Made by a program: the position numbers and the translations under genes. Under the pieces are notes generated by a model. It saw only the letters and a list, made by a program, of their open reading frames with translations. It did not search any database and had not been told where the DNA came from. This document shows, one piece after another, positions 1 through 64,000 of a stretch of 64,000 bases of DNA. Position 1 is the stretch's first letter; every line of letters starts with the position of its first letter. Source of the DNA: Akkermansia sp. (GTDB lineage Bacteria > Verrucomicrobiota > Verrucomicrobiia > Verrucomicrobiales > Akkermansiaceae); assembly GCA_017472085.1 (NCBI GenBank), contig JAFUQZ010000040.1, forward strand, positions 1 through 64,000. Direction: 5' to 3'.

Positions 1-150
1 AAACGCACCGGGACAGATTTTCAGCAATGGCTGACGGAAGTGCTGCGCCGACTGCCGACCCACAGAGCCGCCGAAGGGTATCTGTCGCTGCTGCCGGGTA
101 TACTGAAGCTTCCTACAGGAAAGACGGGAGGCAAGAAAGTCACCCTGTGA
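1..150 (+). CDS. IS66-family transposase, C-terminal end (partial)
   Basis: Frame 1 is open from the first base and stops at TGA 148-150, giving 49 residues. The text WLTEVLRRLPTH followed by LSLLPG resembles the last segment of IS66-family TnpC transposases, where a W-L-x-x-V-L-x-R-(I/L)-P block precedes a short LLPW/LLPG tail. The rest of the gene lies upstream of the window, so integrity cannot be judged. The family carries out DDE-type transposition. The segment is short, so the assignment rests on this tail motif alone. Confidence 0.65.
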   Translation, partial: KRTGTDFQQWLTEVLRRLPTHRAAEGYLSLLPGILKLPTGKTGGKKVTL

Positions 151-173
151 GCAGGAGAAACCCTCGCATGTAA

Positions 174-188
174 GCCCCCTCTGGTTAC
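174..188. repeat. Possible right terminal inverted repeat of the IS66 element
   Basis: The 15 bases gccccctctggttac lie 24 bases after the transposase stop. Read inward from the outer end they start GTAACC. IS66 elements typically have terminal repeats that begin GTAA. The left end and the target duplication are outside the window, so this is inference. Confidence 0.35.
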
Positions 189-421
189 AAGCCTTTTGGT
201 TGAATGCTTACCAAACTAACCAGCATACCTTAATACGCATCCTACAAAGCTAATCCTATCGCCCAATGAAATTTAGAGCTGCTTTGCAGGAAGATTTTGT
301 GTTAGAGGTGCTTAAGACTGTTTTGTATGACCTGTTTTGCATGACACTACTCCGATGCGTTTGCCCTGCGGTGAAATCTTTTAGGCGAATGATGATTCTG
401 CAAAACCATCGAGCATACCCA

Positions 422-1945
422 TTATACTGCACGTTGAAGCTTTTCAGCGCTTTCCTGTTGAATCAGTAGAGGTGTATATCTTTGTTTTTTGTGAGGTGTG
501 ATGTCTCCATTTTCAACGGCAAATGTATAAAAAACCTTGAGGAATCCCATATGCGTCATGTCCACCAGGAAATAGGCTGTGCTTGCCGATTGAAAGTAAA
601 ATCGAATGAATGAGTACATATACGGAAAAGTGAAGAGTACAAAGTATTTGAAATATGGAGTTTTTCGTATTGCAGAACCGATGCTTAAAACTTTTATGAA
701 AGCGTAGGTGTAAAATAACAACGTCAAAGAAACGCCTACCATCCCTAACTCTTGCAACGTGGAAATCAAACCACTATGCCAGAAACGCTTTTTGACTGTC
801 AATGCTAGGTCACCTTGAGCGACTCGCCCTCTGTTGGTTAAACGATAAATTCTGGCTGCTTCTTTTGCATTATTATGAAATCCCTCACCGGTAACATAAT
901 TATTAATAATATGAGTTCTCGAGTCTAATGCCCATTTCCAAAGTTTAACTCTCCACTCGTTTGAGCCTTTGCCGTTTTGTTTTATTGATTCCTGAACATT
1001 CATCCCCGGAATAACACTCAGGCTTCGTTGCAATGTGTGCGGAAGTTGATCAAGAATGCCGCTTGAGTTGATGAAAACGAGAGAAAGAACAGCAGCGAAA
1101 AAAACGATTAGTAGTGTTGCGTATTCCTTTTTTAGGATTGATATCCAAGCACACAAATAGACCAAATATAATGCATGTTTGCGGAAACCGGATAGTAACG
1201 CCATAGCGAATGATAAGATTATATATATTGGTTTGCTAAAAGTAAAAAGTCTTCCATGAGCATTGCTTGCAAATGCGAATACACACAAATGTTCGGCAAA
1301 ACGGGAGATACCTACAAGTCTTGTGAATTCGCCGGTCGCAGTATGATAGAGAGAGAGACTATGTTGTGTGTTATGTATTGCCACCAAAAAGAGGGACACA
1401 AGTTCTATTATTGCTCCCCATTTTGCAACTTTAAGAAATTGCGAATTATTAACAGGTATACAACTGTACGTAATGTATAAAATAAGAGCGCTTATGCATA
1501 ATGGATATTCTATAACTGAAACATATTCGTTATTAATATCGAATAGAATGTCAAACGCTGTGTTTGATGCGGGAAACCTGAAAAAGGTAAACGCCATGTA
1601 AATAAAAAATAATGACGCTAATAGATCCGCAATCCATAATTTACGCCAAATAAAGCGCGCATGTCCTAAAAAGAAGAGTACACACCAATATATCAGTATA
1701 AGTGCAGCAAATACATAATATACAGGAAATCTCTCATGGAGTGGTGCAGCTTGACCTATGGGAATAAGTATGAAAAGCCCCATCCACACATTTTTGCCCA
1801 AGGCGATGATGCCAATGATACCTGCAATTGCAACAATAACCATAACGGCAGACTTTGCGTTGTCTGCTGCTGTAATGCCTATCAGGAAAGATAGTATGAT
1901 GAGTGCGAGAACACCTATAAGATTTCTGACGACAGATGTACCCAT
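422..1945 (-). CDS. O-antigen polymerase/ligase-like membrane protein (Wzy/WaaL type)
   Basis: This is a 507-residue polytopic membrane protein with about ten or more hydrophobic helices. It has a larger polar loop at roughly residues 300-400 that contains GSNEWRVKLWKWALD followed by GEGFHN. That loop, with an R-x-x-x-W segment and a downstream G-x-G, is the pattern of the Wzy_C/O-antigen ligase superfamily. These proteins join or polymerise undecaprenyl-linked glycans on the periplasmic face of the inner membrane. Enzyme (ligase versus polymerase) cannot be decided from sequence. The gene is visibly richer in A and T than ilvB next door and lies beside an IS66 end, which suggests acquisition by transfer. 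Its probable promoter (1954-1983) leaves only a few bases of leader before the ATG. Confidence 0.7.
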   Translation of the reverse strand: MGTSVVRNLIGVLALIILSFLIGITAADNAKSAVMVIVAIAGIIGIIALGKNVWMGLFILIPIGQAAPLHERFPVYYVFAALILIYWCVLFFLGHARFIWRKLWIADLLASLFFIYMAFTFFRFPASNTAFDILFDINNEYVSVIEYPLCISALILYITYSCIPVNNSQFLKVAKWGAIIELVSLFLVAIHNTQHSLSLYHTATGEFTRLVGISRFAEHLCVFAFASNAHGRLFTFSKPIYIILSFAMALLSGFRKHALYLVYLCAWISILKKEYATLLIVFFAAVLSLVFINSSGILDQLPHTLQRSLSVIPGMNVQESIKQNGKGSNEWRVKLWKWALDSRTHIINNYVTGEGFHNNAKEAARIYRLTNRGRVAQGDLALTVKKRFWHSGLISTLQELGMVGVSLTLLFYTYAFIKVLSIGSAIRKTPYFKYFVLFTFPYMYSFIRFYFQSASTAYFLVDMTHMGFLKVFYTFAVENGDITPHKKQRYTPLLIQQESAEKLQRAV

Positions 1946-1953
1946 AAAATTGT

Positions 1954-1983
1954 ACTATATTGTATAAGAAGATAATACAGCAA
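1954..1983 (-). promoter_or_regulatory. Predicted promoter of the O-antigen ligase-like gene
   Basis: On the minus strand TTGCTG (1978-1983) and TATAGT (1954-1959) are separated by 18 bases. The -10 ends 8 bases before the ATG. The -35 overlaps the arm of the hairpin that ends the ilvB transcript. Confidence 0.45.
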
Positions 1984-2007
1984 TGCCGCGCGTCGCGCGG
2001 CATTGCT
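1979..2007 (-). terminator. Hairpin after ilvB
   Basis: A 13-bp perfect stem, AGCAATGCCGCGC pairing with GCGCGGCATTGCT, has a 3-base loop and begins four bases beyond the ilvB stop. The following minus-strand sequence is T-rich (GTATTATCTTCTT) but has no pure T run, so it is a probable intrinsic terminator of moderate strength. Confidence 0.65.
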
Positions 2008-2010
2008 CAG

Positions 2011-3900
2011 TTAAAGTGCCGAAGGAATTTCTTTGCCTAGCTCAGATGCTTTACGCCCCTTGCCGTCTCCTGCAATGCGCTCCAGAAGAACATCGCGGTA
2101 GGACATGCCGCCCGGAATCATGGGCAGTACATGGATGTCGTAGGGCACCATGATGTCCAGTACGTATGCTTCCTTGGATTCGAGCATGCGGGTAATGGCC
2201 GGAGCCAGCTCGGACGGCTCAATGACGCGCTCGCATTTCACGCCGAATCCTGCACAAATCGTTGTAAAGTCGGGATAGAGCGCGGAGGGGGTGTGATGCG
2301 TCGGATCATACTGTACTGACGGGTCTGCGAGGAAGGTGTTGGCGCGGTTGGAATCGTATTTCAGGTCTTCCCACTGTACTACCATGCCCAGGTGCTGGTT
2401 GTTCATGATGATGCACTTGATGGGCATCTTCTCGATATGAATGGTGGCGAGCTCCTGAATGTTCATCAGCATGGAACCATCGCCATCGATGTGGATGATG
2501 GGCTTATCCGGGAATGCCACATGCGCACCCATGGCTGCCGGAAGTCCGTAGCCCATGGAGCCAAGACCGCCGGAGGAGGAGAATCGACGGGGCTTGTTGA
2601 ACTTGAAGAACTGCGCGGCAAACATCTGGTGCTGACCCACGCCGGTGCAGATGATGGGGTCTTTATCTGCCACCTGGTTGTAGAGCTCTTCCATAATCTG
2701 CTGCGGCATGATTTCGCGCTCGCGCAGCTCGTGCTTCATGGGATATGCCTTCTTCCACGTTTCAATGATGCCGAACCAATCCGGACGATTGGACACGGCA
2801 TACTCACGGCGCTCCATCCCCTCTTCGGCAAGGCGGGCGTTGAGATATTCGAGCGCCTGAGCGGCATCGGCCTTGATAGCGAGGTCGACTCGCTTGTTCT
2901 TGTTAAGCTCTGCGGCATCGAGGTCGATGTGGACGATACGGGCTTTCGGGCAGAATGTGGCTACGGCACCGGTCACACGGTCATCAAAACGTGCTCCGAT
3001 GGCTAGCACAAGGTCGGCCTCATTGACGGTGTTGTTGGCATAGACGGCACCGTGCATGCCGAGCCAGCGTACAGAAAGCGGATGGTCTTCCGGCATGGCG
3101 CCAAGACCCATGAGCGTTGTGGCCACGGGGATTTGAGCTCGCTCGGCAAACTCAATCAGCTGCTCAGAGGCATTGGAAATCACCACACCGCCACCGGCGT
3201 AAACCGCAGGACGTTTTGCGGCCATAATCATCGGGATGACGGCATCGAGCGCCGCCTTATTGAGCGGAATCTCCGGCTGATATCCCGGCAAATCCATTTC
3301 GATATCAAAATCCGGGGTAATCTGAGCCTCCTGGCAGTTCTTCGGGATGTCAATGACCACGGGGCCGGGGCGGCCGGTCCGGGCAATGTAAAAGGCTTCC
3401 TTCACGATGCGGGGGATATCGTTTGGATCCGTTACCAGATAACTGTGCTTGACGATGGGAGACGTCATGCCGAATACGTCCGTCTCCTGGAATGCGGACG
3501 TACCAATCATACCGGTACCCACCTGAGCCGTAAAGGCAACCATCGGCACGGAATCCAGGAATGCATCCGCAATACCCGTAATCATGTTCGTAGCGCCGGG
3601 GCCGGAAGTGGACATGCAGACACCCACCTTGCCGGTGGCTCGCCCATATCCCTCTGCGGCGAAAGCACCGCCTTGTTCGTGGCGGGGGAGGATGGTGCGG
3701 ATGGACGGCTCGTGACTGAGCGCCTGGTGAATGGGCATGCTGGCACCGCCGGGATAGGCAAATACTACATCTACCCCTTCGCGTACGAGGCTCTGAACCA
3801 ATGCTTCTGCACCGGACATCGTTTTGGCGACTGCGGACGGAGATGTAGTCATACTCATGTTTTTGATGGGGGATGTGATGTTAGTATAGAGTGGGTGCAT
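2011..3900 (-). CDS. ilvB: Acetolactate synthase, large subunit
   Basis: This thiamine-diphosphate enzyme condenses two pyruvates, or pyruvate and 2-oxobutyrate, in branched-chain amino acid synthesis. The N-terminal ThDP domain has SGAEALVQSLVREGVDVVF and the catalytic-Glu segment PRHEQGGAFAAEGYGRATG. The C-terminal domain has the ThDP/Mg motif GDGSMLMNIQEL ending in MNN. The size (about 615-630 residues) is typical of a catalytic subunit. The reading frame is open upstream to 4008, but the promoter (-10 at 3925-3930) lies inside that extension, so the start must be downstream: ATG 3900 (weak AGGTG eight bases ahead) or ATG 3858/3852. No ilvN regulatory subunit is adjacent. The protein is cytoplasmic. 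Confidence 0.95.
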   Translation of the reverse strand: MHPLYTNITSPIKNMSMTTSPSAVAKTMSGAEALVQSLVREGVDVVFAYPGGASMPIHQALSHEPSIRTILPRHEQGGAFAAEGYGRATGKVGVCMSTSGPGATNMITGIADAFLDSVPMVAFTAQVGTGMIGTSAFQETDVFGMTSPIVKHSYLVTDPNDIPRIVKEAFYIARTGRPGPVVIDIPKNCQEAQITPDFDIEMDLPGYQPEIPLNKAALDAVIPMIMAAKRPAVYAGGGVVISNASEQLIEFAERAQIPVATTLMGLGAMPEDHPLSVRWLGMHGAVYANNTVNEADLVLAIGARFDDRVTGAVATFCPKARIVHIDLDAAELNKNKRVDLAIKADAAQALEYLNARLAEEGMERREYAVSNRPDWFGIIETWKKAYPMKHELREREIMPQQIMEELYNQVADKDPIICTGVGQHQMFAAQFFKFNKPRRFSSSGGLGSMGYGLPAAMGAHVAFPDKPIIHIDGDGSMLMNIQELATIHIEKMPIKCIIMNNQHLGMVVQWEDLKYDSNRANTFLADPSVQYDPTHHTPSALYPDFTTICAGFGVKCERVIEPSELAPAITRMLESKEAYVLDIMVPYDIHVLPMIPGGMSYRDVLLERIAGDGKGRKASELGKEIPSAL

Positions 3901-3924
3901 TTCTTTCACACCTGCGCGTGTCGG

Positions 3925-3952
3925 ATTATAGCACAGTTGTCGGGCAATGCAA
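3925..3952 (-). promoter_or_regulatory. Predicted ilvB promoter
   Basis: Minus-strand TTGCAT (3947-3952), a 16-base spacer and a perfect TATAAT (3925-3930). It places transcription start near 3918 and rules out the longest ORF start at 4008. Confidence 0.65.
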
Positions 3953-4050
3953 TGTTTTTTGTTATGGCTGACAGGCCGCGAGATTGAAAAATGGAGAAAA
4001 ACTGACATTTTGTTGCGGATTTGCGTGACAGACGGATTTATAGGTGTAGA

Positions 4051-4644
4051 ATGATGTTAATGACAATGCTTTTCTTCAGTCCCGTAGCGGCAAAGATTGC
4101 GCTCGGTGTGGCTATCGCGCTTGCTGCGGCAAGTGTTGTTCTGCGGCTGGTGAGTGATGTCATTTCCCGCGGCGCAGTAGCAGATGTGTTGACGCTTGCT
4201 TCTGTTGTTGCCGGATTGTGGAGTCTGCAATCAGTGGCTATGCTGATAGATTCTCATCTGCTGTTGTGGGCCATTGCGCTGCTGGCTGTGGTGTTTTCCG
4301 TGGTGGGATGGAAATTCCCCTGCCGAATGTGGCACAAGGGTTTCTCCGGCCGGAAATCGCGCCGAGTAAAGCGTGTGAAATACTACCTCATTGCCTCGTT
4401 GCTGCATGCCCCCTGGGTGTTGGTCGTGGTGCTTGGCTGTGTGCGGGCAATGGTACTTTTTTCCATGACTGAACCAATGGAAAGAGCTCAGATGCACACG
4501 TTATTGCAGAAAGCGGAGCTGGGCGTAGTTTTCCTGGTTTTCTTCTGTATGCTGCGGATGTACAGGAAACATCAATACGCAGCGCTGCGGCGCGGCCTGC
4601 TGCTTTCTGTTCCCCTCTGTGTATTATTTCTTGAACTGTGGTAA
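4051..4644 (+). CDS. Hypothetical multi-pass membrane protein
   Basis: This 197-residue protein is of unknown function, and I recognise no family. Four or five hydrophobic segments are visible: an N-terminal pair (AAKIALGVAIALAAASVVLR; VADVLTLASVVAGLW), LLLWAIALLAVVFSVVGW, LLHAPWVLVVVLGCVRAMVLF, and a C-terminal pair. A basic loop, GRKSRRVKRVKYY, sits between them and is probably cytoplasmic. The frame can be extended to a TTG at 4021, but ATG 4051 is the more natural start. The gene ends three bases before the next gene, and together with the one after that forms a three-gene plus-strand cluster of membrane proteins. Confidence 0.6.
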   Translation: MMLMTMLFFSPVAAKIALGVAIALAAASVVLRLVSDVISRGAVADVLTLASVVAGLWSLQSVAMLIDSHLLLWAIALLAVVFSVVGWKFPCRMWHKGFSGRKSRRVKRVKYYLIASLLHAPWVLVVVLGCVRAMVLFSMTEPMERAQMHTLLQKAELGVVFLVFFCMLRMYRKHQYAALRRGLLLSVPLCVLFLELW

Positions 4645-4647
4645 GTC

Positions 4648-5649
4648 ATGAAACGAGTATTGTATGGATTAGCGGGAGTATTCGGGGCGGGGATGACCCT
4701 GGTCTGTCTGGTGGTGTTGTGTTGCGTGGGGGTGGGGTTGAGATTTGCATCGGAAAAAGTGCAGACTCCGGTGGTTCTCCGTGCGGATGAAACTCCTGCC
4801 CCTGATATGGAGGGGCGTCTGGTGGAAGTGCACGGATGTTTGCAGAGTGCAGAGGAACTTGCCGTGCCGGAGTTCGGTATTCGCATGAATGCCTGTGCCC
4901 TGATAGTGGAATCCCGAGTGGTAGGGGAGGTGGTTGGCGGCTGCGCGACGCTCTGGCCTCTGGGACAGGTGGTGTCGGGAATCCCGGGTGAAGTGACACC
5001 GCAAAGCTGTCCCACCCGTTCCTTGTGGGCGGAGACCTTGCGATTGGGGAACTACCTCGTGAACAGTAAGCTGCTGAAGTCTCTGTACAGCAACCACAGT
5101 CCCGCAGGTCATATCTGTGAACAGAGTTTCCGGCCGCTTCCACCGGAGCATATTCTGCTGCCGGAATCGCTGCGGAGCATCGCCCGCCTGCTGCCGGAGA
5201 CGGAGTGTCTCGATTGTCCTCCTTGCACCATCTACCGGTTGGCAGAGCGTTATCGCTGCGCGGAAACCCCGACCGGCGCTGCCGAGGTGGGCGATGTGGA
5301 ATTGCGTTTCAGCTATCTTCCGTCGGAACTTCCGGTGGCCGTGCGCGGTCGACAGCATTGGAATACCATTACAAATGGGGAAATGCATGAATGTGCCTTT
5401 GCTGCCGATGGACAGGAGCTCCCGCAGGTGACGTCGTCGCCTCTGGCTGAATCGGCTCAACTCTTTCTGAATATCTCCGGGATTTTTAGCTTCAGTATTC
5501 TTTTTCTCTTCCTGCTGAGCGGGGTAGCCATGGTGGACATTTGCCGCCGACAGGGCGGGGCAAGTGGTCCTCCTCGTCTGCTGTCTCTGTGCATGGTGTC
5601 GGTCGTACTGTTCCTGCTGAGCCTGTTCGGTGGCTATTTCCTTTTCTGA
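4648..5649 (+). CDS. Membrane-anchored protein, weakly TMEM43-like
   Basis: This 333-residue protein has one N-terminal membrane segment (LYGLAGVFGAGMTLVCLVVL) and two C-terminal ones (FLNISGIFSFSILFLFLLSG; LSLCMVSVVLFLLSLFGGYF), with a large non-cytoplasmic part between them. Residues about 50-70 (MEGRLVEVHGCLQSAEEL) and the layout of one helix, a soluble domain and terminal helices recall the TMEM43/LUMA family, which is found sporadically in bacteria. The usual MYQW-type motif is not evident, so this is a weak resemblance. Several cysteines (C182 and C185 region, ECLDCPPC) could form disulfides. The start is chosen because it follows the previous stop by three bases. The biochemical role is unknown. 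Confidence 0.55.
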   Translation: MKRVLYGLAGVFGAGMTLVCLVVLCCVGVGLRFASEKVQTPVVLRADETPAPDMEGRLVEVHGCLQSAEELAVPEFGIRMNACALIVESRVVGEVVGGCATLWPLGQVVSGIPGEVTPQSCPTRSLWAETLRLGNYLVNSKLLKSLYSNHSPAGHICEQSFRPLPPEHILLPESLRSIARLLPETECLDCPPCTIYRLAERYRCAETPTGAAEVGDVELRFSYLPSELPVAVRGRQHWNTITNGEMHECAFAADGQELPQVTSSPLAESAQLFLNISGIFSFSILFLFLLSGVAMVDICRRQGGASGPPRLLSLCMVSVVLFLLSLFGGYFLF

Positions 5650-5664
5650 ACCCATTCAATCAAG

Positions 5665-6009
5665 ATGACTCAAAATACCAAACTCACGTTGACGGCGGCT
5701 TCCGGTCTGCTGATTTCGTTGGTTTCACTGCCTTCCGTGGTGGGGCCTCTCATCTGCATGCTGGTGTGGAATGATGATGCAGAGGTGGCGATGTTCGCCC
5801 GGCGCTGCATCAATATCCAGATATCCTGGCTCATCTGGGGGCTGTTGGCCGGGGTTGCCTGCTTCGTTCTGATAGGCTTCATCTTCCTGCCGCTGCTGCT
5901 GATTGCCTGGCTCGTATGCAGCATCATCGACATTGCGAAAACAGCATCCGGCGATACATCCTTCAAGTTTCCTCTCACCATTGATTTCCTGGGAGTGGAG
6001 AAGAAATAA
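5665..6009 (+). CDS. DUF4870-like small membrane protein
   Basis: This 114-residue protein has hydrophobic segments at about residues 10-33 and 48-85. The layout (a proline/glycine-rich first helix ending PLICMLVW, then RCINIQISWLIWG, then a hydrophobic pair ending IDIAKTASGDTSFKFPLTIDFL) matches DUF4870/Tic20-like proteins. In that family a helix is followed by an N-F-Q-I-like motif and a closing A-x-x-G-x-x-x-x-x-P block. The molecular function of the family is not established. It lies 15 bases after the preceding membrane-protein gene and is probably co-transcribed with it. Confidence 0.65.
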   Translation: MTQNTKLTLTAASGLLISLVSLPSVVGPLICMLVWNDDAEVAMFARRCINIQISWLIWGLLAGVACFVLIGFIFLPLLLIAWLVCSIIDIAKTASGDTSFKFPLTIDFLGVEKK

Positions 6010-6041
6010 TTCCTTTCCTGTTTATCCCGACTGAAACAGAA

Positions 6042-6071
6042 CGCCCCATTCGCTGCATCTCGAATGGGGCG
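6042..6071. terminator. Hairpin between two convergent genes
   Basis: An 11-bp perfect stem, CGCCCCATTCG with CGAATGGGGCG and an 8-base loop, lies between the DUF4870-like gene (plus) and lpxB (minus). Neither side has a clean T run, so it probably serves both directions weakly. Confidence 0.5.
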
Positions 6072-6094
6072 CTGGAGAACGAAACAATCGAGTA

Positions 6095-7210
6095 TCAGGC
6101 AAAGAGGCTCAAGACCGCTTCAGCCGCCTTGGCGGCCGCGCCACCGTGGCCGAGTCTGGCCATGGAATCCCGCATGTCGGCCAGTACCTGTTCGCGCGGT
6201 TTGGGGGTGGTGAGACGCTCCAGCTCCGCAATGCAGTTCTCCACATTGAAATCGTGCTGAATCAGCTCGCGGGTCACCGGTTTGTCCACCAGAATGTTGA
6301 CCATGCCGATGTATTTGATAGTCAGAATGACGCGCGCCACCCAGTAGGTGAATGCCGCCACCTTGTACACCAGAGCAAAGGGTAATTCGTGCAGGGCTGC
6401 TTCCAGTGTGGCGGTGCCGGAGGTCACCAGCGCAGCCTCCGCTCTGTCCATGAGCCCGTGGTAACTGCCGGGGCAGATGTTGATGAGTTCCTCCGGCATG
6501 TTTGCGGCTTTCGCCATGGCGCGCATCTTTTCTGCCAGCTTCGGCGTGCTGGCAGATGTTTCGAAGTGCCACTCCGGATGCCGTTCCTGCAACTCCCGCA
6601 CCACCTCCACAAAGACGGGGAAGTTGCTTTCCACTTCGCGGTTGCGGCTTCCCGGAAAGAGCCCGATGAGACCTTTTTCCCGCACATTCGGTTGGCGCTG
6701 TGCCAGAATGTCATCCACCAGGGGATGCCCCACGAACTCCGTGCGCAAGCCTGCTTTTTCGAAAAGCGGTTTTTCGAAAGGGAAGGTACACATCATCAAA
6801 TCCAGCACACGTGCCAGTTTGGGGATGCGCCCTTTCTTCCATGCCCAGACCATGGGAGCGATGAACCAGGCAATCTTCGTTTTCGGAGAAACTTTGCGAA
6901 CGCGTTCCGCCAGCCGCTGATTGAACCCGGGGTAATCAATGAGCACCAGACCATCCGGCTGTTCTTCCGCGATGCGGGCCGTCATGTCATTGAGATGTCG
7001 GGCGAAGTAGCGGATGTGCTTGAGCACCTCCACCAGGCCGATGACACCCGCCTGATCTGCCCAGTCCTCAATGCCGGGAGCCAGCTCGTGCATCTTCGCC
7101 CCACCCAGACCGACAATTTCCATATCCGGGCGTCTGCGGAGTAATTCCTGAATCAGCAGGGCGCCCTGTTTGTCCCCGCTTTTCTCTCCGGCTACCATGA
7201 ACAGCTTCAT
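6095..7210 (-). CDS. lpxB: Lipid-A-disaccharide synthase
   Basis: LpxB is a GT19 glycosyltransferase. It joins UDP-2,3-diacylglucosamine to lipid X to form the lipid A disaccharide on the inner leaflet of the inner membrane. The 371 residues are a full-length family member. Diagnostic blocks are MVAGEKSGDKQGALL at the N terminus, PMVWAWKKGRIPKL in the middle, LFPGSRNREVESNFPVF, and the nucleotide-sugar region TSGTATLEAAL. The gene is divergent from a DedA gene. Its promoter (7217-7245) puts the expected transcription start on or next to the ATG, so the mRNA may be leaderless. Confidence 0.96.
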   Translation of the reverse strand: MKLFMVAGEKSGDKQGALLIQELLRRRPDMEIVGLGGAKMHELAPGIEDWADQAGVIGLVEVLKHIRYFARHLNDMTARIAEEQPDGLVLIDYPGFNQRLAERVRKVSPKTKIAWFIAPMVWAWKKGRIPKLARVLDLMMCTFPFEKPLFEKAGLRTEFVGHPLVDDILAQRQPNVREKGLIGLFPGSRNREVESNFPVFVEVVRELQERHPEWHFETSASTPKLAEKMRAMAKAANMPEELINICPGSYHGLMDRAEAALVTSGTATLEAALHELPFALVYKVAAFTYWVARVILTIKYIGMVNILVDKPVTRELIQHDFNVENCIAELERLTTPKPREQVLADMRDSMARLGHGGAAAKAAEAVLSLFA

Positions 7211-7216
7211 GCCTCC

Positions 7217-7245
7217 ACTCTACCACGAAGCGCTCGTATTGGCAA
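7217..7245 (-). promoter_or_regulatory. Predicted lpxB promoter
   Basis: Minus-strand TTGCCA (7240-7245), 17 bases, TAGAGT (7217-7222). Only six bases separate the -10 from the ATG at 7210. Confidence 0.6.
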
Positions 7246-7289
7246 GAAAAAGGCTTCCTTTTTGCCCGTATGTGTGCATAATACCCCGC

Positions 7290-7925
7290 ATGTTCCACGA
7301 ATTTGTGAATGCCTGTATGCAGTATGTTGAAGCCTGGGGATACTGGGGGGTGGTTGTGTTCATGGCGATGGAGAGCTCCATCATTCCCGTGCCCAGCGAG
7401 GTGGTGGTGCCTCCCGCTGCCATTGTGGCATCCCAGGAAGGCGCGAGCATGAGCTTCTGGGGCGTGGTGCTGGCCGGTACAGTCGGTTCGTACATCGGCT
7501 CCGTGGTGATGTATGTCTGTGCGTTGCTGCTGGGGCGTCCGCTGGTGTTGCGTTTCGGTAAATACTTCTTCATGCCCCCGCACAAGGTGGAAAAGGCAGA
7601 ACGATTTATGCAGAAATACTCTTCTGCCGGTATTTTCTTTGCCCGTTTCCTGCCGGTGATTCGCCATCTGATTTCCATTCCCGCCGGGATGGCGCGGGTG
7701 AATTTCCTGACCTTCAGCCTGGCCACGATTGTGGGCTCTGCCATCTGGTGCTGGGTGCTGGCATGGTTCGGGGATAAGGTAGGCAGCGAGCACCCGGGCA
7801 TCATGGAATCCCCGGAAGCGCTGATAGAGGCAGTAAAGGCAGAATCCCATCTGGTGGTATTGGGTGTGGTGCTGTTGATGGTGCTGTATGCCGTCATGAA
7901 GTACATGACTCGGGAGAAAAAATGA
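7290..7925 (+). CDS. DedA-family (SNARE-associated/VTT) inner-membrane protein
   Basis: This 211-residue integral membrane protein carries the DedA signatures: WGYWGVVVFMAMESSIIPVPSE near the N terminus, then GSYIGSVVMYVCALLLGRPL, and the arginine-containing FFARFLPVIRHLISIPAGMA. DedA/DUF3105-type VTT proteins are implicated in lipid carrier or phospholipid scrambling, for example undecaprenyl phosphate recycling. The exact substrate here is unknown. The frame opens earlier (7170), but that overlaps lpxB, so ATG 7290 is chosen. A CATAAT eight bases ahead of the ATG suggests a very short leader. Its pairing with lpxB suits an envelope-lipid role. Confidence 0.88.
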   Translation: MFHEFVNACMQYVEAWGYWGVVVFMAMESSIIPVPSEVVVPPAAIVASQEGASMSFWGVVLAGTVGSYIGSVVMYVCALLLGRPLVLRFGKYFFMPPHKVEKAERFMQKYSSAGIFFARFLPVIRHLISIPAGMARVNFLTFSLATIVGSAIWCWVLAWFGDKVGSEHPGIMESPEALIEAVKAESHLVVLGVVLLMVLYAVMKYMTREKK

Positions 7926-8001
7926 TACTTCTTCCCGCTGTTTGGACGCAAACAAAGAGAAACAGTCTGACTCAGACTGGTATTTGTGGCAAGATGGTAG
8001 T

Positions 8002-8496
8002 ATGCTGATTCCCATCATGGGATTTGCATCTATCATATCAGCCGCCGGGGCTCTGGCGAGCGGTGCCGTTCAGGCTTCCGCTCAGCGCCAGCAGTCTGCC
8101 GCCTATCGTGAAGCCGCCGATAATCAGTGGAAACTGGCCAAACGTACCGCAGAGACTATTACCCAAACCGCTCTGGAGAATCAGCGCCGCAGCGAGCGTA
8201 ATGCCCGCATGCAGCTGGCCTCGGCACGTGCGGATTCCGCCGCAGGCAATCTGCTGCAGGAAGGAAGCGTGGTACGCCGTGAACTGGATTTGGCGACCCG
8301 CCTGGAGGATGAAATTACCAATAGTACCAACGCAGCTTTGCAAGACGCAAATGATACCCGACTGCAGGGCTGGTATGACCGCCGAAAACTGTTGCAACAA
8401 GCCGGGACTTCCGAGAATAACAGTCGCGTTTCTCTGCTCAGCGGAGCCGTGGGTGCTCTGGGTGCTCTTGCTTCGAATACATCTCCGAAGCAGTAA
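8002..8496 (+). CDS. Phage internal-virion-like protein (T7 gp14-like), solitary
   Basis: This 164-residue protein has an N-terminal hydrophobic stretch (MGFASIISAAGALASGAVQA) followed by a long Ala/Gln/Arg-rich helical region with QRQQSAAYREAADNQWKLAK and ARADSAAGNLLQEGSVVRREL. A short hydrophobic head, an alanine- and glutamine-rich coil, then an R-x-x-x-G-x-x-x-x-G-S turn is the pattern of podovirus internal virion protein B and similar ejectosome or tail proteins. No other phage gene is adjacent, so it may be a remnant or a domesticated protein. The longer reading frame begins with TTG at 7942; ATG 8002 is preferred. Confidence in the coding call is moderate and in the phage link low to moderate. 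Confidence 0.5.
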   Translation: MLIPIMGFASIISAAGALASGAVQASAQRQQSAAYREAADNQWKLAKRTAETITQTALENQRRSERNARMQLASARADSAAGNLLQEGSVVRRELDLATRLEDEITNSTNAALQDANDTRLQGWYDRRKLLQQAGTSENNSRVSLLSGAVGALGALASNTSPKQ

Positions 8497-8498
8497 TG

Positions 8499-8846
8499 CT
8501 ATTGCAGGGCTGCCGCGGCCTGGTAGATGGCGATGCGGACAATCAGAGCGAAAAGCATCCCCCAGGTAATGGCGATAGTGAGCCGATGCTTGGGGGTAAG
8601 CCTGCGATTGCGGGTCAGCCAGAAAAAGACAAAGAACTGCACCAGCGCCGAGATGGAGGCTGCCGCCGTGGTATTGAACCCCATCTTATCCAGCAGCAGG
8701 GAAAGAGGCAGCAGGAAAGCCGCGGCGCAATCGCTCAGCCCGCCTCCGGCCAGCCAGACCACCACGCCGCTGGGGACGATGATGCAGAGCAGCAGCGTCA
8801 GCCGCGCTGCCTTGCTGTAGCGTTCCTCCTGAGTCGGTATATACAT
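8499..8846 (-). CDS. Hypothetical small membrane protein
   Basis: This 115-residue protein has three to four hydrophobic segments: ARLTLLLCIIVPSGVVVWLAG, CAAAFLLPLSLLLD, AASISALVQFFVFFWL and LTIAITWGMLFALIVRIAIY. No catalytic motif is visible and I recognise no family. It converges on the phage-like gene, with the two stop codons only two bases apart, and there is no room for a separate terminator. Confidence 0.6.
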   Translation of the reverse strand: MYIPTQEERYSKAARLTLLLCIIVPSGVVVWLAGGGLSDCAAAFLLPLSLLLDKMGFNTTAAASISALVQFFVFFWLTRNRRLTPKHRLTIAITWGMLFALIVRIAIYQAAAALQ

Positions 8847-8898
8847 GGTGCGGCATTATCATGCCGCAGCGCCTGTCGATTGTCAAGGCATTTGAGCT

Positions 8899-10080
8899 TC
8901 ATATCAGCCCCAGCAACCAAAGCAGGTAACCGCATGGATACCGGGGGCTCACATATATCAGGCAGGCGGTGCCGCAGGCCAACAAAAGACAAATGCCGAA
9001 AGTCAGCCGGAACGGAGCTGTCTGCGGGTGATACTCCGCTGCCTCCGGAAGCGAGGCCGGCACCGCTGTGTTCGGGTAACTGAGCCAGGCGTGCGAGTGT
9101 CTCAACACGGTTACGTTGTCGCCGCGGAAAACATCCCGGACGAAGGCGTAATTAATTTTCATCCATCGGCCGTCCGGGTAAATGATACGCTCCGCATGTC
9201 CATCGCTGAAGCGTTTCGGCTCGCTTCGGTCTTGTATGGAGTATGCTTTGTTCAACTGCTTCATGTAGTAACGACCGGGGTGTTTCAGCAACAGGAGACC
9301 ACGACTCAGATGCCAGGTAAAGATGACACAACCGACCGCCCAGAGGAAACAATCCGGTTCTTCTGCCCAGGAGAGAATAAAGAAGCAGAGTATAACAGCA
9401 TAAATCAGAGTGCCGACAACGAGTTTTCGGTGATTGAACGGTTGAATGTACGTTCGGATGATGTCACCAGTTTCCCGGGCCTGCGCTGTGCTGAAAAACT
9501 CCGGTATGGGGTGTTCCGAAAGGATGAGACTCGGCGGTGCAAGGACGACCCGAGAGTCTTTTCCTACCCGCAGGGCGGCAAAGTTCAGCAGCTCCGTGCG
9601 CTGATTCGGCGCAGCGGACTGCACATTCCAGAAATGCACCAGACCACAGGGCAAAGAGAGAACCAATACACCGTCCACGATATCGACTCGTTTATAGGTA
9701 TTCCAGGGATAATACAGGGAAAGTCCCTCTGCTTCATGCAGAATCCCGGCGTCCGTGACTGTCAGAAATGCCTTATCGGGAAAAATCTGACTCTCTTTCA
9801 TCCAGATAGCGTAAAAACTCCGTTTTCTCCATGCGAGGAGAATAAGAAAAGCCGCGATAAAAATACCGATACCCGCTCGCACGTATGGCTCTGTTATCAA
9901 GACGGCGAGCAGGACACATATCAGCAAGACGATTCGGATGTTCCTGCGAGTCAGCTGCCGGAACTGCCAGGCAGCCAGCGATTTGATTTGTTCTTCCCGG
10001 ATAGCGGTAGTCTGGTAGACCATGAGCAGCATCATATCACCATGGTCAGCGTAAGAAAAGAAAAAAGAGAACGGAGTCAT
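8899..10080 (-). CDS. YcxB-like membrane protein with two PH-like halves
   Basis: This 393-residue protein has paired hydrophobic helices near residues 45-85 and 235-285 and a third pair at the C terminus. After the first pair comes FLTVTDAGILHEAEGLSLYYPWNTYKRV. This is the layout of YcxB-like (bacterial PH-like) domains, which read as two helices, a beta-rich domain with a G-I/L element, then a W-x-x-(Y/I)-x-x-V strand. After the second helix pair, FSDGHAERIIYPDGRWMKINYAFVRDV repeats a similar layout. The protein therefore seems to be an internal duplication. The frame runs to 10182, but ATG 10080 gives a better N terminus and avoids overlap with the divergent patB promoter. Function is unknown. 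Confidence 0.65.
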   Translation of the reverse strand: MTPFSFFFSYADHGDMMLLMVYQTTAIREEQIKSLAAWQFRQLTRRNIRIVLLICVLLAVLITEPYVRAGIGIFIAAFLILLAWRKRSFYAIWMKESQIFPDKAFLTVTDAGILHEAEGLSLYYPWNTYKRVDIVDGVLVLSLPCGLVHFWNVQSAAPNQRTELLNFAALRVGKDSRVVLAPPSLILSEHPIPEFFSTAQARETGDIIRTYIQPFNHRKLVVGTLIYAVILCFFILSWAEEPDCFLWAVGCVIFTWHLSRGLLLLKHPGRYYMKQLNKAYSIQDRSEPKRFSDGHAERIIYPDGRWMKINYAFVRDVFRGDNVTVLRHSHAWLSYPNTAVPASLPEAAEYHPQTAPFRLTFGICLLLACGTACLIYVSPRYPCGYLLWLLGLI

Positions 10081-10100
10081 TTGCGGTCGTGATTTTGGAC

Positions 10101-10128
10101 TTGTCAACGCCGTGGAATATGGTATTCT
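10101..10128 (+). promoter_or_regulatory. Predicted patB promoter
   Basis: TTGTCA (10101-10106), 16 bases, TATTCT (10123-10128). It lies in the gap between the divergent YcxB-like gene and patB. Confidence 0.5.
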
Positions 10129-10193
10129 GCAGATAGATGAGCGCGTGATAGAGTCACCACCCATTGAGCATCCATAACACAACCAGCGCGAAT

Positions 10194-11342
10194 ATGATCA
10201 GATTTGCCTCTACGGATTGCCGCCGGGAAACCGGCAACATCAAATGGGATCTTCAGGGCCCGCTGCCTTTCGGCATTGCGGATATGGATATTGAATCGCC
10301 CCCCTGCGTGGTGGATGCTCTCCAGCAGCGCCTGAATCACCGTTTTTATGGTTATGCTTTCATGACGGATGAGCTGCGTGAGGCCATAGTGGCCTACCTC
10401 AAGGATAAGCACGGTGTTTCCCAGGCCGCGCCGGAGTGGTTGCACGCTTTGCCCGGTTGTGTTCCTGCGTTTACCCTGGTAACCCGTACGGTCTGCACCC
10501 GCCCGGAGCATGAGGTTCTGGTTTGCTCTCCATCCTATCCCCCCATGCTGCATTGTCATGAGGATGCCCGATGCAGCCTGCTGACAGTACCTTATGTTTA
10601 CCGGGATGACCGCTGGGTGTTCGACTGGGAGGCCATGGAAGCCGCCGTTTCTGCCAACACGAAGCTCTTCCTGCTGTGTAATCCGCATAACCCTCTGGGG
10701 CGCTCCTGGAGTCGTGAGGAAATGGAACAGGTGGCTGATTTTTGCGTGCGCCACGACCTCATCCTCTGTTCCGATGAAATTCACTGTGACTTGGTGCTGG
10801 ATGAAGACTTGCGTCACCAGTGTGCGCTGACCCTGCCGGAGAATGTACTTGACCGCGTGGTAATGCTGAGCGCCCCCAGCAAGACGTTCAACATTGCCGG
10901 CATCTGCTTCACCTACATGGCTGTTCCGAATGCGGAACTGCGTGAGGCCATTCGAAAAACGCAGGGACACAGCCTGCCCACGCTGAATGTGTTTGCCTAC
11001 GCCGCATCTCTGGCGGCCTATACGCAGGGCTGGGAATGGCATGCGCAACTGCTGCAGACCCTGCGTCGCAATCGGCAGACCGTGGTGGATTTCATTGCCG
11101 CAGAACTGCCCATGCTGCGTACCCGCCACCAGGAGGCCACCTATCTGGCCTGGATTGACTGCTCAGCGCTGGGGGTGGATTCTCCGCATAAATTCTTTCT
11201 GGAAAAAGCCGGGGTCTATCTGGACAATGGCGCCAATTTCGGCGATGCACAGTGCGTGCGCCTGAATTTTGCCACATCGCCGGAGCTGCTCATGCTGGGG
11301 CTGAATGCCATGAAACAGGCCGTCCTGGAGCACCTGTCATAG
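10194..11342 (+). CDS. patB: PatB/MalY-type cystathionine beta-lyase (PLP, fold type I)
   Basis: This 382-residue cytoplasmic PLP enzyme is of the class I/II aminotransferase fold. It shows IADMDIESPPCVVDALQQRL near the N terminus, CNPHNPLGRSWSREE, the DEIHCDLV block containing the PLP-ring aspartate, and SAPSKTFNIAG with the Schiff-base lysine. The combination of ADMDF-like and H-x-P-x-G motifs marks the PatB/MalY subgroup, which cleaves the C-S bond of cystathionine or cysteine conjugates, rather than a true aminotransferase. A TTG start at 10164 is possible, but ATG 10194 keeps the usual N-terminal length. Regulation beyond the promoter is not visible. Confidence 0.88.
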   Translation: MIRFASTDCRRETGNIKWDLQGPLPFGIADMDIESPPCVVDALQQRLNHRFYGYAFMTDELREAIVAYLKDKHGVSQAAPEWLHALPGCVPAFTLVTRTVCTRPEHEVLVCSPSYPPMLHCHEDARCSLLTVPYVYRDDRWVFDWEAMEAAVSANTKLFLLCNPHNPLGRSWSREEMEQVADFCVRHDLILCSDEIHCDLVLDEDLRHQCALTLPENVLDRVVMLSAPSKTFNIAGICFTYMAVPNAELREAIRKTQGHSLPTLNVFAYAASLAAYTQGWEWHAQLLQTLRRNRQTVVDFIAAELPMLRTRHQEATYLAWIDCSALGVDSPHKFFLEKAGVYLDNGANFGDAQCVRLNFATSPELLMLGLNAMKQAVLEHLS

Positions 11343-11390
11343 ACGTGCCGCCGGAAAAAAGGAAAATTGACTTCCCCGTCAAATTCTCAT

Positions 11391-11807
11391 TTAACCGGCA
11401 AGTATACCGGCTTTTTTCAGGTCTTCGGCCAGTGCTTCCACATCGTCCAGGTTCAGGACTCTGCTGCAGATGGTGATGGAGGTGTCGGGTGATTGAAGGA
11501 TGATGGTGAGCCCGGCAATGCCTTGCAGCTGCACTTCTTCTTGTCTGGCCTCCGTCACATCGCGCCAGCGGAGGCGCCGGGGACGCCGAAGGAGGCGGTG
11601 CTCACTCACACCATCGGCATCAATGCGGTAGCGCAGGAAGATGTAGTGCAGCGCCCAGATGACGACTCCGCCCGCCGCTACGGAGGCTGTGATGCTGCGG
11701 GTAGACAGGGGTTCGGTGAGCCAGACGTAAACGGTGGCAGCCACCACCAGCAGGGAGATGGCTGCATACATGACAGCGTTGGCGCAGTGCAGTGTTCGCG
11801 GAATCAT
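11391..11807 (-). CDS. Small membrane protein with PH-like domain
   Basis: This 138-residue protein has two N-terminal membrane segments (YAAISLLVVAATVYVWL; ASVAAGGVVIWALHYIFL). A compact domain follows, beginning YRIDADGVSEHRLLRR and continuing RLRWRDVTEAR, which matches bacterial PH-like (bPH) domains: a turn with D-G, then W-x-D-(I/V). Function is unknown. Its ATG overlaps the upstream L,D-transpeptidase stop by four bases (ATGA), indicating translational coupling in the LysM/transpeptidase operon. Confidence 0.65.
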   Translation of the reverse strand: MIPRTLHCANAVMYAAISLLVVAATVYVWLTEPLSTRSITASVAAGGVVIWALHYIFLRYRIDADGVSEHRLLRRPRRLRWRDVTEARQEEVQLQGIAGLTIILQSPDTSITICSRVLNLDDVEALAEDLKKAGILAG

Positions 11808-12673
11808 GCCTGAAGCGGGGCGGCTGCGGGAGTCTGAGCCGGAATGGTGCGAATTTGCTGCGGGGCAATGTCTGTGTAGTCGTTGCCGGGCTTGGGACGG
11901 TATTTCACGTCAATCGGGCGCACATAACCGCCGCGGTTGTAATCCTCCACCGCGCGGGAGATGTACACAGGCATGCCGAATTCGGAGTGCTCGAACAATT
12001 TGGCAGCCACGGCGTAGGGGGTGCGGATGCAGCCGTGAGAAAGACGGCGACCGGCAATGACCTTGCCGCCGTGGATACCCACGCCGTCCCAGGTGAGACG
12101 GTGCCAGTTGGGCATGCCTGCGGCGCTGAATGTGGCGCCTTCGGGCAGGCCCTTGGAAAGGTCTGCATTGGAGTCAATGGTTTTGCCCTGGGCGTTCACA
12201 AACCTGCCGTAGCGGTTGGATTTGTGGTCCTTATCCTTTTCCATCACGCGGAACACGCCTGTGGGTGTTTCATGCCCGTTGGTGCCGGTGGATACGGGCC
12301 AGTCCAGCGCCACTTTGCCCTCCACATAGAGACGGGCGCGCTGCTGGGGGATGCAGATGACGATTTTGGAGTTGCCCACGGTCAGCCGGTTCAGCAGGAC
12401 ATCGTCCGAATAGGTCTCCATGGTTTTGGGATATGCCGGTTGTGCGACAAAGTGCTCGTAGGTGCCGGCGGGGTAGGGGTTCTGATATCCCGGGACATTC
12501 TTGTTGGGCAAATCCAGCGGGTTGATGGCCGTCGGCTGGACAAAGACGAGCTGCTGCTGCGGGACGGGCTGTTGCCCGGCCGGATATACATTTGCCCCGG
12601 CGGGGTAGGGCTGCGGAACGCAGGCTGCCGGAAGCAGGGCTATGAGGGCAAGAGAGAGGCGGGAGGTGTTCAT
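11804..12673 (-). CDS. L,D-transpeptidase (YkuD/ErfK family) lipoprotein
   Basis: This 289-residue enzyme has an N-terminal signal ending LLPAAC, a lipobox-like sequence, so it is probably membrane-anchored and exported. A Pro/Gln-rich linker follows. The YkuD domain occupies about residues 95-230, with the active-site signature IHGGKVIAGRRLSHGCIR (His, then Ser-His-Gly-Cys). The family makes 3-3 peptidoglycan crosslinks or attaches proteins to peptidoglycan. Its ATG overlaps the preceding LysM gene by four bases (ATGA) and its own stop overlaps the next gene the same way. That implies a single translationally coupled unit with two LysM wall-binding proteins. No substitution is seen in the catalytic motif. 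Confidence 0.92.
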   Translation of the reverse strand: MNTSRLSLALIALLPAACVPQPYPAGANVYPAGQQPVPQQQLVFVQPTAINPLDLPNKNVPGYQNPYPAGTYEHFVAQPAYPKTMETYSDDVLLNRLTVGNSKIVICIPQQRARLYVEGKVALDWPVSTGTNGHETPTGVFRVMEKDKDHKSNRYGRFVNAQGKTIDSNADLSKGLPEGATFSAAGMPNWHRLTWDGVGIHGGKVIAGRRLSHGCIRTPYAVAAKLFEHSEFGMPVYISRAVEDYNRGGYVRPIDVKYRPKPGNDYTDIAPQQIRTIPAQTPAAAPLQA

Positions 12674-13746
12674 GGTTGTTTCTGGGTGGGAAGATTAAGT
12701 GTGGCTCCGGCTCGCAGTTTATCGGCTGTTGCCGGTGTCAGGCCGTTGGCATTCATCAGGAACTCGGGGGATATGTTCAGCTTGCGGGCGATGCCGTAGA
12801 GGGTGTCGCCGGGCCGGATGGTGTAGACGGAGGCTGCCCCTTCCGCTGACTGTTCGGGAGCTGTCTGTGGCGGTTGAGGGGAGGCCAGTTCCGGCTGCGG
12901 CTCAGGTGCAGAAGTGGTTTCCTGCGGGGGCAGGATGACGGATACCGGCCCTGTGGCGGTTGCTTCCTGCTTTTTCGGCGTCAGGGTGCGCCGGGGGGCT
13001 GTTGATTGGGATGCCCCGGAGGGGATGAGCAGCTTCTGATTTATCTGGAGCGGTTTGTTGATGTCGAGTCTGTTGAGCTCGATGAGCCGACGCGTGGTGG
13101 TGCGATGGCGGCGTGCAATGGCGCTGAGTGTGTCGCCGGCTACCACCGTGTAGGTTGTGTTGGTTTGCGGCTGATTATCGGCAGCCTGCTGGCCGAACAG
13201 GTTGCTGAAGAAGCCCGGTTGATCATCCCGGTCGGGTCTGGCGGCTGCCTGCGGAGCAGGCAGCGTTGAGCCGATAGCTGCGCCGTCTGCAGGAATCAAC
13301 AACTTCTGGTTGAGTTGCAGCGGCTTGTTGATATCCAGCTTGTTGAGCTCGATAAGCGTCTTTGTTCTGGTCTTGTGGCGAGCGGCGATGCCGCTGAGCG
13401 TATCACCCGCCACGACGTTATAGACGATGGGATGCTGCGGTTGCGGAGTCGGAGTGGCGGGCCGGGGCTGCGTTTGCGTAGCTATAGCCGCAGGTGGGGG
13501 GGGCTGTGTTGCCGAGGGAAGCGGTGCCGGAATGGGGGCGGTGGCTTCGGTCGGGGGAATCGTTTCTGATGCGGGAATATCCAGCGCACCCACACCGCGA
13601 TCCACAAACACGCTGTCATCCACGGGCGGGGTGAATTGGTCGCCAATCCAGTGGAAGTCGGGTTTCCCATTGATGATGCGGCAGGAGGGCAGGGCCAGAG
13701 CTGCCGCGCTCATCAGAATGCAGGTGGTTGTGAATCGAGTGTGCAT
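12670..13746 (-). CDS. LysM lipoprotein with three LysM domains
   Basis: This 358-residue protein begins with a signal sequence ending ALALPSC (lipobox). A low-complexity Pro/Ala/Thr linker is followed by LysM repeats at about residues 108-152 (VYNVVAGDTLSGIAARHKTR), 199-243 (YTVVAGDTLSAIARRHRTTT) and 310-355 (YTIRPGDTLYGIARKLNISP). The first two repeats are nearly identical, including the LIELN-LDINKPLQ-NQKLLIP tail, suggesting recent duplication. LysM binds N-acetylglucosamine-containing glycans, here presumably peptidoglycan. A run of eight C/G lies in the linker (13496-13503). It sits upstream of the L,D-transpeptidase, with overlapping start and stop codons. Confidence 0.85.
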   Translation of the reverse strand: MHTRFTTTCILMSAAALALPSCRIINGKPDFHWIGDQFTPPVDDSVFVDRGVGALDIPASETIPPTEATAPIPAPLPSATQPPPPAAIATQTQPRPATPTPQPQHPIVYNVVAGDTLSGIAARHKTRTKTLIELNKLDINKPLQLNQKLLIPADGAAIGSTLPAPQAAARPDRDDQPGFFSNLFGQQAADNQPQTNTTYTVVAGDTLSAIARRHRTTTRRLIELNRLDINKPLQINQKLLIPSGASQSTAPRRTLTPKKQEATATGPVSVILPPQETTSAPEPQPELASPQPPQTAPEQSAEGAASVYTIRPGDTLYGIARKLNISPEFLMNANGLTPATADKLRAGATLNLPTQKQP

Positions 13747-13767
13747 GTGCGGTGTTCAATGCCTGCG

Positions 13768-14865
13768 TTAGCGGCGATTACGCTTGCCGGATTTCTTGCT
13801 GCTCTTCTTGCCGGTTGATTTGGCCGGGATGGTGAGTTTGCGCCCGGCCTGAATCATGTCTGCCTGCTTTTTGGTCATGTTGTTGGCCTTGAGCAGCTCC
13901 TCGGTGGTAATGCCATAGCGGGAGGCGATGCGGGAGATGCTCTCGCCGCGCTTCACCGTGTGAATGGTGTTCCAAGCGGGCTCGGAGGCTTTCGCTGCGC
14001 TTCCCTTGGCCGGGATGGTGAGCTTGCGGCCGGGCTGAATGCGGGCGGCCTGCTTGGAGGTGAGGTTGTTGGCTTTGAGCAGGGCGGCAGTCGTGACGCC
14101 GTTTCTGGCGGCAATGGCAGAGATGCTGTCGCCGCGTTTCACGGTGTATGTGGTTTCCTTAGCCTTCTCCGCAAGAGCGGCCTTGGAGCCCTTGGGATAG
14201 TACTTCACCTTGATAATCTGACCGGGATAGATGAGGTCGCCCTTGATGTTGGAGTCCTTGCGAATCTGAGCCACGGTCGTGTTACTGCGCTTGGCGATGA
14301 GGGTCAGATTGTCGCCGGGGCGCACTTTATAAGTAACCACGGTGGGTTCCTTGGGCTTCTTGATGCTCTTTTTCTCTTTGGCGGTGAGCTTCTTGATATC
14401 TGCCGTGCTGCGGCCGGGTTTCGCGGCTGGCTTAGACTTGGCGGGTGTTGTGATGGCTGCCACGGTTTTCTGCGTTACCGGGCTTTCAGCTGCGCCGCCG
14501 GTCGGTGCAGGGATGATGGTGGCGCCTTCTTCCGTGGTCAGCGGGCTGGTGTCGGAATCAACAAAGGTGTCGTCCTGGGCCAGCTGCGGTTGGTTCTGAG
14601 ATGCTGCGCCGCCGGCTGGGGTATCTGCCACTTTGATTTCATCATCCGGGAAAGAATGGTCAGTATAGGAGCCTGCGGGAATCTGTTCTCCGTCTTCGTT
14701 GTCCTCCAGCAGCCAGGGGGGCAATTCGCCATCTGCCACTGCCATTTCACTCATCGGCAGTGCCTCCTCATAACCACCGGGGTAGTCATTCCGGGTCTGC
14801 TGGCAGGCGGTGAATGTCACCATCATGCCGGCACCTAAACTGAGAATGCTCAAAGTTTTTTTCAT
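13768..14865 (-). CDS. LysM lipoprotein with three C-terminal LysM domains
   Basis: This 365-residue secreted protein has a signal of the form MKKTLSILSLGAGMMVTFTAC (lipobox TAC). A negatively charged, Gly/Asp/Pro-rich stretch follows, then a basic region. Three LysM domains come next: VTYKVRPGDNLTLIAKRSNT, YTVKRGDSISAIAARNGVTT and HTVKRGESISRIASRYGITT. The tail is strongly basic (KSTGKKSSKKSGKRNRR). The second and third repeats are very similar, including LLKANN and GRKLTIPAK. The start is ATG 14865, since the further-upstream start at 14892 would spoil the signal peptide. It is the first gene of the minus-strand operon leading into the second LysM protein and the L,D-transpeptidase. Confidence 0.85.
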   Translation of the reverse strand: MKKTLSILSLGAGMMVTFTACQQTRNDYPGGYEEALPMSEMAVADGELPPWLLEDNEDGEQIPAGSYTDHSFPDDEIKVADTPAGGAASQNQPQLAQDDTFVDSDTSPLTTEEGATIIPAPTGGAAESPVTQKTVAAITTPAKSKPAAKPGRSTADIKKLTAKEKKSIKKPKEPTVVTYKVRPGDNLTLIAKRSNTTVAQIRKDSNIKGDLIYPGQIIKVKYYPKGSKAALAEKAKETTYTVKRGDSISAIAARNGVTTAALLKANNLTSKQAARIQPGRKLTIPAKGSAAKASEPAWNTIHTVKRGESISRIASRYGITTEELLKANNMTKKQADMIQAGRKLTIPAKSTGKKSSKKSGKRNRR

Positions 14866-15064
14866 ACAAGCGCAGGGTAGCAGATGTGGCATCCTATTGC
14901 AAGTCTTTATCCTGTCACTTACTGTTCTTCCTGTCTGCCGAGTACTTAATGCGGCAGTGGAAGCATTTGAACTTGATTTTTCGCCGTAAAGATGTTATTC
15001 CTCATGGTGAGCCGCCTCCGGCGGATCGGATATTTCTAATATTACACAAAATCAGACAACGCAT

Positions 15065-15607
15065 ATGAAACCGCTCAAGGGAACCAAGACGGAAGCCAAT
15101 CTTGCCACGGCGTTTGCCGGGGAATCTCAGGCTCATACCAAGTATCTCTACTATGCTTCCAGAGCCAAGAAGGATGGATATAACCAGATTGCCGAAATCT
15201 TTGAAGAAACGGCTCGCAATGAGAAGGAACACGCCAAGCTCTGGTTCAAGTTCCTGCATGATGGCTCCATTCCTCCGACGGTGGAAAATCTGAAGGATGC
15301 CGCCGGTGGTGAGAACTACGAGTGGACTAATATGTATAAAACCTTTGCTGAGGAGGCTCGTGCTGAGGGGTTTGACGAGATTGCCACTCTTTTCGAGGGT
15401 GTTGGTGAGGTGGAGGCCGCTCACGAGAAGCGCTATCTGAAGCTTCTGGAAAACATCGAAGGCGGGCTGGTGTTCACTCGCGATGGTGATCAGATATGGC
15501 AGTGTGGCAATTGTGGTCACCTCATGATTGGCAAGGCCGCTCCTGAGGAATGCCCGGTGTGCGCGCATCCCCGTGCTCACTTCCGCATTGCTGCCATGAA
15601 CTACTGA
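15065..15607 (+). CDS. Rubrerythrin
   Basis: This 180-residue, two-domain non-haem iron protein reduces hydrogen peroxide in anaerobes and microaerophiles. The N-terminal ferritin-like diiron domain has the ligand motifs [23 protein letters not shown] and a second E-x-x-H ([10 protein letters not shown]). The C-terminal rubredoxin-like domain has [20 protein letters not shown] (two CxxC pairs). The length is normal. It is followed 12 bases later by a small membrane-protein gene, then by a strong terminator. A possible promoter (TTGATT 14973-14978, TATTCC 14996-15001) precedes a small GC-rich hairpin in the leader. Confidence 0.95.
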
Positions 15608-15619
15608 TGCCTGCCGACC

Positions 15620-15805
15620 ATGTGGAAAGCAAATAAGGGGGCAATCATAGCGTTGTTGCTTGGTCTGGCCTCGTTGGCAGGAGCCTATTTCTTCCTCTGT
15701 CGCAGTGATAAGCAGCTGGCAGAGCAGGTGCTTTGTGCCGGTATCTGCATTCTGCTTTTCGTGGTCGCTTCAGTGAACTGGTATCTCGCTCGACGAGGTA
15801 TGTAA
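15620..15805 (+). CDS. Small membrane protein
   Basis: This 61-residue protein has two hydrophobic helices (GAIIALLLGLASLAGAYFFL; QVLCAGICILLFVVASVNWY) separated by a short polar turn and ending in basic residues (ARRGM). No family is recognised. It lies 12 bases after the rubrerythrin stop and just before the terminator at 15828, so it is probably the second gene of that transcript. Confidence 0.6.
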   Translation: MWKANKGAIIALLLGLASLAGAYFFLCRSDKQLAEQVLCAGICILLFVVASVNWYLARRGM

Positions 15806-15827
15806 GAGAATCTTTCGTTTCTCTCCG

Positions 15828-15862
15828 GCGTCTGCTGACTGAACATCGGCAGACGCTTTTTT
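15828..15862 (+). terminator. Intrinsic terminator of the rubrerythrin transcript
   Basis: The stem GCGTCTGC / GCAGACGC (15828-15835 and 15849-15856) is followed directly by six T (15857-15862). Confidence 0.85.
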
Positions 15863-15879
15863 ACTCAACTTCCAAACGG

Positions 15880-15916
15880 AAGAAGCCGCTGTCCGGTTGA
15901 GGAACAGCGGCTTCTT
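15880..15916 (-). terminator. Hairpin after lptB
   Basis: A 13-bp stem, AAGAAGCCGCTGT with ACAGCGGCTTCTT and an 11-base loop, lies 20 bases past the lptB stop. A run of eight G (15928-15935) lies between gene and hairpin. The T tract is short. Confidence 0.55.
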
Positions 15917-15936
15917 GAGATGGGAAAGGGGGGGGA

Positions 15937-16671
15937 TTACATCTTGAACTGCTCGCCCAGATAAATCTTGCGGGTCTTGGGGTCCTGGGCAATTTCCTGT
16001 GCATTGCCTTCCTTGATGACGTGGCCTTCGAAGAGGATGTAGGCGCGGTCAACGATGCCGAGGGTCTCGCGCACGTTGTGGTCGGTGATGAGGATGGAGA
16101 GACCGTCTGTCTCACGCAGGGAAGCAACGATATGCTGGATGTCCTGCACGGCGATGGGGTCTACGCCTGCAAACGGTTCATCCAGCATCAGCAGCTTGGG
16201 GTTGGAGGCCAGAGCACGGGCAATAGTCAGTCGGCGCTTCTCACCGCCGGAGAGCTGGATAGCCTGGCTCTTGCGCAGCTTGGTGATGTTGAAACGCTCC
16301 AGCAATTCATCGGCCTTGGCTTTCTGTTCTTTACGGCTCAAATCCTTGCGGGTTTCCAGGATGGACATGAGGTTTTCCTCGACGGTGAGCTTGCGGAAAA
16401 TGGACTCTTCCTGCGGCAGGTAGCCCATGCCCAGGCGAGCGCGCAGGTGCATCGGCAGGCCGGAGACGTCCTGCCCGCAGAAGTTGACGGTTCCCACATC
16501 CGGGCGAACCAGGCCGGCCACCATGTAGAACGAGGTGGTCTTGCCGGCTCCGTTGGGACCGAGCAAGCCGACGATTTCGCCGGACTTGACCGTCAGGTTG
16601 ACGGAGTCCACCACTTTACGCTCCTTGTAGGATTTGCAGAGACCTCTGGCCTCGAGAAGTATCTCCTCCAT
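15937..16671 (-). CDS. lptB: LPS export ABC transporter ATP-binding protein
   Basis: LptB powers extraction of LPS from the inner membrane by the LptB2FG complex. The 244 residues contain Walker A GLLGPNGAGKTTSFYM, the Q-loop YLPQEESIFRKLT typical of LptB, the ABC signature LSGGEKRR, Walker B KLLMLDEPFAGVDP and the switch His in LITDHNVRE. The LptB-characteristic ending ILFEGHVIKEG followed by KIYLGEQF is intact. It is the last gene of the kdsA / LptC-like / OstA-like operon and ends before a hairpin. LptF and LptG are not in the window. Confidence 0.97.
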   Translation of the reverse strand: MEEILLEARGLCKSYKERKVVDSVNLTVKSGEIVGLLGPNGAGKTTSFYMVAGLVRPDVGTVNFCGQDVSGLPMHLRARLGMGYLPQEESIFRKLTVEENLMSILETRKDLSRKEQKAKADELLERFNITKLRKSQAIQLSGGEKRRLTIARALASNPKLLMLDEPFAGVDPIAVQDIQHIVASLRETDGLSILITDHNVRETLGIVDRAYILFEGHVIKEGNAQEIAQDPKTRKIYLGEQFKM

Positions 16672-16672
16672 A

Positions 16673-19051
16673 TTACTTATTCTTGGGTTTGGAATTGTTC
16701 TGCTTGTTTTTGGTTGTCTGCTCTTTGAGCTTTGTCACCTGAGTATCGTGCTTTTCCCCGGAGATGCGGACGTTGTTCTTTCCATCCACATGAACGGCGG
16801 CTCCCTTGCCGGAAACGATATGGCGATTGTGCTCGTTTTCCAGAATAACCTCCCGACCGGTCAGCGACTTCATGCCGGTTTTGCCATTGATGGTCAGATG
16901 GTCGCCGGAGGCGCGCATCATGCGGTTGTTTTTATCCTTGGTCAGCAGCATGACGTTTCCGTTCGCAACGGCATGTTCCACTCCAGCCATCTCGTGTTCC
17001 GGGGCGGCGTTCGGATCCATGGTCACCCTAATATCCCCGGTACACTGCATGGAGCCTTTCTCTGTGCGAACGGTGCCGCCGGTGGCCGTGTGTGCTGATT
17101 GGACGCCGACAAAGTTGAAAGAGTGCTGTCCGAATACCTTGCTGTCGGTATCATTGCCCGGCAGGAGAATGGCAGAGAGCGGTCCCCTGGTCGTGATAAT
17201 GGCGGAGGGTGCTTTGATGGTGACGCCGCTGCCTGTCTCGATGCGGTTTTCGGCGCGGATGAGCGTCATGCTACCGGTACCGGTGGCTGAGGTGACCCCA
17301 TCTTTGCCCTGAAGTGTGGCAGAAATGTCCTTGCCTGTAAGGATGATGTCGCCGTTCTCTTTCAAGTCCAGAACGGGGGGGTTATCTCCCGGAGTGGCCA
17401 CGATGCGGTTGTTCTCATGCACCATGATGGCGGGGGTGTCGCTGCCGCCGGTCAGTACGGCAGAGCCCTTTTCCATGTTGATGACAGCATGTTCGCCTTC
17501 CAGAGAACTGACCACTTTCCCTCCCATAAGGCGCTTGCCTCGAACATGGCCTTCTGCTGTGGCGGTGATGATGTTGCTGTATTCCGCTATGGTCAGGTTG
17601 GGCATTCCCGGCTTTTGTTTCTGCCCGGAGGTGTTCGGTTTGCGCTCCAGCACGAGTTGTACTGGCCCGGTGCAGGAGAAATCCAGCTCGGAATCGTTGG
17701 CCGTTATACCACGGTCTGTAGAAATTTGTCCCGTTTCTGCCCGGAACACGATGTTGCCCGCCGATTGGAATGTTCCGCGCACGGGGGCGGCTCCTTTCTG
17801 TTGGGCCGGCCTTTCGTAGTTGCCGTGAATGTTGGTTCCGCGAAGCTCAATGTCGCCATTGGGCAGCAGATGGACTCCCTCGTTGGCGTAAAGGATATTG
17901 TGAGAACCGTAGGTCAGTCTGCAATCATCCCCGGTCACGCTGTAAGCCCCGGTGATGCCGTTGTACGCGAGCTCGGCTCCATGGACGGTGCCGGGCTGGC
18001 TGCCGTTGACTCCTCCGGTTTCCGCCACAACATTTCCTTTCGCGGTGGCTGCGCTGATACCGCTGAGCCGCATGCCGGAGAACTGGCTCATGAATCCGCT
18101 CCCGGACGGAGTGGGGGACTCCTCCGTCGTAAGCACGAGACAGAGTGAATCCGTGCAGTTCAACTTGCCGTTCGGGTGGGTCAGTTCAATTTCTCCGCTC
18201 AGGTAAAGACTGTGCTGTTCCGCATGGTAGTAGGCAAGGCCGCCCCGGGTTCGAACGGTCGATTGACCGTTTTCCGGGTTGGTGTAGGCGATGCTGATGT
18301 CTGTCCCTTCTATTAACACATTACCCGCTGCGTCTGCCAGAACCCGGGCCGGAGCCGTTTCTCCCGGCGTGGCAATCAACTTGTCCTGCCCTCGGGTCAG
18401 GACAATGGGGGCTGCTCCCGCCGGGGAATAGAGAATGATGCGGTTGTTCACCACATTGGCCTCGGCACTGCCTGTTTCGATGTGCAGCGGTATCTGGGGG
18501 GCTGCTTCTTTCGGCGCGGGCTGTGGGGTGGCAGCGGTTGCCACAGGTTTGCTTGCCGGAACGGCAGCCTTTGCCTCAGGCTCAGCTGGTGTTGTGGAGG
18601 CTGTCGGTTTTGTGTCCGCTGCGGCAGCTTTCCGCGGTGCAGGTTTCGCTGTTTCGTTTGGCTGCTTCTTCGAGCTGTTTCCGCTGAGCTCTTCCAGGTG
18701 CAGGTAGAGGTTGTCTCTGGCATGCAGGGTCAGGCGGGTGTCGCGCATCCGCACATTGCCCACATAGACCAGTCGAGATGTTTTGGCATCAAACAGAAGC
18801 CCCCGATCACAGACGATGACAGCATCACCGTTCTCCGATTCCGGAAGCTCGGCTGAGTCCCCGACCGGGGGGAGGGAGGAATGGAAAAAACGCAACTCTT
18901 CCGCAACTCCTTCCGAGTCCTGATGCCAGGTTTGAATAACCCCTCGTGCTGCTTCTACCGCTCCCGGAAGCCATTGCGGAGCGGCGACCGGCAAATCGGT
19001 GGCGTAGACGGCAGGTGTCAGCAGGGCCGTGATGGCGGCAAATCGGTTCAT
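16673..19051 (-). CDS. Very large OstA/LptA-like periplasmic protein
   Basis: This protein has about 792 residues with an N-terminal signal sequence (MNRFAAITALLTPAVYA). It shows several OstA/LptA-like beta-jellyroll segments. Examples are AVIVCDRGLLFDAKTSRLVYVGNVRM with LTLHARDNLYLHL, the segment around RTRGGLAYYHAEQHSLYLSGE with LNCTDSLCLVL, and a later one with ENEHNRHIVSGKGAAVHVDGKN. Ordinary LptA proteins are about 160-190 residues, so this one is four to five times longer. A Pro/Ala-rich linker occupies about residues 145-200. It is translated just ahead of lptB (one base between stop and start) and after an LptC-like gene. The context makes it part of the LPS bridge across the periplasm. 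TTG 19060 is an alternative start. Confidence 0.75.
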   Translation of the reverse strand: MNRFAAITALLTPAVYATDLPVAAPQWLPGAVEAARGVIQTWHQDSEGVAEELRFFHSSLPPVGDSAELPESENGDAVIVCDRGLLFDAKTSRLVYVGNVRMRDTRLTLHARDNLYLHLEELSGNSSKKQPNETAKPAPRKAAAADTKPTASTTPAEPEAKAAVPASKPVATAATPQPAPKEAAPQIPLHIETGSAEANVVNNRIILYSPAGAAPIVLTRGQDKLIATPGETAPARVLADAAGNVLIEGTDISIAYTNPENGQSTVRTRGGLAYYHAEQHSLYLSGEIELTHPNGKLNCTDSLCLVLTTEESPTPSGSGFMSQFSGMRLSGISAATAKGNVVAETGGVNGSQPGTVHGAELAYNGITGAYSVTGDDCRLTYGSHNILYANEGVHLLPNGDIELRGTNIHGNYERPAQQKGAAPVRGTFQSAGNIVFRAETGQISTDRGITANDSELDFSCTGPVQLVLERKPNTSGQKQKPGMPNLTIAEYSNIITATAEGHVRGKRLMGGKVVSSLEGEHAVINMEKGSAVLTGGSDTPAIMVHENNRIVATPGDNPPVLDLKENGDIILTGKDISATLQGKDGVTSATGTGSMTLIRAENRIETGSGVTIKAPSAIITTRGPLSAILLPGNDTDSKVFGQHSFNFVGVQSAHTATGGTVRTEKGSMQCTGDIRVTMDPNAAPEHEMAGVEHAVANGNVMLLTKDKNNRMMRASGDHLTINGKTGMKSLTGREVILENEHNRHIVSGKGAAVHVDGKNNVRISGEKHDTQVTKLKEQTTKNKQNNSKPKNK

Positions 19052-19066
19052 GTGGTGCAATCGGAA

Positions 19067-19534
19067 TTATTTCCTGGTCTTATTGAGTTGTGTGGCTGAA
19101 ATGGTCGTGCGCACCGGGCCGATGACGATGCCTCGCTGGCTTTCACTGTGGTACAGAGCTTTGGTTCCTTCTGCCGTGAATCTTTCATCATCCAGAGTCA
19201 CTTTACCTGTGGTGAACGCATGCTTGGAGGTGAAGTCGTACTCCACCCCCGGTGCTTTTGCGATGGTTGCGGCACCTTTCGCATCGAGAAGTCGTACGTT
19301 TATGTCTTTGAGCTTGATGGTGGTGCGGGAAGCGACGGTCATTTCGCCCGCGCGCATCAGGGCTGTTACCTTGTGCGCTTCGTAGCGGGGGACGGTAATT
19401 CCCTTGATGACGCTGCCCACCGGCAGCAGCTGAAGCCCGGGGAATTCCCCGGGGCCAACGGCATCAGACGGCAGTTGCGCGTGCGCAGTTGCACACATCA
19501 ACACGGTGGCAGCGGCTGTCAGCAGGTTTTTCAC
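19067..19534 (-). CDS. LptC-like periplasmic protein
   Basis: This 155-residue protein has a cleavable signal (LLTAAATVLMCATAHA). The body reads as beta strands: VPRYEAHKVTALMRAGEM, IKLKDINVRLLDAKG, YDFTSKHAFTTGKVTLDDE, ending IVIGPVRTTIS. An I-P-x-Y opening, a differentiated strand pattern and a T-x-x-V-T/x-x-x-x segment resemble LptC/OstA-fold proteins, but identity is low. The position between kdsA and the OstA-like gene, upstream of lptB, is where lptC is found in many Gram-negatives. LptC normally keeps its N-terminal helix, and whether this one is cleaved is unclear. Confidence 0.6.
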   Translation of the reverse strand: MKNLLTAAATVLMCATAHAQLPSDAVGPGEFPGLQLLPVGSVIKGITVPRYEAHKVTALMRAGEMTVASRTTIKLKDINVRLLDAKGAATIAKAPGVEYDFTSKHAFTTGKVTLDDERFTAEGTKALYHSESQRGIVIGPVRTTISATQLNKTRK

Positions 19535-19553
19535 GTTATGAAATGGCGTTGAT

Positions 19554-20372
19554 TCAGCCCATTTGGGCGTATGCCTTGCGCACCAGCATCAGGTTGGTCA
19601 GAATACGCTCCAAATCATGCAGGTACACCTGGTTGGGGCCATCGCTCATGGCGTTGTCCGGGTCCTTGTGTACCTCCATGAACACGCCGTCAATACCTAC
19701 TGCCATGGCTGCATTGGCCAGCACGGGCGCCAGGTCCCGGTCGCCGCCGGTGGCTCCGCCCAGGCCTCCGGGACGCTGCACGGAGTGGGTGGCATCAAAC
19801 ACCACGGGGTAGCCGAACTGCTTCATCCAGTACATGCCGCGCATGTCTACCACGAGGTTGTTGTAACCAAAACTGGTGCCGCGCTCACAGAGCATGAACT
19901 TGTCGCAGCCGAAGGCCACCATCTTTTCGCAGATGTTCTTGCAGTCCCAGGGTGCCAGGAACTGGCCTTTCTTCACATTGACAGGACGCCCGGTCTTGGC
20001 ACAGGCTTCCAGCAGGTCGCTCTGGCGGCTCAGGAATGCCGGCACTTGCAGCAAATCCACAAACTGGGCGGCGTATTCGGCCTGGTCCTTTGTGTGGACG
20101 TCTGTCACCACCGGAACCTGAAGTTCCTTGCCGATTTCGGCGAGGATGCGGCAACCCTCTTGGATGCCCGGGCCTCGGAAGCTCTTCACACTGGTGCGGT
20201 TGGCCTTGTCGTAGGAGGCCTTGAAGATGAAAGGCACGCCGACGCGGGCGCAAATTTCCTTGATGGAGCGAGCCATCTCCCAGGCAAAGTCCTCGTTCTC
20301 CAGAGAGCAGGGGCCCAGCAGGAAGAAAGGCGTTTCGCCACCGATTTCGACATTCTGAATCTTGAAAGACAT
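19554..20372 (-). CDS. kdsA: 3-deoxy-8-phosphooctulonate synthase
   Basis: KdsA condenses arabinose-5-phosphate with phosphoenolpyruvate to give Kdo-8-phosphate for the LPS inner core. The 272 residues show the DAHP-synthase-like TIM-barrel blocks FFLLGPCSLENEDFAWE, FKASYDKANRTSVKSFRGPG, VTDVHTKDQAEYAAQFVDLLQVPAFLSRQ and FDATHSVQRPGG. It is the first gene of the minus-strand LPS operon and has a well-formed promoter (20397-20424). Spacing to the next gene (19 bases) suggests co-transcription. Confidence 0.97.
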   Translation of the reverse strand: MSFKIQNVEIGGETPFFLLGPCSLENEDFAWEMARSIKEICARVGVPFIFKASYDKANRTSVKSFRGPGIQEGCRILAEIGKELQVPVVTDVHTKDQAEYAAQFVDLLQVPAFLSRQSDLLEACAKTGRPVNVKKGQFLAPWDCKNICEKMVAFGCDKFMLCERGTSFGYNNLVVDMRGMYWMKQFGYPVVFDATHSVQRPGGLGGATGGDRDLAPVLANAAMAVGIDGVFMEVHKDPDNAMSDGPNQVYLHDLERILTNLMLVRKAYAQMG

Positions 20373-20396
20373 GGTAGAAGTTTTAGTTATGTTGAT

Positions 20397-20424
20397 ATTA
20401 TACCCATCCCACGCTTCAAGTCAA
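20397..20424 (-). promoter_or_regulatory. Predicted promoter of the kdsA-lptB operon
   Basis: Minus-strand TTGACT (20419-20424), 16 bases, TATAAT (20397-20402), about 24 bases ahead of the kdsA ATG. Confidence 0.7.
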
Positions 20425-20476
20425 TTTGAAATTGAACTTTTTGAGACGTCGGGCAGGCGGAAAGTGTATAAAAAGC

Positions 20477-21232
20477 TCAATTCTGGATGAGCAGGAGGCT
20501 CACCGGGTTGTACAACAGGGATTTGAGCCGTGCAGCGATGCGTCCCGCCACCTGCTGGCTCATGGTGGTGGCCGCGTAGAAGGTGTATTGCAGGGTATGG
20601 CTGCTGATCTGGTCATGCCCGGCGCGGATGCCGTCCTTCGGGGTGTTGCCTCGCACCACGAGCGCGAAAGCCGGGCGAGTATCGGCGGGTACAACGGCGG
20701 CCACCTGTTCGCGGCTGGTGGCGGTATCGCAGATGATGATATGCGGTGCGAATCCCTCCGGCATGGCCGGGGCCTTGGCAATTTCGCGGGAGAGTTTGTA
20801 GATGTTCTTCCCGGCTGCATCCGAAATGGCAGCCACTTTCTTTCCTCTGTTTTCGAACAGCAGCACGTTCACTTGTCCGTCGGCATCCATCCACTCCGGT
20901 TGTCCGGTACAGGCGCGCACTACTGCGCGTACGATGTAATCGAAGAGGGAGTAGCGGTTCTCCAGCAGCTTTTCGCATTGTACGGCTATCGGCATGCTGA
21001 TGGCCGCCAGAGCCGACATGTCCGCCGCATCGTCAAAGATGTGAAACCCATCCTTTTCCGGGCGAGTGATACCCAGACAGTTGTCTGCCGTGGTGGTTTC
21101 CCCCTTGCTGCGCGGTGCCGGGGTGCTCACATCCGCTGCCATGATTCGCCCCCTCGGGCCGCTGCCGCGCAGAGTGGCAGGGTCGATTCCCATTTTGGAA
21201 CACAGTTTTTTGGCGAGGGGGGATATCAGCAT
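20477..21232 (-). CDS. Degenerate E2-like protein: subunit-binding domain plus inactive acyltransferase domain
   Basis: This 251-residue protein opens with a peripheral subunit-binding (E3-binding) domain, ISPLAKKLCSKMGIDPATLRGSGPRGRIMAADV, typical of dihydrolipoamide acyltransferases. There is no lipoyl domain in front of it. The C-terminal part keeps the CAT-like fold features (an AISMPIAVQCEKLLENRYSLFDYIVRAV segment and a closing RIAARLKSLLYNPVSLLL). However, the H-H/R-x-x-x-D-G catalytic motif expected just before that end reads FYAATTMSQQ, so the catalytic His and Asp are absent. ATG 21232 is used because the longer frame (21286) lacks domain support. It may act as a non-catalytic scaffold like protein X. 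Confidence 0.7.
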   Translation of the reverse strand: MLISPLAKKLCSKMGIDPATLRGSGPRGRIMAADVSTPAPRSKGETTTADNCLGITRPEKDGFHIFDDAADMSALAAISMPIAVQCEKLLENRYSLFDYIVRAVVRACTGQPEWMDADGQVNVLLFENRGKKVAAISDAAGKNIYKLSREIAKAPAMPEGFAPHIIICDTATSREQVAAVVPADTRPAFALVVRGNTPKDGIRAGHDQISSHTLQYTFYAATTMSQQVAGRIAARLKSLLYNPVSLLLIQN

Positions 21233-21290
21233 GGCGAATGGGTGGTATGTCTGAAAAGAGAAAATCGAGTGGGGAAAAGCTCTCATCGCT

Positions 21291-21310
21291 CCTCCCCACC
21301 CGCGGGGAGG
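21291..21310 (-). terminator. Weak hairpin after nagA
   Basis: CCTCCCC / GGGGAGG with a 6-base loop, ten bases past the nagA stop. There is no adjacent T run, so read-through to the E2-like gene is likely. Confidence 0.35.
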
Positions 21311-21319
21311 TGGTTCGTA

Positions 21320-22462
21320 TCAGGCCTCGTAGCGAAGCTCACCATCGATGATGGTCTTGAGCACATCGTACTCGCCGTCCAGCAGGACGAGGTCTGCGGT
21401 GTAGCCTGGCTCAATCTTGCCGAGGTCATGCAGCCCCAGGGAACGAGCCTGATTCCAGGAGGTGGCCTTCACCAGCTCGCTGAGCGGCTTGCCGGTGAGC
21501 TCCTGCACGTTGCGCAGACCCTTGGCGTAGCGCAGTGTAGAGCCTGCCAGATTGCCGGATTCCAGGCGGGCCACGCCGCCTTTCACGATGATGGGCAGAC
21601 CGCCCAGCTGGCCGGGGCCGTCCGGCATCCAGGAGCAGGCGAGGGAGTCCGTCACCATAATCATCTGGGAGATATCCTTGTTCTGGAACGTGAGCTTGAG
21701 CATATCGGCGCAGAGGTGAATCTTGTCGCAGATAACCTCGATGAGGATGTCCCGGTCAAGCATGCCGGCGCCCACCAGGCCGATTTCGCGGTGGTGCTGC
21801 GGGCTCATCTGGTTGCAGAAGTGGGTCAGGTGTTTCAGACCGGCGGCCTTGGCCTTCATGAAGTCGGCATATCCGGCCGCGGAGTGACCGGCGGAGCAGG
21901 TGATACCCGCAGCGCTTGCCTTGGCGATGAAATCCACAGCGCTGGGCATTTCCGGAGCCATGGAGATGATCTTCACCGGGTAGATATCGTTGAGCATGCT
22001 CACTTCCTCATAATCGGCCTCGCGCACGAAAGCGGGGTTCTGAGCACCGCACTGGCGGGGGTTGATATAGGGCCCTTCCAGATGAACGCCCGGGGTCTTG
22101 GAGCCGTTGGGGGATTCGGCATACTCTTTCACGCAGCGGCACACATCTGCAAGTGTATTGGTGCCCAGTGTCAGGGTGGTGGGCAGCCAGGTGGTCACGC
22201 CTTCCTTCATCTTGCAATCGGCAATGGTGCGGATGCTTTCCACCTTGCAGTCGCAGGTGTCGCAGCCGCCGGCGCCGTGGGAGTGGATGTCGATGAAACC
22301 GGGCATCAGCATGTTGCCTCCGGCATCGATGACCTGGTCGGCCTCAGCCGTTTCGCCGGGCATCAGCACGGCAGCAATGCGCTTGCCGTCAATGAGGACA
22401 GAACCTCCGGCGATATCAATGCCGGGGGAGATGATGTGTGCGTTCGTGATGAGTGTTTTCAT
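21320..22462 (-). CDS. nagA: N-acetylglucosamine-6-phosphate deacetylase
   Basis: NagA removes the acetyl group from GlcNAc-6-phosphate in amino-sugar catabolism and cell-wall recycling. The 380 residues show the amidohydrolase blocks MPGFIDIHSHGAGGCDTCD (metal ligand region), HLEGPYINPRQCGAQNP, GHSAAGYADFMKAKAAG followed by HLTHFCNQM, and VTDSLACSWMPDG. Length and order match the family. It has its own promoter (22507-22535) and is divergent from rmuC. In an intestinal mucin degrader this enzyme would fit use of host glycans, but that ecological point is inference. Confidence 0.95.
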   Translation of the reverse strand: MKTLITNAHIISPGIDIAGGSVLIDGKRIAAVLMPGETAEADQVIDAGGNMLMPGFIDIHSHGAGGCDTCDCKVESIRTIADCKMKEGVTTWLPTTLTLGTNTLADVCRCVKEYAESPNGSKTPGVHLEGPYINPRQCGAQNPAFVREADYEEVSMLNDIYPVKIISMAPEMPSAVDFIAKASAAGITCSAGHSAAGYADFMKAKAAGLKHLTHFCNQMSPQHHREIGLVGAGMLDRDILIEVICDKIHLCADMLKLTFQNKDISQMIMVTDSLACSWMPDGPGQLGGLPIIVKGGVARLESGNLAGSTLRYAKGLRNVQELTGKPLSELVKATSWNQARSLGLHDLGKIEPGYTADLVLLDGEYDVLKTIIDGELRYEA

Positions 22463-22506
22463 GATGTTATAGGGTGAATATAGACCGAGGTCTTGTTTCT
22501 GCCCCT

Positions 22507-22535
22507 ATTCTACCCGCAGAAAGCAGCCGATTCAA
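22507..22535 (-). promoter_or_regulatory. Predicted nagA promoter
   Basis: Minus-strand TTGAAT (22530-22535), 17 bases, TAGAAT (22507-22512). Confidence 0.65.
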
Positions 22536-22580
22536 GGCAAAAACTGGTTCATGGTGTATTTTTCTTTTCGGGAAATTGGC

Positions 22581-22609
22581 TTGACCCTGCTCAGAAAAGT
22601 TATTACTAT
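22581..22609 (+). promoter_or_regulatory. Predicted rmuC promoter
   Basis: TTGACC (22581-22586), 17 bases, TACTAT (22604-22609), about 45 bases ahead of the ATG. Confidence 0.55.
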
Positions 22610-22653
22610 GGCTCGTGCCGACAGAGGCGAGAGAAAGCTGAAACAGAGAGAAG

Positions 22654-24099
22654 ATGACAGAGTTGTTGTACATAGCCGTGTTTGTGGTGGGGGGCGCCCT
22701 GGGGGGTGTGGTTGCCATGCTGTTGGGAAATCGTCGGCTGGCGGAGGCTCGGCTGGAGGCGGAGCGCACGCGGACAAGCCTGACCGGGCTGCAGCAGCTG
22801 CGCGATGCGGAGTCGGCACAGGTCTCAACCCTGCGGGATGATGTCTCGCGCCTGCAAGGAGAGTATACCCGGACCCTGAGTGCTCTGGAGCGCCATAAGG
22901 CTGCGCTGGAGGGCGAGCAGAAACGCTACGGCGACGAAGCAGCCCGCCACGAGGAGCTGCGGGAGCAGCATCGCCGGCTGCAGGCAGAACATACGGAAAC
23001 TCTCACCGCTCTGGAGCGCAGCCGCACCGCCCTGGAAAAGGAACAGCAGCACCGGCAGGAGGAAGCCGTCAAAATAAAGGAAATGCAGGAGAAGCATTTT
23101 TCTCAGTTCCGCAACCTTGCCGGCGAAATCATGGAGCAGAATGCCGGCAAGCTCAAGGATACCAACCGGGAGAGCATGGACGGCCTGCTCAAACCGCTGC
23201 GTGACCAACTGGAGAGTCTGGGTAAGGCGGTCACGCACACCAACGAAACAGCCGCCGGCAACAAGGCCTCGCTGGAAACCGCCATCAGAGCCATGATGGA
23301 AAAGACGGAGAGCCTGGGGCACGATGCGAAGAACCTGACCCTTGCCCTGCGCGGCAATACCAAGAAACAGGGTGATTGGGGAGAGATGATTCTGGAGCGC
23401 ATGCTGGAGGAATCCGGACTCCGCAAGGGTGAGGAGTATTTTGTGCAGGAAAACCACAAGACGGAGGACGGCCGCGATGTCCGCCCGGACGTGATTATAC
23501 GCTTCCCGGATGAGCGCTGCGTCATCGTGGACTCCAAGGTGTCGCTCACGGCCTATGCCCTGTATGCCGCAGCAGAAAAGGAGGAAGAACGACTCAACCA
23601 CCTCAACGCGCATGTGTCATCCGTCCGCAAACATATTGATGAACTGGCCGGGAAAGATTATTCCTCCATCGTGGAGGGAACCATCAGCTACGTGCTCATG
23701 TTCATGCCCAACGAGGCTTCTTACATGGCTGCCCTGCAGCACAGCCCGGAATTGCCCATGGAGGCCTACCGCCGCCGCATCATCCTCATCAGTCCCACCA
23801 ATCTGCTCATGGCCTTGCAACTTGCCTACAACCTCTGGCAGAAAGAACGCCAGACCCGCAACGTCGAGAAAATATTTGACCGTGCCACGAAGCTTTACGA
23901 CAAAATGTGCCTCGTGCAGGACAGCCTGGAAAAAGTCGGCAAGGGACTCGACCAGGCACAGATGGCTTACACCAAAGCCTGCGACCAGCTTTACCGCGGG
24001 CGCGGCAACTACGCCCGCCAGCTGGACGACCTCCGCCAGATGGGCATCTCCCCCTCCAAGCGCCTCAAACTCTCCGATGCCGATGAGGTGGAGGAGTGA
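22654..24099 (+). CDS. rmuC: DNA recombination protein RmuC
   Basis: This 481-residue protein has an N-terminal membrane helix (LLYIAVFVVGGALGGVVAMLL), a long coiled coil to about residue 190, and the RmuC PD-(D/E)XK nuclease-like domain. That domain contains KKQGDWGEMILERMLEESGLRKG, RPDVIIRFPDERCVIVDSKVSL, and the helical tail LQLAYNLWQKERQTRNVEKIFDRA. The D in PDVII and the D-S-K motif are intact. RmuC limits inversions at short inverted repeats; its biochemistry is only partly known. It is transcribed from its own promoter. Confidence 0.95.
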   Translation: MTELLYIAVFVVGGALGGVVAMLLGNRRLAEARLEAERTRTSLTGLQQLRDAESAQVSTLRDDVSRLQGEYTRTLSALERHKAALEGEQKRYGDEAARHEELREQHRRLQAEHTETLTALERSRTALEKEQQHRQEEAVKIKEMQEKHFSQFRNLAGEIMEQNAGKLKDTNRESMDGLLKPLRDQLESLGKAVTHTNETAAGNKASLETAIRAMMEKTESLGHDAKNLTLALRGNTKKQGDWGEMILERMLEESGLRKGEEYFVQENHKTEDGRDVRPDVIIRFPDERCVIVDSKVSLTAYALYAAAEKEEERLNHLNAHVSSVRKHIDELAGKDYSSIVEGTISYVLMFMPNEASYMAALQHSPELPMEAYRRRIILISPTNLLMALQLAYNLWQKERQTRNVEKIFDRATKLYDKMCLVQDSLEKVGKGLDQAQMAYTKACDQLYRGRGNYARQLDDLRQMGISPSKRLKLSDADEVEE

Positions 24100-24170
24100 G
24101 TGATGTGGAGGTCTACCCCCGCCATACGGTTACTATTTGCGTGTTTTTTGAGCCGGTAAATCATTTGCTC

Positions 24171-24199
24171 TTGCGTGTGAATGGCTTTTGGAGTATACT
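24171..24199 (+). promoter_or_regulatory. Predicted promoter of the thioredoxin-like gene
   Basis: TTGCGT (24171-24176), 17 bases, TATACT (24194-24199). Confidence 0.6.
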
Positions 24200-24248
24200 G
24201 CCCCCGCTGAAAAGTCAAGGTTATTCATACTGAAACAAAAATAAGACT

Positions 24249-24938
24249 ATGCTGAAGAAATTACTGATGATGCTGGGTACGGCGTTTGTCTGGTGCGGCC
24301 TGACGGTTGCTCCGCTGGCTGCGCAGGGTACAGATGATGCTCCTGCCACCGAGGAGACGGATTCCTTTGATGAAGCGGAGGATGAACCGGCTGTTTCCAT
24401 ATCCGATATGCTCAAGGAAGTGGAGTATGTTACCAAGGCGAAACCCAAGAAGAAGGTGTACGTCTACTTCTTTGTTCGCTCGCATTCCGGCTGCGGCCCC
24501 TGCAAGGCCATGGTGCCCGCCTGCATTTCTCTGTACAAAGAGATGAAAGGTAAGGGCGCAGAGATTATTATGCTCAATAGCGATGCGGATTCTGCCACGG
24601 CAAAGAAATGGGCAGAGGATGCCGGGATGACCTATCCCATCGTCAGCCCGGAAACTCGCGACAAGGTTGACGTTCCGGCCGGTGGTTCCGGCGGTACTCC
24701 TAACGTGGTGGCCGTGACCGAGGACGGCGAGGTGCTGGACAATGAATCCGGTTACAAGGATTGCCCGGTTGTGATGGGGAAGTGGAAGGATCTCGTCAAG
24801 CAGGCCAAGAAGTCCGCCCGCGAAAAGAAAGCCAAGGATAAAAAGAAAAAAGCCAAGAAGAAGAAGGCCAAGAAGAGCAAGAAGTCTGATGATGCTCCCG
24901 CAGAGGACGATTCCGTTCCCAGCGAAGCCGATTTCTGA
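24249..24938 (+). CDS. Exported thioredoxin-like protein with lysine-rich tail
   Basis: This 229-residue protein has a signal peptide (LLMMLGTAFVWCGLTVAPLAAQG), an acidic linker, and a thioredoxin fold with the redox motif CGPCKAM (HSGCGPCKAMVPAC). The cis-proline region is SGGTPNVVAV. The C terminus (about residues 177-215) is extremely lysine-rich (KKAKDKKKKAKKKKAKKSKKS) and then turns acidic. That tail is unusual for thioredoxin-like proteins and could bind nucleic acid or acidic wall polymer. Its function is unknown. The RidA-like gene follows 26 bases later, so the two are probably co-transcribed. Confidence 0.85.
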   Translation: MLKKLLMMLGTAFVWCGLTVAPLAAQGTDDAPATEETDSFDEAEDEPAVSISDMLKEVEYVTKAKPKKKVYVYFFVRSHSGCGPCKAMVPACISLYKEMKGKGAEIIMLNSDADSATAKKWAEDAGMTYPIVSPETRDKVDVPAGGSGGTPNVVAVTEDGEVLDNESGYKDCPVVMGKWKDLVKQAKKSAREKKAKDKKKKAKKKKAKKSKKSDDAPAEDDSVPSEADF

Positions 24939-24964
24939 TAGATTTAACCTCCATTTACCACGAT

Positions 24965-25435
24965 ATGAACCTGAATAAAGAAGTTCTGGAAGCCAAAGGT
25001 CTGAAGATGTACCCGGCCCCCAAGCCGGTGGGCTCCTATGTGCAGTGCATCCGTACTGGTAATTACCTGCACCTCTCCGGCGGTATCTCCGTGAATGGTG
25101 AGACGGCCTATTACGGTAAGCTCGGCAAGGATGTGAGCATCGAAGACGGCCAGAAAGCTGCCGCTGCTGCCATTCTGAACCGCCTGGCCGTCATCGAGGG
25201 GGAACTGGGCAGCTTTACCCCGCTCAAGAAGATTGTCGCCGTGAACGGTTTTGTGAACTGCACCCCGGATTTCACAGACCAGGCAAAGGTTCTCAACGGT
25301 GCTTCTGACCTTCTGGTGGAACTGTTTGGCCCGGAGGCCGCCCATTCTCGCTCTGCTGTGGGTGTGGTGAGTCTCCCCCTCGGCGTGGCAGTGGAAATCA
25401 ACATGATTGTGGAGATTGACCCCACTCTCTGCTGA
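24965..25435 (+). CDS. RidA/YjgF/YER057c/UK114-family protein
   Basis: This 156-residue protein shows the chorismate-mutase-like RidA fold: PAPKPVGSYVQCIRTGNYLHLSGGI at the N terminus, a central ILNRLAVIEGELGSFTPLKKIVAVNGFVN, and HSRSAVGVVSLPLGVAVEINMIVEI at the end. The conserved arginine of the HSRSAVGV block is the residue that in RidA contacts the imine substrate. Members hydrolyse reactive enamines/imines; the subgroup with G-S-F-x-P-L-K-K has less certain substrates. The protein is cytoplasmic. It is followed 33 bases later by coaC. Confidence 0.9.
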   Translation: MNLNKEVLEAKGLKMYPAPKPVGSYVQCIRTGNYLHLSGGISVNGETAYYGKLGKDVSIEDGQKAAAAAILNRLAVIEGELGSFTPLKKIVAVNGFVNCTPDFTDQAKVLNGASDLLVELFGPEAAHSRSAVGVVSLPLGVAVEINMIVEIDPTLC

Positions 25436-25468
25436 TAATCACAATATTTAACGAAAGAGGAGAGCGTC

Positions 25469-26011
25469 ATGGCAACAATCGTGCTGGGTGTTTGTGGCTC
25501 CATCGCCGCCTATAAAGCTGCGGGAGTAGCCTCCCGTCTGGTGAAGCAGGGGCACACTGTTCATTGCGTGTGCACCCCGGCGGCCTTGCAATTCATCACC
25601 CCGCTCACGCTCATGACGCTCTCCCGAAACCCCGTCATCTGCACCTTTGAGGATGAAACCACCTCCTGGGTGCCGGTGCATATCGAGCTGGCACAGAAAG
25701 CGGATGTGCTGGCCATTGTTCCCGCCTCTGCCAACACCATGGCCTGCATGGCTCATGGTATGGCTCCCAACGCCCTGACCAGTCTCTACCTCGCTTATCG
25801 CGGCCCTGTACTTGTATTCCCCGCCATGAACGGTGATATGTGGGATCATCCTGCCACGCAGGAGAACGCTCGTATCCTGGAAAACCGCGGCTGCCGTATC
25901 ATTGGCCCTGAATCCTGCGGCATGCTTGCCTGCGGCGCGGAGGGTAAAGGCCGTCTGGTGGATGAAGATACCATTGTGAGGGAAATCCTTGCGCCTCTCT
26001 CCGTTAAATAG
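25469..26011 (+). CDS. coaC: Phosphopantothenoylcysteine decarboxylase (stand-alone CoaC)
   Basis: This 180-residue flavoprotein is of the HFCD family. Blocks are LGVCGSIAAYKAAGVASRLVK, HIELAQKADVLAIVPASANTMACMAHGMAPN (active-site His and the P-A-S-A-N-T loop), the substrate motif FPAMNGDMW, and the flap ACGAEGKGRL. Most bacteria have a fused CoaBC; here only the CoaC half is present. CoaB (ligase) would have to be encoded elsewhere. It catalyses decarboxylation to 4'-phosphopantetheine in CoA biosynthesis. No frame break is visible that would suggest a split gene. Confidence 0.9.
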   Translation: MATIVLGVCGSIAAYKAAGVASRLVKQGHTVHCVCTPAALQFITPLTLMTLSRNPVICTFEDETTSWVPVHIELAQKADVLAIVPASANTMACMAHGMAPNALTSLYLAYRGPVLVFPAMNGDMWDHPATQENARILENRGCRIIGPESCGMLACGAEGKGRLVDEDTIVREILAPLSVK

Positions 26012-26020
26012 GAATTATAT

Positions 26021-26038
26021 CTGATTATCAATAATCAG
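26021..26038. terminator. Palindrome after coaC
   Basis: A perfect 8-bp inverted repeat, CTGATTAT-ca-ATAATCAG, starts nine bases after the coaC stop. It could end transcription or be a binding site; no T run follows. Confidence 0.35.
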
Positions 26039-26088
26039 TTCAGACAATTGACGTAACGGAGGCTTTGGCCTCTTCCCCTGAAAAGTTC

Positions 26089-26118
26089 CCCCTGCATCCC
26101 GGTTCCGGAATGCAGGGG
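26089..26118. terminator. Hairpin between convergent coaC and the atp operon
   Basis: The 9-bp stem CCCCTGCAT / ATGCAGGGG has an inner CCGG-ttCCGG fold. On the minus strand it is followed by GGAACTTTT, so it probably ends the atp transcript. Confidence 0.5.
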
Positions 26119-26144
26119 TCTGTTGACAGGCTGTTGCGATTGCC

Positions 26145-26552
26145 TCAGCGTTTTCTGACGCGGGAGTATTCCATCATGGCCAGTTGCTTGGCGATGCAGG
26201 CTTCCAGATAGGCCTGTTCCTCGCGGGAGAGGACGGAGGCGCGGTCGCGCAGCGCTTTCTGTGCGCGCTCCAGAGCCGCCTGGACGGTGTCGGTATCAAT
26301 AGCCGCCGCTTCCAGTGCGGTGTCGGTGACGAGGAGGACGTTGCCATGCTCCACCTGGAGGAAGCCGCCACCCACGAAGAGGCTCTTCAATTCTCCGTTG
26401 GCGGTGTAGGTCAGCTCACCGTTGGCCACGGAGGTGATGAGGTCGGCATGGCCGGGCAGCACTTCCATCTCGCCCTGGGTGGCCGGAAGCTTCAGTCCGG
26501 TCACGTCCAGATCGAGCGCGGTGCGCAGGGGGGTGATGATTCTGAAGTGCAT
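26145..26552 (-). CDS. atpC: F-type ATP synthase epsilon subunit
   Basis: This 135-residue subunit consists of an N-terminal beta sandwich (IITPLRTALDLDVTGLKLPATQGEMEVLPGHADLITSV, with the conserved G-E-x-x-(V/L)-L-P-G-H) and two C-terminal helices. It sits in the central stalk with gamma. It is the last gene of atpBEFHAGDC and starts 14 bases after the atpD stop. Confidence 0.95.
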   Translation of the reverse strand: MHFRIITPLRTALDLDVTGLKLPATQGEMEVLPGHADLITSVANGELTYTANGELKSLFVGGGFLQVEHGNVLLVTDTALEAAAIDTDTVQAALERAQKALRDRASVLSREEQAYLEACIAKQLAMMEYSRVRKR

Positions 26553-26566
26553 GACGGGGCAGGGAA

Positions 26567-28021
<1,455 letters not shown>

Positions 28022-28888
28022 TTATTCCATGGCCTTCATAGCCGTGGTGATTTCGAGAAGTTCGTTGGTAATCTGGGTCTGGCGCGCCTTGTTGTATTCC
28101 AGCGTGAGTTCGCCGATGAGGGTTTTTGCATTCTCTGTGGCGGATTTCATGGCGACCATACGGGCGGACTGCTCGGAGGCTTTACCCTCCAGCACCTGCT
28201 GGGTGAGGAGGTTGGCAAAGTAGAGCGGCAGGATGGAGGAAAGCAGGCTGCCTGCGCCGGGTTCCAGCAGGAAGTTGGCGTTGTTGTCATCCTCTGTATC
28301 ATCCTGTGCGGCCACGGCGAGCAGCTCTTCCGGGGTGATGGGCAGCAGCTCCACAATCTGAGGTTTCTGTACCATCACGTTGATGAACTTCTGGTAGGCC
28401 ACGGTCACAGTCTTGTACGTGCCGTCCAGGAAAGCGTTGCGGATAAAATCCAGAATCGGTTTGAGCTCTGCCTCATCAAAGCTGTCGCCCAGGCTGAAGG
28501 AGGCCACCAGATTGCGTCCCGTGCGGGCAAACTGAGGATTGAGCTTGGCGCCGATGGTGATGTAGTCCGCCTCTGCGGGGCAGGCGGTAATCACCTCCTT
28601 GAAGAGGTTGGAGTTGAGCCCTCCGCAGAGTCCGCGGTCGGTGTTGATGACAACCACCAGCAGCTTGCCCGTCTCTTTCCGCTGCATGAGCGGGGAGGAG
28701 CACTCCGCGATGGTGTCCTGCAGGTGCTTGAACACGTTGGCAAGCGCGCTGATGTAGGCACGGCCGTTCAGTGCAAGCTCCTGAGCACGACGCATCTTCG
28801 CAGACGCAACCATCTGCATCGCCTTGGTAATCTGCGATGTGTTGCGTACGGACTTGATGCGCCGTTTGATATCTCTCAGGCTGGCCAT
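28022..28888 (-). CDS. atpG: F-type ATP synthase gamma subunit
   Basis: This 288-residue central stalk protein begins with the conserved helix (RDIKRRIKSVRNTSQITKAMQMVASAKMRRAQ) and has the middle block NTDRGLCGGLNSNLFKE. The C-terminal helix SARMVAMKSATENAKTLIGELTLEYNKARQTQITNELLEI is intact. It couples rotation of the c-ring to catalysis. It lies four bases downstream of atpA. Confidence 0.97.
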   Translation of the reverse strand: MASLRDIKRRIKSVRNTSQITKAMQMVASAKMRRAQELALNGRAYISALANVFKHLQDTIAECSSPLMQRKETGKLLVVVINTDRGLCGGLNSNLFKEVITACPAEADYITIGAKLNPQFARTGRNLVASFSLGDSFDEAELKPILDFIRNAFLDGTYKTVTVAYQKFINVMVQKPQIVELLPITPEELLAVAAQDDTEDDNNANFLLEPGAGSLLSSILPLYFANLLTQQVLEGKASEQSARMVAMKSATENAKTLIGELTLEYNKARQTQITNELLEITTAMKAME

Positions 28889-28892
28889 GTTG

Positions 28893-30434
<1,542 letters not shown>

Positions 30435-30460
30435 ACCGTGGATTGGAAATTAAGGGGTTC

Positions 30461-30850
30461 TCAGATGCGGGAAAGCCGTTCGATTCGGGATTTGATGGAG
30501 GCGTCGGTCACCTGGTCGCCCACGCGGACGGTGATGCCGGCAATGAGGGAGGAATCCACCTGCCAGTCATAGATGAGCCCGTTCCTGCGGGTGTTGAGTC
30601 GGGCGCAGATGGCGTTTTTCTCGCTGTCCGGCAGGGGGACGGCGCTGGTGATGGTGGCGGTGCGGGCTTCCTGCTCCAGCCGCACCAGATTGGTGAATGC
30701 GGTCAGCAGGGCAATGTAGTTGCGCGGCTTGCCGGCCACGATGCCGGCTGCCACCTTGCGTACGTTTTCCTCAATCAGCAGACCCTCCGGGCTCATGCAG
30801 AGGCGCATGAGTCGGCGCGCCTGGGCCTGTATGTCCTTGGTGATTTTCAT
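30461..30850 (-). CDS. atpH: F-type ATP synthase delta subunit (short form)
   Basis: This 129-residue subunit links the peripheral stalk to alpha. The C-terminal half is typical: RTATITSAVPLPDSEKNAICARLN and DWQVDSSLIAGITVRVGDQVTDASIKSRIERL. The N-terminal helical bundle, normally about 100 residues, is only about 55 here, so roughly two helices appear missing compared with the common 170-180-residue form. The upstream sequence contains the atpF end, and I see no frame that would supply the missing part. Position between atpF and atpA supports the assignment. Confidence 0.88.
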   Translation of the reverse strand: MKITKDIQAQARRLMRLCMSPEGLLIEENVRKVAAGIVAGKPRNYIALLTAFTNLVRLEQEARTATITSAVPLPDSEKNAICARLNTRRNGLIYDWQVDSSLIAGITVRVGDQVTDASIKSRIERLSRI

Positions 30851-30880
30851 ATCGGCAGCTTTCCGGTAAAAAGGGTGCTT

Positions 30881-31402
30881 TTACAGGTGGGAGATGGCCT
30901 CGGCGTTGATGCGGCGGTGGTCCTCCTCAGTCAGAACCTTGCCGGTAACCTGTGCGGTAGCCTGGGCAACGAGACGGGCAAATTCGCCCTTGAGGGCATC
31001 TTTCTCCCGCTGGGTATCCAGCACAGCCTGCTTGCGGGCATTTTCAATGACGGCCTGAGCCTCTGCGCTGGCTTTGGCAGAGAGCTCATCCTGGAGCTTG
31101 GCGGCGGTGGCGCGGGCGTGTTCCATCTCTTTGCGGCCGGATTCGCGGGCCTCATCCATAATTTTTTCGCCGGCTGCCTGCACTTCTGCCAGCTCCTTCT
31201 GACTGCGGACATGCATTTCCTCACCTTCCTCGATGCGCTTGCGGCGCTCCTCCAGCAGGGTCATGATGGGCTTGAGCCCGAACTTGACGATGATGAACAC
31301 CAGGAGGGTGAAAGCAATGCAGTGCGCGATGAATGCCTCGGCGTGCAGACCGAAGGTTTGCGGGAGTTCCTGAATACCTGCTGCGAGAAGCGGTTGGTAC
31401 AT
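30881..31402 (-). CDS. atpF: F-type ATP synthase b subunit
   Basis: This 173-residue protein has one N-terminal membrane helix (AFIAHCIAFTLLVFIIVKFGL) followed by a long charged amphipathic helix (LLEERRKRIEEGEEMHVRSQ and on to ALKGEFARLVAQATAQVTGKVL). This is the dimerising peripheral stalk. A single b-type gene is present rather than a b/b-prime pair. Confidence 0.95.
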   Translation of the reverse strand: MYQPLLAAGIQELPQTFGLHAEAFIAHCIAFTLLVFIIVKFGLKPIMTLLEERRKRIEEGEEMHVRSQKELAEVQAAGEKIMDEARESGRKEMEHARATAAKLQDELSAKASAEAQAVIENARKQAVLDTQREKDALKGEFARLVAQATAQVTGKVLTEEDHRRINAEAISHL

Positions 31403-31493
31403 ATTCTTGAGATGGAGTTATGGGTGAAGAAAAGAGAAAGGGGGCGGGAATCGCGTGTCGTACACGCGATTCCAAGGTGTGAAAGTTGTCTTA

Positions 31494-31697
31494 TCAGGAC
31501 ATGAAGATGGCCACGAAAGCAACACCTTCCACCAGAGCGGCCATAATGATGGAGATGGTAAGCACCTGACCGGAGGCGCCGGGGTTGCGGCCGGTGGATT
31601 CTGCGGCCTTCATACCAATGAGACCTACACCGAGACCTGCACCGATAACGGCCAGACCGGCTTTGATGGAGGCGGTGGCGAGCATGGGAGCTAACAT
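31494..31697 (-). CDS. atpE: F-type ATP synthase c subunit
   Basis: This 67-residue hairpin of two membrane helices joined by the polar loop STGRNPGAS forms the rotor ring. The essential carboxylate is the Glu in ALVEGVAFVAIF. The first helix reads GAGLGVGLIG without the Gln found in sodium-binding rings, and the Glu is followed by Gly rather than Ser/Thr, so proton coupling is the likelier reading. A longer frame (to 31811) has no support upstream of ATG 31697. Confidence 0.95.
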   Translation of the reverse strand: MLAPMLATASIKAGLAVIGAGLGVGLIGMKAAESTGRNPGASGQVLTISIIMAALVEGVAFVAIFMS

Positions 31698-31788
31698 AAT
31701 ATGTGTTTTCTGTTTTTTGTTGTTTGTGTGTTGTGAGAAACCCGCCGGTGACACGACTTGCTGCATGTTCCACCGGGCGGGAAGGGAA

Positions 31789-32658
31789 TCAGGCGTGTTC
31801 ACTCTCACCATCGCCCACCTGCGTCCGCAGGAAAATGGCGGTGAGCATCAGGAACACCAGCGCCTGGACGAAACCAACGAGGATTTCCAGACACATGAAG
31901 GGGAACGCCGCCAGGGCGCTGAGAATGGGATTGGAGGAAATGTTGAGCATTTGCTCCAGAATGGCCTCGCCGGCATAGATGTTGCCGAAAAGTCGTGCCG
32001 CCAGTGCAACGGGGCGGATGCCGATGGAGAGAACCTCAATCACCCCCACAAAGAAGAAAATGGGCAGCAGGAGTGTTTTCAGCAGTCCCTTGAGGCCGCC
32101 TTTCGGCCCGAAAATGTGCAGCAGGAAATGCTTGATGCCTTGCTCTCTCAGCGACCAGATAAACCACAGCATGGCGTAGAACAGCCCCAGGAACAGGGTG
32201 ATGTTCAAATCGGCGTTGGCTCCACGCAGCAGGGGCTTACCCTCGTAGGTGATTTCTCCCACGCCGGGCAGCAGTCCCATGTAGTTGCTCAGCAGAATAA
32301 GCAGGAAAATGCTGGCAAAATACCAGAAATAGCGCTTGGTGAGGTAGGGGCCGGCCAGGCCGGAAACAAAGTTATACAGCGATTCAAAAATCCATTCGAC
32401 AAAGTTTTGCAGCTTGCCCGGGACTTTTTCCATTCTGCGGGTAGCAATCCGCAGCAGAAGGGTGAGCACAATCACGGCTGCGGCCATCATGACCAGAGAG
32501 TTGGTGATGGGCAGGCTGTGCCCCGGCCAGAAAGGGACATCGATATTCCACAGCACCGGGGCATCATTAGAGAGTTTGTGTGCCTCTTCAGATGCCTGAG
32601 CTACCCCACAGAACAGAGCCATACCACAACATGCGAGCTTTTGGAAGAGAGATTTCAT
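31789..32658 (-). CDS. atpB: F-type ATP synthase a subunit
   Basis: This 289-residue stator protein carries the essential arginine in SIGIRPVALAARLFGNIYAGE and the closing FVQALVFLMLTAIFL. The N terminus (LFQKLACCGMALFCGVAQASEE) looks like a cleavable signal peptide, which is unusual for AtpB and found in some lineages. The earlier in-frame start (32706) lies upstream of the promoter's -10, so ATG 32658 is chosen. It is the first gene of the operon; no atpI precedes it. Confidence 0.96.
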   Translation of the reverse strand: MKSLFQKLACCGMALFCGVAQASEEAHKLSNDAPVLWNIDVPFWPGHSLPITNSLVMMAAAVIVLTLLLRIATRRMEKVPGKLQNFVEWIFESLYNFVSGLAGPYLTKRYFWYFASIFLLILLSNYMGLLPGVGEITYEGKPLLRGANADLNITLFLGLFYAMLWFIWSLREQGIKHFLLHIFGPKGGLKGLLKTLLLPIFFFVGVIEVLSIGIRPVALAARLFGNIYAGEAILEQMLNISSNPILSALAAFPFMCLEILVGFVQALVFLMLTAIFLRTQVGDGESEHA

Positions 32659-32673
32659 CGCGATAACGTCTAA

Positions 32674-32702
32674 AGTTAACACCTGTTTTCCCCATTCGTC
32701 AA
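32674..32702 (-). promoter_or_regulatory. Predicted atp operon promoter
   Basis: Minus-strand TTGACG (32697-32702), 17 bases, TTAACT (32674-32679). The -35 is good and the -10 weak. Confidence 0.45.
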
Positions 32703-32730
32703 GCAAAAAACTGTTTCGTATGCTAAAGAA

Positions 32731-33924
32731 TTATTCTTTTGCCATCGGGGGCAGGGTGATGGTGAAGATGGTTCGCTCTCCGGGGATGCTGTCTGCGGAG
32801 ATGCGGCCACCGTGGGCCTCTACGGCGTGGCGGACGATGGAAAGCCCCAGCCCGGTGCCCTTGATGGCTGCGGAGGTGTTGGCGCGGTAGAATCGGTTGA
32901 AGATGAAGGGGAGGTGCTCAGGCGGAATGCCCACGCCATTGTCCGCGACGGCGATGGTGACGCCAGAGTCATCCTGGGTGGCTGTCAACTGCACACAAAG
33001 GCCGGGAGACGGGTTGTTTTTGAGGGCATTTTCCATGAGGTTGAAGAGAATCTGCGCCCAATAGAACTTGTCACCATGCAGGGTAAGACCGTCGGCGGGG
33101 ATATCACACGTGAGACGGGCGTTCTGTGCCTGAGCCATGCTTTCCAGCCGTGCCAGTACCTCCTGTGTCACGACGGAGAAATCGAAATTCGCCATGCGTA
33201 GATAGCCCTTTTCCGCGTTTTCCAATCGGGAGATGGTGAGCATGTCCTCCACCAGTCTCACGATGCGGTCGGCATGCTTTTTCATGAGCATCAGGGCATG
33301 GCTGCGAGCTTCGGTGTCATCGGCCATCTCTGAGTCCTCGGTGAGCGATTCCAGATAGCCGCGGATGATGGTGAGCGGAGTGCGGAGCTCATGGGAGGCG
33401 TTGGCCACAAAATCGCGGCGTATCATCTGGGTGCGGTGCAGCTCGGTGATGTCATGAAAGACAATGCCGATGAGCCCTTCCTCGTTTTGCAGCGGCGTCA
33501 CCTTGGCGCGGTAGACTCGCTCTTCCGAATTCAGGGGAACAGAGAGGGTGAAGCGAGCCTGTTCCGAGCAGTCTGCTGCCTTTTGTATCAGACTGCGGAG
33601 TTCGGATTCCGGCAGATAGCGCAGAAGGTTGACGCTGTGGCCGGCATTGATGCCGAGCAGTCTGCCGGAGGCCGTGTTGGCCATGACCAGTCGCCCGGAT
33701 TTGCGAATGAGCAGGAACGGCACTCCCAACGCCTCCAGAAAGAGAGATTTGTCCTTGCGGACGTGTTCTTCCAGTTCTCGGAGCATGAGCCGCAGGTGCT
33801 CCAGTTCATCGTGATCGCTGCGACTGCGGCGGCGCTGCGCAGCCATCTGGCTGTGCAGGAAGATGAATGGCAGAATAAAGGCTACCACCATCAGCCCCAG
33901 GGCTATGTTCCAGGATACGGTCAT
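32731..33924 (-). CDS. PhoR-like sensor histidine kinase
   Basis: This 397-residue protein has an N-terminal membrane helix (IALGLMVVAFILPFIFLHSQM), a short coiled linker, and a PAS-like domain (LGVPFLLIRKSGRLVMANTASGRLLG, then GIVFHDITELHRTQMIRRDF). A HisKA domain follows, with the phosphoacceptor histidine in FVANASHELRTPLTIIRGYLESL. The HATPase_c domain has an N-box (LFNLMENALKN), G1 (VADNGVGIPPEHL), an F-box (FNRFYRA) and G2 (GTGLGLSIVRHAVEAHGG). This is the PhoR architecture. No response regulator gene is adjacent, so the partner is unknown. GTG 33948 is an alternative start. It is followed by the atp operon promoter, not co-transcribed by necessity. Confidence 0.92.
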   Translation of the reverse strand: MTVSWNIALGLMVVAFILPFIFLHSQMAAQRRRSRSDHDELEHLRLMLRELEEHVRKDKSLFLEALGVPFLLIRKSGRLVMANTASGRLLGINAGHSVNLLRYLPESELRSLIQKAADCSEQARFTLSVPLNSEERVYRAKVTPLQNEEGLIGIVFHDITELHRTQMIRRDFVANASHELRTPLTIIRGYLESLTEDSEMADDTEARSHALMLMKKHADRIVRLVEDMLTISRLENAEKGYLRMANFDFSVVTQEVLARLESMAQAQNARLTCDIPADGLTLHGDKFYWAQILFNLMENALKNNPSPGLCVQLTATQDDSGVTIAVADNGVGIPPEHLPFIFNRFYRANTSAAIKGTGLGLSIVRHAVEAHGGRISADSIPGERTIFTITLPPMAKE

Positions 33925-34051
33925 GTGCGGAATCCCTTTTTCGGTCACATCCTACCATGTCGTACCGCTTTTTCAAGTCAAAAGGGGCGATGTGGCGGAT
34001 TTGTCACACTCGCCTCCCCCCCACCCACCACCGAATGGATGAGTTCAATGT

Positions 34052-34073
34052 GTGAAAAACGGAAATTTTTCAC
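34052..34073. other. Perfect palindrome in the 33925-34171 gap
   Basis: GTGAAAAA-cggaaa-TTTTTCAC, an 8-bp arm on each side, in a gap of about 250 bases that otherwise holds no gene. It could be an operator or the relic of a terminator. Confidence 0.35.
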
Positions 34074-34117
34074 GTTGTCCATCGTACATTGGACTTTGTA
34101 CTTTCCCGCAGAGCTGC

Positions 34118-34150
34118 AAAAAAGCCCCTGCTCATGTGGGAGCAGGGGCT
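34118..34150 (-). terminator. Intrinsic terminator of the interrupted gene
   Basis: The 11-bp stem AGCCCCTGCTC / GAGCAGGGGCT (34123-34133 and 34140-34150) is followed on the minus strand by six T (A run 34118-34123). It lies 22 bases past the stop of the pseudogene. Confidence 0.8.
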
Positions 34151-34437
34151 GATGAAAACGTGTCGATTGCCTTATTTGGCAGCCTTGGCGGCGGTCCGAA
34201 TCTTGTCTGCAAACGGATAGGTACGCAGGCCGGTGACGCGGCCGTTTTCATTTACATCAAATCCGTAGTGACGGTCGCCGATGCGGATATCGGTGATGTA
34301 GCCCTTGTCATTGCGGGTAAGCCAGTGTATTCGGGATTGAAGTTGACCATGGGTGGGTTGCCTTCACCCCAGAGGTGCAGCATGGCCAGCTTATTCTGCC
34401 CGGCGGAGAGCACGTCTAGTATAACGTTCGATAAATA

Positions 34438-34550
34438 ACTAGTGTCTCGACGAGTTAGTTCTTTACAATATACAATCTTGTTTATCTATTGTAATACAAA
34501 TGGTTGTTCGCCGGTTTTATTGTATACAACTTGCTAGACGAGACACTAGT
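34438..34550. repeat. Nested 113-bp inverted-repeat element (MITE-like)
   Basis: ACTAGTGTCTCG (34438-34449) is repeated exactly inverted as CGAGACACTAGT (34539-34550). The similarity continues inward for about 40 bases per side (for example TTACAATA near the left and TATACAA near the right). It is AT-rich, and CTAG again marks both borders. It appears to have been inserted between two copies of the outer element's end. Confidence 0.65.
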
Positions 34551-34770
34551 ATATTGTTCGGTGAATGATTCCACAAGTTTGCAAAGGAAAAATTGGAAAT
34601 TGTCGGGCATTTTGCACGCCGCAGGCGTGCGGAATTTCAGAGCCCGTGAGGGCGGTAGCGCTTAGGCCGGCGGTTCCGTCTTCGCCAAGGCTTCACCGCG
34701 ACAGGGGAGCAGCGTTAGCTGCGGCCTGCGTGGGCGCAGCAAGCGAGTGTTAGCGAGACACGAAGCTCCG

Positions 34771-34904
34771 AACCCCTGTTTTTCGAAGGAAATAAAAAGG
34801 GAACCCCGTGAAACGGTGGTGACAGCAAACCATCGCACCAGGCATAGCTCGCTGTCACCACAGGTTCCCTGGGTTCCTTTATAATTGCTTCGTGAACAGG
34901 GGCT
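34771..34904. repeat. Long imperfect hairpin inside the element
   Basis: AACCCCTGTT (34771-34780) pairs with AACAGGGGCT (34895-34904). Next TCGAAG...AAAGGGAACCC pairs with GGGTTCCTTTATAATTGCTTCG. The tip is closed by the perfect GGTGACAGC (34818-34826) / GCTGTCACC (34851-34859). Farther out, GGAAATTGTCGGGC near 34594 and GCCCGACAAATTTCC near 34979 also pair. Confidence 0.6.
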
Positions 34905-35317
34905 ACGCGCTTCGCGCTCTGCCTCTGTCTAATCTCCGTCGCCCGTTCCGCAGGCTTTAAATTTCCTCGGGCTTCCAGCCCGACAAATTTCCATTTATCC
35001 ACCGATGCGTCTATTTCGGCTGTTTAGCTATTTGTCGAACGCTATACTAGGAAGAACACCACTTCGTTGATGTTGGACTTGTAGCCCTGGAGTGCCGGAA
35101 TCGGCATCGCGGGAGATGACAACGTGATGCCATCCGGTGTCGTTCATCGGCTCCGGATTCATCACCACGGGAAAGGAAAAATGATGGAGATTGTTCATAC
35201 GCTTGCATGATAACAAGAACAGGGTGGGGCTTGGAAAGAAAAAAACACGTATGGGGCAGATTATTTGTGCCGCTTTTGCTGCGAGCGCTCCTGCTGTGTT
35301 TTCACATGTGATTTTCA

Positions 35318-35346
35318 TTGACAAGGCAGGGGTGCGGGTGTAGAGT
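35318..35346 (+). promoter_or_regulatory. Predicted argD promoter
   Basis: Perfect TTGACA (35318-35323), 17 bases, TAGAGT (35341-35346). The -10 ends ten bases before the ATG. Confidence 0.65.
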
Positions 35347-35356
35347 CTGCTCTGTT

Positions 35357-36595
35357 ATGAAGACACAATATGTTCTGCCGACGTATGGATGTGCACCCTT
35401 TGAAGCGGTGCGGGGTGAGGGCTCGTATCTGTATGATTCGTCGGAGCGACGTTATGTGGATTTCTGTGCCGGCATAGCCACCTGCTGTCTGGGGCATGCT
35501 CACCCGGCCGTGGTAGAGGCCGTTTCCCGTCAGGCTGCTACGCTCATGCATTGCTCCAACCTGTACGGCATTCCCGGCCAGGCAGAAGTGGCTGAGCTGG
35601 TGGTGGAGAAGATGATAGGGATTCCCGGCCGAGTGTTCTTCTGCAACTCCGGGGCAGAGGCTAATGACGGCATTATCAAGGTGGCGCGTCGTTTCGGTCA
35701 CCGCCGTCCTGCTGCGGATGGCTCTCCCCGTTATGAGGTGATTACATTCAACAAGAGTTTCCACGGTCGCACCCTTGGCGCCATGGCTGCCACGGGACAG
35801 GCAAAAATTCAGGTGGAGTTCGATCCGCTGCTGGTGGGGTTCAAATATGTCGATTTCAATGATTTGGATGCGCTGAAAGCCGCCGTGTCAGAGGTGACCT
35901 GCGGTATCATGCTGGAGGCCATTCAGGGCGAGGGCGGGGTGAATCCCGTCACGCCGGAGTTCCTGCGCGGGGTGGCGGCGCTCTGCAAGGAAAAGGACCT
36001 GCTGCTCATGATAGACGAGGTGCAGTGCGGTTATTGCCGCTGCGGTGCCACAATGGGCTGGAAGGCCGTCTGCCCGGAGGTTGAACCGGATTTGGTCTCC
36101 TGTGCCAAGGGAATGGGCGGCGGTTTCCCCATGGGTTGCTTCTGGGTAAGCAATCGCGCCATTGACGGGCAGGGAACGGAGTTGTCCTCCATCATGGGTG
36201 CCGGGTCGCACGGCTCTACTTTCGGCGGCACGCCGCTGGCCTGTGCGGCTGCAAAAGCCGTTATTACCGAACTGATTGCCGGGAAGTATGAGGAGCGCGC
36301 CGCCCGTCTGGGCGAGGTTGTCAAATCCACCGTGGAAGGCTGGAATCTTCCCTGCGTGGAGACGGTGCGCGGCAAGGGGCTGCTGCGTGGTATCGGGCTG
36401 CGCAAGGGCAGCTTTGCCGTGCCGGAGGGGCTGACACCTGCAGCCCATGTGAATGCGCTCTGCCGCGAGGCCGGCCTGCTGGCCTGTCCCGCCGGCCCGG
36501 ATACGCTGCGTCTCATACCTGCGCTCAATATCCCGGAAGAAGTGCTGGAGGAAGGGCTCGCCATTCTCAAATCCGTGTTGGAAAAGCTGGCGTAA
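35357..36595 (+). CDS. argD: Acetylornithine aminotransferase (class III PLP enzyme)
   Basis: This 412-residue class III aminotransferase shows the blocks VDFCAGIATCCLGHAHPAVVEAV, FFCNSGAEANDGIIKVARRF, NKSFHGRTLGAMAATGQ, LLLMIDEVQCGYCRCGATMG (PLP aspartate) and the lysine in LVSCAKGMGGGFPMGCF. This order and length match ArgD/ornithine aminotransferases of arginine synthesis; a related N-succinyl or GABA substrate cannot be excluded. The frame opens at TTG 35318, which is the -35 hexamer itself, so ATG 35357 is the start. The expected mRNA leader is only a few bases. No other arg gene is adjacent. Confidence 0.88.
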   Translation: MKTQYVLPTYGCAPFEAVRGEGSYLYDSSERRYVDFCAGIATCCLGHAHPAVVEAVSRQAATLMHCSNLYGIPGQAEVAELVVEKMIGIPGRVFFCNSGAEANDGIIKVARRFGHRRPAADGSPRYEVITFNKSFHGRTLGAMAATGQAKIQVEFDPLLVGFKYVDFNDLDALKAAVSEVTCGIMLEAIQGEGGVNPVTPEFLRGVAALCKEKDLLLMIDEVQCGYCRCGATMGWKAVCPEVEPDLVSCAKGMGGGFPMGCFWVSNRAIDGQGTELSSIMGAGSHGSTFGGTPLACAAAKAVITELIAGKYEERAARLGEVVKSTVEGWNLPCVETVRGKGLLRGIGLRKGSFAVPEGLTPAAHVNALCREAGLLACPAGPDTLRLIPALNIPEEVLEEGLAILKSVLEKLA

Positions 36596-36609
36596 ATCCT
36601 GCAAGAAGC

Positions 36610-36638
36610 TTGACTTTGCCTGAGATTTCTGCTATATA
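36610..36638 (+). promoter_or_regulatory. Predicted nuoA promoter
   Basis: TTGACT (36610-36615), 17 bases, TATATA (36633-36638), 13 bases ahead of the ATG. Confidence 0.65.
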
Positions 36639-36651
36639 ACCCGCAACAGCT

Positions 36652-37050
36652 ATGCTTCAGGAATATTTTTCAGCTCTCATCCAGTTAATCGCCGGCTTCG
36701 GTTTCGCCGGGCTCATTATCATTCTGAGCGTGATTTTCGGTCGCCGTGCCAAGATGGGGCAGGGTGCCGATGTGCCGTATGAATGCGGTAACGTGCCGGA
36801 TGGTGACGGCGCACCTGCGTTCTTCTCCGTCAAGTTCTATCTGGTGGCCATTCTCTTCCTGGTGTTTGACCTGGAGGTGGTGTTCCTGTATCCCTGGGCG
36901 CTGGGCTTCAAGGATTTCGTGCTGAACAACGGCGCGGCTTTCGGAGCCATGACGGTGTTTATCGCGGTGCTGATGATTGCCTATCTCTATGCCGTGGGCA
37001 AGGGCGTCGTGGTGTGGCACCGCAACCCCGCCCCCCGCAGCCGCGGTTGA
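36652..37050 (+). CDS. nuoA: NADH-quinone oxidoreductase subunit A, stand-alone gene
   Basis: This 132-residue membrane subunit of complex I has three helices. The family signature VPYECGNVPDGDGAPAFFSVKFYLVAILFLVFDLEVVFLYPWA is complete, including the E-C-G of the quinone-site loop and the F-D-x-E-x-x-F-L-Y-P-W segment. In most genomes nuoA leads nuoABCDEFGHIJKLMN. Here nuoB does not follow; instead a strong terminator and metH do. The gene has its own promoter, so it forms a single-gene transcript. Either the nuo operon is split in this lineage or a rearrangement has cut it. Confidence 0.93.
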   Translation: MLQEYFSALIQLIAGFGFAGLIIILSVIFGRRAKMGQGADVPYECGNVPDGDGAPAFFSVKFYLVAILFLVFDLEVVFLYPWALGFKDFVLNNGAAFGAMTVFIAVLMIAYLYAVGKGVVVWHRNPAPRSRG

Positions 37051-37091
37051 CGCTGTTCCCATGGAACTTTTTTTATAGAATTTCAAATGAC

Positions 37092-37120
37092 AGCGCACCG
37101 CCCGGTGCGCTGTTTGTTTT
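37092..37120 (+). terminator. Intrinsic terminator after nuoA
   Basis: AGCGCACCG / CGGTGCGCT with a 2-base loop, then GTTTGTTTT. It lies 42 bases after the nuoA stop. Confidence 0.8.
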
Positions 37121-37141
37121 CCCCCTCATCCTCCATTCGTT

Positions 37142-40100
37142 ATGAAGACCACAGCTGCTGAACGCCGCGCCGCCTTGCACCGCATCCTCGGAGAACGCAT
37201 TTTTATCCTGGACGGCGGTATGGGCACCATGATTCAGAAACACAGGCTTGCCGAGACTGATTATCGCGGCACACGTTTTGCGGATGCCGCTCAATACCCG
37301 CAGGATTTGCAGAATAACAACGACGTGCTGTCGCTCACGCGGCCGGAGATTCTGCGCGGAATATATGATGCCTATTATGATGCCGGGTCGGATATGGTGA
37401 GCACTTGCACCTTCTCCTCCACTTCGCTGGGGCAGCATGAGTTCTTTCACCATGAACCGGCTTGCCGCCACGACCGGGATTATTACGAGCGAGTCTTACA
37501 GGATGCTCCGCTGTCCGCTCTGGTGCGGGAGATGAATCTTGCGGCCTGTCGTGTGGCTCGCGAGGCGGCAGAGGCTGCGGAGGCGCGTCTGGGGCGTCCC
37601 TGTCTGGTCGGTGGCTCCATTGGGCCGATGGCGGTGACCGCCTCACTTTCCCCGGAGGTGAATGACCCCGGCTTCCGTGCGGTGAACTTTGACCAGCTGC
37701 GCCGCGCCTACCGTGCACAGGTAGAGGCTCTTACCGACGGCGGGGTGGATGTGCTGATGCTGGAGACGATATTTGACACCCTCAATGCCAAGGCCTGCAT
37801 CTATGCCATTGAGGAGCTGCGCGAGGAACGGGAGCTGCCCCCGCTCATGATCAGCTTTACTGTGACCGATCGTGCGGGTCGCACGCTTTCCGGCCAGACG
37901 GTGGAGGCGTTCTGGAACTCCGTGCGCCATGCCGCGCCGTTGTCCATCGGAATGAACTGTGCGCTGGGGGCAGACCTCATGCTGCCTTTTGCCCGCGAAC
38001 TGTCCGCGCTGGCCGATTGCGCCGTGAGTATGTACCCGAATGCGGGGTTGCCCGACCCGCTCAGCCCCACGGGCTACGCCCACAGCGCGGCGCACATGGC
38101 CGGAATTCTGCGTGAGTATGCGGCAGAGGGGCTGCTCAACATGGTGGGCGGCTGCTGCGGTACTACGCCGGAATACATTGCCGCCATTCGTGAAGCCGTG
38201 GCGGGATATGCTCCGCGTCCGATACCGACCCACGTCCCCGATGGTTCGATGCGTCTGGCGGGGTTAGAAGCCATGAACCATCACCGCAGCGAGGGTATCC
38301 TCTTTGTCGGTGAGCGTTGCAACGTGGCGGGCTCGCCGAAGTTTGCGCGTCTCATCCGTGAGGGAAAGTATGAGGAAGCTGTTTCCATTGCCCGCCAGCA
38401 GGTGGAGAAAGGGGCTCGTGTGCTGGATTTCTGCTTCGACGATGGCATGATTGACGGCCCTGCGGCCATGACCCGTTTCCTGAATCTGGTGGCGGCAGAG
38501 CCGGATATCGCTCGCGTGCCGTTCATGGTGGATTCCTCCAAGTGGGAGATTATTGAAGCGGGCCTGCGTTGCCTGCAGGGCAAGGGTATCGTGAACTCCA
38601 TCTCTCTGAAGAACGGCGAGGAGGAATTCCTGCGTCAGGCTCGCATCATTCGCCGCTACGGTGCAGCCGTGGTGGTGATGGGCTTTGATGAAAAAGGTCA
38701 GGCCTGTGTCCGGCAAGACCGCATTGATATTGCCCACCGCGCCCACCGTCTGCTCACGGAGGTGGTCGGTTTCCCGGAGGAAGATATCATCTTCGACCCG
38801 AACGTGCTGACGGTAGGCACCGGCATTGCCGAACATGCCAACCATGCGCTGCATTTCTTTCAGGCTGCGGAGGAAATACACCGCAGCCACCCGTTGTGCC
38901 ACATTTCCGGCGGCATTTCCAACGTCTCATTCTCGTTCCGCGGCATCAATCCCGTGCGTGAGGCCATGCACTCCGCTTTCCTGCATCATGCGGCGCTGGG
39001 GGGGCTGGATTTGTGCATCGTGAATGCGGCGCTGATGGATGATTATGAGAAGTTGCCTGCGCACCGCCGCAAGCTGGTGGAGGATGTGCTGCTGAATGTC
39101 AGCGAGGAAGCCACGGAGTGCCTCATTTCCTATGCTCAGGAATTGGCCGCGGCAAAGGAGCGCGAGAAAGCGACGGCCTCTGCCGCCCCGAAGGCTGCCG
39201 CACCCGTTGCAGAGTGGCGCAGCCGCCCGGTGCAGGAGCGCCTGGCTCACGCGCTCGTCAATGGTATCACGGATTTCATTGAGCCCGACACACGCGAGGC
39301 GCTGGAGCGCTGCGGCACACCGCTGGCCGTGATAGAAGGGCCGCTCATGGAGGGCATGAAACAGGTTGGTGAACTGTTCGGCGCAGGTAAGATGTTCCTG
39401 CCGCAGGTGGTGAAGAGTGCCCGCGTGATGAAGCAGAGCGTGGCTATCCTGACGCCTCTGCTGAATGATGCTGCCGGTTCGGCCTCCTCTGCCGGTACGG
39501 TGGTGCTGGCAACTGTCAAGGGCGATGTTCATGACATCGGCAAGAACATCGTCAGCGTGGTGCTGTCCTGCAATGGCTTCCGGGTGGTCGACCTCGGGGT
39601 GATGGTTCCCTGTGAGGACATCCTGGCGGCTATCGAGCGCGAAAACGCGGATATTGTGGCGCTTTCCGGACTCATTACGCCCTCTCTGGATGAAATGGCG
39701 AAGGTGGCGGCGGCGCTGGAAGCCGCCGGGCATACGCTGCCGCTGATGGTGGGCGGTGCAACCACGAGCCCGCTGCATACCGCTCTCAAACTGGCTCCTC
39801 ATTACCCCTCCGGCGTGGTGGTGCAGACGGCGGATGCCTCTACCATTGTGCCTGTGGCCGCCTCTCTGCTGAGCGCGGAGCGGGAGCAGGTCATGGCCGG
39901 TATCAAGGACGAGCAGAAGCGCCGATGCGAGGAATTTGAGGAGAAAAATACCCCACTCATGCCGCTGGAGCAGGCGCGTGCCCGGGCGTTGAATATCGAC
40001 TGGGCGGCCCAGCCGCAACCTGTGCCGAGTCGCACCGGCGTGTTCACAGTCGGCGTGCCCGGCGGCTGTGTCTGTCACACTCCGCAGCCGGACTATGCTC

Positions 40101-40870
40101 TGAGCTGGCAGCAGCTGCTGGATGCGGCCGATTGGAGCATCCTGCTGCGCTTCTTTGAGCTCCAGAGTGTCTGGAATCCTGCCCGTGGGGCATTCCACAG
40201 CAATGCGCCCGCCGATAAGACGGCTCAGGCGGTGCAGCTCATGGACGATGCCCGCGCTCTCTTTGCCCGCGCACAATCGGAAGCCCGCCTGAAAGCCCGC
40301 GCCGCTGTCGGTATCTGGCCTGCTCACCGTGCGGGGGATGATATTGTGGTGGAGGGGGGGACGGTTCTGCGCACCATGCGCCAGCAGACCGTCAGTGATA
40401 AACCTCGCCTGGCGCTGGCCGACTTTGTTGCGCCGCAGGGGCAGGGGGGGTATGTCGGTGCTCTCCAGCTCTCTGTCACCGGGGGGGAGGAATGGGCTGC
40501 GGAGTTCGATGCGGCCAATGATACCTACAATTCACTGCTCTGCGCTGCCCTCTGCAACATGCTGGCAGAAGCTCTCGCAGAATGCACTCACGAGGTCATC
40601 AATCAAATTTGGCCGCCGATGGGCGGCGATGCTCGCACGTCTGTGCGACCCGCCTGCGGCTATCCCTCGCAGCCCGACCATTCAGAGAAAGAAATCATCT
40701 TCTCCCTGCTGGATGCCACCACCCGCACCGGTGCCACGCTCACGGATTCCTGTATGATGCAGCCCGCTTCCTCCGTCTGTGCACTCGTGTTCAATCACCC
40801 GCAGGCGCGCTATTTCGCCGTCGGCCCCATCGGGGATGACCAGCGCGTCGACTATGCCGCCAGAAGGTAA
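37142..40870 (+). CDS. metH: Cobalamin-dependent methionine synthase
   Basis: This 1242-residue four-module enzyme transfers a methyl group from 5-methyltetrahydrofolate to homocysteine. Module 1 (about 1-340) is the homocysteine domain, with [12 protein letters not shown] and the zinc site [10 protein letters not shown]. Module 2 (about 355-640) is the pterin domain, with [18 protein letters not shown]. Module 3 (about 690-900) is the cap and B12 domain, with the cobalt-ligand histidine in [11 protein letters not shown]. Module 4 (about 950-1242) is the AdoMet reactivation domain. Near its 3' end (about 40350-40490) are three runs of seven G. The 91-base gap in front is too short for a cobalamin riboswitch, and none was seen. 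Confidence 0.97.
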
Positions 40871-40881
40871 ATGGTTTTTGC

Positions 40882-40910
40882 TTTACACTCATTGTTGGTT
40901 TTGGTAGTAT
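40882..40910 (+). promoter_or_regulatory. Predicted promoter of the res-mod pair
   Basis: TTTACA (40882-40887), 17 bases, TAGTAT (40905-40910), 38 bases ahead of the res ATG. Confidence 0.55.
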
Positions 40911-40948
40911 CTACCCCACACTTAGCGATTATAACTGAAGCGTGAAGT

Positions 40949-43804
40949 ATGTTTTATCGGCTGATTGAGCAGAAGCGGGACGAATGGTTCAGCTCCGATG
41001 GTTGTACTGTTCGGAACTTGTTGTCTTACATAGAGACAACGGGGAAGATGCGCGATGCTCAGGTGGAAGCCATCAAGACATACTTGTTTCTCAAAATAGC
41101 GTGTAGAAACAGACCTCTGTGGGAATTGTTCGCAGTTGGTTGTTTTAATTCTCTGGATATCGACGCAGTAAGCGGAACTCCCGCTGCTCATGCGGAGTTA
41201 CGAAGGAATCCGGCGGCTGCGGCTTTGCTGGAGTATGCATGTCTGCGTGACAAAAAAGGTAAGCAGCTTTCCCCTCAGTTGGAGAAGCATATCCTCTCGC
41301 ATACATCGTCAATTGATTGTGTCAGTGCTTTCCGGGATATTTTTTACGGTGTCAGTTATACTGATTATTTGTTCAGTCTGCCGATGGGCGCCGGCAAGAC
41401 CTACCTGATGGCGGCATTTATATATCTGGACTTGTATTTTGCGCAGCTTGAGCCGGATAACCCTGCGTTTGCTCACAATTTCATGGTGTTGGCGCCATCC
41501 GGCCTTAAGTCATCCATCGTGCCCAGTCTGCGTTCCATCCGCAACTTTGATCCGTCATGGATAATACCGGAACCCACCGCATCGCAATTGAAGCGACTGA
41601 TTCATTTTGAGGTGTTGGATGAGCAGCGATCTGCAAGCAAGAGTAACCGCGTGAAGAATCCGAATGCTCAAAAGCTGGCAAACCTGCAGCCCTTTGATGA
41701 CATGATGGGGCTAGTGGCTATCACCAATGCGGAAAAAGTCATTTTGGATAGGGTGGATAATTCTGATGAGGACTTATTACTGTCTGCAGATGAACGCAAG
41801 AAAACTTATCTTGCCAACGAATTGCGCCATTTTATCGGTAAAATACCGCATCTTGCCATTATCATTGATGAGGTGCACCATGCGGCCGATGGTGAGATAA
41901 AGCTTCGCAAGGTGGTGAATCAGTGGTCGGCAACGGGGCATTGTACAGGTGTTCTCGGGTTTTCCGGCACACCCTATCTGGAGAAAGCGGAAAACGTGTT
42001 GCTGGGAGACAGTTTCTCTATCCGAAATACGGATTTATCCAATGTCGTCTACCATTATCCTCTGGCTCAGGGGATAGGCAATTTCCTGAAGATTCCGGTG
42101 GTGAAGCATGTGGAGGAGTCCTCTGAGGATGTGATTCGCCGTGGTGTGCGTGAGTTTTGCTCGGAATACAGTGATACCGTGTACCACGATGGTACCTGCG
42201 CCAAGCTTGCCATTTATTGCGGACTAATTGAGAATCTGGAGGAAACGGTGTATCCCATCGTGGCGGAAATTTTGGCGGAGCAGGGGATGAACCCGACGGA
42301 AACCGTTCTGAAATATCATGGCGGGAATAAGGTTTACCCGCAGCCGGAGAACTCCGAGTACGAGTTTGCTTCACTTGACACCCCTTTGTCGAAAATTCGC
42401 GTAGTGCTGTTGGTGCAGATAGGCAAGGAGGGCTGGGACTGCCACAGTCTGACTTCTGTTATTCTGCCGCATGAGAAATCCTGCCCCCGTAACATGGTGT
42501 TGCAGACCTGTTGTCGTTGCCTGCGCCAGGTGCAGCGTCATGCTCAGGAGACGGCACTCATCTGGCTGAATGAGTCTAATGCTTCTATCCTTAACAAACA
42601 ACTTATGCAGCGTCAGAATATCAGCCTGCGTGAGTTCTGTGCCGGCCCGGCTTCTAAAACCCGTCTACTCAATCGGTATTCCCGGATGAATGTTCAGAAG
42701 GTACCGCCTATTGACTTCTACCAGCTGAAAGTGCGTTACGAAACTCTGGTGCTTGAGAATGCGCCCGATACTGCAGCCCGATTGAGGCAGCTTCAGCAGG
42801 TGTCTGCTGCTGAAACTAAACTTGTTCATACTCAGGATTTGGAAGGACGGGAACTCTCCTTGTATGAGGCAGAGGTGATGTCCGATTCGCAAGCGCCCAT
42901 TACTTTTAACGCCTGGCTGCATGATATTGCCAAAGGCTCGTTTGCATCGCTCAGCGTGGCGCAACTCAAAGAGCATGAAGATACACTCAGAAAGCTTTAT
43001 GCAAAAATCAGTGCCGGAAATGAGGTCGGTTATGATGTGCTGCGCCCGGAGTTTGACCACACACGCATTAAATCTCTCATACGTCAGGCTTTTGTTCCGA
43101 AGCGTGATTTTGTGTCTTGTGAGGATATTATTTCCACCTCCGCCTCCCTCCTGCAGATTAACAGACTGACCTCGCCCGTTGCTGCTGCGGAGTCCGCTAT
43201 CTATCATCCTGAGCCGGAGGAAGTGGAGAAAATCATGCAGGCAGATGCTGCACCTCAGCAGGTGGCTCTGACGTCTGAGATGCAGGCTCTCATGGAGCAA
43301 CTGAAAGCTCTCGGTGGCGCTGTTTCCTTTGCGTCTCAACAGCATGAGGAGCGGCATCGCACCTATCACTACCTCCCCTATCATTTTGACAGCCGCATGG
43401 AAGTGGAGTTCTTTACGCGCTTGCTTGCCCTTCAAAGCCTGAAAGATAAAAATCTGGAGTTCTATTTCAATGGTGATGATACCCTTACGGAATTCAAGAT
43501 AGAATGCTATCACCGTTCCGGTCAATCTTGGCAGTACATTGGGCGCTATGTACCGGATTTTCTGCTTCTTTCCCGCGCTCCCGATGGAGGGGTGCACAAG
43601 GTCATCATCATTGAGACTAAGGGCGAGGGTTTCGCTGCCAAGCATGAAAAACGACGCTCGTTTATGGAAAATGAGTTTATTCGTAAGAACAACGAGCGTT
43701 TTGGCTATGCCCGCTTCGATTACCTTTATCTGGAGGATACCATGCCGATGGATTCCTTACTGGCTAAGACTCACAAAGCTGTTATTTCTTTCTTTAACGA
43801 TTAA
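40949..43804 (+). CDS. res: Type III restriction enzyme, Res subunit (SF2 helicase plus nuclease)
   Basis: This 951-residue protein is a DNA-dependent ATPase/helicase with Walker [16 protein letters not shown] (P-loop about 146-151), a DEVH box ([12 protein letters not shown], 307-310), a motif III-like [12 protein letters not shown], and motif VI-like [13 protein letters not shown]. The C terminus has a PD-(D/E)XK nuclease core: YVPDFLL (P869, D870) and IIETKG (E889, K891). This is the type III Res architecture. The order is unusual because res precedes mod; in most type III systems mod is first. The two genes are 11 bases apart and share a promoter. Base composition is poorer in GC than metH upstream. 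Confidence 0.88.
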
Positions 43805-43815
43805 TTTTTCTACCT

Positions 43816-45858
43816 ATGGCTGTTCGTTACGTCCCTTATTTCCCCGATACGCTGCAAGGGCAGGCTTTGCTGGATAATTTTGTCCGTACTCGCAGAATCC
43901 TGCGTTACAGGGACAACGATGCCGTGGTGGAGCGCGTGCAGCGGGGGTTGCCTCTTTATGAAATGGAGCTGCAGGAGCGCGTGGGCGATAATCCCGATGG
44001 TAATCTGGTCATTCGCGGAGAGTGCGTTTCTGCTTGTGCTTACCTGAAGGATAAGGGAATCGAGGTGGATCTGGTTTATATCGACCCGCCTTTTGCCAGC
44101 GGTGCCGATTATGCCAAGAAGGTTTACATCCGCCGTAATCCTAAGGTGGCCGAGGCTATCTCTCAGGCTGAGGCGGAGCTCGATATGGATGAACTCAAAG
44201 CCTTCGAGGAAAAAATGTACGGCGATGTCTGGGACAAGGAACGCTACCTCAACTGGATGTACGAGAACCTCATGGCCATCAAATCCGTCATGAGCGAGAA
44301 TGCTTCCATCTATGTCCACCTGGATTGGCACATCGGTCATTATGTCAAAATCCTCATGGATGAAATATTCGGCGAGGAGAATTTCAGGAATGAGATTACA
44401 TGGCAAAGAACTGCTTCTCACAATGACAGCGTGGAAAATTATAGCCGAGTCAAGGATTCCATTTATTATTATTCAAAGTGTAGTGATTGCCTTTTTAATA
44501 TTCAGTATTTGCCATATTCTGATGATTATATTAGTGGAGAATGGAAGCTTTCACCGAGTGGGAGATATTATAAATGTGAAAACATGTTAGACCCACAGGG
44601 CAAGATGCAGATTTATAATTTCCACGGCACAAGTGCCAGATGGCGTACTACAGCAGATAAACTGGAGGCATATTGGAATGCTCCACAGACAGATGTGCCT
44701 GATAGCCATGGTAGGATAAAACTAGGAAAAAATGGGAAGCCCATTAAACGCTGTAGAATTGTTTTCATGGATGAAGTTCCCGGAGTTCCGCTTAGCGATA
44801 ATTGGAATGATATTGCGTATGTAGCGGGGCGAGCCGAGGAGCGGGTTGATTATGCAACACAAAAGCCTGAAGCCTTATTGAAGAGAATTATTTTATCTAG
44901 CAGCAATGAAGGAATGGTGGTAGCAGACTTTTTCGGAGGCAGTGGTGTGACTGCGTCAGTGGCGCAGAAGCTCGGGCGAAAGTTTATCCATGGAGACGTG
45001 GGCATCAACAGTGTCCAGACCGTGCGCCGCCGATTGGTGGAAAATGGATCATCGTTCGACATGCTGGAGGTAAAGGACGGAGTGTCGCTGTACCGCAATC
45101 CCGTGCAAACCATGGAAAAGCTTAAGAGCCTCATCCCCGGTCTGCGGAATGAGGATGCCTTGGACAAGTTCTGGGAGGGCGCTATCAGTGATTCTCAGTA
45201 TGGCATGGTGCCGGTGTATTTGCCCAATCTCATGGACGGGACAACGCGCCTGCTGGATTGCGTGTTGATGAACCGAATCATCCGCGAGGCCATGCCTGAT
45301 TTGCCGGAGGATACCCGTCGAGTCATTGTCTATTACATCGATATTATTGACCGGGCGGAGATAGAGGCTTTTATCCGCGAAAACAACGATTCTCTGGCAG
45401 AAATAGAGCTGCGAGACCTTAAATCGGTGCTGGATAATGTGGTGGTGGAAGATACAGCAGAATGGAGTCTGAGCGAATCAACCGACGGTATCCTCCCCTG
45501 CTGGAAAATCACTCTGGATTCCTTCTTCAGCGATCGGGTGCAGTCCAAAATTAACGAATTCAACCTTCGTGGCTACCAGCAAATGCTCAAAAAGGGTAAG
45601 GGTGAAGCATTCGCCCCCATTGTCATCAGCGAAAACGGACTCGAAACCATCGAATGGCTCAGCCTGGACTGCACAACCGCCGACAAATCTGCACCCTGGC
45701 ACAGTGATGTCGAAATCTTTATCGACCGCAGCGGTTACGTTATTTTGGACGGACGGAAAACAAAATCTTTCTGGGATGGCACTATTACCGCATCGACTCG
45801 CCCCCTGCGACTCAAAATTCGCAATATCTGCGGAGATGAAACAGTATGGATAATATAA
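43816..45858 (+). CDS. mod: Type III-like DNA methyltransferase, Mod subunit
   Basis: This 680-residue amino-methyltransferase has motif [20 protein letters not shown] (DPPF at residues 90-93) ahead of the AdoMet motif [20 protein letters not shown] (about 374-380). That order marks the beta class, and DPPF points to N6-adenine or N4-cytosine methylation. Between them (about residues 190-365, 44385-44910) lies the target-recognition region, which is visibly AT-rich compared with both ends of the gene. This suggests the specificity region was exchanged by recombination. It pairs with the Res protein upstream; as in type III systems, it should recognise the DNA site and modify it. No simple repeat that would cause phase switching was seen in the gene. 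Confidence 0.88.
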
Positions 45859-45995
45859 GCACTAATGGGCGCTATGAGTTATCCGAATGCGTTTCTCTCG
45901 TTCTTCGTCGCCAATGAGCCTTTGACGAGCAAATGCGAGAGAGGAGGTGGGATTGTGTCAGAAATGCTGGTAAAAAAAGGCAAAAATAATGACAT

Positions 45996-46029
45996 GCCGT
46001 TAGCTTTCGTCGAATAAAAGGAAAACGGC
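45996..46029 (-). terminator. Possible terminator of the ROK-like gene
   Basis: GCCGTT / AACGGC arms (45996-46001, 46024-46029) lie about 20 bases beyond the minus-strand gene, followed on that strand by ATGTCATTATTTTTGCC. Arms are short. The 190-base gap between mod and this gene also contains an imperfect hairpin, CTCTCG...CGAGAG (about 45896-45941), possibly the mod terminator. Confidence 0.35.
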
Positions 46030-46049
46030 AAGGTCGTAGCTTCGATGTC

Positions 46050-46928
46050 TCACATCCGTGCGGCGGCGGAGCGGAGGGCCTGGGTCAACTGCTCTCCGTC
46101 GACGCTGCGGAAATGCAGGCGTGGCAGACGCTCCATGCCTTTGAGCTTGGCAGAGAGATTGTATCGGATGCGTGAGATGAGGCGCTCTGTCAGGTAATCG
46201 CAGTACAGCACCACGCGCTCCGGTGCCAGAACACAGGTGAGGGATTGTATCAGGCGGCAAATCATTTCTTCTGTCAGCGTGTGGTCGCTGTAGTCCATGG
46301 TTTCCCATCGGTCGGGCAGGGGAAGCATGTGCAGGTGATTGCAGGGCAGGAGTTCTGTCTCGTTGCGGTACGCAGCCGGAGGAATCATGCCTTGCCGGCA
46401 GAGCAGGGTCAGGGTGCGTGGGCGTTTGTCTGCCAGCGCTTCTGCGGTGTTGAGCTGCCGCACGGGAATGGCGCAGCGGCGTTGCAAATGCTCTGCCAGC
46501 TCCCGCGAGAACGGGCTCTCCGGCAGATGCAGGGTGATGCGCTGCGATTTGCGTCGCCAGCGATGCGTCAGTTCATCCAGCCAGTCATCCAGCATTTCTG
46601 TCTGCAAGTGTGTGAATCGTGCCGATTTTTCCGCCAACACCCATCCGTTCATGTCCAGCTGCTCCAGGATGCCGTGGTGGACTGTGCCCTCTTCTTCCGC
46701 CCGAAAGAGAAAGACGGTGCTGTGTGTGCCGTTGTAGCGGTAGCGGACTTCCGGCCTCCCGCCGCCGGAGGGAGCCATGCCGCATTCTTTCAGGATGCCT
46801 TCCCCCACCAGTTCTTGTACCAGCCTTCCTGTCATCACATGACTCACCCCCACCGCTGCCGACATTTCCCGCCGACCGGCTTCCCCTACCTCCTGCATGT
46901 AGCTCTTCAGTCGCTCTTTCGTGTTCAT
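46050..46928 (-). CDS. ROK/NagC-like transcriptional repressor with degenerate sensor domain
   Basis: This 292-residue protein has an N-terminal winged helix of the ROK type: RLKSYMQEVGEAGRREMSAA, VGVSHVMTGRLVQELVGEGILKE, then SGGGRPEVRYRYN. In NagC/XylR family regulators this is followed by an actin-like sugar-binding domain with glycine-rich loops. Here residues 75-292 show the general alternating layout but lack the D-x-G-x-T phosphate loop and the zinc-binding Cys/His cluster. Ligand sensing may therefore differ or be lost. The frame opens at 47123, overlapping the pyrG promoter; ATG 46928 is chosen. A palindrome on its own promoter suggests self-regulation. It is divergent from pyrG. Confidence 0.72.
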   Translation of the reverse strand: MNTKERLKSYMQEVGEAGRREMSAAVGVSHVMTGRLVQELVGEGILKECGMAPSGGGRPEVRYRYNGTHSTVFLFRAEEEGTVHHGILEQLDMNGWVLAEKSARFTHLQTEMLDDWLDELTHRWRRKSQRITLHLPESPFSRELAEHLQRRCAIPVRQLNTAEALADKRPRTLTLLCRQGMIPPAAYRNETELLPCNHLHMLPLPDRWETMDYSDHTLTEEMICRLIQSLTCVLAPERVVLYCDYLTERLISRIRYNLSAKLKGMERLPRLHFRSVDGEQLTQALRSAAARM

Positions 46929-46947
46929 GTGATACCGAACTTGTGAA

Positions 46948-46963
46948 ACTTTGTTACAAAAGT
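46948..46963. promoter_or_regulatory. Probable operator of the ROK-like repressor
   Basis: ACTTTGTTACAAAAGT, a 16-bp near-palindrome with six of eight bases paired per half. It overlaps the -10 box of the repressor gene, the classical place for an autorepressor site. Confidence 0.5.
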
Positions 46964-46989
46964 ATAGAGCAAATTCTTTTGTCCGGCAA
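46961..46989 (-). promoter_or_regulatory. Predicted promoter of the ROK-like gene
   Basis: Minus-strand TTGCCG (46984-46989), 17 bases, TATACT (46961-46966). Two copies of CTTTTGT flank the -35. Confidence 0.65.
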
Positions 46990-47068
46990 GTCTTTTGTAA
47001 GGATATAACAGATAATTGTTTGTGATGTTCTGTCGGGATGAGGGCCGGAAAGGGCGGGAATCTAAGGC

Positions 47069-47097
47069 TCGACACTTGAGGAAGAATCTGGTAGTCT
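47069..47097 (+). promoter_or_regulatory. Predicted pyrG promoter
   Basis: TCGACA (47069-47074), 17 bases, TAGTCT (47092-47097), 31 bases ahead of the ATG. Confidence 0.45.
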
Positions 47098-47128
47098 GGC
47101 AGCAACAGAACAACAACGTACACTCACC

Positions 47129-48742
47129 ATGAAATACATCTTTGTGACAGGCGGCGTGGTATCCTCCCTCGGTAAAGGTCTGGCGGCTGCCTCCATCGGC
47201 ACTCTGCTGGAGCACTGCGGACTGGAAGTGACCATGCAGAAGTTTGACCCCTATCTGAATATCGACCCCGGCACGATGAGCCCTTACCAGCACGGCGAGG
47301 TGTATGTGCTGAATGACGGTTCCGAGACGGACCTCGACCTGGGGCATTACGAGCGTTTCATCCACTGCCAGCTGTCCCGGCTGAACAACCTGACGAGCGG
47401 CAAGGTCTTTGAGCATGTGCTGGAGAAAGAGCGCCGCGGCGATTATCTGGGCAGCACCGTGCAGTACATTCCGCATGTGACCGACGAAATCAAGCAGCGT
47501 CTCTATGACCTGACCGAAGCCAACAAGGAGTGCGATGTCATCATCACGGAAATCGGCGGTACGGTGGGTGATATTGAGGGCTACCTCTTCCTGGAGGCCC
47601 TGCGCCAGTTTGCACTGGAGGTGGGACGCCAGAATTGCTGCTTCATTCATGTGACCCTGCTGCCCTACATCAAGGCTGCCGGTGAGACCAAGACCAAGCC
47701 GACCCAGCAGAGCGTGGCCAAGCTGCGGGAGATTGGTATTCAGCCGGACATCATCGTGTGCCGCACGGAGATGGACAACCTGACGGAGAGCGAGAAGAAG
47801 AAGATTGGTATGTTCTGCAACGTGCCGCCGCGCAATGTGGTGGCTTTCTGCGACGTGAAGCACTCCATCTACGAATGCCCGCTGGATTTGGGGCGCGATC
47901 GTGTAGACCGCATCGTGACCGAGGTGTTGGGTATCACCGTACCCAAGCCGAAGATGGACGACTGGCAGAAGTTTGTGGGCCGCGTCATCCATCCTTCCCA
48001 CAGCGTTCGCATTGCCGTGGTGGGCAAGTATATCTCCCTTCAGGATGCCTACAAGTCGATTTATGAAAGCTTTACGCATGCCGGTGCAGCCAACGACTGC
48101 CGCGTGGAAATTGTCCGCGTGGATGCCGAAGCGCTGGAAAACGGCGACTGCGAGACCATGATTGGCGATGTGGACGGAATTCTGGTGCCGGGCGGATTCG
48201 GTGAACGCGGCGTGGAAGGCAAGATAAAGGCTGTGCAGTATGCCCGCGAGAAGGGTATTCCCTTCTTCGGTATCTGCCTGGGTATGCAGGTGGCCGTGAT
48301 AGAGTTTGCCCGCAACGTGCTGGGTCTCAAGGATGCGAACTCCACCGAGTTTGACAAGAGCTCCTCTGCACCGGTCATCTGCCTGCAGGAAGAGCAGAAG
48401 CTCATCAAGAACATGGGTGCCACCATGCGTCTGGGGGCCTATCCCGCCCACATTACGCCTGATACCCTGTGCAGCAAGCTTTACGGCGGTAAGGAAACCA
48501 TCTCCGAGCGTCATCGCCACCGCTATGAGTTCAACGCTGAGTACCGCGAGGCCTGTGAGAAGGCCGGTCTGGTCATTTCTGCCGTGAACGATGAGCACGG
48601 GCTGGTGGAAGTGGTGGAACTTCCCGGGCACCCGCACTTCATTGCCTGCCAGTATCATCCTGAGTTCCAGAGCCGTCCGACCACGCCGCATCCGCTCTTC
48701 TCCGGGCTGGTGGCAGCTGCGCTGGAATATAAGCTGGGTTGA
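47129..48742 (+). CDS. pyrG: CTP synthase
   Basis: This 537-residue bifunctional enzyme has an N-terminal synthetase domain ([21 protein letters not shown]-loop, [21 protein letters not shown]). The C-terminal class I glutaminase has the nucleophile in [21 protein letters not shown] and His/Glu in [10 protein letters not shown]. It aminates UTP to CTP. The gene ends before a strong terminator and is divergent from the ROK-like gene. Confidence 0.98.
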
Positions 48743-48759
48743 GCCTCAAAATCTTACCA

Positions 48760-48802
48760 CGTCGGCGGTCAGAAAGCCTGAATCTGACCGCCGGCGCTTT
48801 TT
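48760..48802 (+). terminator. Intrinsic terminator after pyrG
   Basis: A 14-bp stem with one mismatch, CGTCGGCGGTCAGA / TCTGACCGCCGGCG, followed by CTTTTT. Confidence 0.85.
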
Positions 48803-48811
48803 CGTTGCAAT

Positions 48812-50395
48812 ATGATAGACATACTGGTAGTAGTGGCGTATTTCTGCGCCATTTTCGGCATAGGTCTCTATGTGGGGCGTAAGCAGGAGAGCCTGGAGAG
48901 CTATGCCCTAGGCAACCGCAATCTGCCGTGGTGGGCCATTCTGGCTTCCATTCTGGCGGCGGAAATCAGCGCGGCTACCTTCCTGGGCGCTCCCGGTGAG
49001 GGCTTTGCCCTGCGCAACTTTACCTATGCACAGCTGGCCATCGGTACCATTCTGGGGCGCATCATCGTGGGGCGTCTCTTCCTGAAGCCATACTACCGGT
49101 ACAATGTCGTTTCCATATATGAATATCTGGAAAAACGCTTCGGCCTGAGCACCCGTCGCTGGGCGAGTGTGACCTTCCTCATCAGCCGGGTGCTGGCCAG
49201 CGGCACCCGCCTGTTCTTTGCCGGAATTCTGCTGGTGATAGCCTATATGATGGTGACCGGGCAGGATAGCGCCGGACAGGTGGAAACCGTGGTCATCTAC
49301 ATTGCCGCGCTCACCTTCATCACCATTGCTACCGCGGTATACACCACCCTGGGCGGGCTCAAGGCGGTGGTATGGACGGATGTGTTGCAGGCTTCCATCC
49401 TGGCGGTATCGCTGGTGACCACCATCGGTGTGCTGCTTTTCAGCATCAAGGCCGGCGGCAGCTGGGCCGCCGCGTGGGACAGCATCTGCTACCATTTGGG
49501 CAATAAAGACTACAATCCCTGCGAAATCAAGAATCTGAAACCCTGGGCCTTCTTTGATAGCGGGTTGACAGGGCAGGGGCTGCTGGCCGATATCAGGAAT
49601 ATCCTGAGCAGCGAGTATACCCTGTGGAGTGCCGTGCTGGGTTCCACCTTCATCACGATGGCCACCCACGGCACGGACCAGGACATGGTGCAGCGCATGC
49701 TGGCCGCCCCGGACAGCAAGAAAGGCGCCCGCGCCGTGATTCTCTCCGGCCTGATGGATATGCCCATTGTGCTCGTGTTCATTTCCTGCGGCATGCTGCT
49801 GTTTGTCTACTTTGCTCAGAACGGTATTACGCCGCCGGAAAAGCAGATTGAGATTTTCCCGTGGTTCATCATCCATTGTCTGCCGGTAGGTGTGCGCGGC
49901 CTGTTGGTGGCGGCGCTGCTGGCCACGGCCATGGGCTCACTCTCCACGGCACTCAACGCACTGGCCACCACAGCCACACGCGACTGGTATGTGGATGTAT
50001 TTCGCCCGAAAGCCGATCAGAAGGAACAGCTGAGAGCCGTGCGCTGGCTGACCGTGTTCTTTGCCGTGTTGCTCATCCTGGTGGGGGCAGGTACGGCGTG
50101 GCTTACTGTGATGGATCCCACCGTCCGCATCCTGCCCATTGCTCTGGGCATTTTCGGCTACACCTACGGCTCGTTGCTGGGGGTGTTTCTGCTGGGCATG
50201 CTCACGCGAAGCCGCGGCAACGACTGCGGCAACATCATTGCCATGCTCACCGGTTTTGCCGTGGTGATCCTGCTGGAAATCGGGGGGCGCCAGGGCTGGC
50301 TGCCCGCCATAGCGTTCCCCTGGCGTGTGACTGTGGGAACCCTCGCCACCTTCCTGACCGGATGCCTTTTCCGTACACCTGAAACCACCAGATAA
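48812..50395 (+). CDS. Sodium:solute symporter family transporter
   Basis: This 527-residue protein has about 13 membrane helices of the LeuT-fold SSS family. The N terminus reads YFCAIFGIGLYVGRKQESLESYALGNRNLPWWAIL and AAEISAATFLGAPGEGFALRNF, which is the family pattern around helices 1-2. The block TLGGLKAVVWTDVLQASIL is also typical. The sodium-binding helix regions are intact, but the substrate (sugar, sialic acid, other) cannot be told. The next gene starts one base after its stop, so the two are probably translated together. The start lies nine bases after the pyrG terminator; no clear promoter was identified. Confidence 0.92.
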   Translation: MIDILVVVAYFCAIFGIGLYVGRKQESLESYALGNRNLPWWAILASILAAEISAATFLGAPGEGFALRNFTYAQLAIGTILGRIIVGRLFLKPYYRYNVVSIYEYLEKRFGLSTRRWASVTFLISRVLASGTRLFFAGILLVIAYMMVTGQDSAGQVETVVIYIAALTFITIATAVYTTLGGLKAVVWTDVLQASILAVSLVTTIGVLLFSIKAGGSWAAAWDSICYHLGNKDYNPCEIKNLKPWAFFDSGLTGQGLLADIRNILSSEYTLWSAVLGSTFITMATHGTDQDMVQRMLAAPDSKKGARAVILSGLMDMPIVLVFISCGMLLFVYFAQNGITPPEKQIEIFPWFIIHCLPVGVRGLLVAALLATAMGSLSTALNALATTATRDWYVDVFRPKADQKEQLRAVRWLTVFFAVLLILVGAGTAWLTVMDPTVRILPIALGIFGYTYGSLLGVFLLGMLTRSRGNDCGNIIAMLTGFAVVILLEIGGRQGWLPAIAFPWRVTVGTLATFLTGCLFRTPETTR

Positions 50396-50396
50396 T

Positions 50397-50660
50397 ATGA
50401 GCGATACACCCTCTTTCGAAATTGACCGCGAGCAGCTGACCAAAGCTATCATCGAACTCAATTCCATGTCGCCGGCTGACGGCGTTATTATGACCCGCAG
50501 CGGCGAAATCAAATGCGGCTATGCCGATGACCCGGACACGCTTCGCATGCTCATCCCCGCCGGCGTGCTGGCGCGCCAACTCACGGCAGACGGCCTCTCC
50601 TCCTACACCGGTAAGGAGCTGAAAAAGTGGGCGGATGAGTACGATATTTCAACCCTGTAA
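50397..50660 (+). CDS. Hypothetical 87-residue protein coupled to the symporter
   Basis: This is a small soluble acidic protein (MSDTPSFEIDREQLTKAIIE) with a predicted beta-alpha core (ADGVIMTRSGEIKCGYADDPDT) and an ending KKWADEYDISTL. No family is recognised. The start is one base after the symporter stop. After its TAA the same frame stays open for 62 more codons (50661-50846, TGA next) with protein-like text, see findings. Confidence 0.6.
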   Translation: MSDTPSFEIDREQLTKAIIELNSMSPADGVIMTRSGEIKCGYADDPDTLRMLIPAGVLARQLTADGLSSYTGKELKKWADEYDISTL

Positions 50661-50900
50661 TCCGCCGCGAGCATTTTACTCCATGACTCCTCGTTCCGGG
50701 CCCCGGATGCATGGGTGCGGACTCCCGGGGATACCGAAGCCATACGCAAGGCCGCCGGAAAGGTGTACGCAGAGAATCAGAATATCTCTGTCCGCGCCGG
50801 AATGGGGATTTTTCAGTCCCCTGTGATGATGCGCCGCCGGTTTGTGTGAGCCTCATCGCTATGCTTCATTTCTTTTACTCTTGCTGAACGTTTTCTTGTC

Positions 50901-50929
50901 TTGCAAGTTGACTTTATATCTGGTATCAT
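50901..50929 (+). promoter_or_regulatory. Predicted promoter of the zinc-ribbon gene
   Basis: TTGCAA (50901-50906), 17 bases, TATCAT (50924-50929). Only six bases separate the -10 from the ATG at 50936, so the mRNA is probably leaderless. The rest of the 275-base gap after 50660 holds the readable but unstarted frame noted above. Confidence 0.55.
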
Positions 50930-50935
50930 GAGCGT

Positions 50936-52495
50936 ATGAGTAATGTGTGTTCCAAATGTGGGAAGCAGTTTACGTCGTCCCGTTCTTCTCAGAAGGTGTG
51001 CCCGGAGTGCCTGAATGCAGAGTTTGCTGATGCTTTACAGATGGAGGAAACGGAGGTTGCAGCAATCAGGGAACGTCAGGCAGCAGCCGCGCGGCGCCAG
51101 CATGCCCGTATGGCCAAGTTGTTGGAGTCATACAAAAACGGTACGATGTTCAACATGACCGGGAAGATTATGTTCTGCGTGGGACTGTTTGTTCTCTTTT
51201 TCGGCAATCTGATTTTCTTTCTGGATGGGAAATCCCTCATTTATTGGGGGGTTGACGGGATGGATGTTGCGGGTAAGCAGGCTATATCCGTCTCGTTGAG
51301 CGCAGTCGGCGCAATGCTGCTCCTGTTTTCGACAAGGCGTTTCAAATTCGCCATGCTGATTTTTTCTATTGTGATTCTGGTGCTCGGTTGGTTCGCACCG
51401 GTGCTCTGGATGCCCTCTAAAGGCGTATCCCTGCTGGCTGATAAAGAAAATGCTCTGACTGTCGAGGCCTCGGAAACCGGTGTTGAAGTGCCTATCACGC
51501 AGGAAGAACTGGCCGTTTTCTATGAATTGAAAGAAAAGATGCCGAGGCGTAGGCATTATGCCGTCTTTATGGACAATCAGGATCCGGCAGTCCGAAGCAT
51601 GGTGCGAGATGCGCTCACCCGGTTGCTGGATGCAGAGTATACTCGAGCCTATACCCGCACGAACGGTATCCTTTACGTGGTTGCCAACGCATCCTTGCCG
51701 CAGCAACAGGCAACTTCCATCGTAGAACGTTTGGGCGATATCATCAAGTCAGACATTTCCCAGGGACTTTATCTGGTGAGGTTTGACAGGGATAAAACTA
51801 ACATGGTGAGCAAATATTCAGCAGAGGTGCTCAGCTCTCCGATGAATGCTGCGTTTGTTACGGCCAACATCAGTGAATTGCAGTGTCTTGATTCGATGAG
51901 AATCCGAGTTGCGGCACGCTCGCTCAAGAATGCGGATGTTCAGATGCTTCGCGGAGAAATTCGAGATGCGCTGGTAAAAACATTGGGAGATGCGTGGACG
52001 CAGGATCAGGATACCTACGTAGCCTTGATTGATGCGTTGGTTACATACGCGCCGAGAAAGGATAAAGAAGCCGTTGCCATATGTGATAAGTATTTTACAT
52101 CTCGCTATGAGTCAATGCGTGATGTTTTGCCGAGCGTTGCCGATTATCTCATCAAAGAGCAGCCGGAGAAAATGGTGGAACCAGTCATTGCATATTGGTT
52201 ATCTAATTCTGTGGCATGGTCTCAGCAGCTTCGTACGCTTTCCTGGCGAGTTCAACCTAAGTTGCTGGAGATAATGCAGGAGAAAGCGAGTATCAAGGAT
52301 CTGAATATGATTCTCCGGTACTTGCAGAGTAACGGCAACGCTGATGCAATCCCGGTGGTCAAGACGCTGATGGATCATCCTGATTCCATTATCCGCTATT
52401 CTGCCAGAATGACACTGCAGGCATTGGAAAAGCAGGAAGCTCAGAACCACAATGGGGGGGGCGAGCCTGCTGAAACTGCGGATGAGAATAAATAA
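50936..52495 (+). CDS. Zinc-ribbon membrane protein with HEAT-like tail
   Basis: This 519-residue protein of unknown function starts with a zinc ribbon (CSKCGKQF then CPEC, residues 5-8 and 26-29) and a charged coil. Two or three membrane helices lie at about residues 70-150 (MFCVGLFVLFFGNLIFFL; SVSLSAVGAMLLLFSTR; AMLIFSIVILVLGWFAPVLW). A long soluble part follows. Its last about 150 residues are helical with a repeat feel (ALIDALVTYAPRKDKEAVAI; IPVVKTLMDHPDSIIRYSARMTLQAL), suggesting HEAT-like repeats. A run of eight G (52454-52461) lies near the 3' end. It is the first gene of a three-gene set with the next two. Confidence 0.65.
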   Translation: MSNVCSKCGKQFTSSRSSQKVCPECLNAEFADALQMEETEVAAIRERQAAAARRQHARMAKLLESYKNGTMFNMTGKIMFCVGLFVLFFGNLIFFLDGKSLIYWGVDGMDVAGKQAISVSLSAVGAMLLLFSTRRFKFAMLIFSIVILVLGWFAPVLWMPSKGVSLLADKENALTVEASETGVEVPITQEELAVFYELKEKMPRRRHYAVFMDNQDPAVRSMVRDALTRLLDAEYTRAYTRTNGILYVVANASLPQQQATSIVERLGDIIKSDISQGLYLVRFDRDKTNMVSKYSAEVLSSPMNAAFVTANISELQCLDSMRIRVAARSLKNADVQMLRGEIRDALVKTLGDAWTQDQDTYVALIDALVTYAPRKDKEAVAICDKYFTSRYESMRDVLPSVADYLIKEQPEKMVEPVIAYWLSNSVAWSQQLRTLSWRVQPKLLEIMQEKASIKDLNMILRYLQSNGNADAIPVVKTLMDHPDSIIRYSARMTLQALEKQEAQNHNGGGEPAETADENK

Positions 52496-52516
52496 TCTTG
52501 ATACCTGCTCCCGGCC

Positions 52517-55066
52517 ATGTCGTCTAATTCCGTCAGATTACTGATAGCCACAGGGATATTGTTTGCCTTGGGCTTTGTGGCATATCCTCTTTTGTACGAT
52601 ATCCGCGTGAAACAGGAAATCCCCGTTGCCCGCGAGAGCGTTGCGACAGAGGAGCCCACTATAGAAGATGAATGGACGGAAACGGACGATAAGGAGCCGG
52701 ATGCCCCGGTCGTCACAACGGTTGAGAAAACGGATGATGCGCAGCGCAGGATTCTGACCGCTCAGAATGATGATGAGTATTCCGAAGAAGACGTCCCCGA
52801 TGACCCGAAGCAGAAAAAAGTGCCGGAAACTCGTATACACGCACAGTACACCACCTCTCTGGCGCATGTAAAGCGTATCATCAAAGTACTGGAGAAAGAA
52901 GAGGCCAAACCATATAAGAGTACGGATCTGGTGCCGGATGCCTGGAATGATCCGGAATCGCTTTATCAACTGCTCGCCAAACGAGTGCTCGACCGCTTGG
53001 GAAATCTGAAAGAGGATGGAATCCTCAAGTTCATGGAGAGCCCGGTGAATCGTCTTGATTTGGCTCGAATCAATCTGATACGCCGTACCGGTTCGGAGGA
53101 GCTTCGGCGGATAGCTGAGTTGCCGGCCGGTCGCAGCATGCTGACGTGCATGGCAAATGATTTGCGCTGGATATGCGGTGTGCTCTACTCCGGGCCTTCC
53201 GTGAAACTGGAGCAGTCTTTGACCAACATGGAGCTGATATACCGCAAGCATGCGGAAGATTTTCAGCACCCGGTGCTTAACAAGGTGGGAACCATTGCTG
53301 CTCTGGAGTTTGCCCGGGAGAACTGGAGCCAGGAGGATATGCTGGCTCGCTACAATTACTATAAGACCAGCTACCGGGAAGAATTGCTTAACTCTCTCTT
53401 TGATACATGGCGCTATTGGGAAATGCGCTGGATTATCGGTTGTGCCCAGCCCCAGCAGAAAGTCGGGAACTGGGGCGAACCCCGTAACCTGGCATGGATG
53501 CGTGATAATGTGCGCCTGCCGGCGAACCAGTATCTGGGAGCCGAGGGGCAGTTGCAATACCGGCTCCGTAATGTGGCGGGAGACTCTGTTTTCTCCTCTG
53601 CCTATCTTGCCCCGGTACTGCCTTATGTGAAAGGCACAACAGCCTGGGCGTATCGCGAAATCGGCGGTGTGTGCGGTGCTCTCTCTCATTATGCAACCTA
53701 TGCGGCTCTCGCCTGTGGGTTGCCTGCCACTTGTATGGGCGAGCCCGGGCACTGTGCCTATGCCATGCGCGTGGATGGTGAGTGGAAGCGGGGTAATTCC
53801 ATCTACTGGCAGCATTCAGTCGGTAAGACGTTCTTCCAGGAAAGCGAGTGGGATTTCCTCATCATGACGGAAAATCTGTACAAGGACTATTATAACACAT
53901 TGGTTGCTGACCAGCTGGTGGCCATGGCAGATTTCCTCGGTGCTCGCCGTAAGATGACCGCGTCATTCAACTGCTATGAATTGTCGGTCAAAGTGCAGCC
54001 CTTAAACTGGCCTGCCTTGAATCGCTATGCCGGGTATCTGAAAGTGAAAGCTCCCCGTGATTATGACAAGTGGAAGCGTCTGCACGATAATATCGTGGAC
54101 GGCCTGGGGAAAAAACACTATAATGCCGCTTCGCGCCTTCTGGTAAAGAAGGTGTATCCCAACCTTGCACCCATGGTGAAGGACAGGGCTACGCTGAACA
54201 AGATGTACTCCGGCTTGTTCAAGAATTTTGATGGTTGGGGGGAAAATCGTTGGGATATCAACCCGACCCTGGATGCTCAGATTTCCGTCTATGACAACAA
54301 TGATGACCGTAAGATATATATGCGGGAAGTCGTCAAGGTGCTGATGGGTAAGCCGGAGTACGCCGGTGCTGTCCTGACCTGGGGACTGAACTATATCTCA
54401 CAGTCACTCTCCGGCGGGGAGGAGGTACAGGATGAGTTTACGGATATGCTGGTACGGATGATGAGCAGTCATACCGGCCGTACGAAGAAAGATATGGATG
54501 AAACCTGGGCCACGCTTGGCGAGGCTCTCACCGCGGCGACTGAGAACAAGGACAGACGTGTGTTTCAGGCTGTCGGTCGGCTTGCCTACCGCAAGTGCAA
54601 GGCGAAGTTCCCGGCCAAACACTCGGTGAAATTCCGACCGTTCCCGGGTAGAGTGGTATCTGAATCCGGATTGATAGATACGGCGACCACTCTGGGATCC
54701 GGTCAGGTTGCTTCCAGCTGTCTGCATTGGGGGGTGCTGCAGCGTCATGGTGGCTCCATGCCCGGAAAGTTTGAAGGCACTTCCGGCGTGACCCTGATGC
54801 TGGAAAAGAAAAGCGAGATATCCGGTGTGGTATGCGTGACAACGGAAAAAACGCTGAAGAACGATCGGCCCTTCTATCTGGAAACTTCCTCCGATGGACA
54901 GAACTGGACCCGGGTTCGGGGGAACGGGGCCATTGAGGGAGGTGTCATCCGATTCGATTTGCGTAAGGTGAAACCGGTATGCAACCACATTCGCATGTTG
55001 CGCGAGGGTGATAAGTATGAACCCGGTATCGCGGGCTTCTATGCCTATGGTAAGTATGAACGCTAA
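52517..55066 (+). CDS. Exported transglutaminase-like protein with discoidin-like C terminus
   Basis: This 849-residue protein has one N-terminal membrane helix (LLIATGILFALGFVAYPLLY) and an acidic linker, so it is probably anchored and periplasmic. Residues about 375-435 read YREIGGVCGALSHYATYAAL, ACGLPATCMGEPGHCAYAMR, VDGEWKRGNSIYW. The Cys386 in GGVCG, His412 in GHCAY and a polar residue near 427 match the Cys-His-(Asp/Asn) core of the transglutaminase-like superfamily, which includes proteases and amidases. The last about 100 residues (FKGTSGVTLMLEKKSEISGV, FYLETSSDGQNWTRVRG, NHIRMLREG) resemble an F5/8 type C (discoidin) domain, which binds glycans or membranes. No substrate is known. 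Confidence 0.7.
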   Translation: MSSNSVRLLIATGILFALGFVAYPLLYDIRVKQEIPVARESVATEEPTIEDEWTETDDKEPDAPVVTTVEKTDDAQRRILTAQNDDEYSEEDVPDDPKQKKVPETRIHAQYTTSLAHVKRIIKVLEKEEAKPYKSTDLVPDAWNDPESLYQLLAKRVLDRLGNLKEDGILKFMESPVNRLDLARINLIRRTGSEELRRIAELPAGRSMLTCMANDLRWICGVLYSGPSVKLEQSLTNMELIYRKHAEDFQHPVLNKVGTIAALEFARENWSQEDMLARYNYYKTSYREELLNSLFDTWRYWEMRWIIGCAQPQQKVGNWGEPRNLAWMRDNVRLPANQYLGAEGQLQYRLRNVAGDSVFSSAYLAPVLPYVKGTTAWAYREIGGVCGALSHYATYAALACGLPATCMGEPGHCAYAMRVDGEWKRGNSIYWQHSVGKTFFQESEWDFLIMTENLYKDYYNTLVADQLVAMADFLGARRKMTASFNCYELSVKVQPLNWPALNRYAGYLKVKAPRDYDKWKRLHDNIVDGLGKKHYNAASRLLVKKVYPNLAPMVKDRATLNKMYSGLFKNFDGWGENRWDINPTLDAQISVYDNNDDRKIYMREVVKVLMGKPEYAGAVLTWGLNYISQSLSGGEEVQDEFTDMLVRMMSSHTGRTKKDMDETWATLGEALTAATENKDRRVFQAVGRLAYRKCKAKFPAKHSVKFRPFPGRVVSESGLIDTATTLGSGQVASSCLHWGVLQRHGGSMPGKFEGTSGVTLMLEKKSEISGVVCVTTEKTLKNDRPFYLETSSDGQNWTRVRGNGAIEGGVIRFDLRKVKPVCNHIRMLREGDKYEPGIAGFYAYGKYER

Positions 55067-55081
55067 ATAATAACAGTCGTT

Positions 55082-56182
55082 ATGATACGCCGATTTTTTT
55101 CACTGACGGCCATAGTGCTGGGGATGGTGGCATCAGTTGCCCACGGTATTGTGGTGCGGAATTATGCTGATGCGCTTTCCAAGGCCGGAGAAAAACCCAT
55201 CGTCATTTTTGCGTATGGAGCAAATTATGACAAGTTCAGCCAGAAAGTGCATGAGGAGTTCATCAAAAAGAACAAAATCATGCCGGCTGTGCGGAAGTGT
55301 GTGTTCCTTGTAGTGCCCATGTACCAGCACCCGTCCCCAGCAGAACAGAAAGAATGGGATAAAATCATGGGCAAACACCACATGCCCGGAGGTGTCTGGA
55401 GCTACCCGTGCCTGGCTGTTGTGGATAAGAACGGCAAGTTGCGCGGGATTGTCCAGGGGGCTGCCAAGATGAAAAAGACAGAGATTGCTGCAGCGGAACT
55501 GACAAAGTTGGTCGATGCGTACATAGAGCAGGAGAAACTGCTTTCGAAGGCGGCTTCTGCGAGTGGTTCCCGCAAGGCGGATTTGCTGTTGCAGGCCTCC
55601 AACATCAACCTTACCATGCCGGATATGGGCGGCAAGGACAGGAACATGACAGGGGATATGAAAGATGATATAGGCCTGAGTTCCCGTCTGGCCTTTGACC
55701 CCATCGTGCTTGTAGAAAAGCTGCAGATTATGTCTTTTGCCGAGGCAGATGCCTACATTCGCAACATGATAGCCAATGGCTGCTATTCACGGCGCCAGCG
55801 CCAGGAGATGATGGCAGCCTATGCCGGGCACTTGCGCCGGAATAATGCATCGCCGGAGCGATTGAGAGCATTGTATACGGAGATGCGCAATCTTGATCCG
55901 GATTCCATGTACGGGGCCTATGCCGAAGGGGCTATTGCGTTGTGGGTGAATAATGAGCAGTTTGACCCTTCGACAGTTCCGGTTGAACTGCGCCGCACGG
56001 ATTCCGATGTGTCGGCCGTGGCTTCCGTGCCGGGCTCCACCTCTGTGGATTCCAGCACCAACACCGGGAGAACGGCATTGGGTAGTCAGAATCCGGACGA
56101 TGAGGCTCTGACAACGGATGATGAGCCATCGGAGTCAGATTTTGAAGCTGATTCCGATGTTTCTGAAGAGGAACAGGAGTAA
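55082..56182 (+). CDS. Exported thioredoxin-fold protein without CXXC
   Basis: This 366-residue protein has a signal peptide (FFSLTAIVLGMVASVAHG). The first 150 residues have a thioredoxin-like order (KPIVIFAYGANYDKFSQKVH; CVFLVVPMYQHPSPAEQKEW; PCLAVVDKNGKLRGIVQG, with a proline before the strand). However, the helix after the first strand has no Cys pair, so it is unlikely to be a disulfide enzyme. The C terminus is acidic and Ser/Thr-rich. It starts 16 bases after the transglutaminase-like gene, so the two are probably co-transcribed. Function is unknown. Confidence 0.6.
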   Translation: MIRRFFSLTAIVLGMVASVAHGIVVRNYADALSKAGEKPIVIFAYGANYDKFSQKVHEEFIKKNKIMPAVRKCVFLVVPMYQHPSPAEQKEWDKIMGKHHMPGGVWSYPCLAVVDKNGKLRGIVQGAAKMKKTEIAAAELTKLVDAYIEQEKLLSKAASASGSRKADLLLQASNINLTMPDMGGKDRNMTGDMKDDIGLSSRLAFDPIVLVEKLQIMSFAEADAYIRNMIANGCYSRRQRQEMMAAYAGHLRRNNASPERLRALYTEMRNLDPDSMYGAYAEGAIALWVNNEQFDPSTVPVELRRTDSDVSAVASVPGSTSVDSSTNTGRTALGSQNPDDEALTTDDEPSESDFEADSDVSEEEQE

Positions 56183-56224
56183 GACGATTCCGGATGCATA
56201 TTCCGGCATGCGGACAGAATAGCC

Positions 56225-56253
56225 TTGCGTTTTGTGCTCGCAGGGTGTATGGT
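56225..56253 (+). promoter_or_regulatory. Predicted promoter of the CstA-like gene
   Basis: TTGCGT (56225-56230), 17 bases, TATGGT (56248-56253). The first possible start (TTG 56225) is the -35 itself and ATG 56249 overlaps the -10, so the start at 56267 is preferred. Confidence 0.55.
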
Positions 56254-56266
56254 GCTGCCTGTTATT

Positions 56267-57706
56267 ATGTTGGGATTGACCGTATTCATTCTTTGTGCTC
56301 TGGCTCTGGCTTGTGGGTATTTTCTGTATGGGCGTTTGGCTGAACGGGTATACGGACTGAATCCTCATTTCAGGATGCCTTGCGTTGCTCGGCCGGATGG
56401 GGTGGATTATGTGCCTCTTCCAACCTGGAAAGTTTTTCTCATTCAGTTGTTGAATATTGCCGGCCTGGGGCCGGTGGTGGGAGCTGTGAGCGGATGTCTG
56501 TTTGGGCCGATAGCCTTACTCTGGATTGTGTTGGGGTGCATCTTTGCCGGTGCTCTGCATGATTTTCTGGCTGCGTTAATGTCTGCGGAGCAGGGGGGGA
56601 GTAACCTGCCGGACGTGATGGGAAGCGTGATGGGACGTTCGGCCCGGGTATTCATGAACCTGATGTGCGTTTTCCTCCTGTTGATGGTGGGTGTTGTCTT
56701 TACTTTGTTGCCGGCCGGAATGCTGGAGGGCCTTTTCCCGACGCTCCCCCTGGCGAAAACGGCCTGGGCGGGAATTATCCTTCTCTATTACTTCCTGGCT
56801 ACTATTTTGCCCATTCAGGCAGTTATCGGGCGTATTTACCCGATATTCGGTGCGCTGTTCCTTTTCATGGCCGGCGGGCTGGTGATAGGCCTGCCGCTCA
56901 GCGGATATGAAATCCTGCCGAATCTGAATTTCCTGCAAAATGTGCATCCTGCCGGTTTGGGAATCTGGCCCATGATATTCGTGACGATTGCCTGCGGGGC
57001 GATATCCGGGTTTCACGCAACACAGAGCCCGATGATGGTGCGTTGCCTGCGAGATGTCAGACTGATGCGGCGCGTGTTCTATGGTGCCATGATAGTGGAG
57101 GGTATGGTGGCTCTTATCTGGGCCGTTGTGGGATTGAGTCTTCGTGAGGTGATATTCTCTCCGGGTGGTGAATCTGTCAGCTTTGCAGAGCTGACACTTC
57201 GCAATCCTTCGCAGGCCATCAATGAGGCATGCCGGGTTCTTCTGGGCCATGCCGGAGCCATTATTGCCGTACTGGGCGTCATTGTCCTCGCCATCACCAG
57301 CGGAGATACGGCAATGAGAAGCTGCCGTCTCATGATGGCGGATTTGCTGCATCTGCCGCAGCGCAATATGGTGGGTCGTCTGGCTTTGGCCATTCCTCTT
57401 TTTGTTCTCGTCTACATTATTTCTCAGATAGATTTTTCTGTTATCTGGCGATATTTCGGTTGGGCCAATCAGACGCTGGCCTGCCTGACTCTCTGGTGCA
57501 TCAGTCTGTACCTGCGCAATCGGAACAGGATGTTCTGGATTTCGCTGCCGCCTGCGTTGCTGATGACCACGGTGTGCGTGTGTTATCTCCTGCACTCCGC
57601 TGAGTGCGGAATCGGCCTGAGTGTACAGCTGGCAACGACTCTGGGATTGAGCGTTTCAGCTTTCCTGCTGGTACTCTTTCTTGTGTGCAGAAGAAAAACG
57701 GTATAA
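56267..57706 (+). CDS. CstA-family (carbon starvation/peptide) transporter
   Basis: This 479-residue protein has about 13 membrane helices. Family blocks are LACGYFLYGRLAERVYGL near the N terminus, DGVDYVPLPTWKVFLIQLLNIAGLGPVVGAVSGCLFGP, GALHDFLAALMSAEQGGSNLPDVMG and CGAISGFHATQSPMMVRC. CstA and its relatives take up peptides or pyruvate in nutrient-poor conditions. This one is shorter than the about 700-residue CstA and matches the shorter subfamily. No regulator is adjacent. The start choice (ATG 56267) rests on promoter position. Confidence 0.9.
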   Translation: MLGLTVFILCALALACGYFLYGRLAERVYGLNPHFRMPCVARPDGVDYVPLPTWKVFLIQLLNIAGLGPVVGAVSGCLFGPIALLWIVLGCIFAGALHDFLAALMSAEQGGSNLPDVMGSVMGRSARVFMNLMCVFLLLMVGVVFTLLPAGMLEGLFPTLPLAKTAWAGIILLYYFLATILPIQAVIGRIYPIFGALFLFMAGGLVIGLPLSGYEILPNLNFLQNVHPAGLGIWPMIFVTIACGAISGFHATQSPMMVRCLRDVRLMRRVFYGAMIVEGMVALIWAVVGLSLREVIFSPGGESVSFAELTLRNPSQAINEACRVLLGHAGAIIAVLGVIVLAITSGDTAMRSCRLMMADLLHLPQRNMVGRLALAIPLFVLVYIISQIDFSVIWRYFGWANQTLACLTLWCISLYLRNRNRMFWISLPPALLMTTVCVCYLLHSAECGIGLSVQLATTLGLSVSAFLLVLFLVCRRKTV

Positions 57707-57742
57707 TCCACGATTCTCCTGCGGTGCAGTCATATTTGCCGC

Positions 57743-57771
57743 TTGCTTTCAGTTGAGGAATCTGCTAAAGT
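57743..57771 (+). promoter_or_regulatory. Predicted promoter of the PBP-sufS operon
   Basis: TTGCTT (57743-57748), 17 bases, TAAAGT (57766-57771), 14 bases ahead of the ATG. Confidence 0.55.
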
Positions 57772-57785
57772 GGGCGTAGATTGTA

Positions 57786-60383
57786 ATGGATGAGCTGGAC
57801 GAATATCAGGCCCGCAGGTCTGCCGCAGAGCAGCGTCGCCGCAAGGCTATGCGCCGCGAGCAGTCTGGTCGCAGGGAAACAAGCCTTTTGAAGCGAATCC
57901 TCTGGCGTGTTTTCATTGTTGGGGTTGTTTTTTTTCTGGTGTGTGCCGGTCTTGGCTATGTGGTGTTTCTAACCGTTACGGCAAAGTACCAGAAGTGGGC
58001 AGATGAGTTCAATCTTGAGGATATCAATAACCTGGATCATCCCTGCATCATCTACGATCGGAACAAGGAGGAAATCGGGCGTATCTATGATGAGAATCGG
58101 AGTTATGTGACGTACGATAAAATCTCCCGTTCCATGATTGATGCTTTGGTCGCTCAGGAGGATAAGACATTCTGGACTCACAAGGGGGTTGACCCGGTGG
58201 GTATCATTCGCGCTGCCCGGGAAGCATTGGCAGCCGGGCAGGCCAATCAGGGGGCGTCCACCATTACCCAGCAGCTGGCCCGCGGTGCTTATGATTTGGA
58301 ACAGCGTACGCAGGCTATAGGCGGCAGTCGCTATGAGCGCAAGATTGTGGAAATCTTTCTTGCCATGCGCATTGAGAAAAAATACGACAAGCAGCAGATA
58401 ATGGAATTTTATCTGAATCGTATTTATTTCGGGAAGGGGTATTATGGCATACGTGCGGCTTCTCTGGGGTACTATGGCAAGGAACCCGCGGATCTGACCG
58501 TGCGCGAGGCTGCCAGCATTGCTGCTCTCATCAAGAACCCGGAAAATTATAATCCCATCAAAAATCCGGAGTTGAATCGGAAGTGGCGCAACGATGTGAT
58601 TGACCGTATGCAGCGTATCGGCATGCTGACGCAGGAGGAGGCTGAGCGGGTCAAACAGCAGCCCCTGGAGTTGAATCCCAAACCTCTTCGCCGCAATACA
58701 TCGTTCCTGCATGCCCTGGTACAGCAAAAGGCAACGGACATCTTCCGCGACCCGAAGCGCGGAGAGGAGATTATCAAGAGCAGAGGAATCAAGATTTATA
58801 CCACCATCGACCGCCGTATGCAGGAGGCGGCTGAGTCCGCGTTACGCAATCAATTGGACTCAATAGAAAAGCGTGAGGATTACAGCCATACGAAGTTCAC
58901 GGATAAGGTAAAGGAAGGAGAAGACCCTCACCGTTATCTTGACGGTACGGTGTTTGCGGTTGATAATGCAACCGGCGGCGTGTTGGTGTATGTTGGCGGG
59001 CGCAGCTTTGAGAAAGATAATTTTGACATCCTCCAGTATGGCCGGAGACCGTTGGGAACAGCCATGCTGCCTTTCCTGTACATGTCTGCTTTTGAAAATG
59101 GGTACTCTCCCTGTTCCCGTCTGGTGGACGATGCCCTCGATAATCGACTGGCCGGTATTGGTGGCTCGGAAGGCGTGCTCGGGGAGTGGGGTATGGAAGT
59201 GGATAAAGGCCGATATCTGGATTCCGTTACGGCCCGTCAGGCTCTTGAGTGGTCCAAGATTGCAGCTTCAGCCCGGCTGGGCATAGCGCTGGGGTCTCAT
59301 CCGCGAAAAGGTGCCCGACCCTTTATCGACACGCTCACCAGTGTGGGCATTACGCCTCCCAGAAGAAATCCGGGAAGTACGGAGGCAAAACCGTTGTATT
59401 ACCCCCGCGTGTATCTCGGCACGGAACCTGCTTCCCTGCAGGAGGTGACCATGGCGTATACCGTATTCCCGAATGTGGGCCGCCGCCCCATAGCCTCCTA
59501 CATAGTGACCAAGATAACGGACAGCAGCGGAAACATCCTCTGGGAGGAGCCGCTTGCTGCCGCGCCCCGACTGGTTAATGCTGTCGGCGGTTGCACGGCT
59601 TATCGCTTACATTCCATTCTGAAAGAATCCATCAACCGTGGTTCGGCGCAACGCATGCGCACCTATCTTCCCCAGAATTTCAACGGTGCTGTCAAGAGCG
59701 GTACCAACTATGATTTCAGCGATAATGTCCTCATGGCATACAACTCCGGCTTTACCTGCGGCGTGTGGATGGGATATCTCAATGACCACCATGCCATCTA
59801 TCCCGGGGCGTTTGGTACGGATACCTGCGGCCCGGTAGTTGCCGCTCTCTTTCAGGCGGCTCAGGGCCACTACAAGGATGAGCCGATTGAGATGCCTTCC
59901 GACACGGAGGAAGTGGAAATATGCCTGACGTCCGGGCAGGTAGCCACCAATTTCTGTTTTGAATCCGTGATGAAGAATGGCAAGCCCGGTTATGTGCGCC
60001 GTACCTATCGGGAGTATTTCCCGAAAGGCGATGTGTCGCTGGGTGTTTGTTCCACTCATGGTGATGGAAGCCCCTCACTGGTGGATTTCCTGGAGACCTC
60101 TGCCAACCAGATGGCTTCTTCGCGGGTGTTGCCCATAGTGCCCATATTACCCAGAACTCCGGCTATCATCGGTAGTGATCCCTACGAGAGTGAAGTGACT
60201 CTGAATCCGCGTTATAAGGATGCGGCCGCATTGGTGACAGCGGCAGATGACGCAGAGGAGGTCGGTGGTGTGGATGATGATACGCCGGAAGAGGAGGATG
60301 CCCCGGCGGTGGACTCCACGATAGAAATTTCTGCACCCCGTCCCATGCGTCATTTACCCTTAGTCCCGCTGGAACTCAGATAA
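57786..60383 (+). CDS. Class A PBP with intact transglycosylase and inactivated transpeptidase
   Basis: This 865-residue bitopic protein has a basic cytoplasmic N terminus, a membrane helix (about 38-64), a GT51 domain and a transpeptidase-fold domain. The GT51 motifs are complete: catalytic EDKTFWTHKGVD (E125) and GASTITQQLARG (156-167), then RKIVEIFLAMRIEKKY. In the transpeptidase domain the SxxK site reads TAML (425-428, in GRRPLGTAMLPFLY), SxN reads SKI (490-492), and KTG reads KSG (637-639). The serine and lysine nucleophile pair is therefore gone, although the surrounding fold (VYVGGRSF, YLGTEPASLQEVTMAYTVFPN, GVWMGYL) is well kept. It can probably polymerise glycan but not crosslink. 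The C terminus is acidic. Confidence 0.9.
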   Translation: MDELDEYQARRSAAEQRRRKAMRREQSGRRETSLLKRILWRVFIVGVVFFLVCAGLGYVVFLTVTAKYQKWADEFNLEDINNLDHPCIIYDRNKEEIGRIYDENRSYVTYDKISRSMIDALVAQEDKTFWTHKGVDPVGIIRAAREALAAGQANQGASTITQQLARGAYDLEQRTQAIGGSRYERKIVEIFLAMRIEKKYDKQQIMEFYLNRIYFGKGYYGIRAASLGYYGKEPADLTVREAASIAALIKNPENYNPIKNPELNRKWRNDVIDRMQRIGMLTQEEAERVKQQPLELNPKPLRRNTSFLHALVQQKATDIFRDPKRGEEIIKSRGIKIYTTIDRRMQEAAESALRNQLDSIEKREDYSHTKFTDKVKEGEDPHRYLDGTVFAVDNATGGVLVYVGGRSFEKDNFDILQYGRRPLGTAMLPFLYMSAFENGYSPCSRLVDDALDNRLAGIGGSEGVLGEWGMEVDKGRYLDSVTARQALEWSKIAASARLGIALGSHPRKGARPFIDTLTSVGITPPRRNPGSTEAKPLYYPRVYLGTEPASLQEVTMAYTVFPNVGRRPIASYIVTKITDSSGNILWEEPLAAAPRLVNAVGGCTAYRLHSILKESINRGSAQRMRTYLPQNFNGAVKSGTNYDFSDNVLMAYNSGFTCGVWMGYLNDHHAIYPGAFGTDTCGPVVAALFQAAQGHYKDEPIEMPSDTEEVEICLTSGQVATNFCFESVMKNGKPGYVRRTYREYFPKGDVSLGVCSTHGDGSPSLVDFLETSANQMASSRVLPIVPILPRTPAIIGSDPYESEVTLNPRYKDAAALVTAADDAEEVGGVDDDTPEEEDAPAVDSTIEISAPRPMRHLPLVPLELR

Positions 60384-60410
60384 ACCCGAATTTTATATCA
60401 TCCGAAAGTT

Positions 60411-61814
60411 ATGTCAACATCTGCTCAAACCATTGCAGCGACACAGGAGAAGGCTTTTTTCATCAATATGGATAAATCCCGGTACGGCTCATTCGCAGAG
60501 ATCGGAGCCGGCCAGGAAACGGCCAATTGGTTTTTCCGTTCATCGGGTGCTGCCGGAACCGTAGCCAAGACGATATCGGCCTATGATATGACGGTGAGTG
60601 ATACGCTGTACGGGACGGCTCGGCGCTATGTATCGGAAGAACGTCTCCTCCAGATGATGGATTATGAGTACAAGCAGCTCATCAATCGCCTCGGTGAAAA
60701 ACGCGGAAAAGATACCTGCTTCTTTGCTTTTTGTAATACTGTCAAATGCAAGGGATATCGGGATAACGGCCCGTGGTCTGCCTGGGTTGGTGTGCGTTTT
60801 CAGCTCAAGCCGGAGGCTCCGCCCAGTGACCTGGTCATGCATGTGCGACTGCTTGTGCCTGACCATGACCTGCAGATGCGTTTGCTTGGTATTCTGGGGG
60901 TGAATATGCTGTATGCCTTGTTTTACAAGCGCGAGCGAATGGAGGAATTCGTCGGGTGTATTGGTGAGAATGTTGATTCTGACTCATTTGAAATTGACTA
61001 TATGCGTTTTTCCGGCCACGGTTTCAACATGTTTGACAACCGAATCCTGGCCTTGCAACTGGTGCGCAGCGGGTTATCAGAACTCACCCTGTTCTGCCCG
61101 GGAGGATTGGTGGCGCAGCCCTCTGACCTACTGTATAAGCGCCCCATTGTGCTGATGCGCGGTAGTTTCATGCCCCTGTGCAATATCCACTTGGAGATGA
61201 TGGAGAGTGTGCGTCATAAATTCTGTGAATCCTTGTCGGAAGGGCAGCGTGACAAGGTGGTGGACCTGTGCGAGATATCGCTCTCTAACCTGCTGCGCGG
61301 TTCTGAGGTGGATTTACTCAGCTTCCTGGACAGGGTGGATGCTCTTGCCGCCCTGGGCAAGACCGTCATGGTTACCAATATCACCCATTTCCACCGCATC
61401 TCCACCTTGCTGAATCAGTTTACGAAAGAGCCGATTGCCATAGCACTTTCCATCGGATTGCTCAACGAGTTGTTCAAGGATAAGTGGGCCGATACGACCG
61501 GCGGTATCCTGGCCAGCATGGGGCATATCTTCGTGAATAAGACCAAGTTCTATGTAACGCCGTGGATTAACCGCAGCACCGGGGAATTTGTGACTGCCGG
61601 GACATATCGCGCGCCGGAAAAGTATCGTTATCTGTACCAGCACCTGCGAGAGAATGGCGATGTGATAGAAGTTCCCTATTTTAACCAGAAACTTCTTTTC
61701 CGTACGCCGCGTGATATTATTCGCATGATTGTGTCCGGCGATGAGCAGTGGAAGGAATATGTGCCGGAAGCCGCTTATCGTATGGCTGAGCATCTGAAAG
61801 GAGGCGAGGCCTGA
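60411..61814 (+). CDS. Conserved cytoplasmic protein of unknown function
   Basis: This 467-residue soluble protein has no signal or membrane segment. Strong, evenly distributed conserved-looking text is seen (KSRYGSFAEIGAGQETANWFF; SAYDMTVSDTLYGTARRYVS; GKDTCFFAFCNTVKCKGY; YMRFSGHGFNMFDNRILALQLV). The style is that of a widespread housekeeping family, and from memory I think similar proteins occur in several bacterial phyla under unreliable names. No catalytic motif can be named. It follows the PBP gene by 27 bases, and its TGA shares one base with the sufS ATG (TGATG), so translation of the two is coupled. Confidence 0.7.
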   Translation: MSTSAQTIAATQEKAFFINMDKSRYGSFAEIGAGQETANWFFRSSGAAGTVAKTISAYDMTVSDTLYGTARRYVSEERLLQMMDYEYKQLINRLGEKRGKDTCFFAFCNTVKCKGYRDNGPWSAWVGVRFQLKPEAPPSDLVMHVRLLVPDHDLQMRLLGILGVNMLYALFYKRERMEEFVGCIGENVDSDSFEIDYMRFSGHGFNMFDNRILALQLVRSGLSELTLFCPGGLVAQPSDLLYKRPIVLMRGSFMPLCNIHLEMMESVRHKFCESLSEGQRDKVVDLCEISLSNLLRGSEVDLLSFLDRVDALAALGKTVMVTNITHFHRISTLLNQFTKEPIAIALSIGLLNELFKDKWADTTGGILASMGHIFVNKTKFYVTPWINRSTGEFVTAGTYRAPEKYRYLYQHLRENGDVIEVPYFNQKLLFRTPRDIIRMIVSGDEQWKEYVPEAAYRMAEHLKGGEA

Positions 61815-63034
61815 TGCTTTCGAATCTGCGAAGCCAATTCCCGATTCTTTCCTCCGGAGTGGGCAGGAAGGAATTGGTGTACCTTGACAACGCTGCCACC
61901 ACGCAGAAACCGATTGCGATTCTGGATGCGGAGCGGGAGTATTATGAAAAAATCAACTCGAATATTCACCGGGGAGCGCATTATCTGAGTCGTCTCGCAA
62001 CGGATGCACATGAGCAAGCCCGGCAGTCCGTTGCGGATTTTCTGGGAGCGTCATCGTCAAGGGAAATCATATTTACCCGCGGCTGCACAGAGGCTATCAA
62101 CCTGGTAGCCCAGACTCTGGCGCTGTCCGGCTGCATCCATCCCGGGGATGAGTTTATCCTGGCCACGGATGCACACCATTCCAATATCGTTCCATGGCAG
62201 ATGCTGGCAGAACGCACGGGTGCTGTGGTGCGGCCGGTACCGCTGACGGAGAGCCTTACATTTGACATAGAAGCGTATGAAAAGATGCTCTCTCCTCGCA
62301 CTCGCCTCGTTGCAGTTCCCTATATCTCTAACGCTCTGGGAGTTGTGAATCCGGTGCGGGGGATTATTTCCCTCGCCCGCCGGAATAATCCGGCCACCTT
62401 CATCCTGGTGGATGGGGCGCAGAGCGTGGCTCATCTGGAGGTGGATGTGCAGTCCCTCGGATGCGATTTTTACGCCTTTTCCGGGCATAAGATTTATGCT
62501 CCTACCGGGACCGGGGTATTGTGGGGCAGAGAAGAACTTCTCGACATGCTGCCGCCGTGGCAGGGCGGCGGGGAAATGATAAGCGAAGTATCGTTTGCCG
62601 GGACAACGTACAACACGCTGCCGTTCAAGTATGAAGCCGGAACTCCCAACATCTGTGGTAATATTGTGCTGAGCAAGGCGCTTCAATATGTGAAAGATAT
62701 TGGCGTGGAGCGGATAGCCTTGCATGAGCAGGTGTTGACGAATAAACTCTATGATGGCCTTGGTGCAATGCCCGGCGTGCGTTTGCTTGGCCCGCGCGAT
62801 AATCGGGGTGCGCTGATTTCCATGGTTGTGGAGGGGGTTCACCACTATGACCTCGGGACTCTTCTGGATCAGATGGGGGTGGCCGTTCGTACCGGGCATC
62901 ATTGCTGTCAGCCTCTCATGCAGTATCTGAACATTACCGGAACGACGCGGTATTCCTTCGCATTGTATAACACGGATGAAGAGGTGGAAATAGCCTTGCG
63001 GGCCACAGAGAGAGCTCTTGATATGTTGCGCTGA
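61814..63034 (+). CDS. sufS: Cysteine desulfurase, SufS type
   Basis: This 406-residue class V PLP aminotransferase-fold enzyme has the N terminus YLDNAATTQKPIAILDAEREYYE, the substrate region FTRGCTEAINLVAQTL, the PLP lysine in FYAFSGHKIYAPTGTGVLWG, and the catalytic cysteine loop RTGHHCCQPLMQYL. The length and the R-x-G-H-H-C loop favour SufS over IscS. It mobilises sulfur from cysteine for Fe-S assembly. Other suf genes are not in view. It starts on the stop codon of the unknown gene and is followed six bases later by the phosphatase. Confidence 0.95.
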   Translation: MLSNLRSQFPILSSGVGRKELVYLDNAATTQKPIAILDAEREYYEKINSNIHRGAHYLSRLATDAHEQARQSVADFLGASSSREIIFTRGCTEAINLVAQTLALSGCIHPGDEFILATDAHHSNIVPWQMLAERTGAVVRPVPLTESLTFDIEAYEKMLSPRTRLVAVPYISNALGVVNPVRGIISLARRNNPATFILVDGAQSVAHLEVDVQSLGCDFYAFSGHKIYAPTGTGVLWGREELLDMLPPWQGGGEMISEVSFAGTTYNTLPFKYEAGTPNICGNIVLSKALQYVKDIGVERIALHEQVLTNKLYDGLGAMPGVRLLGPRDNRGALISMVVEGVHHYDLGTLLDQMGVAVRTGHHCCQPLMQYLNITGTTRYSFALYNTDEEVEIALRATERALDMLR

Positions 63035-63040
63035 GGAAAG

Positions 63041-63742
63041 ATGAAGGCCAATGTTTCGCAGTGGATAGGCGCACGCCCCATACAGGAGGATGCATACAGA
63101 ATACAGTTCCTCCCGGAGGGGGGATTGGTCATTGTGTGTGACGGAATGGGAGGACACAGCCTGGGAGCGGAATATGCGGCAGCCGCCGCGGCCTCATTTG
63201 TCGATTTTTTCACATCTTCGTCATTGCCGGTATCGGAGAGATTGTATGCGGCATTGGAGGCGGCAAATCGAACAGTAGGGAAATTGAGCCGGAAACACTC
63301 TCGATACGGAGGAACCACCCTGACTGCCGCCTTTATCGGTTCCGGGGTTGTGCGCTGGATTAGTGTGGGGGATTCGCCTTTGTTGCTGTGGCGCCGGGGG
63401 CGTCTGATACGGCTGAATGCAGACCATTCTCTGCGACCTGTTCTGGAGAACATTCTGCCCGGCAAGGAAGGGGCCGCTCACATGCTGCGCAGCGCTCTGA
63501 CCGGGGAGGAAATGTCTCTGGTGGATGCTCCGCAGACCCCCATGCCGCTACTGCCGGGCGATCGCCTGATCTTGTGCAGTGACGGAGCGGATGAGCTCCT
63601 GAAGCCCGGAGAACTGTCATCTGAGGTGAGTGCCTTGCTCAGCGCATGTGGTGACAATGATGCCGCCGCGCTCATCGGCATGCTGTGCAAGCGGAATCAT
63701 CCCGCAGCAGACAACGCCACGGTGGTGGTGATGGATATCTGA
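63041..63742 (+). CDS. PP2C-family protein phosphatase
   Basis: This 233-residue protein phosphatase is of the PPM/PP2C type. Metal-binding motifs are ARPIQEDAYRI, VIVCDGMGGHSLG, VGDSPLLLWRRGRLIRL, ILCSDGADEL and DNATVVVM, all with their aspartates. The catalytic domain is compact and has no extra regulatory domain. It dephosphorylates Ser/Thr of unknown targets; no kinase gene is in the window. It is six bases after sufS and probably in the same transcript. Confidence 0.93.
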   Translation: MKANVSQWIGARPIQEDAYRIQFLPEGGLVIVCDGMGGHSLGAEYAAAAAASFVDFFTSSSLPVSERLYAALEAANRTVGKLSRKHSRYGGTTLTAAFIGSGVVRWISVGDSPLLLWRRGRLIRLNADHSLRPVLENILPGKEGAAHMLRSALTGEEMSLVDAPQTPMPLLPGDRLILCSDGADELLKPGELSSEVSALLSACGDNDAAALIGMLCKRNHPAADNATVVVMDI

Positions 63743-63802
63743 GCGAAAGTTTGATAGCTACTTGATAGTGAATGCTGCGGGGAAATGGTGAGTCCCACCT
63801 GC

Positions 63803-64000
63803 ATGGATAAGCATTATTGTAAGGAAGGCTATGCAGGAGGTGTTTATATACTGCCGCCTCTGCCTTGTGCCCCGTCAGATTTCGGGGCGGTTCTTGATGA
63901 AGAGACGGTGCGCCTGCATCACGATTTCCACCATGCGGCCTATGTGGCCGGAGCCAATGGAGCCATGGCTGAATTGCAGGATATTGCCGGAGGGAAGGGA
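63803..64000 (+). CDS. Fe/Mn superoxide dismutase, N-terminal part (cut by window end)
   Basis: The frame from ATG 63803 is open to the window end (66 codons). It reads YILPPLPCAPSDFGAVLDEE, then TVRLHHDFHHAAYVAGANGA. This is the N-terminal helical hairpin of iron/manganese superoxide dismutases, with the first metal ligand in the L-H-H-D-F-H-H segment. An in-frame ATG at 63785 is an alternative start. The protein would convert superoxide to peroxide and oxygen. Rest of the gene lies downstream. Confidence 0.85.
   Translation, partial: MDKHYCKEGYAGGVYILPPLPCAPSDFGAVLDEETVRLHHDFHHAAYVAGANGAMAELQDIAGGKG

Follow-up and report, generated by a model that had tools for sequence, protein, structure and literature searches.

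Does a class A penicillin-binding protein (PBP) whose transpeptidase (TP) motifs are altered still crosslink peptidoglycan, and if it does not, what is the altered domain for? The question is raised by a gene at positions 57786-60383 of the window, by which we mean the whole 64,000-nucleotide stretch that was analysed, from a contig of the gut bacterium Akkermansia sp. (JAFUQZ010000040.1, assembly GCA_017472085.1). The gene and all of its features lie on the forward strand. From an ATG start, it encodes 865 amino acids in the architecture of a class A PBP: a membrane anchor at the N-terminus, then a GT51 glycosyltransferase (GT) domain and a TP-fold domain. The anchor is a hydrophobic stretch recognised by sequence reading at about residues 34-65 (57885-57980), and the predicted structure has a helix at residues 2-73. 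The GT51 domain (residues 95-276, 58068-58613) matches PF00912 with an E value of 1.4e-59 and has its catalytic residues intact (E125, TQQ at 161-163, K186, E189 and N211), including the Glu of EDxxFxxHxG, the second Glu, the TQQ and the Lys that characterise class A PBPs. The TP-fold domain, at about residues 386-695 (58941-59870), is catalytically degenerate, and beyond it stands a C-terminal Cys-rich module (residues 711-758, 59916-60059) with conserved C713, C724, C755 and H758. The full TP fold separates the protein from the monofunctional glycosyltransferases (MtgA/MGT). A Pfam search of the 865-residue protein returned no transpeptidase domain above threshold; on its own, the TP domain scores 15.8 bits against PF00905, under the cut-off of 22.1, as against 84 for the intact class A paralog of the same genome. 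The nearest NCBIfam family is PBP1A, at 369 bits and under the cut-off of 509 bits for that model.

Alignment by phmmer to the PBP1a of Pseudomonas aeruginosa (4oon), which has no gaps at the motifs, places T425 on the catalytic Ser, L428 on its Lys, I492 on the Asn of SxN and K637 on the Lys of KTG, and alignment to the PBP1a of Acinetobacter baumannii (3udf) sets TAML on SxxK, SKI on SxN and KSG on KTG. Where an active DD-transpeptidase has SxxK, the protein has T425-A-M-L428 (59058-59069), with Ser replaced by Thr and Lys by Leu; where it has SxN, the protein has S490-K-I492 (59253-59261), with the Ser retained and the Asn replaced by Ile. At the third position, K637-S-G639 (59694-59702) conforms to K[TS]G, a conservative variant. 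The initial annotation gave these coordinates and letters exactly, but its statement that all three motifs are changed was right only for the Ser and Lys of SxxK and the Asn of SxN: S490 is kept, and KSG is not a loss, because K637 is retained and the middle residue alternates between Thr and Ser in the genus. On these alignments, the true losses are the nucleophilic Ser, replaced by Thr, the Lys of the same motif and the Asn of SxN, and the loss of TP catalysis is strongly indicated. A displaced serine-lysine pair, which the initial annotation had named as evidence that would speak against a dead domain, was looked for, and none of the other SxxK strings, at residues 33, 359, 367, 407, 610 and 727, lines up with the motif.

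The altered motifs are a property of the genus. All 41 Akkermansia orthologs have T..L at the SxxK position, which rules out a sequencing error. The SxN position reads S.I in 40 orthologs and S.V in the remaining one. At the KTG position, 22 orthologs have KTG, 17 KSG, 1 KGG and 1 KCG, such that KTG or KSG occurs in 39 of the 41. The protein of the window groups with orthologs from Akkermansia metagenome-assembled genomes (L071 and L072) to which it is about 70% identical, and genome G152 carries a TxxL ortholog as well (L166). One record titled Akkermansia muciniphila contains an ortholog (L079) that is only 35% identical and clusters with other families; it is probably a mislabelled or mis-binned contig.

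Orthologs in the order's other families and in other orders of the class likewise have Thr where Ser is expected, and beyond the genus the position of the Lys is occupied by T, L, F, V, I, H, Q or A, with K in a few. A loss confined to the species of the window is ruled out by these orthologs in the genus and beyond. In a maximum-likelihood tree, built after the motif columns had been removed, the pseudo-TP proteins form a clade with 98% SH-aLRT support that comprises 55 rows, includes other orders, and is separate from the phylum's intact class A paralogs and from the outgroups. The change from Ser to Thr is present in every sampled member of this clade save two closely related proteins, L050 and L080, which have the full set of SAFK, SKN and KTG and have either branched early or reverted. 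Because these two proteins keep the complete set and a few other members keep TxxK, the loss does not extend to every clade member. As L050 and L080 fall inside the clade, the free tree requires two changes between Ser and Thr, but a tree constrained to unite all Thr proteins in one clade is not rejected (p-AU of 0.214), so that the trees are compatible with a single loss, L050 and L080 then lying outside the clade, with two losses and with a reversion. Whether the loss is fixed in the lineage, a check put forward with the initial annotation, can therefore be answered: it is fixed in the genus, and it is fixed in a clade that spans several orders. The best explanation, which we consider probable in conjunction with the polymerase function set out below, is that catalysis by the TP half was lost before the radiation of Akkermansia.

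The fold of the domain has outlasted its motifs. An AlphaFold model computed from an alignment of 58 sequences has a mean pLDDT of 84.3 (over 90 in most TP blocks) and contains a helix at residues 424-437, the location of the SxxK helix. Comparisons with Foldseek and with VIA-align matched class A PBPs across both domains, among them P. aeruginosa PBP1a (Z of 43.5, 2.5 A over 383 residues) and Escherichia coli PBP1b (E value of 1.4e-36 in Foldseek). Structure prediction, another of the checks originally proposed, thus recovers a preserved TP fold, and the initial view that the fold around the motifs is intact is upheld by a model of high confidence. In the most closely related pair, dN/dS is 0.034 (0.043/1.28) for the TP domain and 0.014 for the GT domain, and it is low for the TP domain in all valid pairs, at about 0.03-0.08 (the misframed pair L021/L022 being left out), values that are rough and of moderate precision, as synonymous sites are near saturation. 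Together with the orthologs, these low ratios rule out a frame error or a pseudogene.

Such strong purifying selection indicates that the TP domain is no decaying relic. That it might be one, functionless and appended to a GT51 half that alone matters, is improbable. Among 30 members of the genus, identity is indeed higher in the GT domain than in the TP domain (82% versus 72%), and the eroded TP region of the third GT51 protein of this genome implies that the domain can be dispensed with elsewhere; but the TP domain remains full length and folded, is better conserved than the linker (63%) and the C-terminus (56%; the N-terminus is at 52%), and has persisted through several orders under that selection.

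Constraint within the domain is unevenly distributed. Across 52 orthologs of the clade, the GT51 residues E125, D126, Q162, Q163, K186, E189 and N211 are invariant, which bears out the earlier reading of the GT51 site as intact. In the TP pocket, T425 is present in all 52 proteins, K637 in 51 and G639 in 50, and positions 428 and 492 vary (in Akkermansia, 428 is always Leu and 492 is Ile or Val). For a domain freed from catalysis, the constancy of Thr425 and Lys637 is higher than expected. The uneven pattern argues that the acylation chemistry has probably gone and that some pocket residues are still constrained, for which ligand binding would be one possible account and a structural need another; residual chemistry by Thr425 is also possible. 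An active transpeptidase, in which Thr425 would be the nucleophile and a different base would stand in for the SxxK Lys, would accommodate the constancy of Thr425 and Lys637 and the TxxK of some clade members, but we regard it as very unlikely. Known SxxK acyltransferases are served by the Lys and Asn that the Leu at 428 and the Ile or Val at 492 have removed from the Akkermansia proteins, and elsewhere in the clade position 428 is T, F, V, I, H, Q or A, which offers no common replacement base. A more specific binding role, in which the pocket around T425 and K637 serves as a non-covalent receptor for D-Ala-D-Ala stem peptides that gates the GT or hands strands to crosslinking enzymes, with an ancient division of labour between intact and pseudo class A PBPs, is offered tentatively and is rather unlikely as a whole.

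The explanation that we favour, and consider likely, is that the protein is a glycan polymerase whose pseudo-TP domain is kept as a scaffold or stem-peptide-binding module, with crosslinking provided in trans. GT activity is expected from the GT51 residues, and the protein would polymerise lipid II into glycan strands; the pseudo-TP domain would neither be acylated by stem peptides nor bind penicillin covalently. The dead domain is presumably retained because the GT requires the TP fold structurally, and what remains of the pocket (Thr425, Lys637, Thr/Ser638 and Gly639), or the surface of the domain, probably binds stem peptides or partners. The initial proposal of a glycan polymerase with a dead TP domain agrees with the invariant GT51 residues, the predicted TP fold, the purifying selection and the fixed loss, and its suggestion of a regulatory or scaffolding role is one that we infer as well. 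Crosslinks would be made by an intact class A PBP, by class B PBPs or by L,D-transpeptidases.

Enzymes that could crosslink in trans are encoded in the same genome. It has three GT51 proteins (the one in question, C51 and C50), of which C51 (L064), the second class A PBP, has SVFK, SRN and KTG all intact, and two class B PBPs, C42 (STFK, SSN and KTG) and C67 (STFK, SNN and KTG), are intact as well. Paralogs of the C51 type have SxxK, SxN and KTG in 40 of 40 cases, taken from 20 additional Akkermansia genomes and 20 from elsewhere in the order, and those read from other orders are likewise intact. Because the intact paralog is constant across relatives, the dead and the intact class A PBPs travel together. 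The third GT51 protein, C50 (L063), lies beyond the window and has 654 residues in the open frame, with GT motifs intact and the TP region eroded and shortened; it is predicted to be a polymerase without a transpeptidase too. Its relatives include L068 and L069 in the genus and L170 in a sister genus, the last in tandem with an intact PBP. Elsewhere in the class, three long class A-like proteins (L177, L178 and L179) have A/S..Q at the SxxK position and MTG or MNG at the KTG position and, judged from these motifs, are a separate pseudo-transpeptidase lineage.

The initial annotation raised the possibility that crosslinking falls to an L,D-transpeptidase operon in the same window (11804-14865). 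Its YkuD protein (11804-12673, reverse strand) has an intact site, HG...SHGCIR, and adjoins two LysM proteins, but a necessary role for this operon in crosslinking is unsupported. The PBP and the operon show no gene linkage, being about 43-45 kb apart (about 45 kb for the YkuD gene, which has no specific link to the PBP), and this enzyme is one of seven YkuD matches above the cut-off in the genome, with an eighth below it. L,D-transpeptidases are ubiquitous in the order, numbering 4-20 in each of 59 relatives, and are no more numerous in Akkermansia than in the other families. Since the genome has intact PBPs of classes A and B, L,D-transpeptidases are not needed to explain crosslinking, although they could possibly act on the strands of this PBP. 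When the TP domain of E. coli PBP1b is inactivated by S510A, the GT of that protein supports wall growth together with the L,D-transpeptidase YcbB (PMC5089857). On this experimental precedent, and given the seven to eight YkuD proteins of this genome and several in every relative, the PBP could be the polymerase partner of L,D-transpeptidases in forming 3-3 crosslinks; the intact PBPs, the unremarkable number of these enzymes and the distance to the operon make this a doubtful alternative.

Other features of Akkermansia bear on where such a polymerase might act. Genomes of the genus (G000-G036) have one SEDS protein, FtsW, with none found in two incomplete assemblies, whereas two or three are found in most genomes from the order's other families. 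The lack of RodA in A. muciniphila was already reported (PMC5814848). Because Akkermansia is without RodA, a larger share of the elongation or side-wall work may fall to its class A polymerases. A gene that encodes 467 residues without a Pfam family (60411-61814, forward strand) begins 27 bases 3' of the PBP gene, adjoins it in all 30 genus loci read, and is better conserved than the PBP itself.

The protein resembles E. coli PBP1b and the PBP1a of P. aeruginosa and A. baumannii in its GT51-TP order, membrane anchor, fold and GT residues but differs from bifunctional class A PBPs in having lost the SxxK nucleophile and Lys and the SxN Asn, a loss fixed in its lineage. It shares GT51 and TP domains and a common lineage with C51, from which it is distinguished by the intact motifs of the latter. 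Like MtgA and the MGT of Staphylococcus aureus, it is expected to polymerise glycan without transpeptidation, but those enzymes lack any TP domain and this protein has a full TP fold under selection. The laboratory mutant PBP1b S510A of E. coli (PMC5089857) likewise combines a dead TP domain with a GT that polymerises for another crosslinking enzyme; there the change is single and engineered, whereas here it is natural, accompanied by further pocket changes and by an intact paralog, and the GT activity is predicted. A genome survey, where it treats Akkermansia, counts the genus simply as keeping class A PBPs (PMC8406291), and in their counts of these proteins neither it nor the earlier report (PMC5814848) separates the dead from the intact paralog. 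No description of a class A pseudo-transpeptidase lineage was found in the open-access literature searched.

The usual teaching is that class A PBPs are bifunctional, with the two activities coupled. A naturally occurring member, present throughout a lineage, that would be a polymerase only makes it possible to ask what role the TP domain has beyond its chemistry, how crosslinking of glycan strands in trans comes about, and whether beta-lactams fail to act on such a polymerase.
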